From: a virus
Reading direction: 5' to 3' (one strand)
Virus record (IMG/VR): IMGVR_UViG_3300005582_000060
Span: 1-31,228 of that record
DNA: 31,228 nt
Shown: positions 1 to 31,228 of the stretch, one piece after another
How the letters are laid out: every line of letters begins with the position of its first letter
How positions within the stretch are numbered: position 1 is the stretch's first letter
Notes under the pieces: generated by a model
Seen by the model: the letters and a program-made list of their open reading frames with translations, nothing else
Told to the model about the DNA's origin: nothing
Database searches by the model: none
Made by a program: the position numbers and the translations under genes

Positions 1-41
1 GTCATAAACAGAATAACGATTCTGACCTCGCCCAATCCTTT

Positions 42-275
42 TTAATTTTTTAAGCATTTAATACTCCTTACATCGTAAAGTTTTTCAATAGCTTTTCTAT
101 TCAAAGGCAAAGTTACTGGTTCGCAAAGAGCATATACCCAGTTCCTTTCCCATCGCTCCAAGTGAATATTTGATACGCTAATACATCTCAAAATATTCTT
201 TTCATTATCTATGATGATCTCACCTTCATATGGATAGCCATCGCCAAGATTAGATATCTTATGTGTGTAATCCAT
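42..275 (-). CDS. Hypothetical protein, 77 aa
   Basis: Unrecognised. The ATG at 275 follows an AGGAGG site (286-291) at good spacing. The product mixes aromatic and charged residues (WERNW near residues 42-46) and shows no signal peptide or membrane helix. It is the last visible gene of the leftward operon that starts at the promoter at 1283-1313. A small inverted repeat (CAGAAT-AACG-ATTCTG, 9-24) lies beyond its stop but lacks a T-run, so I do not call it a terminator. Confidence 0.75.
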   Translation of the reverse strand: MDYTHKISNLGDGYPYEGEIIIDNEKNILRCISVSNIHLERWERNWVYALCEPVTLPLNRKAIEKLYDVRSIKCLKN

Positions 276-288
276 TTTGTAATACCTC

Positions 289-573
289 CTAAATAAGCGT
301 TTCTATCGCACAAAAGTGCCACGACCAACCAAAACCTTGCTCAATATAACACCCATGTTTCTCGGCAATCTTCTTGATAGCAGTCTTTATTTCTCGCCCA
401 TGCTGACCATTTAGAGCGTAATAAAGCTCGCCTTCGGCTACAAATACAACTTCGCCAAAGTGCATGGTGCTTTCTTTCTTTTGCCATTCCTCTGCGGTGT
501 ATACAGCAACATCACAATACTTAGATACAAACTTCTTTACATCTGCCAACAGTCTATCTCTAGTCTTAATCAT
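289..573 (-). CDS. Hypothetical protein, 94 aa
   Basis: Unrecognised. I chose the ATG at 573 (MIKTRDRLL) because AAGGAG sits 6-7 bases upstream; a longer version from 606 has no ribosome site and overlaps the upstream gene. The product reads as a small alpha/beta protein: charged N-terminal helix, strand-like FGEVVFVAEGELYYAL, a Lys-rich helix and an aromatic C-terminus (GFGWSWHF). It is third in its operon, 10 bases past the upstream stop. Confidence 0.75.
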   Translation of the reverse strand: MIKTRDRLLADVKKFVSKYCDVAVYTAEEWQKKESTMHFGEVVFVAEGELYYALNGQHGREIKTAIKKIAEKHGCYIEQGFGWSWHFCAIETLI

Positions 574-583
574 GTGATTCTCC

Positions 584-862
584 TTAAATGTAGTGATCTT
601 GTTCATATTGATTCATTACTCTTACTTGTCTTTCAATAGTGTTTAAACTACTTATTTTTAGTACGGCTTCGCCCTTCTTTCTTGGCACAACCCTAATGAT
701 AAATACTTCACCATCAGCATTGGACAAGTCTGCCATCTTACGAGCTTTATCTACACACTCATCAAGAGTGCCAGTCCATGATGGAGTTCGCAACCATCTG
801 CCATCCATCCAGCCATATTTACCTTCCTTAATAACTTTATGTGTCCATCGTCTGCGATCCAT
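584..862 (-). CDS. Hypothetical basic protein, 92 aa
   Basis: Unrecognised. The start at 862 (MDRRRWTHK) has an AAGGAG site 6 bases upstream; 36 extra in-frame codons upstream overlap the previous gene and have no site of their own. The N-terminus is rich in Arg, Lys and Trp, with a strand-like segment GEVFIIRVVPRKKG further on, so nucleic-acid binding is possible but unproven. Its stop codon lies inside the ribosome site of the next gene, which suggests coupled translation. Confidence 0.75.
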   Translation of the reverse strand: MDRRRWTHKVIKEGKYGWMDGRWLRTPSWTGTLDECVDKARKMADLSNADGEVFIIRVVPRKKGEAVLKISSLNTIERQVRVMNQYEQDHYI

Positions 863-872
863 GTTATTCTCC

Positions 873-1235
873 TTATAAAGTTGGGAAATCAATCCCATTT
901 TCTTCATCTGTCTGTCCATCTTCACCAATTTCGTTTGCATACTTCCAGATTGAATCTGCTTGTTCTTCAATCTGATCTATTGTTTTTTGAATAGTTTCTT
1001 CTGAGAAGTCTTCGTTATACTTAAGTTCAAAGACATCAGTTCCTTCGTCTGAACCTTCTACGATAGAACCAAGTTTAATGCCCCAGTCCTTAAATTCGAT
1101 CCAAGCACCACAACTTGTGTACTTGTATAAGTTTCTTTCGCATTGCTTTTCATCTTCAGCAGAAAAGAACTTCAATACTGTTTTAAAACCATCTTCATAT
1201 TGTTCGCTATATTCTTGTTCATGTTCTTCTATCAT
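873..1235 (-). CDS. Hypothetical acidic protein, 120 aa
   Basis: Unrecognised. A GGAG site lies 6 bases before the ATG at 1235. The protein is strongly acidic from end to end, with many Glu and Asp (EEHEQEYSEQYEDG at the start, GEDGQTDEENG near the end). Such small acidic phage proteins often act by binding host proteins or mimicking DNA, but nothing specific supports that here. It is the first gene after the promoter at 1283-1313. Confidence 0.75.
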   Translation of the reverse strand: MIEEHEQEYSEQYEDGFKTVLKFFSAEDEKQCERNLYKYTSCGAWIEFKDWGIKLGSIVEGSDEGTDVFELKYNEDFSEETIQKTIDQIEEQADSIWKYANEIGEDGQTDEENGIDFPTL

Positions 1236-1282
1236 TTCGCTCTCCTTGTATATTTAATACTGCGTGTTAAATCTCCATACTT

Positions 1283-1313
1283 ACTTATTCGTTTCACCAT
1301 CAATTTTATTTAG
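1283..1313 (-). promoter_or_regulatory. Repeated promoter motif, copy 1
   Basis: Reads CTAAAT-N15-ACGAATAAGT on the minus strand. This is the most divergent left block of the set, but the 15-base gap is kept. It lies about 50 bases upstream of the ATG at 1235 and would drive four genes (873-1235 to 42-275). Confidence 0.6.
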
Positions 1314-1579
1314 AAATATTGAGAAATTATATAAGAAACATGACCTTCTATACTTTCAAAGTTTCTCTTTAGAATATCTTTGGTCATATCTGTACTGTTT
1401 TCCCAAACATCTTCAGTCTCTTTTACTTCCTTAAGAAATAAAGCTGCATCATCCCCTTGTAGGTATACATTTGTTGTATTGTCAACTCTTTTTGATGCCT
1501 TAGAGTATAACCATAGGGTTACTGCATTACCACTATTAGGCCAGACAGTATAGATATAAGACTTTTGTTCTTTTTTCAT
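1310..1579 (-). CDS. Hypothetical protein, 89 aa
   Basis: Unrecognised. The ATG at 1579 has a GGAG site (AAGGAGATAGC) and directly follows the TAG of the upstream gene with one base between. It begins with a Lys-rich stretch, then YIYTVWPNSGNAVTLWLYSK, which looks like two beta strands, and ends in a helical, aromatic tail. It is the last gene of the operon from promoter copy 2, and its 3' end reaches into promoter copy 1. Confidence 0.75.
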   Translation of the reverse strand: MKKEQKSYIYTVWPNSGNAVTLWLYSKASKRVDNTTNVYLQGDDAALFLKEVKETEDVWENSTDMTKDILKRNFESIEGHVSYIISQYF

Positions 1580-1580
1580 G

Positions 1581-1745
1581 CTATCTCCTTATGTTTAATA
1601 ATATGTCTGAAATTTCAGAGTATTGTATTTCATTCAAAATTTCGGTTTCATCTGGATATAAGCACTCATTAAGCTCGTCATAGTTAGCCAAGCAATAACT
1701 AAGGACTACCCTTATAATTTCACGCTGTCTATCGGTTAAGTTCAT
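1581..1745 (-). CDS. Hypothetical helical protein, 54 aa
   Basis: Unrecognised. The ATG at 1745 follows AAAGGAG; the longer frame from 1787 lies inside the upstream gene and has no site. The product is nearly all helix (LTDRQREIIRVVLSYCLANY, then an acidic second half). Its pattern of an N-terminal helix, an acidic turn and a C-terminal ISDILLNI helix is like that of the 61-aa product at 2111-2296, so the two may be distant paralogs. It overlaps the upstream gene by 17 bases. Confidence 0.7.
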   Translation of the reverse strand: MNLTDRQREIIRVVLSYCLANYDELNECLYPDETEILNEIQYSEISDILLNIRR

Positions 1746-2118
1746 TGCTAACTCCTTTACTACTGGTAAGACAAAACAGAGGTTCAAGTTTCTTAAGTTC
1801 TTCGCTCAATACAACTTCCATATTCAATTCTTTAGCTACACGAATACCAAAATCAAAAACACAATAACAAGTACCTCTTGTGCTTCCATCTCTTGGTTTT
1901 TCTACTTTAAAACTAGTACCTAGTTTATCGCCATGAATATGAACATTTACAAATCCATCACTTATCCAAAGAACACCATCATCTGTAAGATGAGGCTTAG
2001 TTCCAGATCGATCTTTAATTGTGTATCTATTGGTGTTTCTATCAAGCCATAGGCTATGACCATTGCCACCATCATTAAAACAAAACTTCCAGTCGTATTG
2101 AACATTTTCTTTAATCAT
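1729..2118 (-). CDS. Hypothetical protein, 129 aa
   Basis: Unrecognised. I favour the ATG at 2118, which overlaps the upstream stop as ATGATTAA; a TTG two codons earlier (2124) is the alternative, and the ribosome site (AAAGG) is weak for both, suggesting coupled translation. The protein looks beta-rich, with GGNGHSLWLDRNTNRYTIKD and VLWISDGFVNVHIHGDKLG, then a Cys-containing core (GTCYCVFDFG) and a helical tail. It has no membrane segment. Confidence 0.7.
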   Translation of the reverse strand: MIKENVQYDWKFCFNDGGNGHSLWLDRNTNRYTIKDRSGTKPHLTDDGVLWISDGFVNVHIHGDKLGTSFKVEKPRDGSTRGTCYCVFDFGIRVAKELNMEVVLSEELKKLEPLFCLTSSKGVSNELNR

Positions 2119-2296
2119 TTGCAACCAGCCTTTCTAAAAGTTTATTTATTTCTGCAACATCATACTTATCTGCTACAAACTCTGTTTCTTCGTCATCCTC
2201 AAGTGCATCCAAAAAGTAGTTGGTAGCTTCAAGCAATATTTTTAATTGCCATATTGATAATGATACTGGTACTGTTTTATTCTGATTGTCTGCCAT
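2111..2296 (-). CDS. Hypothetical acidic helical protein, 61 aa
   Basis: Unrecognised. The ATG at 2296 follows AAGGAG. Two predicted helices (SIWQLKILLEATNYFLDAL and VAEINKLLERLV) flank a very acidic link (EDDEETEFVADKYD). It resembles the 54-aa product at 1581-1745 in size and pattern. The stop overlaps the next start by 8 bases. Confidence 0.7.
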   Translation of the reverse strand: MADNQNKTVPVSLSIWQLKILLEATNYFLDALEDDEETEFVADKYDVAEINKLLERLVAND

Positions 2297-2309
2297 GTTA
2301 CTCTCCTTG

Positions 2310-2582
2310 TTAAACTTTTAGTAAATTAATTGGTTCACCATTCAACACATGAGCTAACTCAAGTATTTTTGTAGAATATTTAATTTGTTCATTATATTTT
2401 TCATAAAACTCATTATCAAAATCTTTTTCTGTCATGAGGTCATATGCTTGGTATCCATCGCCTCTAAGGATGCCACAAATCATTTGATAGTCATTCGCAT
2501 TTAAATCTTCACGCAAGGCAAATATATCCCATGCCATTAACAAATTGGTTTTTTCATCTCTTGTAAACTTACTCTTGCTCAT
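2310..2582 (-). CDS. Hypothetical protein, 90 aa
   Basis: Unrecognised. The true start is most likely the ATG at 2582 (MSKSKFTRDEK), 6 bases after AAGGAG; the longer frame to 2687 would cover the promoter and leader hairpin. The product is mostly helical and soluble, with a Lys-rich N-terminus and an acidic middle (MTEKDFDNEFYEKYNEQ). It is first in the five-gene operon from promoter copy 2. Confidence 0.75.
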   Translation of the reverse strand: MSKSKFTRDEKTNLLMAWDIFALREDLNANDYQMICGILRGDGYQAYDLMTEKDFDNEFYEKYNEQIKYSTKILELAHVLNGEPINLLKV

Positions 2583-2610
2583 AGTAATCTCCTTGTTAGT
2601 CCAGCATCGT

Positions 2611-2633
2611 GAACTAAGGAACGCCCTTAGTCC
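2611..2633 (-). promoter_or_regulatory. Leader hairpin
   Basis: A 9-bp stem with one G-U pair (arms 2611-2619 and 2625-2633, five-base loop) lies in the untranslated leader between promoter copy 2 and the ribosome site of the 90-aa gene. No T-run follows, so it is more likely an RNA-stabilising or processing structure than a terminator. Confidence 0.4.
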
Positions 2634-2656
2634 ACGCAAAGCCGTTTCCCTTAACT

Positions 2657-2687
2657 TAGTATTCGTTTCACACTTCAAATTATTCAA
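2657..2687 (-). promoter_or_regulatory. Repeated promoter motif, copy 2
   Basis: Reads TTGAAT-N15-ACGAATACTA. It overlaps the last codons of the upstream gene (2684-2983) and stands about 75 bases before the ATG at 2582. It would drive 2310-2582 through 1310-1579. Confidence 0.65.
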
Positions 2688-2983
2688 TAATTATTTCCAA
2701 AAACTTGATCTTTAACTGTATACATAGAGTTATAAAATTCCCCATTAGGCACAGCTAAATTTAGATATGTAGCACCAGTCTTAAAACTCCGTATGTGCTT
2801 ATCATCAACAGGGTTATGTCCATCTACATAGATATACAGATTGGCACAATTGATAACGCCATGCTCATTCATTCTACCTCTAAGTATATGTAAGTATACT
2901 TTGTCCATATCTCTATAAGCAGGAGCGTTAAGTTCTTCTCTTTTGATTCTCCATTGGTTTCCTACCTGTTTGATTTCAATCAT
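2684..2983 (-). CDS. Hypothetical protein, 99 aa
   Basis: Unrecognised. The ATG at 2983 overlaps the upstream stop (TAATG) with GAGG ten bases before. The core CANLYIYVDGHNPVDDKHIR resembles CKSIFVYVQG (4704-5138) and CENLVIYRDD (5151-5618), each a Cys followed by a strand ending in Tyr and a charged turn. This gene may therefore be a shorter member of the same family. The C-terminus (YLNLAVPNGEFYNSMY) also echoes the GKFYN ending of the 144-aa protein. Confidence 0.75.
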   Translation of the reverse strand: MIEIKQVGNQWRIKREELNAPAYRDMDKVYLHILRGRMNEHGVINCANLYIYVDGHNPVDDKHIRSFKTGATYLNLAVPNGEFYNSMYTVKDQVFGNNY

Positions 2984-3147
2984 TAGATTTCATCCTCAAG
3001 AGTGCTTAATCTTTCATAAAGTTTTTCCAATTCTTTTTTGTACGGAGGGTCTATACCTTTGTTGCCAAGAACACTAAGTTCATAGCTTAAGCTATTAGCT
3101 ATCATGGATATTTCATCTGGTGTTAGCTGTACATTTACATTATTCAT
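2983..3147 (-). CDS. Hypothetical coiled protein, 54 aa
   Basis: A short gene, easy to miss. The ATG at 3147 follows GGGAG at nine bases, and the frame stays open to a TAA that overlaps the next ATG (TAATG). The product begins MNNVNVQLTPDEISMIAN and ends in a charged helix (KKELEKLYERLSTLEDEI) with heptad-like leucines. Its start overlaps the upstream stop by 8 bases, the usual linkage in this arm. Function unknown. Confidence 0.65.
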   Translation of the reverse strand: MNNVNVQLTPDEISMIANSLSYELSVLGNKGIDPPYKKELEKLYERLSTLEDEI

Positions 3148-3343
3148 CTTTGTGTACTCCCTTATATGTTTCTTTAATCTTAAGATTTAGCATGATGGCT
3201 ATGTCTTGCACATTTTCAGCCATAGAAGCAAAGCCTTCTTTAGAAGCATCCCAATGTCCATACTCGCCCTCTCTGCATGAATCGTGCAAAGTCTGGAGCA
3301 TACCTTTAAGCTTTTCTTTTTTTTCTTTAAACTGATCATTCAT
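3140..3343 (-). CDS. Hypothetical protein, 67 aa, tandem paralog
   Basis: Unrecognised, but clearly a paralog of the upstream gene at 3336-3584. Both start MNDQFKEK, both carry LKGM[LI]QTLHDSC and SKEGF[AS][AS]M, and both end with a MLNL[KR]IK segment. The ATG at 3343 follows GAAGGAG. Relative to its neighbour this copy gains three residues after MNDQFKEK and lacks about ten around the GKTYIHMY segment. The DNA of the two copies is similar, so the duplication looks fairly recent. Confidence 0.8.
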   Translation of the reverse strand: MNDQFKEKKEKLKGMLQTLHDSCREGEYGHWDASKEGFASMAENVQDIAIMLNLKIKETYKGVHKDE

Positions 3344-3584
3344 TTGTTTCTACTCCTTCGCATTTGGAAAACGCAAATTCTTGTTCAAGTGCTTTAATTC
3401 TCAAGTTTAACATATACATATGGATATATGTTTTTCCAAGTAATGTGACTATCTCTTGCAAATTTTTAACCATAGCAGAAAAGCCTTCTTTAGATGGTTC
3501 CCAAGATTCATACTTGATCTCTGTGCATGAATCGTGCAAAGTCTGAATCATACCTTTAAGTTTTTCTTTAAATTGATCATTCAT
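3336..3584 (-). CDS. Hypothetical protein, 82 aa, tandem paralog
   Basis: Paralog of the adjacent 67-aa gene (shared MNDQFKEK, LKGMIQTLHDSC, SKEGFSAM). The ATG at 3584 follows AAGGAG. The product appears helical, with one conserved Cys and a Trp-containing turn (YESWEPSKEGF). Function unknown; the stop overlaps the next start by 8 bases. Confidence 0.8.
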   Translation of the reverse strand: MNDQFKEKLKGMIQTLHDSCTEIKYESWEPSKEGFSAMVKNLQEIVTLLGKTYIHMYMLNLRIKALEQEFAFSKCEGVETNE

Positions 3585-3744
3585 GATTATTCTCCTTTTT
3601 AAATTTAGTTCTTAGTTCACTCAGAGTTAAACTTAAACGCCTGTTGTCTTGCCGAAAAATAAATAAACCAAATCCTTTAGCAGCTAGCCTATAGCCAATT
3701 GATTCCATGTAGTGCAAGCACTCGTTAAGTGTTATGACTTTCAT
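3577..3744 (-). CDS. Hypothetical basic protein, 55 aa
   Basis: Unrecognised. The start at 3744 (MKVITLNECL) has AAGGAG upstream; 14 further in-frame codons lie inside the previous gene. The protein is basic: helix LNECLHYMESIGYRLAAKG, strand FGLFIFRQ, then RRLSLTLSELRTKFKKENNHE. It is small enough to be a DNA- or RNA-binding factor, but no family is visible. It overlaps the upstream gene by 20 bases. Confidence 0.7.
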   Translation of the reverse strand: MKVITLNECLHYMESIGYRLAAKGFGLFIFRQDNRRLSLTLSELRTKFKKENNHE

Positions 3745-4051
3745 GTTTGCTCTCCTTGTAATTTTGAACTTTGTAGTAATTTTCATTTACATAAGGAAGA
3801 TCATCATCTTCATTGATAAGAGTTACAGAACTTGAATTAGCATTGTATGCGTAATCACCAATCTTTATTTTTCCTTTGCCTAACTTAAACATTTCCTTTT
3901 CAAGAATCACTCTAAGTAATCCCTTGCGGTCACTTACAACCCATTTTAAACCGCCAGCAATTTCTGTTAATTTTTCTTTAAGCAAAAAATTCTCTACTTT
4001 GCCATCAGAAAACTTACAAACAACTTGGCATCCAGTTACAAACTTGCTCAT
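3725..4051 (-). CDS. Hypothetical protein, 108 aa
   Basis: Unrecognised. The ATG at 4051 follows AGGAG. The sequence looks beta-rich with alternating hydrophobic residues (CQVVCKFSDGKVENFLL, GLKWVVSDRKGLLRVIL) and a Gly/Lys turn (KLGKGKIKIGDYAY). There is no membrane segment. It lies second in the seven-gene operon from promoter copy 3. Confidence 0.75.
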   Translation of the reverse strand: MSKFVTGCQVVCKFSDGKVENFLLKEKLTEIAGGLKWVVSDRKGLLRVILEKEMFKLGKGKIKIGDYAYNANSSSVTLINEDDDLPYVNENYYKVQNYKESKHESHNT

Positions 4052-4053
4052 GT

Positions 4054-4407
4054 TTATTCTCCTATGTAATCCATATCTAGTAATTTCATAACGCCATAAG
4101 TATGAACATTTTCTTCCCCATCATGCACAAACTCAATTTGTACTCTCACATATATGCCACCATCTTTATGAATAAGCTTTCGCCCACTTATATAGATATT
4201 GGTAGCTATCTCTGTAGTACCGAATGTGTATCCTGTTGGTAGATAAAAGTCTGCTTTATCCCAGTCTGAAGACTTGAGGCATTCGCCAAACTTCCAACCA
4301 TCAGCGTGAACATAATAGCCAACCTTGGCTTCAACCTTCCATCCATTGATCACTTTAAACTTCGGACAATCCTTTGGATTAAGTGCAATGCTCATTCTCT
4401 TTTTCAT
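4054..4407 (-). CDS. Hypothetical protein, 117 aa
   Basis: Unrecognised. Two in-frame ATGs compete: 4413 touches the AAGGAG directly, while 4407 has six bases of spacing, so 4407 is preferred. The protein looks beta-rich with many Tyr, Trp and Gly residues (NGWKVEAKVGYYVHADGWKFG) and a strand ATNIYISGRKLIHKDGG. First gene after promoter copy 3. Confidence 0.75.
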   Translation of the reverse strand: MKKRMSIALNPKDCPKFKVINGWKVEAKVGYYVHADGWKFGECLKSSDWDKADFYLPTGYTFGTTEIATNIYISGRKLIHKDGGIYVRVQIEFVHDGEENVHTYGVMKLLDMDYIGE

Positions 4408-4442
4408 TTCCATCTCCTTGGTTAAGTTTAATCTCCATACTT

Positions 4443-4473
4443 AGTTATTCGTACAAACTCAATTTTTATTCAA
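4443..4473 (-). promoter_or_regulatory. Repeated promoter motif, copy 3
   Basis: Reads TTGAAT-N15-ACGAATAACT, followed by AAGTATGGAG. It overlaps the 3' end of the upstream gene by a few bases and would drive the seven-gene run 4054-4407 to 2684-2983. Confidence 0.7.
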
Positions 4474-4690
4474 CTTTTTTTTCTTGCATACCGCCCAAAT
4501 TTTCAATGTCAAAAGTTGGGTTAGGCAAGAACCTAAATTGACCACTTCTAAAGTGACGAAGCTTTCCATCTACTTCAGAGACTATGGCGAAGACATCGTT
4601 TGAAAATGCCCCACCATCACGAACATATACAAGCAAGCCATATCCAAGATTGGTTTCTACTGGCATTGGATTTCTAAATTCGTACAACAT
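4466..4690 (-). CDS. Hypothetical protein, 74 aa
   Basis: Unrecognised. The ATG at 4690 follows AGGAG. It looks like a small beta-barrel-type protein with strands GYGLLVYVRDGG, DVFAIVSEVDGKLRHFR and QFRFLP. Its small size and beta pattern recall SH3-like folds, but this is only a guess. Last gene of the operon from promoter copy 4. Confidence 0.75.
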   Translation of the reverse strand: MLYEFRNPMPVETNLGYGLLVYVRDGGAFSNDVFAIVSEVDGKLRHFRSGQFRFLPNPTFDIENLGGMQEKKVE

Positions 4691-4703
4691 TTAATCTCCT
4701 AAG

Positions 4704-5138
4704 TTATGGAATATATTTTTGCATAATTGCATATTTACAATTATAAAACTTTCCATCATGTATATAGATTCGATCACTATTGCCCCAGTAACTTGCTTTT
4801 TTCATATCCTTTGGATCAACATCGTTTAGAAAAGGAATATGCGGGAAGCATCTTTTAATGATCGCAATCTTATTATCTTCCTTCTCGTTCCTACCTTGTA
4901 CATATACAAATATACTTTTGCAAGTAATTACATACTGGTATGTATCATTGAACTTGTACTCTGGTTTTCTTTTCTCAAGCCTTTTTTCTTCTTTGCATGA
5001 TTCAATACCTACAAGCTTGACATAGACATCTTCCATGTCTATCCAATCGGTTCTTGTGAGTCCATCCTTTTTCAAGGTTGTAATCTTATACCTATATGTA
5101 TTGCTTATACCGCTATACTCTTTTGTAAATGTAATCAT
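4704..5138 (-). CDS. Hypothetical protein, 144 aa, paralog of the 155-aa neighbour
   Basis: Unrecognised. The ATG at 5138 follows AAGGAG. It shares its layout with the upstream 155-aa product: a beta N-terminus, a Cys-strand block (ITCKSIFVYVQGRN) and a conserved stretch with a hydrophobic helix ending in CFP or IFP, then a Trp-Gly-Asn segment. It is very Lys-rich and likely soluble. The two are adjacent, so a tandem duplication that has since diverged fits best. Confidence 0.8.
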   Translation of the reverse strand: MITFTKEYSGISNTYRYKITTLKKDGLTRTDWIDMEDVYVKLVGIESCKEEKRLEKRKPEYKFNDTYQYVITCKSIFVYVQGRNEKEDNKIAIIKRCFPHIPFLNDVDPKDMKKASYWGNSDRIYIHDGKFYNCKYAIMQKYIP

Positions 5139-5150
5139 GTTTAGTTCTCC

Positions 5151-5618
5151 TTAAATAGAAATTGGTTCAATTGAAGACTTACAGCTAATAGAAGACGATG
5201 TATAGAACAGTTCTCTGCCAGAAGAAAAGATATTTAAGTTCTCGGCCTTGTCCATGTTTGTACCATTATGACCTACCCAGTTTGGTGCAACTCTTGGGTT
5301 ATATGATAATTTCATATGAGTATTTGGAAAAATCTTGTTTATATAGTTCATGTTTGCTCGCCCACCAGCAGTATCATCTCTGTAGATAACTAGGTTCTCA
5401 CACTCTACCCATGCACACACAGTCTTATTCGCCCCACATTTGATCTTTGTAGCTGTAGCCACATGATTGACCAACTTGGCATTAATCATCTGTATACACA
5501 CAGTAGATGGGTCGCAATAGAATGGCTTGCCACTCGGCTTATTAGGTGAAGCATCACCAGTAATTTGCCATTTCATGTAGTTTTCCCCTTTTGCCAAATG
5601 AAATCTTACCTTGTACAT
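5151..5618 (-). CDS. Hypothetical protein, 155 aa, paralog of the 144-aa neighbour
   Basis: Unrecognised. A near-perfect GGAGG lies five bases before the ATG at 5618. The sequence has five Cys and the block CENLVIYRDD followed by a helix ending KIFP, matching the 144-aa neighbour. The middle is rich in Gly, Asn and aromatic residues (NWVGHNGTN). A 12-bp leader hairpin lies just upstream at 5654-5686, between this gene and the previous one. Confidence 0.8.
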   Translation of the reverse strand: MYKVRFHLAKGENYMKWQITGDASPNKPSGKPFYCDPSTVCIQMINAKLVNHVATATKIKCGANKTVCAWVECENLVIYRDDTAGGRANMNYINKIFPNTHMKLSYNPRVAPNWVGHNGTNMDKAENLNIFSSGRELFYTSSSISCKSSIEPISI

Positions 5619-5653
5619 ATCGACCTCCTTAGTTATGTATATTGCCTAAACAG

Positions 5654-5686
5654 CCAACTACTAATTTAAAACTTATTAGTAATTGG
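5654..5686 (-). promoter_or_regulatory. Long intergenic hairpin
   Basis: Arms 5654-5665 and 5675-5686 form a 12-bp stem with one G-U pair around a nine-base loop. No T-run follows on the minus strand (CTGTTTAGGC), so it is not a typical intrinsic terminator. It sits between two genes of one operon and may be a processing or stability element. Confidence 0.5.
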
Positions 5687-5697
5687 ATTGTAAACCC

Positions 5698-6018
5698 CTA
5701 TTTAATAAGGCTTTGATCAACTAATGGATAACAATATTCGCCCAAATGACCATCTAGAACATCGGTAAAACCACCATGTGTAACCCTATAGATATTCTCA
5801 TAGCCAGCCATGCTAATGAAATTAATAGGTCTATCTTTAAACGCCCTCTTTAATGCTGCTACTGTTTGCTTGTATGTCTTGGGCTTGCACTCATCGCCCT
5901 TAAGACTCCATGAGGGTTTCCACCAATACTCAATCTGGTAGACAAGTTCTTGTTTGCCCTCAATGTTTAACTCAAGGTAGTTTCTAATACCACTAAGTTT
6001 ATATACATAAGCACCCAT
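5698..6018 (-). CDS. Hypothetical protein, 106 aa
   Basis: Unrecognised. The ATG at 6018 follows AAGGAAAG. The product is aromatic-rich (VYQIEYWWKPSWSLKG) with a basic helix (TVAALKRAFKDRPINF) and a Gly/Tyr-rich C-terminal half. It has no clear membrane helix. It may be a very diverged relative of the two downstream proteins (helix, then aromatic loop), but I cannot align it convincingly. Confidence 0.75.
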   Translation of the reverse strand: MGAYVYKLSGIRNYLELNIEGKQELVYQIEYWWKPSWSLKGDECKPKTYKQTVAALKRAFKDRPINFISMAGYENIYRVTHGGFTDVLDGHLGEYCYPLVDQSLIK

Positions 6019-6020
6019 GT

Positions 6021-6218
6021 TTACTTTCCTTGTTGTTTGTAGATTTCGTTTCTTCTTTTATCAGACTTATTTGCAAACCTTCTTGCTCTATTGCAAAGTT
6101 TTTGCCCATAGTCATTCTCATCAAAGTCAGGTTGAATGTAGACATCTTCTAAATGTCCAGCAAGCTCCTTAACCAAGTCGATCAACTTTTCCTCTGTCGT
6201 TTGTGGTTTTACATACAT
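6021..6218 (-). CDS. Hypothetical protein, 65 aa
   Basis: Unrecognised. The ATG at 6218 follows AAAGGAG. The first half is an acidic helical region (TTEEKLIDLVKELAGHLEDV), the second half basic (CNRARRFANKSDKRRNEIYK). This split charge is common in small phage binding proteins. First gene of the five-gene operon from promoter copy 4. Confidence 0.75.
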   Translation of the reverse strand: MYVKPQTTEEKLIDLVKELAGHLEDVYIQPDFDENDYGQKLCNRARRFANKSDKRRNEIYKQQGK

Positions 6219-6263
6219 CTTTCATTCTCCTTTGTGTTAGTGTTATCTTTCCTTGCCATACTG

Positions 6264-6294
6264 TATTATTCGTACCAAAACCAATTTTATTCAA
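6264..6294 (-). promoter_or_regulatory. Repeated promoter motif, copy 4
   Basis: Reads TTGAAT-N15-ACGAATAATA, then CAGTATGG. It stands about 45 bases before the ATG at 6218 and would drive 6021-6218 through 4466-4690. Confidence 0.7.
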
Positions 6295-6322
6295 TTTATT
6301 TTTAATATTTTTCCGTACTGTG

Positions 6323-6535
6323 CTACGGTTTAATTGCACCAAATGCGTTTTCTACCCCCTCAAAGCTAAACTCTACTGTTTTATGCCCATTTAATGACAT
6401 TATTTTCACCCCATTTTTAGTGACTATGACCAAAGAACTACCCTTGATCTTCCACACCCACACTTCCTCATTGGGCAAATTAGGGTTGTTAACAGACACT
6501 AAAAAGTTGTCAGGCACTAAACTTGTTTCTTGCAT
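6323..6535 (-). CDS. Hypothetical protein, 70 aa
   Basis: Unrecognised. I chose the ATG at 6535 (MQETSLVPDN) because a GGGGG run sits four bases upstream; a GTG at 6556 gives seven more residues but lacks a site. The product looks like a compact beta protein (EEVWVWKIKGSSLVIVTKNGVKIM). It has no copy of the repeated promoter directly upstream; read-through from promoter copy 5 is possible. Confidence 0.65.
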   Translation of the reverse strand: MQETSLVPDNFLVSVNNPNLPNEEVWVWKIKGSSLVIVTKNGVKIMSLNGHKTVEFSFEGVENAFGAIKP

Positions 6536-6689
6536 TTTTCCCCCATATTTATGCACTTTTTGACTGTTTATAACAACTAAAATTATTAATATTATCCTTA
6601 CTAATATACATAGGGCAGAGAGGCTTTTTTACTATAGCGTATTAGGTGAACTAACATGGTATAGGAAAGTGGCTTCCACGCAACAAGAT

Positions 6690-6705
6690 GTATAGTTTTG
6701 TATAC
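6690..6705. promoter_or_regulatory. Operator-like palindrome, site 1
   Basis: GTATAGTTTTGTATAC has complementary outer halves GTATA/TATAC six bases apart. The same sequence recurs exactly at 7094-7109 and with one change at 7074-7089. It lies between the genes at 6323-6535 and 6746-6916. The rest of this 210-base gap holds only a short GTGG-CTT-CCAC hairpin near 6670. Confidence 0.45.
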
Positions 6706-6745
6706 TTTGACATAAGTCCTTTGATACCATATGTTTACGGCTCAA

Positions 6746-6916
6746 TTAATCATGCCAGAGCCTCAATTTCAGCAGATTTTGGTCATCAACTGCGACCTTG
6801 CATCTGTACAGAATGGCCTTTAATCGGATGATTTCTGTAGCTAAGACACCGATATCTAGCTCATTAATCGGCAGTTTTTTGTCCAGTTTTTGCTCATACT
6901 TTATTGATAGTCTCAT
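6746..6916 (-). CDS. Hypothetical protein, 56 aa
   Basis: A short gene between large gaps. The ATG at 6916 follows AGGAG at eight bases, and the frame is open to a TAA at 6746. The product starts MRLSIKYEQKLDKKLP, then NELDIGVLATEIIRLKAILYR, an amphipathic helix, and ends in LLKLRLWHD. It has a net positive charge and no recognised family. It follows promoter copy 5 with a leader of about 200 bases that contains two operator-like palindromes. Confidence 0.6.
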   Translation of the reverse strand: MRLSIKYEQKLDKKLPINELDIGVLATEIIRLKAILYRCKVAVDDQNLLKLRLWHD

Positions 6917-7073
6917 TTTCTATACTCCTAATAGGGAAAAAGCTCATATTCCTGCGGAAAAACACACATTTTGTGTCCATAGTGACCACCAAGGTCAAGA
7001 AGGGTTAAAAAAGGCTTAAAAAGGTGCAAATTTGTGACGATTTGCCACTCAAAAACTCATTTTTTGTCCAAAT

Positions 7074-7109
7074 GTATAGTTTTGTACACTTTTGTATAGT
7101 TTTGTATAC
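7074..7109. promoter_or_regulatory. Operator-like palindromes, sites 2 and 3
   Basis: Two copies of GTATAGTTTTGTAYAC start at 7074 and 7094, exactly 20 bp (two helical turns) apart. They lie some 30-60 bases downstream of promoter copy 5, where a bound protein could block transcription. Site 2 has one change that breaks the palindrome. Confidence 0.5.
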
Positions 7110-7136
7110 TTTTGAAACTTCTTTCCTTCCATACCT

Positions 7137-7167
7137 CATTATTCGTACCAGCTTCAGATTTATTCAA
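7137..7167 (-). promoter_or_regulatory. Repeated promoter motif, copy 5
   Basis: Reads TTGAAT-N15-ACGAATAATG, followed by AGGTATGG. It faces left towards the 56-aa gene and lies back to back with copy 6; the two TTGAAT blocks are 22 bases apart. Confidence 0.65.
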
Positions 7168-7189
7168 ATAAAAAAATAAAAATTTAGTT

Positions 7190-7220
7190 TTGAATAAAAG
7201 ACAACTTGAAACGAATAATA
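7190..7220 (+). promoter_or_regulatory. Repeated promoter motif, copy 6, the only rightward one
   Basis: TTGAAT-N15-ACGAATAATA reads directly on the plus strand. No gene follows on this strand, only the paired segment 7286-7364 and then the opposing promoter copy 7. It is therefore a candidate promoter for a non-coding RNA. Confidence 0.65.
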
Positions 7221-7285
7221 CAATAGAAGTGTGAGGGGCAACCGCATCAAACCCGCCTATAGGACTAGATTGTCTTGTGGGGATA

Positions 7286-7364
7286 GGGGAGTGCGTACTT
7301 GCAAAAAAAGCAGTATGTGGGCGTACCCTCCCCAAACCCGCTTATTGTTGGTAAGACAAACAGC
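7286..7364 (+). ncRNA. Structured segment between convergent promoters (family B, copy 6)
   Basis: GGGGAG..GTAC (7286-7298) pairs with GTAC.CTCCCC (7323-7333), and inside it TGC pairs with GCA around an A7 loop. After the linker AAACCC a second hairpin follows (7340-7364, outer pair GCT/AGC, loop containing TTGGTAAG). The stretch TGGGCGTACC..TCCCCAA..CCC is shared with 14555-14577. The strand is inferred from promoter copy 6; copy 7 could transcribe the other strand. Confidence 0.4.
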
Positions 7365-7405
7365 AGGGAGATCATTTCTCAAGTCGAATCGTATTGGCTA
7401 TACTT

Positions 7406-7436
7406 TATTATTCGTATGAGAACGAAAAATATTCAA
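7406..7436 (-). promoter_or_regulatory. Repeated promoter motif, copy 7
   Basis: Reads TTGAAT-N15-ACGAATAATA, then AAGTATAG. It lies directly after the DUF932 terminator and faces promoter copy 6 across about 190 bases without a gene. Confidence 0.65.
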
Positions 7437-7437
7437 A

Positions 7438-7486
7438 AGAAAAAGAAAAAAAACGCAGAGTGAAGTAAAGGGATCTCCACTCTGCC
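7438..7486 (-). terminator. Intrinsic terminator of the DUF932 gene
   Basis: On the minus strand GCAGAGTG and CACTCTGC (7456-7486) form an 8-bp stem, extendable to 11 with one G-U, directly followed by G and eight T. This is the clearest leftward terminator in the window. A weaker TCCTGC/GCAGGA hairpin lies just before it (about 7493-7524). Confidence 0.8.
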
Positions 7487-7576
7487 TGAGTCCTGCCAGC
7501 GAGAGGTTTGCACCAGCAGGATTGTTTTAATAAAGGGGATAAGCTGCCCAGTTCTTACCCCCCCATCCAAACCATC

Positions 7577-8710
7577 TTAGGCGAACATAAGTTCTTTGCC
7601 CAAGATAGAGTGAACATCTTTGGTAGTCAAGGCATTAGCCTTATTGCGAAGTCCGATAAATTCAGATTCGCTATAGCTAGCCAAAGCACCACCAACCTCG
7701 TTAAGCTTCTCCCATGAGGATTCGCCAAGCTTTTGGCTTCCTCTGGTAAGGGAGTTGACCATACCAAAGAGAGTCTTCGCATAGAAGGGAGTCTCTTGGC
7801 GTTCAATATCCCAACCATTCTGAGCAGCATCGATCTCTGCCTTAGAGAACTTGTAGGTCTGAGCTACAGAGGCGAAGAGTGGAGTCATCGAAGCACCTTC
7901 TCCGAATACCATCTTCTTCGTACCTAATAGCTTATCAATCATCACAGGGATAGACTGAATGTGTTTGGCAATGCAGGATTGTATCTGATTAGCCAAGTGG
8001 CCTAGATCAACCTTGCCTCGATGTACTACACTTACATCGTCATGCCTTACCCACCCAATCATACCATTAGAACAGATGGTGCGAAAGACACCCGCTGAAA
8101 TGTCCAAGCGGTGCGTACCGATTTCGCTATTCTTGATCTTGATCAAGCCACCATAATCAGAGTCATCGTCAGAGCGAAGCGAAGCTGGCAGAACTACACT
8201 GAAGTTAATGTAATCATCACCAGATTTATCGCAAGCAACAGCTTGACCACATTCTTGTGGCAGAAACTGCCTAGTCTGATCCAAGACCCAATTGTTGTCG
8301 ATAACCGCATAACGATCACTTAAGAACGCCCTGCAACTATCATCTTGATCGTTGAATCTGAAAAACATTTCCTTATCGAAATCCTCTTGGAAGGATATAT
8401 CTACCAAATCCTTAAGAATAGTCTGGTGCTTGACATTATTAGAAGCATATAGCTTATTAAGCGTAAAGCTTCCCCATTTGGTCTTAGAGGCAAGCTGACT
8501 AAGGAAGTGCTTAGTTGGCTTATACAGCTTATTCGCTTGCCTATCTAAGATGTGAAACTTCTCATCAGCAACCACTGCTTTGACTTGAGGTTCAGTACCA
8601 CCCACAGTGCATAAAGCATCGTGATAATGGTTCTTGTTTTCATTGTAACGAGCTACAACACCCGCATACGCACTACCAGTAAAACCACGGACAGATCTAA
8701 CAGCATTCAT
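7577..8710 (-). CDS. DUF932-type phage/plasmid protein, 377 aa
   Basis: Resembles the DUF932 (phage/plasmid-like TIGR03299) family, found across phages and plasmids with no firm function. Supporting features are an early RYNENKNHYHDAL region, a central DRYAVIDN, and the family-like block HRLDISAGVFRTICSNGMIGW in the second half, followed by long helices. Length fits the family (about 300-400 aa). The ATG at 8710 follows AAGGAG; a GTGGC-TTT-GCCAC hairpin touches the ribosome site. It is a single-gene unit with its own promoter (8769-8799) and terminator (7438-7486), suggesting strong or separate expression. It is the largest gene of the leftward arm. Confidence 0.75.
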   Translation of the reverse strand: MNAVRSVRGFTGSAYAGVVARYNENKNHYHDALCTVGGTEPQVKAVVADEKFHILDRQANKLYKPTKHFLSQLASKTKWGSFTLNKLYASNNVKHQTILKDLVDISFQEDFDKEMFFRFNDQDDSCRAFLSDRYAVIDNNWVLDQTRQFLPQECGQAVACDKSGDDYINFSVVLPASLRSDDDSDYGGLIKIKNSEIGTHRLDISAGVFRTICSNGMIGWVRHDDVSVVHRGKVDLGHLANQIQSCIAKHIQSIPVMIDKLLGTKKMVFGEGASMTPLFASVAQTYKFSKAEIDAAQNGWDIERQETPFYAKTLFGMVNSLTRGSQKLGESSWEKLNEVGGALASYSESEFIGLRNKANALTTKDVHSILGKELMFA

Positions 8711-8722
8711 AAGAATCTCCTT

Positions 8723-8735
8723 GTGGCAAAGCCAC
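8723..8735 (-). promoter_or_regulatory. Leader hairpin at the DUF932 ribosome site
   Basis: GTGGC-TTT-GCCAC ends directly against the AAGGAG of the DUF932 gene. It leaves the ribosome site exposed next to a stable stem, a layout that often protects or tunes a message. Confidence 0.4.
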
Positions 8736-8768
8736 TATTAGTTAAAAATTAAAAACCTCTTACTACTA

Positions 8769-8799
8769 CATTATTCGTACAAACACGAATTTTATTCAA
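8769..8799 (-). promoter_or_regulatory. Repeated promoter motif, copy 8
   Basis: Reads TTGAAT-N15-ACGAATAATG. It overlaps the stop region of the upstream gene (8796-8984) and lies about 60 bases before the DUF932 ATG. Confidence 0.7.
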
Positions 8800-8984
8800 C
8801 TACATTTTAAAAATCTTGGTTCTTTAGTTACAAGCTTGCCATTTTTCACCCAAGCTTTACCTTCTGGAATTACTTGCCAGTCTTGGCCATCTACAGTGAA
8901 CACGCCACCGAAGAACGACCATGTTTCTTTATCTTTGGATTCATTCCAAAGCTTTAACAGCTTAACCTTAGTTTCTTCGTTCAT
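8796..8984 (-). CDS. Hypothetical protein, 62 aa
   Basis: Unrecognised. The ATG at 8984 follows GGGAG and overlaps the upstream TGA (ATGA). The product has a basic N-terminal helix (KVKLLKLWNESKDKE), then WSFFGGVFTVDGQDWQVIPEGKAWVKNGK, which looks like beta hairpins. Last gene of the three-gene operon from promoter copy 9. Confidence 0.75.
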   Translation of the reverse strand: MNEETKVKLLKLWNESKDKETWSFFGGVFTVDGQDWQVIPEGKAWVKNGKLVTKEPRFLKCS

Positions 8985-9337
8985 TCTGTACTCCCTATTT
9001 CATAGTTATCGCCCCAGTGAACATACCCATCTTTCTTGAGCATATGGAAGACTTCAGCGTAATAGATATTATGCCAATTGAAATCCATAGCCCCACAAGC
9101 CTCGATATACTCTTCGTAAAATTCGGTCATGTCTATGTAATCATAGACGGCATCGTATATCGTATCCATTAGAGCGACATTATCGGCATCAATTTTGCCA
9201 AGTACCTCCAAACCATACCTCAGAGCCAATCTACCTCCGAAATGCTCAGCAAGCAGTAATAAATCGCTTTCTGGTGGCTTCTCGTAAGGTTTATCCTTGA
9301 CTTCGGGCAAAGCCCCCAACTTATCGTAACTTCTCAT
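8981..9337 (-). CDS. Hypothetical acidic protein, 118 aa
   Basis: Unrecognised. The ATG at 9337 follows GGGGA. Acidic and helical, rich in Tyr, Asp and Glu (MDTIYDAVYDYIDMTEFYEEYIEA). It overlaps the downstream gene as ATGA. The N-terminal 30 residues are Pro/Lys-rich and probably flexible. Function unknown. Confidence 0.75.
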   Translation of the reverse strand: MRSYDKLGALPEVKDKPYEKPPESDLLLLAEHFGGRLALRYGLEVLGKIDADNVALMDTIYDAVYDYIDMTEFYEEYIEACGAMDFNWHNIYYAEVFHMLKKDGYVHWGDNYEIGSTE

Positions 9338-9349
9338 GACTATATCCCC

Positions 9350-9610
9350 TTAGTTAGTAAAAACAAACAGTGCATCGTCACCCATCCAGCTACCTACCAT
9401 ATCGCCTTCCCATTTTAACTTTTCAGCGAATTTCTTTGCAGCAACCGCAAAGTTTTCTTTGTACTCAGTCTCATAATCCCAAGGGATCGTGATAGATGGT
9501 TGCCTACATTTACCATTACCGAGCCTAGCCTTAAGGCGTTTCCCTTTGCTGTCAGTTATCGGCAACACCTTGACAAAGATAGTTGCACCACCTACGAATC
9601 TTACATTCAT
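9350..9610 (-). CDS. Hypothetical protein, 86 aa
   Basis: Unrecognised. The ATG at 9610 follows GGAG. It looks like an alpha/beta protein: strands VRFVGGATIFVKVLPI, a basic loop (SKGKRLKARLGNGKCRQP), a helix (NFAVAAKKFAEKLKW), and a final strand DDALFVFTN. The helix-plus-strand end resembles that of the 94-aa product at 289-573 only loosely. Confidence 0.75.
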   Translation of the reverse strand: MNVRFVGGATIFVKVLPITDSKGKRLKARLGNGKCRQPSITIPWDYETEYKENFAVAAKKFAEKLKWEGDMVGSWMGDDALFVFTN

Positions 9611-9628
9611 CTTTCATTCTCCATATAT

Positions 9629-9659
9629 AGTTATTCGTTTCAAACCCAAATTTATTCAC
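9629..9659 (-). promoter_or_regulatory. Repeated promoter motif, copy 9
   Basis: Reads GTGAAT-N15-ACGAATAACT, then ATATATGGAG. Its left block touches the TAG of the upstream gene. It would drive 9350-9610, 8981-9337 and 8796-8984. Confidence 0.65.
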
Positions 9660-9793
9660 TACATTTCAAATTTTTTCACAAGTTCTCGATAAAGAAAATC
9701 GTAATCTTCTTGCCTTATCTCATTAGCCATCAATTTATCATCCAATCTATCAACAGCTTTTTCAAATCTCACTTCTTTCTCTTGTTCGCTCAT
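9659..9793 (-). CDS. Hypothetical protein, 44 aa
   Basis: Short gene. The ATG at 9793 (MSEQEKEVRF) follows AAAGGAG at six bases; the longer frame to 9847 would run through the promoter. The product is one or two charged helices (FEKAVDRLDDKLMANEIRQEDYDFLYRELVKKFEM), perhaps a coiled coil. Single-gene unit from promoter copy 10. Confidence 0.65.
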   Translation of the reverse strand: MSEQEKEVRFEKAVDRLDDKLMANEIRQEDYDFLYRELVKKFEM

Positions 9794-9829
9794 CTCATCT
9801 CCTTTGTTTGTTGTTTCCTTCTCATACTT

Positions 9830-9860
9830 TATTATTCGTACGAACATGATTTTTATTCAA
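9830..9860 (-). promoter_or_regulatory. Repeated promoter motif, copy 10
   Basis: Reads TTGAAT-N15-ACGAATAATA, followed by AAGTATGAG; an exact consensus copy. It lies about 40 bases before the ATG at 9793, with a box pair 20 bases upstream. Confidence 0.75.
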
Positions 9861-9880
9861 AAGATTTTTAAATTATTTTT

Positions 9881-9899
9881 GGTATAACCAAGTATTACC
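9881..9899 (-). promoter_or_regulatory. GTAWWAC box pair, site 1
   Basis: GTATAAC and GTATTAC (plus strand) spaced 10 bp start to start, exactly 20 bases beyond the TTGAAT block of promoter copy 10. The place and helical repeat fit an activator site. Confidence 0.5.
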
Positions 9900-9931
9900 G
9901 CCAAAGGCATAGGCGTTCCGCATCCCCTATC

Positions 9932-9986
9932 CCTCTCCCGATACCAGAGAGGCGGGTTGTTTTACATCGGCCCTCCCGATTTTTTT
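9932..9986. repeat. Hairpin element A1
   Basis: Two hairpins: CCTCTC/GAGAGG (9932-9952) and ATCGG/CCGAT (9966-9980), joined by a linker containing GGC and TTGTTTTACATCG that resembles the linkers of A2 and A3. On the plus strand seven T follow the second hairpin (terminator-like). On the minus strand it lies downstream of promoter copy 11. Confidence 0.5.
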
Positions 9987-10018
9987 CAAGTTTTAGATTC
10001 TTGTTTTCCTTTCTATAC

Positions 10019-10049
10019 TATTATTCGTTTGAACTTGAAAATTATTCAA
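10019..10049 (-). promoter_or_regulatory. Repeated promoter motif, copy 11
   Basis: Reads TTGAAT-N15-ACGAATAATA. The bases after it (GAAAGGAAAACAA) are shared with promoter copy 18, and both are followed by element A rather than a gene. A box pair lies 20 bases upstream. Confidence 0.65.
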
Positions 10050-10069
10050 AAAAATCTTTTTATTTTATT

Positions 10070-10088
10070 GGTATAACAAAGTATAACC
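10070..10088 (-). promoter_or_regulatory. GTAWWAC box pair, site 2
   Basis: Two identical GTATAAC boxes 10 bp apart, 20 bases beyond the TTGAAT block of promoter copy 11. Confidence 0.55.
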
Positions 10089-10169
10089 ATTTTTGGCTTT
10101 GGTGGTATGGGTAATCCGCTTGCTATTCGGGCATTACTTCGGGAACTCCAGTGGTATCCATAGGACACC
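10089..10169. repeat. Hairpin element B1
   Basis: Contains GGTATCC-ATA-GGACACC (10153-10169), the same stem-loop design as 11870-11888 in B2, with shared flanks (CCGCTTGCT or ACGCTTGCT, then GGGCA and GGAAC). No T-run follows here. Confidence 0.4.
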
Positions 10170-10244
10170 GCCAGATTAAAATTTAACTTTTTTGTTCATT
10201 GGATAAAAGTTATAAACCAATTTTGAAATCTCTGAAGAATTGTC

Positions 10245-10274
10245 TTGACAGGTTTTTAAGCCCATCAGTATAAT
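10245..10274 (+). promoter_or_regulatory. Consensus sigma-70 promoter on the plus strand
   Basis: TTGACA (10245-10250), 18-base spacer, TATAAT (10269-10274): both boxes match the bacterial consensus fully. It fires rightward into genes coded on the other strand (10306-11288), so its product would be antisense to that operon unless it stops early. No plus-strand gene with a ribosome site follows. Confidence 0.6.
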
Positions 10275-10305
10275 TGTCTAGCAGAGGGATTTACTCTCAC
10301 TTTTA

Positions 10306-10398
10306 TTAAAAACCTATTCTATCTCCGAACAGGCTAAAAATAATCTCCATCTGTAAGAGTTCTGTACTTGAGCAAAGATAAGAATAAAGACTATACAT
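10306..10398 (-). CDS. Possible microprotein, 30 aa
   Basis: Starts at the ATG at 10398, nine bases after GGAGG, overlapping the upstream TAG by 8 bases as other genes here do. The product (MYSLYSYLCSSTELLQMEII...) is moderately hydrophobic. The strong ribosome site and overlap support it, but its shortness leaves doubt. Last frame of the operon before element B1. Confidence 0.45.
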   Translation of the reverse strand: MYSLYSYLCSSTELLQMEIIFSLFGDRIGF

Positions 10399-10585
10399 TA
10401 TCACTTTCCTCCAATAAAAAGTATTCTGGTACTGGTTCAAGTTCATGCTTACCAAAGTGAAGCTTAATCCATAATTCTTTGATGTCTGCTTCCTTATAGA
10501 AGTGACCATCTTGTTTCTCTAAACTTAATCTAATTAAAGAATGTTCAATCAATCTTTTCTCTGCATTAGTTACTTCAATAAGCAT
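10391..10585 (-). CDS. Hypothetical protein, 64 aa
   Basis: Unrecognised. The ATG at 10585 (MLIEVTNAEKRLIEH) follows GGAGG, which lies inside the end of the upstream microprotein. The product is helical and charged, ending PEYFLLEESDNV. The longer frame to 10645 overlaps the upstream gene and is not favoured. Confidence 0.7.
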   Translation of the reverse strand: MLIEVTNAEKRLIEHSLIRLSLEKQDGHFYKEADIKELWIKLHFGKHELEPVPEYFLLEESDNV

Positions 10586-10586
10586 A

Positions 10587-10673
10587 TTATACCTCCACAA
10601 AAAGATTACAGTAGATAAGTGTAAAAACAAAGAAAATGTTTCCAATCAATGCCAGTGCAATTACTTCGTTCAT
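10587..10673 (-). CDS. Single-helix membrane microprotein, 28 aa
   Basis: Begins at 10673 (ATGA overlap with the upstream stop), with GGGAG about nine bases upstream. The sequence MNEVIALALIGNIFFVFTLI is a clean hydrophobic helix after a short acidic start, followed by a short tail. It is the second of two tandem microproteins. Role unknown; such small phage membrane proteins can act in lysis control, membrane signalling or superinfection exclusion. Confidence 0.6.
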   Translation of the reverse strand: MNEVIALALIGNIFFVFTLIYCNLFVEV

Positions 10674-10762
10674 TTGTCCATCTCCCTAAAAAGTTGTGCA
10701 AAAAGAATAATCCCTACAAACAACATATTGGCTAAACCACCTACACACATTAACTCAAACAT
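10670..10762 (-). CDS. Single-helix membrane microprotein, 30 aa
   Basis: The ATG at 10762 overlaps the upstream stop as TAATG and has AAGGAG eight bases before. The product MFELMCVGGLANMLFVGIIL then FAQLFREMDK is a hydrophobic helix with a charged C-terminus. Overlap with the next microprotein (ATGA) suggests the two are made in equal amounts and may work as a pair. Confidence 0.6.
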   Translation of the reverse strand: MFELMCVGGLANMLFVGIILFAQLFREMDK

Positions 10763-10911
10763 TACACATTCTCCTTTACTTGGCGTTTCTCTGCTTGTCT
10801 ACCGCCCTTGGTAGACTTCTTCTTGCTCTTGAATACCACCATGCCCCTTGGCGTTTCGCCCCTTCGTTCAAAGGGCATATTTACCAATGTAAACCGAATT
10901 GTCCTGCTCAT
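10762..10911 (-). CDS. Small basic protein, 49 aa
   Basis: The ATG at 10911 follows AAGGAG. The product is strongly basic: PFERRGETPRG, then FKSKKKSTKGGRQAEKRQVKENV, with Arg and Lys making up about a third of residues. It is likely to bind nucleic acid, but no family is seen. It lies directly upstream of the two membrane microproteins. Confidence 0.65.
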   Translation of the reverse strand: MSRTIRFTLVNMPFERRGETPRGMVVFKSKKKSTKGGRQAEKRQVKENV

Positions 10912-10925
10912 CGTACTTCTCCTTG

Positions 10926-11288
10926 TTAAAGTGTATAGGCTTCGCCCTTGTAATCACAATCACCATCATGATCTAATAAGTAATCATCCGCAGATTGACA
11001 TTCTTCATTGGCTCGTTCTTGCTCAAGTGCCTTTGCTTCTTGCATGGCGTGAACAGCTTGACAACCATCTAAGATCCTACAGTGCAAGTAGTTAGGATAT
11101 AGTCCGCTTGTTTCATCTACATACCATCCCCAAGGGAATTTTTCTTCCCAACAAGTTACCTTAAAGGTATTAGACTTTGGATCGTAGTTTACATTTACTT
11201 CGTATTCCCTGCCATTAAGCAGTAGTGGTGGCATATGCTTGCGAAACTCGGCATGATCTTGAATGCTTAGAATCAATTCGCTGGACAT
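10926..11288 (-). CDS. Hypothetical protein, 120 aa
   Basis: Unrecognised. The ATG at 11288 (MSSELILSIQDH) follows GGAG; ten more in-frame codons upstream have no site. It has a beta-like centre (YEVNVNYDPKSNTFKVTCWEE), an aromatic turn (FPWGWYVDETSGLYPNYLHC), a helical stretch, then an acidic tail (DDYLLDHDGDCDYKGE). Five Cys are scattered without a zinc pattern. First gene of the six-gene operon from promoter copy 12. Confidence 0.75.
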   Translation of the reverse strand: MSSELILSIQDHAEFRKHMPPLLLNGREYEVNVNYDPKSNTFKVTCWEEKFPWGWYVDETSGLYPNYLHCRILDGCQAVHAMQEAKALEQERANEECQSADDYLLDHDGDCDYKGEAYTL

Positions 11289-11322
11289 TTTTCTTTCTCC
11301 GTTAGTGTTAGTTCTCATATCT

Positions 11323-11353
11323 TATTATTCGTACAAACTTACTTTTTATTCAA
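11323..11353 (-). promoter_or_regulatory. Repeated promoter motif, copy 12
   Basis: Reads TTGAAT-N15-ACGAATAATA, then AGATATGAG. It lies about 35 bases before the ATG at 11288 and drives the operon containing the membrane microproteins. Confidence 0.75.
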
Positions 11354-11371
11354 AAAAATCTTTTTTTATTT

Positions 11372-11542
11372 TTACCACCCTTGGCACTCTTCTTGCCTAT
11401 CTTGAATGATCTTGCAATACTCTTGAGCTTCCTTCAAAGATTTAAACTCTTCCTCGATTTCCTCGATTTCCATTGTCTCAACAATCCAATGCCCACCCTC
11501 ATCGTAATTCGCTAAAGCCCAATCATAAATTTCTTTTCCCAT
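11372..11542 (-). CDS. Hypothetical acidic protein, 56 aa
   Basis: Short gene. The ATG at 11542 (MGKEIYDWAL) follows AAGGAAAG; the upstream in-frame extension crosses the leader. It is very acidic, with an EIEEIEEEFKSLKEAQEY helix and two Cys near the end. Single-gene unit from promoter copy 13. Confidence 0.7.
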   Translation of the reverse strand: MGKEIYDWALANYDEGGHWIVETMEIEEIEEEFKSLKEAQEYCKIIQDRQEECQGW

Positions 11543-11582
11543 CTTACTTTCCTTTTCGTTAGTGTTCTTATCTTCCATACTC

Positions 11583-11613
11583 TATTATTCGTATGAACTC
11601 TAAAATTATTCAA
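11583..11613 (-). promoter_or_regulatory. Repeated promoter motif, copy 13
   Basis: Reads TTGAAT-N15-ACGAATAATA, then GAGTATGG. It lies about 45 bases before the ATG at 11542, with a box pair 20 bases upstream. Confidence 0.75.
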
Positions 11614-11633
11614 AATATTTTTAAAGTATTTTT

Positions 11634-11652
11634 AGTAATACTAAATTATACC
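11634..11652 (-). promoter_or_regulatory. GTAWWAC box pair, site 3
   Basis: GTAATAC and a weaker ATTATAC 10 bp apart, 20 bases beyond the TTGAAT block of promoter copy 13. Confidence 0.45.
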
Positions 11653-11684
11653 CAATTTTATAAGTCCAGCCTCCCCCCATCCCC

Positions 11685-11737
11685 CCTAGATATTTCTCTA
11701 GGAGGCAAGCTTATTTTATATCGATCCTTCTCGATAT
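11685..11737. repeat. Hairpin element A2
   Basis: CCTAGA/TCTAGG (11685-11702) and ATATCGA/TCGATAT (11718-11737). The second stem has A-T where A1 and A3 have G-C on both arms, a compensating change. The linker AGGCAAGCTTATTTTATATCG nearly equals that of A3. No T-run follows; promoter copy 14 directly abuts. Confidence 0.5.
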
Positions 11738-11739
11738 TA

Positions 11740-11770
11740 TATTATTCGTTTGAAACACAAAATTATTCAA
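11740..11770 (-). promoter_or_regulatory. Repeated promoter motif, copy 14
   Basis: Reads TTGAAT-N15-ACGAATAATA. Element A2 begins just downstream with no gene before the next promoter (copy 13). Confidence 0.65.
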
Positions 11771-11788
11771 AAAAAAATTAAAATAATT

Positions 11789-11807
11789 GGTATAACAAAG
11801 TATAACT
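11789..11807 (-). promoter_or_regulatory. GTAWWAC box pair, site 4
   Basis: Two GTATAAC boxes 10 bp apart, 18 bases beyond the TTGAAT block of promoter copy 14. Confidence 0.5.
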
Positions 11808-11900
11808 TTGCAAGCTTTTTGGCAGGGCAAAGACGCTTGCTAGCAGGGCATACCATCAGGAACCTCGGTGGTGTCCATAGGACACACCAAGCTTTTTTTT
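11808..11900. repeat. Hairpin element B2 with plus-strand T-run
   Basis: GGTGTCC-ATA-GGACACACC (11870-11888) is followed on the plus strand by AAGC and eight T, a good rightward intrinsic terminator. Flanks match B1. Every nearby gene reads leftward, so the terminator would act on antisense transcripts, perhaps those from 10245-10274. Confidence 0.55.
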
Positions 11901-12004
11901 AAAGACTACTTTTTTCGTTTTCGGTATCTCACCGTGGTTTGCCCCTTAAAGTAGTAAACAGACCGATCATTTTAACTTAATACATTTTTCTTTCCCTCTT
12001 GTTG

Positions 12005-12250
12005 TTATATATAATTATTCGTATGAGGACCGATATTATTCAAAAAATAATCCCATTTCTTTTTAAAATCTGTATGCAGATATCGCATACAAGTTTGGGC
12101 AATGTTACGATATCCAACAATTTTGGCAACAACCTTTACTCTTGCCATATTGCATACCTTGCAATAGTGGCGTTGAAATATGTTTCCATCATCATCGGTA
12201 TCTTGACCTAGATTTTGCCATTTACCATGATTACAGTTTTTAACTATCAT
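12005..12250 (-). CDS. Putative zinc-binding small protein, 81 aa
   Basis: Unrecognised family. The ATG at 12250 follows GGGGGA. Cys6-x-His8 and, about 22 residues later, CKVC form a possible four-ligand zinc site in the N-terminal half; the second half is basic (MARVKVVAKIVGYRN, FKKKW). Promoter copy 15 lies wholly inside its last codons. Second gene after promoter copy 16. Confidence 0.7.
   Translation of the reverse strand: MIVKNCNHGKWQNLGQDTDDDGNIFQRHYCKVCNMARVKVVAKIVGYRNIAQTCMRYLHTDFKKKWDYFLNNIGPHTNNYI
12013..12043 (-). promoter_or_regulatory. Repeated promoter motif, copy 15, inside a gene
   Basis: Reads TTGAAT-N15-ACGAATAATT. It is embedded in the 3' coding end of 12005-12250 and leads into the non-coding B2 region, not directly to a gene. 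Confidence 0.6.
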
Positions 12251-12262
12251 CTTACTTCCCCC

Positions 12263-12949
12263 TTAGTGGTATATGTATGCGACATTGTTAACATCTTTAT
12301 CCCAACATTTACGGCAATCGTTGCAGTTTACCTTGCTTGCACCATTGAAAGCTTCAAGGCTTGCAGGGCAAATATTTTGATGACGATCATCCGCATTAAC
12401 TGGAGTTCTTATTGCAGTGCTTGTAGGCAATCCTAACCCCTTACTAGGCACTTGATCGACCATGTACATACTTGGCCTAACAGTGAAGTTACTTGCAAAT
12501 TCGCCATGTATAGCTAGGTATTCCCGAACCATACCATGTTCCTTGGTAGGTAACCAAAACTTAACTTCTGGCAGGGCAATAGCAATCTCATTCATTGCTA
12601 CTAACATTTCCAAACTTTGAACATCGCCCGAAGTAAACCACCTAAAGTATGCTTGCGTTTTATCCCGCATATGTTTATATTTCTTGCCCAATGCTTTGAT
12701 AAAAGCTTCTTTCCAAACTTCAAGCCCCTTGTTAAGCTCATTAAACCTGTTGGTGTTAGCATCTTTGACGATACCGAACCCATACCTACCTTTTAGGGCA
12801 TAACACCCTTCGCATATGCTACCCTTGACATTTACCAATTTACCGCCTGTTTTACATTCAAACGCTGGAATATCCCACGATATCCAAGGCATTTTTTCCG
12901 TTTGACTAAACTTGATTTCGACTGGCTTGATAACTTCTAAGCTTAACAT
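12263..12949 (-). CDS. gp88-like Cys-rich phage protein, 228 aa
   Basis: Resembles the phage gene-product-88 family, of unknown function. The N-terminal block has Trp-rich WISWDIPAFECKTGG and SICEGCYALKGRYG (C-x2-CYA..G.Y). The C-terminal block has NICPASLEAF and NCNDCRKCW ending near YIYH, the usual Cys cluster of that family. The conserved cysteines could hold a metal or an iron-sulphur cluster; this is inference. The ATG at 12949 follows AAGGAAAG. First gene after promoter copy 16. Confidence 0.6.
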   Translation of the reverse strand: MLSLEVIKPVEIKFSQTEKMPWISWDIPAFECKTGGKLVNVKGSICEGCYALKGRYGFGIVKDANTNRFNELNKGLEVWKEAFIKALGKKYKHMRDKTQAYFRWFTSGDVQSLEMLVAMNEIAIALPEVKFWLPTKEHGMVREYLAIHGEFASNFTVRPSMYMVDQVPSKGLGLPTSTAIRTPVNADDRHQNICPASLEAFNGASKVNCNDCRKCWDKDVNNVAYIYH

Positions 12950-12984
12950 TTTTCTTTCCTTGTGTTAGAGTAACTTTCCTATCA

Positions 12985-13015
12985 TATTATTCGTTTCAGA
13001 CTCAAAATTATTCAA
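12985..13015 (-). promoter_or_regulatory. Repeated promoter motif, copy 16
   Basis: Reads TTGAAT-N15-ACGAATAATA, then TGATAGGAAAG. It lies about 40 bases before the ATG at 12949 and drives the gp88-like and zinc-binding genes. Confidence 0.75.
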
Positions 13016-13017
13016 AC

Positions 13018-13275
13018 TTATTTTATTTTTTCACAATTATTTTCAAATTCTTCAAGTAGTGCTTGCTCACATTCAAATTTTAAGATCATTCTTTCAGTAA
13101 GCTTTTCAAGATCAAAATCTTCAATAGCTTTATTGGTAGTTGTTAAGATATCCCAATTCGGTTCAATTTTTTCATCATCTATCACGATTTCAAAATCATC
13201 ATCTTTATTGCCCAAATATTCGATAAGATCATCTTGATTTTGTTCCCACTGGCCATCATCATTAAAGTTAATCAT
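13018..13275 (-). CDS. Hypothetical acidic protein, 85 aa
   Basis: Unrecognised. The ATG at 13275 follows AAAGGAAAC. Strongly acidic throughout (FNDDGQWEQNQDDLIEYLGNKDDDFEIVIDDE), ending in a charged helix. The acidic, Asn-rich surface could suit DNA mimicry or inhibitor binding, but that is speculation. Single-gene unit from promoter copy 17. Confidence 0.75.
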   Translation of the reverse strand: MINFNDDGQWEQNQDDLIEYLGNKDDDFEIVIDDEKIEPNWDILTTTNKAIEDFDLEKLTERMILKFECEQALLEEFENNCEKIK

Positions 13276-13317
13276 CTTGCGTTTCCTTTTCGTTATAGTG
13301 TTTCATCTTCCATACTT

Positions 13318-13348
13318 TATTATTCGTTTTAACTTACAATTTATTCAA
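13318..13348 (-). promoter_or_regulatory. Repeated promoter motif, copy 17
   Basis: Reads TTGAAT-N15-ACGAATAATA, then AAGTATGG. It lies about 45 bases before the ATG at 13275, with a box pair 20 bases upstream. Confidence 0.75.
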
Positions 13349-13368
13349 AATAATTTTAAAATATTTTA

Positions 13369-13387
13369 AATAATACTAAGTTATACC
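13369..13387 (-). promoter_or_regulatory. GTAWWAC box pair, site 5
   Basis: Degenerate ATAATAC and GTTATAC 10 bp apart, 20 bases beyond the TTGAAT block of promoter copy 17. Confidence 0.4.
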
Positions 13388-13417
13388 AAATTAAAAATGT
13401 GCAGCCTCCCCCCATTC

Positions 13418-13472
13418 CCACTGGATACCCCCAGTAGGCAAGCTTGTTTTATATCGGCCCTTCCCGATTTTT
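13418..13472. repeat. Hairpin element A3
   Basis: CCACTGG/CCAGTAG (13418-13437, one G-U) and ATCGG/CCGAT (13453-13468), with the same linker as A2 (AGGCAAGCTTGTTTTATATC). Five T follow on the plus strand. On the minus strand it follows promoter copy 18. Confidence 0.5.
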
Positions 13473-13513
13473 CAGATAGTTCCCTTTAGATACTTTGTTT
13501 TCCTTTCATACTA

Positions 13514-13544
13514 TATTATTCGTTTGAAACTTAAATTTATTCAA
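13514..13544 (-). promoter_or_regulatory. Repeated promoter motif, copy 18
   Basis: Reads TTGAAT-N15-ACGAATAATA, then TAGTATGAAAGG. No gene follows before promoter copy 17; its transcript would start with element A3. Confidence 0.65.
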
Positions 13545-13573
13545 ATAAAAATAAAAATATTTTCAAGATAACT

Positions 13574-13592
13574 GGTACAACAAAGTAATACC
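13574..13592 (-). promoter_or_regulatory. GTAWWAC box pair, site 6
   Basis: GTACAAC and GTAATAC 10 bp apart, 29 bases beyond the TTGAAT block of promoter copy 18, about one helical turn further than sites 1-5. Confidence 0.45.
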
Positions 13593-13613
13593 AATTTTTG
13601 CTTTGGTAGCAGT

Positions 13614-13632
13614 GGTAATACAAGGTAATACC
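13614..13632 (-). promoter_or_regulatory. GTAWWAC box pair, site 7
   Basis: Two identical GTAATAC boxes 10 bp apart, exactly 40 bp (four helical turns) from site 6. Confidence 0.5.
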
Positions 13633-13643
13633 TCCGCAAGCCC

Positions 13644-13733
13644 GCCAGTCTTGGTAAGACAGGCAGGTGTTTTTTTTCTTGGCCTATCGGCCGGGCTTTC
13701 TCTTCGAGAAATCCATCGAGGGGCTTTCGCCCC
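13644..13733. repeat. Hairpin element B3 with plus-strand T-run
   Basis: Four hairpins: GCC-A-GTCTT-GGT-AAGAC-A-GGC (13644-13664) followed by eight T on the plus strand; GGCC-TATC-GGCC (13681-13692); TTTCTC/GAGAAA (13697-13711); GGGGC/GCCCC (13720-13733), whose loop reads GAAA on the minus strand. A 20-base block around the second hairpin is identical in B5. Confidence 0.6.
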
Positions 13734-13739
13734 CCAACT

Positions 13740-13847
13740 TTATTTGTATTGTACTGGCCTGTTTATATAAGCAATGAACTGATATAAGCAGGAACAATAC
13801 ACTAGTAAGCCAAACAATACCATCATATTTATTTGTTCATTAGTCAT
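13740..13847 (-). CDS. Single-helix membrane microprotein, 35 aa
   Basis: The ATG at 13847 overlaps the upstream TGA (ATGA), with GGTGATCAA before it as a weak ribosome site. The product MTNEQINMMVLFGLLVYCSC then LYQFIAYINRPVQYK has a hydrophobic helix at about residues 7-28 and a polar basic tail. It resembles the two microproteins near 10.6-10.8 kb in size and design but not in sequence. Element B3 starts right after its stop. Confidence 0.55.
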   Translation of the reverse strand: MTNEQINMMVLFGLLVYCSCLYQFIAYINRPVQYK

Positions 13848-14044
13848 TTGATCACCACAATCTTTCTTTTATCCAATTCCATCTTGTATACCGATATTTG
13901 ATCCCTATATTTATCGGGATTAATGTTAAGCTTGATACATTCCCGACAATCGTCAATCGCATAGTATAGGCTTGCAATTGTCATTCTCTTAGCTTTCTTT
14001 GTTTCAATCACAAAATCACACACAAAAGGATTATAACTATTCAT
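13844..14044 (-). CDS. Hypothetical basic protein, 66 aa
   Basis: Unrecognised. The preferred ATG at 14044 (MNSYNPFVCDFVIE) has GGAG six to seven bases upstream; the frame to 14110 would cross the promoter. Residues 15-40 form a helix with two Cys (IDDCREC), followed by a Lys-rich C-terminus (KMELDKRKIVVIK). First gene after promoter copy 19. Confidence 0.7.
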   Translation of the reverse strand: MNSYNPFVCDFVIETKKAKRMTIASLYYAIDDCRECIKLNINPDKYRDQISVYKMELDKRKIVVIK

Positions 14045-14079
14045 TAGACACTCCATGTTAGGGTTACCGACTCTTGCTA

Positions 14080-14110
14080 TATTATTCGTATGAAGTCTAA
14101 TTTTATTCAA
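14080..14110 (-). promoter_or_regulatory. Repeated promoter motif, copy 19
   Basis: Reads TTGAAT-N15-ACGAATAATA, then TAGCAAGAG. It lies about 40 bases before the ATG at 14044. Confidence 0.7.
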
Positions 14111-14136
14111 GAAAAATTAGGAAAAACTTTTTTTAT

Positions 14137-14382
14137 TTACATAAAGACTACTGCATCTTCTATGTTATGAAGGCAATATCGACTTATAGACTTTTCGTTA
14201 AAATGGCATTCGTCATTGAATGTTAGCAATAAAGTATAACCATGCTTACCTCTAGTGGTAGACTCGACAAAACCTAGTCTATAACCCTCTTGATTACGAT
14301 ATTTGTTGATAACTATCTTTTTACCCACTATATCTTCTATAAAGGTAGTCTCACTAAAACGCCCATTTTCAATCTTAACCAT
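14137..14382 (-). CDS. Hypothetical protein, 81 aa
   Basis: Unrecognised. The ATG at 14382 follows AAAGGA. A beta-rich, basic protein (KKIVINKYRNQEGYRLGFVES, KHGYTLLLTFNDECHFN) that could be a small barrel. Single-gene unit from promoter copy 20. Confidence 0.75.
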   Translation of the reverse strand: MVKIENGRFSETTFIEDIVGKKIVINKYRNQEGYRLGFVESTTRGKHGYTLLLTFNDECHFNEKSISRYCLHNIEDAVVFM

Positions 14383-14438
14383 TCTACAATCCTTTTATTT
14401 TAAGCTCAGAAGTTTAACTTTGTGTTTCCTTCATACTT

Positions 14439-14469
14439 TATTATCCGATTGAACTTAGAATTTATTCAA
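14439..14469 (-). promoter_or_regulatory. Repeated promoter motif, copy 20
   Basis: Reads TTGAAT-N15-TCGGATAATA, two changes from consensus in the right block, but followed by the typical AAGTATGAAGG. It drives 14137-14382. Confidence 0.65.
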
Positions 14470-14497
14470 ACTTATTTTATTTTATTTTAAAATTATT

Positions 14498-14516
14498 TGT
14501 ATTACATTGTACTACC
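14498..14516 (-). promoter_or_regulatory. GTAWWAC box pair, site 8
   Basis: GTATTAC and GTACTAC 10 bp apart, 28 bases beyond the TTGAAT block of promoter copy 20. A GGATA-AACA-TATCC palindrome (14524-14537) follows, nearly repeated at 14908-14920. Confidence 0.45.
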
Positions 14517-14548
14517 ATACATAAGGATAAACATATCCAATTAGACTA

Positions 14549-14621
14549 TGGGGTATGGGCGTACCTTCCCCAAGCCCACTATCTTGGTTAAGACAGTAGG
14601 TTTTCGTTTGGTCTTGACCAC
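14549..14621. repeat. Hairpin element B4
   Basis: GGTA/TACC hairpin (14552-14565), linker with AAGCCC, then ACT..TCTT-GGTT-AAGA..AGT (14578-14597) and a short GGTC-TT-GACC hairpin. Aligns with B3, B5 and B6; only four T follow on the plus strand. Confidence 0.5.
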
Positions 14622-14801
14622 TTATAGGCCAGTAGACTGCCAGCCCACAATGTCATCTTTAAACCATACCATTTCATACTTAAAGCTAATTCCTAGAGTG
14701 GACTCATAAATATAAACTAATAGATCTTGTTTTTCCCCTTGTGTGAAGCCATTTTTATTAACTTCTTGATATGCCCGCATGATTTCCAGCATTCCTAACA
14801 T
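14622..14801 (-). CDS. Hypothetical protein, 59 aa
   Basis: Short gene. The ATG at 14801 (MLGMLEIMRAYQEV) follows AAGGGGA at proper spacing; the longer frame to 14873 would cross the promoter. A helical N-terminus precedes a short beta-like end (GISFKYEMVWFKDDIVGW). Single-gene unit from promoter copy 21. Confidence 0.7.
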   Translation of the reverse strand: MLGMLEIMRAYQEVNKNGFTQGEKQDLLVYIYESTLGISFKYEMVWFKDDIVGWQSTGL

Positions 14802-14842
14802 AGTAATCCCCTTTTTTCTAGTGTTGTTTCCCTTACCTATCA

Positions 14843-14873
14843 TATTATTCGTTTGAACTATAAATTTATTCAA
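14843..14873 (-). promoter_or_regulatory. Repeated promoter motif, copy 21
   Basis: Reads TTGAAT-N15-ACGAATAATA, then TGATAGGTAAGG. It drives 14622-14801 and has no clear box pair upstream. It is the rightmost copy found. Confidence 0.75.
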
Positions 14874-14926
14874 AATAATTTTAAAGTATTTTTAAAATCA
14901 TATTAAGATAAACATATCCAATTCAA

Positions 14927-15061
14927 ATCGGCCGATCTTAGCCTATAGGCATAGCTTCCCTAAGCCCGTTGGTCTTGGTAAGACAAACAGGTGTTTTTTA
15001 TTTTGGCCTATCGGCCGGGCTTTCCATCTTACGATGTTAAGCCATTGTTAGCCTTACGGCT
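14927..15061. repeat. Hairpin element B5 with plus-strand T-run
   Basis: Perfect palindromes ATCGGCCGAT (14927-14936) and GCCTATAGGC (14941-14950), then GTT-G-GTCTT-GGT-AAGAC-A-AAC (14968-14988) followed by six T (14994-14999). Next are GGCC-TATC-GGCC (15005-15016), CATC/GATG (15025-15036) and AGCC/GGCT (15050-15061), the last two with GTAA loops on the minus strand. The final hairpin overlaps the stop of the next gene. Confidence 0.6.
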
Positions 15062-15287
15062 TGCAATCACATTGAATATTTAAACAATCGCAGGACTTAA
15101 ATTCATAATCCATTAAAATTTTATCATTGAATAATAAAGTAGGTGTATAATTTTCTTCATGTGAACATTTTGTTATTTCGCCATAAACCTTATAAAATAA
15201 CATATCGTCACAAGTATTTTTAAAATTAGATTTAAGATTGTTAAAGGCATTTATTACGGCCGTTTTAGTGTTCTTATCATTAATCAT
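15054..15287 (-). CDS. Hypothetical protein with Cys-rich end, 77 aa
   Basis: Unrecognised. The ATG at 15287 follows AAAGGA. The C-terminus carries a CDC..CDC pattern (KSCDCLNIQCDCKP), and a CSHEE lies earlier, so metal binding is possible. No copy of the repeated promoter lies upstream; it may be reached by read-through from the sigma gene past the hairpin at 15325-15351. Confidence 0.7.
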   Translation of the reverse strand: MINDKNTKTAVINAFNNLKSNFKNTCDDMLFYKVYGEITKCSHEENYTPTLLFNDKILMDYEFKSCDCLNIQCDCKP

Positions 15288-15324
15288 TCTATTATTCCTT
15301 TATTCTATATACTATTAAGAAAAT

Positions 15325-15351
15325 AAACCCTAGTCACATTAACTAGGGTTT
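15325..15351. terminator. Hairpin after the sigma factor gene
   Basis: AAACCCTAG and CTAGGGTTT form a perfect 9-bp stem with a nine-base loop. The T-run is short on both strands (ATTTTC on the minus side, TTGATTG on the plus). It may end or weaken transcription between the sigma gene and the 77-aa gene. Confidence 0.55.
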
Positions 15352-15363
15352 TGATTGATTAGA

Positions 15364-15897
15364 CTATACACACCCTAAAATTCCATCATCTTCACATATC
15401 ATTGCCAACCCTTTTTGGTATGTACCATGGGCAGAACCTAGACTAATATCTAAGATAGAAGCTATTTGGTAGAAATCGTTTCCATGTGCCCGCAATACCA
15501 ATACATCGTGTTCTTTTCGTGTGATAATTCCAGCATCGAAATTATCCTTTAAGTGCATTTTAAGTACTTGCATTGTGTCAAGTCGTTTACCTTGAATTTC
15601 TTTATTGTTTCCATCTTCTTTATCCATCATTTTGGTAATGGAAGTCTTTTTATAGTATTTGTGATTAATTCTTCTTAATCCATCAATAACTTTTCGATTA
15701 AACAAATACCAGCAAAAAGTAGCAAACTTAGCACCTTTATTAGGATTATACTTACGAATAGCGACATAGATAACATCTTGTGCTAAGTCTTGGCAATCTG
15801 CATTTTGAAAGCCATATTTACGGCCTACACCTACCATTTTTGCGGTGATAGTTACGATTTCTTCATTAGATACACCAACCATATTTTCCATATTCAT
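15364..15897 (-). CDS. Phage RNA polymerase sigma factor, sigma-70 superfamily, 177 aa
   Basis: A two-domain sigma factor in the size range of alternative (ECF-like) sigmas. Region 2 is at about residues 30-76: DCQDLAQDVIYVAIRKYNP, then GAKFATFCWYLFNRKVIDGLRR, matching the core-binding and -10-recognition helices. Region 4 is at about 127-166: HDVLVLRAHGNDFYQIAS, then LDISLGSAHGTYQKGLAMI, a helix-turn-helix that would read the -35 block. A Lys-rich linker joins them. The ATG at 15897 follows AAGGA at eight bases; 37 further in-frame codons upstream lack a site. It lies next to the arm with 21 copies of a non-standard promoter and is the best candidate to read them. It has no such copy itself. 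Confidence 0.8.
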   Translation of the reverse strand: MNMENMVGVSNEEIVTITAKMVGVGRKYGFQNADCQDLAQDVIYVAIRKYNPNKGAKFATFCWYLFNRKVIDGLRRINHKYYKKTSITKMMDKEDGNNKEIQGKRLDTMQVLKMHLKDNFDAGIITRKEHDVLVLRAHGNDFYQIASILDISLGSAHGTYQKGLAMICEDDGILGCV

Positions 15898-15979
15898 GAT
15901 ACAAATCCTTGTTTTTTGTCTCAGTTTATTGCGATTTTTAAAAAGTAAAAATCTTAAAACAATATCCCTCGACAACATT

Positions 15980-16008
15980 ATCTTAGAAATTGTATCGGTA
16001 TAAATCAA
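15980..16008 (-). promoter_or_regulatory. Possible sigma-70 promoter of the sigma gene
   Basis: TTGATT, a 17-base spacer and TAAGAT on the minus strand, about 85 bases before the sigma ATG. The spacing is ideal and each box differs from consensus at one or two places. It would let the host enzyme make the phage sigma factor first. Confidence 0.4.
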
Positions 16009-16052
16009 GCCCAGTATTCACAAAAAAATAAAAATAGTCAAAATAGTTTTTT

Positions 16053-16125
16053 TTCTTAAAAATAAGAATTTATTAAAATAAATGTTCACTATGTTTATAA
16101 ACATTCAAATTCTTAAAAATAAGAA
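16053..16125. promoter_or_regulatory. Palindrome cluster
   Basis: TTCTTAAAAATAAGAA occurs at 16053-16068 and 16110-16125. Between them ATGTTTATAAACAT (16091-16104) is a perfect 14-bp palindrome. Candidate operators upstream of the sigma gene. Confidence 0.5.
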
Positions 16126-16218
16126 ATCGCATATTTTCAATTATTATTAATTATTTGTATATTTACTCAACAAATACAATCATTGAAAATAATGGCATTA
16201 TAGAAGCTTTAAATGCCA

Positions 16219-16367
16219 TGCCAATATGGCATATTGCTACTTGCTAGGGTTGAAATATAACAAGGTTATACCAAAAATAGTAATACTAGGTAATACCAGC
16301 GGGATGCCAAAATGACAGGGGGTTTTTTCAAAAATTGACAAAATGGCAGGCGACTGCCAAATTGGCG
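16219..16367. promoter_or_regulatory. Three TGCCAAWWTGGCA sites
   Basis: TGCCAATATGGCA (16219-16231), TGCCAAAATGACA (16305-16317) and TGCCAAATTGGCG (16355-16367) are near-palindromic versions of one 13-bp site. Extra TGGCA or TGCCA halves lie at about 16191, 16344 and 16376. Confidence 0.45.
16254..16297. promoter_or_regulatory. GTAWWAC box pairs, sites 9 and 10
   Basis: A weaker ATATAAC/GTTATAC pair (16255-16271) and a perfect GTAATAC pair (16280-16296), each 10 bp apart, as in the leftward arm. Here no TTGAAT-type promoter lies nearby. Confidence 0.45.
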
Positions 16368-16461
16368 GGGGGCATTGCCACTTACCAAGCCACACTTTCC
16401 CCAATGTACTACCAAAGCCATACTTGTTCGCCCCAAAGTACTAATGATGTCGCAGACAGCC

Positions 16462-16490
16462 TTGCAATCCGATTGAAACAGTAGTATCAT
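16462..16490 (+). promoter_or_regulatory. Possible promoter of the rightward operon
   Basis: TTGCAA, 17-base spacer and TATCAT, about 45 bases before the ATG at 16535. The palindrome CAATCCGATTG (16465-16475) overlaps it, starting in the left box; the same 11-bp design occurs twice in tandem at 21628-21649. Confidence 0.35.
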
Positions 16491-16534
16491 ACATAAGATG
16501 TACTAATACAACTTTTGTAGAAACTGGTGATGCC

Positions 16535-16681
16535 ATGAACAAAGATGAACCAATTGAAGTAGAAACTAGAATTAAGGTGATAGCAGGGTGTGTATTACCA
16601 GAACCAGAACTGTTGGCTCCAACACCCCCCATTGAACAGGCGTTAGCCAGTATCGAAGAGAACATCATAAAAGATGAGTAA
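16535..16681 (+). CDS. Hypothetical acidic protein, 48 aa
   Basis: Short gene at the head of the rightward operon. The ATG at 16535 follows GGTGAT, and the stop overlaps the next start by 8 bases. The product is acidic with a central Pro-rich stretch (LPEPELLAPTPPIEQ) between charged ends. No family seen. Confidence 0.6.
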   Translation: MNKDEPIEVETRIKVIAGCVLPEPELLAPTPPIEQALASIEENIIKDE

Positions 16682-17267
16682 TTATCCGCATGGATTAAAA
16701 GAAGAAGATGTCATAATAGCTTTAAAGAAAGCGATCAACCTTCTTGCCCCAACATTTACTTTCGGATATTACGATGTGGAAGACATTAGGCAGGAAGCTT
16801 ACATATTTGGACTTGAATCTTTATCTCGCTATGACCCATCTCGCCCCTTAGAAAACTTTCTTTATTCGCACATTAAAAACAGACTTATTAATTTCAAGAG
16901 AGACAAGTATCATAGGACAGATCCCCCATGTAAATCATGTCATGACTCGAACAAATGTTCAGATGGCAATTACTGCGAAAAGTATAAGGCATGGAAGAAA
17001 AGGAATTCGTCTAAGCAAAATTTAATGCGACCCTTAGATATACAGACAATCTCAGACGATACAGAAAAGAACGCACACGGAAAACAATCTGTTGTAGATG
17101 AGGCGAACATATCTGAGTGTTCTAATCTAATAGACTTGCACCTTCCTGTTGAACTTCGTTCAATATATCTTAGAATTAAAGCTGGTGAGTCTGTTCCCAA
17201 AATAAAAAAGCAAAGAGTTGAACAAGCAATTAAGGAGATCCTCAATGGCAGGAAAGAAGCTGAATAG
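16674..17267 (+). CDS. Second sigma-like factor with a four-Cys insert, 197 aa
   Basis: Residues 34-78 (DVEDIRQEAYIFGLESLSRY, then PLENFLYSHIKNRLINFKRDKY) match sigma-70 region 2. Directly after comes a Cys cluster, C86-x2-C89-x5-C95-x5-C101, able to bind zinc and not usual in sigma factors. The C-terminal part (LPVELRSIYLRIKAGESV.. IKKQRVEQAIKEIL) is a weak region-4-like helical pair. It heads the operon for packaging and capsid genes, so a role in late transcription, comparable to T4 gp55, is attractive but unproven. The ribosome site is weak; translation is probably coupled to the 48-aa gene. Confidence 0.65.
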   Translation: MSNYPHGLKEEDVIIALKKAINLLAPTFTFGYYDVEDIRQEAYIFGLESLSRYDPSRPLENFLYSHIKNRLINFKRDKYHRTDPPCKSCHDSNKCSDGNYCEKYKAWKKRNSSKQNLMRPLDIQTISDDTEKNAHGKQSVVDEANISECSNLIDLHLPVELRSIYLRIKAGESVPKIKKQRVEQAIKEILNGRKEAE

Positions 17268-18024
17268 AACTGATCGTGATTATATAACTAAGCACTATGA
17301 AACTTTATCGGTAGAAGACTTAAGCTCGTTCTTGCTCAAGCCTGTGGTAATAATTGAAGAGTTTGTACAGACACTCAATGATGAAAATCATAAAAATTTA
17401 AGAAGTAGTAAAGCTTGGAAGCAACTTAAGCAAGAGATGGATGAGGAAGAGTTGGAATATTTTGAAGAGCAGTATGTAAAGTACATGGCCCAGTTCAGAG
17501 AAGATGTTCTCGTAACTGAGGAAACACAAATATTTTTGGTTATCAAGTTTGAGATAATGATGCATAGGAATGCTAAGAGCAAAAGAAACTCTGGTAAGGA
17601 AATAGCAAAGCTAATTAGAATGCAAGAAGAGTACATGAGAAGATTTCCTGATATGCAAGGCATGTCCGAATCTGATCGTGAATATGTGCTCGGCTTAGAG
17701 ACACAGATACAAGCAGCTAAATCTTCTGAACAGGCTAGGTCTACAGAATTTATTAAACTTGAAGAAAAACATCAGGGATTACTCAAAGACTTAAAAGCCA
17801 CTAGAGATCAGCGTATTACTCGTATCGAGTCATCTAAAGAGACATACTTGGCGATCATTAAAAAACTTCAGAACGAGGAAGAGCGTGACTTAGTGGGAGG
17901 TACTATGGAAACCATGAAGATAGCCACTAAAAAGGAAGAGAAAAAGTTAACTAGCGTTCATACATTTGATGATGGTAGTCAAGACCTACCAGTTTTAATT
18001 CCAAAGGATAAAGACGATGAATAA
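17245..18024 (+). CDS. Helical protein, possible small terminase subunit, 259 aa
   Basis: The ATG at 17245 follows AAGGAG at seven bases; nine upstream in-frame codons lie within the sigma-like gene. Residues 1-40 (NRTDRDYITKHYETLSVEDLSSFLL) look like a helix-turn-helix. The rest is long charged helices, probably coiled coil (residues 55-100 and 145-225), with an acidic tail. A DNA-binding head plus coiled coil upstream of the large terminase suits a small terminase subunit, yet no family match is visible and three genes lie between. It overlaps the sigma-like gene by 23 bases. Confidence 0.4.
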   Translation: MAGKKLNRTDRDYITKHYETLSVEDLSSFLLKPVVIIEEFVQTLNDENHKNLRSSKAWKQLKQEMDEEELEYFEEQYVKYMAQFREDVLVTEETQIFLVIKFEIMMHRNAKSKRNSGKEIAKLIRMQEEYMRRFPDMQGMSESDREYVLGLETQIQAAKSSEQARSTEFIKLEEKHQGLLKDLKATRDQRITRIESSKETYLAIIKKLQNEEERDLVGGTMETMKIATKKEEKKLTSVHTFDDGSQDLPVLIPKDKDDE

Positions 18025-19066
18025 AACGGCACTAGTGTTTGGGGCGACAGGACAAGATGGTTCGTATCTCTGCGAAAGCCTTTTGGCAAAAAAGTACAAT
18101 GTCTTAGCGGTAGCAAGACGGTCGTCAATAGATAATGGAGCAAGGCTTAATGGTTGTTCAGATCACAAAAACTTCACTCTCTTAAGAGGCGATGTCTGCG
18201 ATCAATCGTTTGTCTTCTCCACTATCTATAAATATACCCCTACGGAAATCTACAATCTGGCAGCACAGAGTCATGTGGGCGATTCTTTTACGCAACCGCA
18301 TCACACGCTCGATGTGGATTTGAAGGGAACGCTTAATGTCTTAGAAGGGATTTTGAATTTTTCAAAATCTTCAAGATTATATCAGGCATCAACAAGTGAA
18401 ATGTATGGATCATGTTTTTCTTATTATAGTCCTACTGATGGAATTAGAAAAGAATCTAAAACTGCTATTAGCAGAGAAGATTTTATTAATAAAGATTGTT
18501 TTCAAGATGAAGACACTTTAATGGTTCCAAACTCTCCATATGGTGTGGCAAAGCTGGCATCCCATAATTTGATTAAAATTTATAGGGAGTCTTATGGCTT
18601 GTACGCCTGTTCGGGCATTCTCTTTAATCACGAATCACCTAGAAGGGGAGAATTGTTTGTAACTAGAAAGATAACCTCTTGGATAGGTAAGTATGTTAAT
18701 AAACTAACTAAAGATAAATTACAGCTTGGTAATATAGATTCTCTGCGTGATTGGGGTCATGCAAAGGATTATGTTGAGGCAATGCGTTTAATGCTTCAGT
18801 TAGATAACCCACAAGACTTTGTTATAGCTACTGGATCTACCTATTCTGTAGAAGACTTTTTAAACAAATCATTTGAAGCTGCTGGACTTGGCGATTGGGA
18901 AAAATATGTCACATTAAACAAGTCGCTGAAAAGACCATTTGAGGTTGATGCTCTTCGTGGTGTATCAACAAAGGCAAGAGAAGTTCTTAAATGGAAACCA
19001 CACTATAATTTTGATCTCCTTGTAAAAGAGATGGTCGAAAGCGATATCAATGGACATAAAGTATAA
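18017..19066 (+). CDS. gmd: GDP-mannose 4,6-dehydratase, 349 aa
   Basis: Converts GDP-D-mannose to GDP-4-keto-6-deoxy-D-mannose, the first step to GDP-fucose, GDP-rhamnose and related sugars. The short-chain dehydrogenase fold is clear: GATGQDG (residues 9-15) for the NADP site, YNLAAQSHVGDSF (79-91), STSEMYG (125-131) with catalytic Thr126 and Glu128, and SPYGVAK with Tyr175 and Lys179. NHESPRRGELFV and LGNIDSLRDWGHAKDYVEAM are also typical. Length is near normal, but residues about 131-170 form a longer insert than usual before the Tyr. It overlaps its neighbour by 8 bases and follows AAAGGA. Likely role: altering host or virion surface sugars. Confidence 0.92.
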   Translation: MNKTALVFGATGQDGSYLCESLLAKKYNVLAVARRSSIDNGARLNGCSDHKNFTLLRGDVCDQSFVFSTIYKYTPTEIYNLAAQSHVGDSFTQPHHTLDVDLKGTLNVLEGILNFSKSSRLYQASTSEMYGSCFSYYSPTDGIRKESKTAISREDFINKDCFQDEDTLMVPNSPYGVAKLASHNLIKIYRESYGLYACSGILFNHESPRRGELFVTRKITSWIGKYVNKLTKDKLQLGNIDSLRDWGHAKDYVEAMRLMLQLDNPQDFVIATGSTYSVEDFLNKSFEAAGLGDWEKYVTLNKSLKRPFEVDALRGVSTKAREVLKWKPHYNFDLLVKEMVESDINGHKV

Positions 19067-19556
19067 AGTAATCAGAGATACGAGAGAGCAAAACGGCTGG
19101 ACTTTTATGCCAGCAAAAGCTTGTGAAGGAACTGTATCTGGAACACTAAAGACTGGTGATTATTCCATAGAGGGATATCAAGACATATTAACTATAGAAA
19201 GAAAAGGTTCTATTGCAGAACTTGCAACAAATTTAGTTGAAGATAGATTTGAAAGAGAACTAGAAAGAATGCAGTCATTTAAATATGCATTTATGATTTT
19301 AGAATTTTCTATGGATGACTTAATTAAATACCCAAAAGGAACTGGCATACCATCCTATAAGATGAAGAGCGTAAAGCTCAACCCATTTTTCCTATTGAAG
19401 AGATTGATAGAGATAGAATTAAAGTATAAGGTTAAAATAATTTTTTGTGAAAATCATGGGCAAACAGTTGCCTCTTCCATATTCAAACGAGTAATTGAAA
19501 ATGAAGGACCAAGAGAAGTTAAAGAGGATAATAGACCGAGCTTGGATGCTTTCTGA
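19050..19556 (+). CDS. ERCC4-type nuclease, 168 aa
   Basis: Matches the ERCC4 (XPF/MUS81) nuclease domain. Motifs in order: RDTREQ (Asp10, Arg12, Glu13), GTLKTGDYS (Asp37), IERKGSIAEL (Glu50, Arg51, Lys52), and a RFERELERM helix. The usual ERKxxxD ends here in ERKGSIAE, with Glu57 at or near the acid position. No helicase domain is attached. Such proteins cut branched DNA, which would suit resolving joints in the concatemer before packaging, or recombination. The start overlaps the dehydratase by 17 bases and the end overlaps the terminase by 56. Confidence 0.75.
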   Translation: MDIKYKVIRDTREQNGWTFMPAKACEGTVSGTLKTGDYSIEGYQDILTIERKGSIAELATNLVEDRFERELERMQSFKYAFMILEFSMDDLIKYPKGTGIPSYKMKSVKLNPFFLLKRLIEIELKYKVKIIFCENHGQTVASSIFKRVIENEGPREVKEDNRPSLDAF

Positions 19557-21630
19557 GCAGGAAATGCTTGCGGTAAATCCTCTTACAGACATTAATGATA
19601 TTCAACGAATAGTTGATGTTCCATTAAATACGATCCATCCATTGAAAAACATTTCTAAAGCAGACATGGAAAGAATGGATATATATCTGTTAAAGATAAT
19701 GAGAAATCCAGACTACTTTCCTTTTACATGCAAGCTTCTGTTCGGAATAGACATATTTCCTTTTCAACATATCATTTTAAAAGAGCTTTGGAAAAGACCA
19801 TTCCCAATGATCATCGCTGGTCGTGGTGCAGGGAAAAGTTATATCCTTGCGTTATATTCTATGCTTAGACTTTTGTTTACTCAGGGTTGTAAGATTGCAA
19901 TCATAGGTAAAGTTTTTAGACAGAGTAAAGTTATATTTGAATACATGGAAGGTCTATGGGCAAATGGAGTTATCTATAGAGACATATGTGGTGTTGGCAA
20001 AGGTAGAAACAATAGAGATCAAGGCCCAAGACGAGACATAGATAGATGCGAAATGATTGTTGGCGAAAGCGTTGCTATGGCATTGCCATTAGGAACAGGT
20101 GAAAAGATTAGAGGTCAAAGAGCTAACTATACAGTTTGTGACGAGTTTGCTTCTATTAGGGAAGACATTTATCAAAATGTGGTAAGAGGTTTTTCTAGCG
20201 TTTCTTCTAATCCAAGTGAGAAGGTACATAGGCAAGCAAAAATAAGATTGATGAAACAGCTTGGAGTTTGGACTGATGCAGATGAAGCACAGGAAAGCAA
20301 AATACTTAGAAGCAATCAGAACATAGTTTCTGGTACAGCATATTACTCCTTCAATCATTTTTATAAAACATGGTTTAACTATAAAAGAATTATTGAAAGC
20401 AATGGCGATAAAAATTTGTTGGAGCAAATATTTCAAGGGCCAGTTCCAGATGGTTTTGATTGGAGAGATTATTCTATCATAAGACTGCCTGTGGAAATAT
20501 TACCGCCCGGCTTTATGGATGCTAAACAAATAACTTCTGCAAGAATAAATAGCACTAAGGCGAATTATCTAATTGAATATGGTGCTACATTTGCAACTGA
20601 TTCAGATGGATTCTTTAAGAGAAGCCTAATTGAATCTTGCGTTTCTGGAAATCCAAGTTCGCCAATTGTTTTACCTAGTGGTGAAGTTTTATTTCACGCT
20701 TCTCTTCTTGGCGATTCATCTGTGCAACATGTTATGGCTATTGATCCAGCATCTGAAAGAGATAATTTTGCAGTAATAATCTTAGCACTTTATCCAGATC
20801 ATAGACGAATAGTATATTGCTGGACTACAACTAGATCTTCGTTTAAAGAAAAAATGAAAAGCGGAATTGTAAATGAAAAAGACTTTTACAGTTATTGCTG
20901 TAGAAAAATAAGAAATTTAGCAAAGATGTTCCCCAATATGGTTCGCATAGCTTTGGATAGTCAAGGTGGAGGTATTGCTATTGAGGAAGGCTTACAAGAT
21001 ACAAATAGATTGCAAGATTCAGAAAAAGCAATCTACAAGGTAATTGATCCACTTAAAAGAAAAGACTCAGACGATAAAAGTGGTGAACATATTTTATCAA
21101 TGATAAATTTTGCTGATCCAAACTGGGTAGTGGAAGCAAATCATGGATTAAGAAAAGATTTAGAAGACAAGACTTTGCTATTTCCATACTTTGACCCAAT
21201 CTCATTGACTCTTGCACAAGAAGAAGATATGGCAACAGGAAGGGTTAATATGTATGACACCCTAGAAGATTGCGTGATGGACATAGAAGAATTAAAAGAT
21301 GAGCTTTCCAGCATTGTTCATGTTCATACCCCATCAGGTAGAGATAGGTGGGATACTCCAGAAAGTAGAGATCCAGATGGCAAAAAGAGCAGGACAAGAA
21401 AAGATAGGTATTCTGCATTACTTATGGCGAATATGGTAGCCAGAGGATTTCAAAGGATTGAGGTCCAAGATGAATATACTCATACTGGTGGGTTTGCTAG
21501 ACAGGTTGCATCTCAAAGTGCAGAAGATAAAGAAATGTATATTGGGCCAGAATGGTTTAAAAAAGCTACTAATCATAATTCTGGTTATGGTATAGTTGTT
21601 CCTACAAGGTGTAATAATACTGTAGAGTAA
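19501..21630 (+). CDS. terL: Terminase large subunit, 709 aa
   Basis: The packaging motor ATPase and headful nuclease. The Walker A AGRGAGKS lies at about residues 106-113 and Walker B VCDE near 212-215. RNase H-like nuclease acids appear at AIDPASERDNF (Asp415), ALDSQGGG (Asp486) and RKDRYSALLMA (Asp635). At 709 residues it is longer than most terminases (about 450-600), with extra sequence between ATPase and nuclease. I chose the ATG at 19501; a TTG two codons earlier is possible, and no strong ribosome site is seen, so coupling to the overlapping nuclease gene is likely. Confidence 0.93.
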   Translation: MKDQEKLKRIIDRAWMLSEQEMLAVNPLTDINDIQRIVDVPLNTIHPLKNISKADMERMDIYLLKIMRNPDYFPFTCKLLFGIDIFPFQHIILKELWKRPFPMIIAGRGAGKSYILALYSMLRLLFTQGCKIAIIGKVFRQSKVIFEYMEGLWANGVIYRDICGVGKGRNNRDQGPRRDIDRCEMIVGESVAMALPLGTGEKIRGQRANYTVCDEFASIREDIYQNVVRGFSSVSSNPSEKVHRQAKIRLMKQLGVWTDADEAQESKILRSNQNIVSGTAYYSFNHFYKTWFNYKRIIESNGDKNLLEQIFQGPVPDGFDWRDYSIIRLPVEILPPGFMDAKQITSARINSTKANYLIEYGATFATDSDGFFKRSLIESCVSGNPSSPIVLPSGEVLFHASLLGDSSVQHVMAIDPASERDNFAVIILALYPDHRRIVYCWTTTRSSFKEKMKSGIVNEKDFYSYCCRKIRNLAKMFPNMVRIALDSQGGGIAIEEGLQDTNRLQDSEKAIYKVIDPLKRKDSDDKSGEHILSMINFADPNWVVEANHGLRKDLEDKTLLFPYFDPISLTLAQEEDMATGRVNMYDTLEDCVMDIEELKDELSSIVHVHTPSGRDRWDTPESRDPDGKKSRTRKDRYSALLMANMVARGFQRIEVQDEYTHTGGFARQVASQSAEDKEMYIGPEWFKKATNHNSGYGIVVPTRCNNTVE

Positions 21631-21649
21631 TCCGATTGCAATCAGATTA
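21628..21649. promoter_or_regulatory. Tandem 11-bp palindromes
   Basis: TAATC-C-GATTG and CAATC-A-GATTA lie side by side between the terminase and the portal. CAATC-C-GATTG also overlaps the putative late promoter (16465-16475). Possible operator or RNA hairpin; no T-run. Confidence 0.35.
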
Positions 21650-21660
21650 GGGAAAATACA

Positions 21661-23805
21661 ATGTCAAATGATAAAGCAATGTTTGTAACTTGGGATGAAA
21701 ATGATCCAGCTTCAAAAGAAAAGGCATTCGCAAAAGCTAATCATGCAGACTCATTAAGTAGGTCTATTGCAGGAAATTCATTTCAAAATGTGGCCACTAA
21801 TCATGTTTCAGTTAGGGAATCCTTTGATCGAAGAGATTACGACTTCTTTAGACCAGGCGAACAGATCCCCTTATTTGATAAAGACATCATGCTTGCTTGT
21901 ATGCAAGCCTATGAACGCATTGGCATTGTGCGTAATGTAATAGACATGATGGCAGAGTTTGCCTGTCAGGGAATAGAACTTGTTCATCCAAATGAAAAAA
22001 TCCAAGATTTTTATCGTGAATGGTTTAAAAAAGTAAATGGATTAGAAAGAACTGAGCGTATTTTAAATATGCTTTATCGTGCAGGAAATGTAATTATAAA
22101 ACGATCTACTGCAAAACTTAAAAATTCAGAAGTTGAAAATTTGCAAAAGGGTTCAGCAGCAGACTTAGTTGTTGAAAAACCAGTAGCTGTAGCCAAGAAT
22201 GAAATTCCTTGGTCATACACGATTTATAATCCTTGTACTATTGAAGTATACGGAGAAGAGTTAGCACCATTTCTTGGTCCAAGTTCATTTAGGTATGGCG
22301 TTAGAATTCCAGAAATAATTGCTAAAAAACTTAAGAATCCAAAAGAAGAAATAGAAAAAGAAATGCTGTCTGGATTACCGACATCAAATTTTAATTCAAG
22401 TATTGCTGGTGGAAAATCAATCCCATTACCAGCAGATAAAACTGTTGCTATTTATTATAAGAGAGATGATTGGCAAGTTTGGGCAAAGCCAATGATCTAT
22501 TGTATCTTAGAAGATTTGTTGATGCTTAAAAAAATGAAACTTGCAGATCTTGCAGCATTAGATGGTGCAGTTAGTCATATTCGACTTTGGAAATTAGGTT
22601 CTTTAGAACACAGAATATTGCCAACAGAAAACGCAATTGGCAGACTTGCAGACATGCTTTTAAATAATGTTGGTGGTGGATCTATCGATCTTATATGGGG
22701 TCCAGAATTAGACTTCAAAGAAACATCTACTGATGTAGCTAAATTTTTAGGTGAAGAAAAGTATAAGCCAATTTTAAATGCAATTTTTGCAGGACTAGGT
22801 ATACCACCATCTTTAACTGGTTTGCCTACTGGTCAAGGATTTTCAAACAATTACATTAGCCTTAGAACATTAATTGAAAGATTAGATTATGGTAGACAAT
22901 TACTAACTAGATTTTGGGAAACTGAAATAAAAGTAGTTCAAAAAGCAATGGGATTCAAATTTCCTGCTCAAGTTGTTTTTGATCATCAAACATTACAAGA
23001 TGAAGCAGCAGAGAAGAGATTGCTTATTGACTTAGTTGATAGAGATATTATTAGTGAAGAAGCAATTCAAGAAAGATTTAACTTTGTTCCAGAAATTGAA
23101 AGTGTCAGAAGAAAAAGAGAGCTTAAGAAAAGGGAAAACGATCAAATGCCTAAAAAGGCTGGACCTTGGCATAACCCACAAAGACTAGAAGAAATTAAAA
23201 AGCTTTGGGCACAAATGGGTGTGCTTACTCCAAAAGATTTTGGTGTTGAAGCCTCTCAAGAAACAGCACCGCCAAAAGTTCCTCCAATGGGTCAAAATCC
23301 AAATCAATCTCAAGACAAGCCTATTGGCATTGAAGGTCAAGGAAGACCAGTTGGGATTAAAGATCAAGAAGTAAGAAAGAAAAAAGAAATAAAGCCAAGG
23401 ACTGCTGCTGAATTAGTAGAGATAATGTCTTGGGCAGAAGCTGCTCAAAAATCTATATCTGATTTAGTTAATCCAGCTTTCTTACATTCATCAAAAAAGA
23501 AATCCATAAGAGAACTATCTTCTGAAGATTTTAATTCATTAGAAAAAACAAAGTTCCATATACTTTGTAATTTAAGTTATTTGGAAAAAGTGGAGAGGCA
23601 AACCATAGCAAAAATTATTAATACAGATATGAAAATTCATGATGATATAAATAAAGTTCTATCTATAGCTACTAAGAATTACATTTCTAAAGAAGGCATT
23701 CAACCAAATACAGAAACAAGAAGAAAAATTGAAGCGTCATCTGTTGCAATTTACTTTATAGGCAAACAAGATGAAACCAATAATTCTGATTACCCTATAT
23801 CGTAG
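21661..23805 (+). CDS. Portal protein, 714 aa
   Basis: Forms the ring at the capsid vertex through which DNA passes. Position right after the large terminase, length, and typical blocks support this: YERIGIVRNVIDMMAEFACQ near residue 85, a central helical and clip-like region (IYYKRDDWQVWAKPMIYCIL), the long stem-type helix region GLGIPPSLTGLPTGQGFSNN with TLIERLDYGRQLL, and DHQTLQDEAAEKRLLIDLVD. Residues about 495-580 are Pro/Gln/Lys-rich and flexible, and the C-terminal 130 residues are an extra helical domain. The ribosome site is AGGGA. Confidence 0.85.
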   Translation: MSNDKAMFVTWDENDPASKEKAFAKANHADSLSRSIAGNSFQNVATNHVSVRESFDRRDYDFFRPGEQIPLFDKDIMLACMQAYERIGIVRNVIDMMAEFACQGIELVHPNEKIQDFYREWFKKVNGLERTERILNMLYRAGNVIIKRSTAKLKNSEVENLQKGSAADLVVEKPVAVAKNEIPWSYTIYNPCTIEVYGEELAPFLGPSSFRYGVRIPEIIAKKLKNPKEEIEKEMLSGLPTSNFNSSIAGGKSIPLPADKTVAIYYKRDDWQVWAKPMIYCILEDLLMLKKMKLADLAALDGAVSHIRLWKLGSLEHRILPTENAIGRLADMLLNNVGGGSIDLIWGPELDFKETSTDVAKFLGEEKYKPILNAIFAGLGIPPSLTGLPTGQGFSNNYISLRTLIERLDYGRQLLTRFWETEIKVVQKAMGFKFPAQVVFDHQTLQDEAAEKRLLIDLVDRDIISEEAIQERFNFVPEIESVRRKRELKKRENDQMPKKAGPWHNPQRLEEIKKLWAQMGVLTPKDFGVEASQETAPPKVPPMGQNPNQSQDKPIGIEGQGRPVGIKDQEVRKKKEIKPRTAAELVEIMSWAEAAQKSISDLVNPAFLHSSKKKSIRELSSEDFNSLEKTKFHILCNLSYLEKVERQTIAKIINTDMKIHDDINKVLSIATKNYISKEGIQPNTETRRKIEASSVAIYFIGKQDETNNSDYPIS

Positions 23806-24532
23806 ATATCATGAATTTTGTAACAGCATTGAAAACATAGAAAGATATAAAAAATTTTTTAAGGTTAAGCCAGACATATATGTAATATGGTCTTCTCCAG
23901 AAAATGGAAAGCTTTGGTTATTTGAAGATTTAATTAAAAAAGATATTATTCAAAAGCTAATTACAAGAAAAGGTTTCCCAAACGAAAATGGAAAACACCC
24001 AACATCTTTCTTTGAATCTCACAATATAAGACTAGGATTAGAAACTGTATTTAGAGATCATCCAGACTCATACTGCATAGTTCAAGCAGCAGATGTAAAA
24101 ATAACAGAATATGGCTTTAATGTTATAGAAAACGAGATGATTTCTGGTGCTAGTGCTGTAACTTTTATTTGGAATAATAGGTTTACAACAGATGCTTGGG
24201 CAACAAATTGCTTTGCAGTTTCATCTGCTAGAAAATTTTGGCCTCCATTTGTTGAATACGATACAATTGATACTTTAGAAAGATATTGGTATAAAGAATT
24301 TGCTAAAAATAGTAAAAAAGATTATATTACAGTACTTGGAAATCAATCTAATTTAATATTTACTCATGAACACAAAAGCGAAAAACTTCCAAAATTTTTA
24401 GATAAATTTATTGTTAAAAATGAAAGTGTGGGATTGTTTATAAAAGGACAAAAATCTTTAATTAAAAGAATATATGATTTTTGGGTGTATTTAATAGGGA
24501 GATACTATGCCAAAGATAAAAGTAATATATGA
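23771..24532 (+). CDS. Glycosyltransferase-like protein, 253 aa
   Basis: The N-terminus (PIILITLYRRYHEFCNSIEN, KPDIYVIWSSPENG) and the layout IRLGLETVFRDHPDSYCIVQAADVKI resemble GT-A fold, family-2-like glycosyltransferases. The usual Asp-x-Asp metal motif would fall at AADVKI and is incomplete, so activity is uncertain. A Lys-rich C-terminus with an aromatic stretch (IYDFWVYLIGRYY) may lie on a membrane surface. It overlaps the portal by 35 bases. With the dehydratase upstream it suggests sugar modification, perhaps of a structural protein or host glycan. Confidence 0.5.
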   Translation: MKPIILITLYRRYHEFCNSIENIERYKKFFKVKPDIYVIWSSPENGKLWLFEDLIKKDIIQKLITRKGFPNENGKHPTSFFESHNIRLGLETVFRDHPDSYCIVQAADVKITEYGFNVIENEMISGASAVTFIWNNRFTTDAWATNCFAVSSARKFWPPFVEYDTIDTLERYWYKEFAKNSKKDYITVLGNQSNLIFTHEHKSEKLPKFLDKFIVKNESVGLFIKGQKSLIKRIYDFWVYLIGRYYAKDKSNI

Positions 24533-24761
24533 CACAGAAACTTCTGATGTAGAAGTATATATGGGCAAAAAGAAGGTTGATGATATTTACGCAGTTTTTT
24601 TGCATCAAGACATTGAAAATTCATATAAGTTTACATTGCAATTATTTAGTGTAGACGATGGCATACTTAAATTTAAGAATGCAGATGTTGAAAAAGAAAT
24701 AGATAATGTTTTGTTTTTAAGCAAAATAACAAACTATTTTAATTTAGGAGAAAAGAAATGA
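24507..24761 (+). CDS. Hypothetical protein, 84 aa
   Basis: Unrecognised. The ATG at 24507 follows GGGAG and overlaps its neighbours on both sides (26 bases and 4 bases, ATGA). It appears beta-rich (KIKVIYDTETSDVEVYMGKKKVDD) followed by a helical end. Its place between head genes suggests a structural or assembly role, but there is no direct evidence. Confidence 0.7.
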   Translation: MPKIKVIYDTETSDVEVYMGKKKVDDIYAVFLHQDIENSYKFTLQLFSVDDGILKFKNADVEKEIDNVLFLSKITNYFNLGEKK

Positions 24762-26221
24762 AAGAATTTGCAATTTTTAAGTCAGAAATACAAGATGGGC
24801 TTAAAGAAAAAATTATTTCTAGTATGTCTATTTCTTCTACATGTGAATTGGAAATCTGTGATCCTTTCCTATTAAACAAGCCACTTAGAGCAACAGCAGA
24901 GAACAAAAATCAGATGGATCTTCATTATTTGAAGTCTATCTTAGTTACTACTGGCTGGAATAAAAATGATGATGTGTTTGATAAGGCAGAAGTTTGGACT
25001 GCAAGAAATACCCCATCTGATAAGCCATTTAATTATGAGCATGATCAAAAACAAATAATTGGCCATATTACTGGATCTAAAGTAATTGACGAAGATGGCA
25101 ATGATGTGGCAGAAGGAGTTAGTGTTGACGAATTGCCTAAAAAGTTTCACATCTTGACCTCTGCTGTACTTTATAAATTTTGGGAAGATCCAAAAAAACA
25201 AGAAGAGATGAATGATATAATCTCTGGCATAGCAAACAACAAATGGTTTGTTTCTATGGAAGCATTATTTAATAATTTTGACTACGCTATGGATGATGGT
25301 GTTACTGCCAAAGTAATTGCTAGAAATGAAAAGACTGCTTTTCTAACTAAACATTTACGAGCATATGGCGGTAATGGTGTTTTTAATAATGTCAAAATAG
25401 GAAGAGTTTTAAAGAACATCGTCTTCTCTGGAAAGGGGCTTGTCAGCAAGCCAGCCAATCCAGAAAGCATTATTTTTGATGAAACGGAAGCTTTTATTAC
25501 AAGTTCGGTGTACCAATTAGATGAGACTATAAAGTCAAAGGAGATCATTATGAGCATTGAAGAAGTTAAAGTAGAAAAAATCGTTGCTGAATTTCCACCA
25601 GAAGAAAAGAAGGAAGAAACTTCTGAAGATCCAGCAATTAAAGAAAAGGATAAAGAAGAAGTAGAAGCAAATTATATGGAATATAAAAAGAAAATGGAAG
25701 AAGAAGCTTCTATGCATGAAGAAGATAAAAAGAAAATGATGGCTGAATCTGAAGCCATGAAAAAACAATTAAACATGGTTGTTAATGAACTTAACAGCAT
25801 GAAGAAAGAAAAAAGCATGAGTGATCGTGCAAGCTTGGTAATCGAAAAGTTTGGCATGAATAAAGATGAGGCTACTTTGGTAGTTTCTGCATTAAGTACT
25901 CTTAATGATGAATCTTTTGCCACCGCTGTTAGTGTACAGTCTGATTACTTTAATAAAAAAATGTCTGAATACAAATCTGGAAAAACTGTTAATGAAGAAG
26001 CACCAGCTAAAGATCCAGAAGAAGACAAAAAGAAAAATCCAAGTGAAAATGTAGAAATTAGTGAAGATCCAGCAGATGTTAAAGCATCTGCATCTATCTT
26101 GGACACTGCTGAAGTTAAATCAGATGCTGCTCTTGCAACTTCAGAAAGTTCTAATGGTGTAAAGCAAGTAGCATCGCAAATTGCGTCTTATTTTGGTTTA
26201 GAAACATCGGCCACAGAGTAA
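24758..26221 (+). CDS. Prohead protease fused to scaffold, 487 aa
   Basis: The N-terminal 250 residues look like a phage head maturation protease. Candidate catalytic His95 is in NYEHDQKQIIGHITGSKV and Ser166 in KWFVSMEALFN; other family-like stretches are GWNKNDDVFDKAEVW and GRVLKNIVFSGKGLVSKPANPES. Residues 265-487 are acidic, Lys/Glu-rich and helical with low-complexity coil (EYKKKMEEEASMHEEDKKKM), as in scaffolds. The protease would cut scaffold and capsid proteins during head maturation. A strong internal start gives the scaffold alone. The ribosome site is GGAG; it overlaps the 84-aa gene by four bases. Confidence 0.8.
   Translation: MKEFAIFKSEIQDGLKEKIISSMSISSTCELEICDPFLLNKPLRATAENKNQMDLHYLKSILVTTGWNKNDDVFDKAEVWTARNTPSDKPFNYEHDQKQIIGHITGSKVIDEDGNDVAEGVSVDELPKKFHILTSAVLYKFWEDPKKQEEMNDIISGIANNKWFVSMEALFNNFDYAMDDGVTAKVIARNEKTAFLTKHLRAYGGNGVFNNVKIGRVLKNIVFSGKGLVSKPANPESIIFDETEAFITSSVYQLDETIKSKEIIMSIEEVKVEKIVAEFPPEEKKEETSEDPAIKEKDKEEVEANYMEYKKKMEEEASMHEEDKKKMMAESEAMKKQLNMVVNELNSMKKEKSMSDRASLVIEKFGMNKDEATLVVSALSTLNDESFATAVSVQSDYFNKKMSEYKSGKTVNEEAPAKDPEEDKKKNPSENVEISEDPADVKASASILDTAEVKSDAALATSESSNGVKQVASQIASYFGLETSATE
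25550..26221 (+). CDS. Nested scaffold protein, 223 aa
   Basis: In frame inside the protease gene, the ATG at 25550 (MSIEEVKVEKIV) follows AAAGGAG at seven bases, a better ribosome site than many gene starts here. It would yield only the acidic coiled-coil half. Lambda uses the same plan (C protease and nested Nu3 scaffold). The codon match (264 codons after the outer start) and the domain break at this point support it. Confidence 0.65.
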   Translation: MSIEEVKVEKIVAEFPPEEKKEETSEDPAIKEKDKEEVEANYMEYKKKMEEEASMHEEDKKKMMAESEAMKKQLNMVVNELNSMKKEKSMSDRASLVIEKFGMNKDEATLVVSALSTLNDESFATAVSVQSDYFNKKMSEYKSGKTVNEEAPAKDPEEDKKKNPSENVEISEDPADVKASASILDTAEVKSDAALATSESSNGVKQVASQIASYFGLETSATE

Positions 26222-26236
26222 TAAAAGGAGAGACTA

Positions 26237-26704
26237 ATGGCTCTTAAATCTGACCGTAATGTACTTGAAACTGACATTTCTTTGGTTTGCAACGATGTTG
26301 TAAGCAAGGGTCTTGTTCTTGTTTATGGTACTCAAGCTTCTGGTGTTGGTAACGAAACTCCAGGAATTGCAACTTTAGTTGTAAACCCATCTGGATATAA
26401 AGTAGCTGGTTTGACTTTGGCAAGCTTTGTAAGCATTGACCAAACTCGTCAGCATCGCAACTTTATGAAAGATGAACAAGTAGTTGGCGAAAAAGCTCCA
26501 TTGCTTCGCAAAGGTTATGTTGTAACTGATGCCGTAGCTGGTACTCCAGCACCCGGTGCTCCAGCATATCTTGTTGGAACTGGTGTTCTATCAACTGTGG
26601 TTTCTGCTACTGGTGGTGTAGCTGCTACTCCATTAGTTGGGGCTTTTGCTACTGCAAAAGATGAAAGTGGTTTCGCAAAAGTTTACATTAACCTTCCTGC
26701 ATAA
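26237..26704 (+). CDS. Probable head decoration protein, 155 aa
   Basis: Lies between the scaffold and the major capsid gene, the usual place of a decoration protein. Rich in Gly, Ala, Val and Thr with beta-like runs (DVVSKGLVLVYGTQASG, AVAGTPAPGAPAYLVGTGVL). It has a strong AAAGGAG site and, like the capsid gene, more GC and more CGT/GGT codons than its neighbours, as in highly expressed genes. Confidence 0.65.
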   Translation: MALKSDRNVLETDISLVCNDVVSKGLVLVYGTQASGVGNETPGIATLVVNPSGYKVAGLTLASFVSIDQTRQHRNFMKDEQVVGEKAPLLRKGYVVTDAVAGTPAPGAPAYLVGTGVLSTVVSATGGVAATPLVGAFATAKDESGFAKVYINLPA

Positions 26705-26729
26705 CTTTAAAAAAAGGAGAGATAGTTCC

Positions 26730-27722
26730 ATGAAGACACCAACTCCAGAAATGGTAGACTTGTTGAAAAAGTCAGGCAGCAACAATTATGAAGTTGCTTG
26801 TGCTGCACAAGTTGAATTGGCAAAAGCTTTAACCCTCCCTCTTCGTCAGGGTATTGTTAACGGAGATATCGTTAGCAATATTTTTGAAACTGTAAATTTT
26901 GCTCCTGGTACTTCGGTAGAATTTCCTTTGGATTTTCTTGCTCCTGGTACTGAGAAAGATTTCGTTGCTTATACGATTCCTGCACAGGGTAAAATTCCTG
27001 AGCGAAGCGTAGAAGGCGATTATGTAATGGTTCCTACCTATGAAGTTGGTGCTTCCATCGACTTCTCCCTGCGTTATGCTAGGGATGCAAGGTGGGATAT
27101 CATTGGTCGAGCAATGCAAGTTCTTGAAGCATCCTTTGTTCGTAAAATGAATAGCGATGGCTGGAGAACTATTCTTGCTGCTGGCGTTGGTCGTGGCCTT
27201 GTCATTTATGACGATGTTGCTGCTGCTGGCTATTTTAGCAAGAGGCTAGTTGCTCTTCTCAAAACTTCTATGAGGCGAAATACTGGTGGTAATAGTACCT
27301 CGATTAATCGTGGTAAGCTTACTGACCTTTATATCAGTCCAGAAAGTCTTGAAGACATTCGTGGATGGCAGATTGGTGAAGTTGATGACTTTACCCGAAG
27401 GGAAATCTTCGTTCAAGAAGAAACTCCACTTCCAAGGGTATTTGGCGTTAACCTTCACGACCTTGATGAAATTGGCGTTGGTCAAGAATTCCAGAAGTAT
27501 TATGCTGGACCTCTTGGTGCATCTATGCCAGGCAGCAAAGTTGAAATTGTTATCGGCTTAGACCTTGATAAACAAGACAGCTTTGTTCATCCTGTTCGTC
27601 AAGAAATCGAAGTTTACGAAGATCCTACTTTCCATCGTCAACGCAGGATGGGCATGTATGGTTTTGGTGAACACGGCTTTGCTGTACTTGATAACCGAAG
27701 GGTTCTTCTTGGTGCAGTATAG
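26730..27722 (+). CDS. Major capsid protein, HK97 type, 330 aa
   Basis: Forms the capsid shell. The ATG at 26730 follows AAAAGGAG; 31 upstream in-frame codons belong to the previous gene. Supporting features are its place after protease/scaffold and decoration genes, length, Gly/Asp loop GTEKDFVAYTIPAQGKIPER (E-loop-like), the spine-helix region SLRYARDARWDIIGRAMQVL, and the C-terminal P-domain strand EVYEDPTFHRQRRMGMYGFG. Codon use is less AT-rich, as expected for strong expression. A strong terminator follows. Confidence 0.85.
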   Translation: MKTPTPEMVDLLKKSGSNNYEVACAAQVELAKALTLPLRQGIVNGDIVSNIFETVNFAPGTSVEFPLDFLAPGTEKDFVAYTIPAQGKIPERSVEGDYVMVPTYEVGASIDFSLRYARDARWDIIGRAMQVLEASFVRKMNSDGWRTILAAGVGRGLVIYDDVAAAGYFSKRLVALLKTSMRRNTGGNSTSINRGKLTDLYISPESLEDIRGWQIGEVDDFTRREIFVQEETPLPRVFGVNLHDLDEIGVGQEFQKYYAGPLGASMPGSKVEIVIGLDLDKQDSFVHPVRQEIEVYEDPTFHRQRRMGMYGFGEHGFAVLDNRRVLLGAV

Positions 27723-27747
27723 TGTTAAAATATTAAATAAAATAAAG

Positions 27748-27776
27748 CAGTCCTCTTTACGAGGACTGTTTTTTTT
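27748..27776 (+). terminator. Intrinsic terminator after the major capsid gene
   Basis: CAGTCCTC-TTTAC-GAGGACTG, a perfect 8-bp stem, followed by eight T (27769-27776). It ends the packaging/head operon 26 bases after the capsid stop. Confidence 0.9.
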
Positions 27777-27818
27777 GTTATATTACTCAAAGGATTTGAA
27801 ATACTAAAGGAGAATATC

Positions 27819-28070
27819 ATGGCTAAAGAACCAACAATTTTTGAAAAAGCAGCTAATTTTGCAGTAGCATTAACTAAACATGTCGCTACTGGAATGCCAA
27901 CCCTAACAGAAGATAAAGTAAAAATACGATTAGACATTTGTGATACATGCCCCGAAGTAAATAAGTCTAGTCCTAATTGGACATGTACAAAGTGCGGTTG
28001 TAATTTAAAGGTAAAAGCTAGTTGGGCTGGTCAAGATTGTCCTATTAAAAAGTGGCCAGCGATTACTTAA
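27819..28070 (+). CDS. Small zinc-ribbon protein, 83 aa
   Basis: Cys pattern CDTC (about residues 41-44), then CTKCGC and a final CP give a zinc ribbon of a kind often seen in phage structural regions. The N-terminal half is helical. The ATG at 27819 follows AAAGGAG. It lies between the capsid terminator and the fibre gene, so it needs its own promoter in the 40-base gap or read-through. Function unknown. Confidence 0.7.
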   Translation: MAKEPTIFEKAANFAVALTKHVATGMPTLTEDKVKIRLDICDTCPEVNKSSPNWTCTKCGCNLKVKASWAGQDCPIKKWPAIT

Positions 28071-28103
28071 TATATGGTGTATTTATCTTTGGAGAAATAA
28101 AAT

Positions 28104-31100
28104 ATGCACTTCCAAAGAAACATAACACGAATACAAGATCAAGATGACTTTTCTGGAGTACCAACCTCTGGAGAAGTCGTTTTTTTTGATGGTCAAAGTT
28201 TTATTACAGCAGACATTACTGGATATCAAGGATCGCAGGGTAGACAGGGAAATCAAGGTTATCAAGGATTTCAAGGCATAACTGGTTTTCAAGGTTTAAC
28301 TGGAGCAGGAAGTCAGGGGGATCAAGGTCTAATTGGATTGCAGGGTTTTCAAGGTATTGCAGGAACAATTGGTAATCAAGGCTTTCAAGGTATCGTGGGA
28401 GCCATAGGTTCACAAGGATTTCAAGGGAACCAAGGATTTCAAGGTATCGTAGGAACAATTGGTAATCAAGGCTTTCAAGGAGTAATCGGATCTTCTGGTG
28501 GAATAACTTTAGCCGTTACTAATTCTGGATCTGGTTCTTATACAATAAATGGTTCAGCTAATCCAATTCTATCTTTTATTCGAGGCCATAGATATGTAAT
28601 TAATGTTTCCGCAATTGGTCATCCTTTTTGGATTCAAACAGTCTCAGGTTCTTATAGCCCATTAAATATTTATAATGATGGAGTAACAAATAACGGAACA
28701 GATAACGGAACAATTATATTTGAAGTTCCTTTTAATGCCCCTCAACTTTATTATGCTTGCCAATATCATTCATCAATGGCTGGTTCTATTACAGTATCTA
28801 ATTTAGGTCCAACAGGATCTCAAGGAAACCAAGGATTTCAAGGCGTTGTTGGAACCACAGGATCACAAGGTAGCCAAGGAACAGTGGGAACCACAGGCTC
28901 ACAAGGTTCACAGGGTAACCAAGGATTTCAAGGCATCGTTGGAACTACTGGAAACCAAGGATCACAAGGCAATCAGGGGTTTCAAGGAAATCAAGGCGAA
29001 CAAGGATTACAAGGAATAACTGGTTTTCAAGGTGTTGAAGGTGTAGCTGGAATAGATGCATTATGGAACTTCACAGGTGCTTACAATGGCGGTGCAGCAT
29101 ATGCCGTAGGTGATATAGCAACCTATTTAGGGCAAACTTGGTATCGTGTAAATTCTAATGGTGGGAATGTTGGTGATGCTCCCATAGAAGGAACTTTTTT
29201 ATGGACACTGATTTCTGCAAAAGGAGATCAGGGTGATCAAGGCTCACAAGGAAACCAAGGAGAACAGGGTTTACAAGGAAATCAGGGTGATCAAGGTTCA
29301 CAAGGTAATCAAGGGGAACAGGGTTCTCAGGGCGATCAAGGATCTCAAGGCAATCAGGGCGAACAAGGTAATCAGGGTTATCAAGGCGAGCGTGGAATTG
29401 GTTCATTGTCTTGGACATACAAAGTAAATACAACGACTCTTACAGATCTTGACCCTACCAATGATTATATAAGTTTTAATGCTGATCCTTTTACTTCGGC
29501 TACTCAAGTTAAAGTAGATGATAATCCATACGGAATAAATACTACTTTACATGATTTATTCTTAAGTATTCAGAGTGGTTATTTAACTTTAACAGATCAA
29601 GCCAATCCTTCAACATATGTTACTTATCAAATAAATTCTTGTGTAGATGGTACTTCAACAAACGATACTGAAGATGGAAGTTATGTAATCTTTAATGTGG
29701 CACTAGTTAGTACATACGGAGTAATAAATAACGAAGATTTTGTTACTTTGTCTATTGGACTTGTTGGTTCACAAGGATCGCAGGGTAATCAAGGTGATCA
29801 AGGCTCACAGGGAAATCAGGGGGGGCAAGGCAATCAAGGTTCCCAAGGCGACCAAGGCAATCAAGGATTACAAGGAAGTCAAGGAGAACAAGGATCGCAA
29901 GGTGATCAAGGCAATTATGGGAACCAAGGTGATCAAGGCGATCAAGGATCGCAAGGCAATCAGGGTGACCAAGGAAATCAAGGCACAACACCTTTAATTT
30001 GCACTACGCAAAACACAGGCGAATATTATTTTCAAGCAGTAGGTGAAAATTACTATCAAAGCCCTATAGCAACAGGATTGGCATTTGGTGCTGGACAAAT
30101 ACTGTCTGTATACGCACCCACTGATAATATTATACAGTACATGAGAATAACTTCTTATAACCCCACAACAGGGGATATAGTTGCAGTCGTTACACATTCT
30201 TTAAGCCCAGGATTTAAAACATATAACACGCTTTCAATTTGTCTTGCAGGAAAAATTGGCGAGCAAGGTTCACAGGGCGATCAAGGATCACAAGGGAGTC
30301 AAGGAGATCAGGGAAATCAAGGCAATCAAGGCAATCAAGGCGACCAAGGTAACCAAGGATTACAAGGCGAACAAGGAAATCAAGGTGGTCAAGGCTCGCA
30401 AGGAAACCAAGGATTACAAGGCAATCAAGGATCAGATGCATTATGGAATTTCACAGGTGCTTATAGCGGTGGTGCATCATACTCCATAGGTGATGTAGCA
30501 ACTTACTCAGGTGAAACTTGGTATCGTGTTGGTGCTAATGGTGGTAATGTTGGAGATATTCCTTCGCCAGGATTCTGGACATTAATTGCTCAGAAAGGTG
30601 ACCAAGGCGAACAAGGTTCACAGGGTAATCAGGGCGACCAAGGTTTCCAAGGAAATCAAGGTTCACAAGGAGAGCAGGGAGAACAAGGAATTCAAGGTGA
30701 TCAAGGATTTCAAGGAGAACAAGGCAATCAGGGTGAACAGGGATTGCAAGGATATCAAGGCAATCAAGGAGAACAGGGAAATCAAGGTGATCAGGGATCA
30801 CAAGGCGATCAAGGCAATTATGGAAATCAAGGTGACCAAGGATATCAGGGATCAACTGGTAGTTTTGGCGGTGTAACAGTTGAATATAAAATAGATACAA
30901 ATAATTATTCAATTAACGACCCAGGCGATAACTACATAAGATTTAACAATGCTTCTCTTGCATCAGCTACGCATGTTATAATTGATGATAATCCAAATAA
31001 TGCAAACATAGATCTTTCTCTATTCTTAGCTACGATCTCTGCTTCAACAAGCACGATGAAGGGCCACTTTAAATTATCTAAGAAAAATGACTCTACAGTA

Positions 31101-31228
31101 TTTGCACTTTACACCATAAGCAATTCCTCAGAAGAAGAACCTAGTTTCTTTGATGTTACAATTTCTTATTTATCTGGAAGCGGAACATTTTCTAATGACG
31201 ATGAAGTATTGCTCACTTTTGCAAGAAC
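28104..31228 (+). CDS. Collagen-like modular tail fibre, partial, at least 1041 aa
   Basis: Starts at 28104 after GGAG and stays open to the window end. Gly-x-Gln triplets (GNQGFQG, GDQGSQG) form collagen-like trimeric stalks between globular inserts. Inserts: residues about 133-232, a cupredoxin-like domain with GHPF and CQYHSSM; about 318-372 and 778-830, two copies of a carbohydrate-binding-like module (DALWNFTGAY, then ATY.G.TWYR and a final W); about 432-553 and 918 onward, two related beta domains (WTYKVNT and VEYKIDT starts, each with DDNP); about 629-716, a further domain with two Cys. It probably binds host surface sugars. Confidence 0.8.
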   Translation, partial: MHFQRNITRIQDQDDFSGVPTSGEVVFFDGQSFITADITGYQGSQGRQGNQGYQGFQGITGFQGLTGAGSQGDQGLIGLQGFQGIAGTIGNQGFQGIVGAIGSQGFQGNQGFQGIVGTIGNQGFQGVIGSSGGITLAVTNSGSGSYTINGSANPILSFIRGHRYVINVSAIGHPFWIQTVSGSYSPLNIYNDGVTNNGTDNGTIIFEVPFNAPQLYYACQYHSSMAGSITVSNLGPTGSQGNQGFQGVVGTTGSQGSQGTVGTTGSQGSQGNQGFQGIVGTTGNQGSQGNQGFQGNQGEQGLQGITGFQGVEGVAGIDALWNFTGAYNGGAAYAVGDIATYLGQTWYRVNSNGGNVGDAPIEGTFLWTLISAKGDQGDQGSQGNQGEQGLQGNQGDQGSQGNQGEQGSQGDQGSQGNQGEQGNQGYQGERGIGSLSWTYKVNTTTLTDLDPTNDYISFNADPFTSATQVKVDDNPYGINTTLHDLFLSIQSGYLTLTDQANPSTYVTYQINSCVDGTSTNDTEDGSYVIFNVALVSTYGVINNEDFVTLSIGLVGSQGSQGNQGDQGSQGNQGGQGNQGSQGDQGNQGLQGSQGEQGSQGDQGNYGNQGDQGDQGSQGNQGDQGNQGTTPLICTTQNTGEYYFQAVGENYYQSPIATGLAFGAGQILSVYAPTDNIIQYMRITSYNPTTGDIVAVVTHSLSPGFKTYNTLSICLAGKIGEQGSQGDQGSQGSQGDQGNQGNQGNQGDQGNQGLQGEQGNQGGQGSQGNQGLQGNQGSDALWNFTGAYSGGASYSIGDVATYSGETWYRVGANGGNVGDIPSPGFWTLIAQKGDQGEQGSQGNQGDQGFQGNQGSQGEQGEQGIQGDQGFQGEQGNQGEQGLQGYQGNQGEQGNQGDQGSQGDQGNYGNQGDQGYQGSTGSFGGVTVEYKIDTNNYSINDPGDNYIRFNNASLASATHVIIDDNPNNANIDLSLFLATISASTSTMKGHFKLSKKNDSTVFALYTISNSSEEEPSFFDVTISYLSGSGTFSNDDEVLLTFAR

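Follow-up and report, generated by a model that had tools for sequence, protein, structure and literature searches.

A phage-encoded sigma factor and some twenty putative promoters that appear to be recoded in step with its recognition helix

The DNA analyzed here (the window) is a 31,228-base IMG/VR virus record, a fragment without annotation. The minus strand of positions 15364-15897 translates to 177 amino acids and a stop codon, as stated in an earlier reading of the letters alone (the sequence-only reading), which described the product as a phage sigma factor with both region 2 and region 4. Indeed, Pfam Sigma70_r2 (PF04542) recognized region 2 with 27.5 bits, above the curated cut-off of 24. 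Region 4 was weak in Pfam for this single sequence (E 0.13), but PF04545 exceeded its cut-off in the relative L265, and the region was also recovered by profile searches and in an AlphaFold2 model. The protein, here called sigma1, matched profiles of FliA, WhiG, SigW, SigH and SigE, and its best solved relatives in a PDB profile search were FliA/WhiG (E 5e-10 to 7e-7). The AlphaFold2 model showed two helical domains, approximately residues 11-82 (region 2) and 108-171 (region 4), with a disordered linker of ~25 residues (82-106) between them in place of region 3. The second helix of the helix-turn-helix, the recognition helix, starts in this model at about residue 153 (IS-LGSAHGTYQK). In structural alignments the N-terminal domain superposed on region 2 and the C-terminal domain on the -35-binding domains of sigma factors (Z ~8); the Z values are modest, yet the profile search, with FliA/WhiG as best match, agrees. 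For region 4, the matches by profile and by fold were to the corresponding region of SigD, SigR, SigE, SigW and sigma-28. Judged by these comparisons of sequence and modelled fold, in which both regions were found, sigma1 belongs to the sigma-70 superfamily. The PHROG sigma family matched weakly (0.004), and the collections searched contained no relative of sigma1, nor of the sigma2 described below, from a cultured phage. Matches to toxin-like or eukaryotic proteins with E near 1 were set aside as chance.

The sequence-only reading furthermore gave sigma1 a plain sigma-70-like promoter. A candidate of the host sigma-70 type, TTGGCA-16-TATAAT, was found on the minus strand at 16224-16197, ~300 nt upstream of the start codon, matching 11 of 12 positions. 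It is graded plausible but weak because the upstream region holds 10 promoter-like sites where 4.8 +/- 2.5 are expected. The candidate is partly kept in G012, G005, G007 and G004 and is missing in G001/G003.

Positions 16674-17267 of the plus strand encode, divergently from sigma1, another sigma-like protein, sigma2, of 197 amino acids. Pfam recognized region 2 only, with no detectable region 4, and the protein carries a cysteine-rich insert, CKSCHDSNKCSDGNYC. Sigma2 stands at the head of the structural arm, which includes genes for a GDP-mannose dehydratase, an ERCC4 nuclease, the terminase (at best ~25% identical to Bacillus phages) and the portal. Every relative in which the region is present has a sigma2 of 37-100% identity, and sigma2 occurs in far more relatives than sigma1. 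The large sigma1-bearing contigs encode essentially two region-2 proteins, sigma1 and sigma2 (the sigma1 of G002 fell below the Pfam threshold and was detected with its own family), while sigma2 is the only region-2 protein in two long sigma1-less contigs. A position heading the structural arm suits a late sigma factor, and sigma2 is a candidate of this kind, probably serving the late genes in a widespread group of uncultured phages. De novo word and dyad enrichment in the structural arms yielded no late motif, the output consisting of ribosome-binding words, AT-rich words and a collagen-like repeat. This repeat (Gly-X-Gln; GGNxQGxxG, 9-base unit) occupies the right end of the window, 28200-31228 on the plus strand, and also occurs in G002, G006, G020 and G024. 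No relative of sigma2 was encoded in bacterial genome contigs. An internal TGA in the sigma2 of G042 turned out to be simply the gene end, and recoding of this codon is therefore not claimed.

The opposite arm, headed by sigma1, carries the repeated motif TTGAATAA-N13-ACGAATAA. With up to 3 mismatches allowed, all 21 copies reported in the sequence-only reading were recovered; the minus strand has 20 of them and the plus strand one, each with a spacer of 13 nt. With the spacer pattern allowed in the search 16 copies are exact, against 0 in dinucleotide shuffles, and the placement of the sigma gene at the head of the motif-bearing arm was borne out. Most copies precede a small ORF by 6-266 nt. 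Exact copies on the minus strand are found at 4445-4473 (upstream of ORF 4054-4413), 6266-6294, 7139-7167, 8771-8799 (upstream of ORF 7577-8710, DUF932), 9832-9860, 10021-10049, 11325-11353, 11585-11613, 11742-11770, 12015-12043, 12987-13015 (upstream of ORF 12263-12949, GP88 family), 13320-13348 (upstream of ORF 13018-13275), 13516-13544, 14082-14110 and 14845-14873, the last being nearest to sigma1. The sole plus-strand copy (7190-7218), also exact, forms a divergent pair with the copy at 7139-7167, precedes the small plus-strand ORF 7231-7419 and is kept in G012. Single mismatches occur in the minus-strand copies at 2659-2687 and 7408-7436, and two mismatches, with right block TCGGATAA, at 14441-14469. 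The two remaining minus-strand copies, at 9631-9659 (GTGAATAA) and 1285-1313 (CTAAATAA as left block, upstream of ORF 873-1235), are discussed below. The logo of sites of the window's type shows a conserved TA after the motif, at positions 35-36. If the A of this TA were the start site, the left block would span -35 to -28 and the right block -14 to -7, a normal promoter geometry.

Other repeats were observed in the same arm. GC-richer intergenic elements, GTCTTGGTAAGACA...GGCCTATCGGCCGGGC, lie at 13633-13700, 14957-15024, 10103-10177 and 11820-11894; they are 72-87% alike, stand 3' of several motifs and may be structured leaders or terminators. Rfam gave no match in the window, these elements included, and a tRNA scan of the window was likewise empty. 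A 124-nt direct repeat in the left arm (3196-3319 and 3446-3569, 84% identical) is probably a small gene duplication.

Relatives of the window were collected as IMG/VR records (G001-G061) by collection scans and direct searches; all records are fragments. The sigma1 relatives (22-94% identity) adjoin sigma2, and every sigma1 record with enough of the arm has the motif or a variant of it, with 1-29 sites on the sigma1 strand and 0-1 on the reverse strand. In nine records that lack sigma1, covering 3.4-23 kb of arm each and ~73 kb in all, 0 motif sites were found; two of these records overlap in sequence, and such records are distant and partly fragments. In the 141.8-kb contig of G002 nearly all copies fall within the arm, and 2 others were found outside it on the minus strand. 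A motif scan of 78 contigs returned mostly single chance matches in unrelated contigs, multiple copies being confined to sigma1-bearing contigs. Single-protein scans for types B, C and A (G012; types are defined below) and for the G009 type added no further lineages. Among the records examined, no related phage was found that has the motif and lacks such a sigma factor. The left arm of one sigma1-less record, L268 (G042), holds a different dyad, TGAGACA-N13-GGCACT, repeated 11 times on the arm strand within 10.5 kb, which may represent another promoter or repeat type.

A de novo dyad search, run without prior knowledge of the motif, recovered the TTGAATAA type in phages of the window's kind (type A phages). 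Three further types emerged from the same search: nTAAATAA-N13-ACGAATA in G009 and G015-G019 (type B), TAAATAA-N13-[AG]CGAATAAG in G024/G031/G032 (type C) and GTAAATA..GGCGAATA in G038 (type D). Compared to type A, the spacing in types B, C and D is identical and the right block nearly so, while the left block reads nTAAATAA. At base 3 of the left block, 68 of 69 A sites have G, while 59/59 B, 23/24 C and 5/5 D sites have A. The types also differ in gene content between sigma2 and sigma1: type B has a 251-aa gene there, and types C and D (L265 = G031, L267 = G038) have two extra genes of 196 and 186 aa, the second of which is 2-oxoglutarate oxygenase-like by eye.

Orthologous promoter sites were paired by their downstream sequence. 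In 18 cross-type orthologous groups, which are not independent replicates of a protein-DNA link since a single event in evolution may account for the A/B split, base 3 is G in the A sites and A in the others, with one exception, located in the window. Among A-B pairs (n=86) base 3 differs in 99%, bases 2, 4-6 and 23-27 differ in 0%, and the spacer positions differ in 13-84% each; the 45 A-A pairs whose downstream sequences are comparably diverged show no difference in either block. The copy at 12015-12043 is orthologous to a CTAAATAA site of G019 with an identical spacer, ATATCGGTCCT. The GTGAATAA copy at 9631-9659 has a B orthologue reading GTAAATAA, so that within the block base 3 alone has changed in this group. 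The exception is the stray site at 1285-1313, which has CTAAATAA as in its B orthologue, with downstream sequence 94.6% identical, where the A phage G002 has TTGAATAA. The simplest reading is that a gene was imported here from a B phage and its promoter is yet to be recoded.

The protein shows a parallel difference in its recognition helix. Helix identity is 49-75% within A or within B and 12-21% between A and the others. In A the helix is ISxGSA[HF]G; G004, whose arm is not long enough for promoter typing, has one G in place of S. The B helix reads LSxGRISQIW, near the TEGRISQIL of WhiG. Region 2, in contrast to the helix, has diverged within A (28-39% identity) to about the same extent as across types (27-37% for A against the others), which agrees with their common right block. 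Columns 151, 156, 158 and 162 of sigma1 are fixed in A and absent elsewhere, and such A-specific columns are enriched in the helix (4/12 vs 9/165, Fisher p = 0.006). In a gapless alignment to SigE, residues 158 and 162 of sigma1 correspond to S172 and R176. Apart from the residues named in the structural report cited next, the SigE letters in this alignment are those we take to be correct. S172 and R176 of SigE read bases -34 and -35 in crystal structures (PMC6713349). Positions at which the A-type helix departs from the others are thus counterparts of base-reading residues in SigE/SigW. The sequence-only reading had offered the link between protein and motif as an inference and had asked whether related phages keep the two together and change them together. 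This is what was found: -35 block and recognition helix switch with the sigma clade, and co-occurrence and concerted switch both support the link.

Phylogenetic analysis separated the history of sigma1 from that of the core genes. In a tree of terminase, portal and GMD the B phage G009 groups with the clade of the window (100/99), and monophyly of the A phages is rejected by these core genes (p-AU 0.00075). In the sigma1 tree all A phages are grouped (98/97) and G009 stands with B (99/98), although its long branches call for care. As the two trees disagree, promoter type follows sigma1 and not the core. G011 (GP88 94.7%, sigma1 84%) has an A-type arm on a different core and seems to carry the whole arm. 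G012 is 96.5% identical to the window over ~14.5 kb from position 15885, the very start of sigma1, and its sigma2 is 100% identical to that of the window; its sigma1 is just 46% identical, yet the helix ISLGSAHG and the motif are unchanged. It appears that sigma1 was exchanged between G000 and G012 with the helix class kept. Because sigma1 and most promoters lie on one arm and are moved together by recombination, co-occurrence taken alone is partly hitchhiking.

Taken together, these data make it very probable that the phage-encoded sigma1 reads the ~20-21 near-identical promoters of its arm, which in relatives would have been recoded in step with its helix. Sigma1 would be a sigma factor of ECF size, with regions 2 and 4 only, redirecting the core of the host RNA polymerase to the ~20 TTGAATAA-N13-ACGAATAA promoters, with region 2 reading the right block (~-14 to -7) and region 4 the left block (~-35 to -28). 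In type A phages the host holoenzyme would make sigma1 first, from a sigma-70-like promoter (the weak candidate at 16224-16197), whereas in type B sigma1 would be made from a promoter of its own kind. Indeed, the motif is absent upstream of sigma1 in type A phages and present there in the B-type G016-G019, which suggests self-amplification. Sigma2 would take the structural arm after sigma1. The simple cascade proposed in the sequence-only reading, from host enzyme to phage sigma factor to 21 promoters, is for these reasons, the B-type motif preceding sigma1 and the second sigma-like gene heading the opposite arm, probably not three-step. The origin of the circuit may lie in a sigma-28-like code, TAAA-N15-GCGAATA, which B, C and D still use, or the circuit may have converged on this code. 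The type A helix would have changed (~GRISQI to GSA[HF]G) and all promoters of that type would have followed (TAAA to TTGAA), a direction that we infer.

It is quite unlikely that the motif is instead a strong early promoter for the primary (or flagellar) sigma factor of the host, with sigma1 serving another role and the A/B difference reflecting different hosts. TTGAAT-N18-AATAAT does match a sigma-70 promoter at 9/12 positions, a host sigma-28 would also favour the TAAA types, and phage early promoters read by a host sigma factor can be highly conserved, as in T4. However, the motif is absent from sigma1-less relatives, and conservation of the ACGAATAA right block extends well past a sigma-70 -10 element. 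The -35 block also changes in line with the sigma1 recognition helix, the terminases of A and B phages are up to 90% identical, and the type A sigma1 has no motif of its own. Sigma2, a sigma-like neighbour whose own tree unites the A phages (94/93, unstarred, a topology that by itself does not separate the hypotheses), is a highly improbable reader of the motif: it has no detectable region 4 for a -35 block, is nearly identical among A phages, is 37-54% identical in records without any motif, and by its place at the head of the structural arm fits a late sigma factor.

The correlation of helix and -35 block could also be a by-product of common ancestry on one arm, with no functional coupling, and the A-type arm of G011 on a different core indeed shows that the arm moves as a block. 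This explanation is unlikely nonetheless. Both blocks stay fixed while spacers and genes of the arm drift freely, and it is one and the same base that has switched at all orthologous promoters. In the apparent exchange between G000 and G012, 15 kb from the first codons on are 96% identical and the helix class was kept although sigma1 itself was replaced. Linkage by itself also leaves unexplained that region 2 is as diverged within A as between types and the helix is not.

If direct reading of the arm promoters by sigma1 is true, a regulon of at least 20 promoters has been recoded in a lineage with core genes up to 90% identical. It is possible, though doubtful, that sigma-promoter modules of this kind are interchangeable and orthogonal, the -35 code being a private address swapped or rewritten as a unit. 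In that case co-infecting relatives would be kept from reading each other's genes, and the stray CTAAATAA site would mark a recently imported gene still awaiting recoding. Ready-made orthogonal sigma-promoter pairs are predicted. A few model phages are known to have sigma factors with dedicated promoters, and here a full set can be traced through uncultured freshwater phages. This provides a natural data set on changes in sigma -35 specificity, a question usually approached by engineering, and offers a means of predicting promoters and timing for phages that resist cultivation.

Of the known systems, sigma-28 (FliA, SigD, WhiG) is similar in promoter layout. The sigma-28 consensus is TAAAGTTT-n11-GCCGATAA (PMC2859248; PMC8325347). 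Written as TAAA-N15-GCCGATAA, this code has TAAA, the exact spacing and CGA in common with types B-D, the last bases being different: the -10 block is CGAATA, not CGATAA, and type A has TTGAA, not TAAA. The B-type helix EGRISQI is aligned with an identical EGRISQI in WhiG. The sequence-only reading had seen a faint recall of sigma-28 in the right block; the likeness stood and proved more than faint, with TAAA-N15-(G)GCGAATA in relatives and FliA/WhiG as best profile match. However, the sigma1 family measures 156-178 aa, with regions 2 and 4 and without region 3, and all types tested scored 20-40 bits with NCBIfam FliA_WhiG (TIGR02479), for which the cut-off is 189.6. By curated score and architecture, sigma1 is therefore not a FliA/WhiG member, though similar in promoter layout. 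With the ECF sigma factors (SigW, SigE, SigH) the sigma1 model shares the two-domain architecture and a similar region 4 fold; TIGR02937 (cut-off 42.9) gave 46, 43.8, 53.5 and 59.6 bits for types B, C and D and 33.5-41.1 bits for A types. Unlike in ECF systems, the promoter code is sigma-28-like and not GGAAC-like, and no anti-sigma gene was recognized beside sigma1 or among the window ORFs scanned with Pfam.

A phage sigma factor with its own promoters is an already known kind. Gp28 (middle) and gp34 (late) of SPO1 and gp55 (late) of T4 are phage sigma factors that capture the host core in a cascade (PMC9429907). One sigma factor per arm, as found here, fits such a middle/late pair, but sigma1 showed no sequence match to these proteins beyond the weak PHROG family. 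The promoter code also differs from that of SPO1 gp28. For the single-subunit RNA polymerases of the T7/T3 type, entire promoter sets are known to co-diverge with the DNA-reading part of the polymerase (Joho 1990 and Rong 1998, cited in PMC11617373). The reader here is, unlike those polymerases, a sigma factor, presumably working with the host core, and the switch is confined to the -35 block. What would be new is the natural, T7/T3-like concerted recoding of ~20 promoters in step with the recognition helix of a sigma factor, to which the sequences of these phages point.
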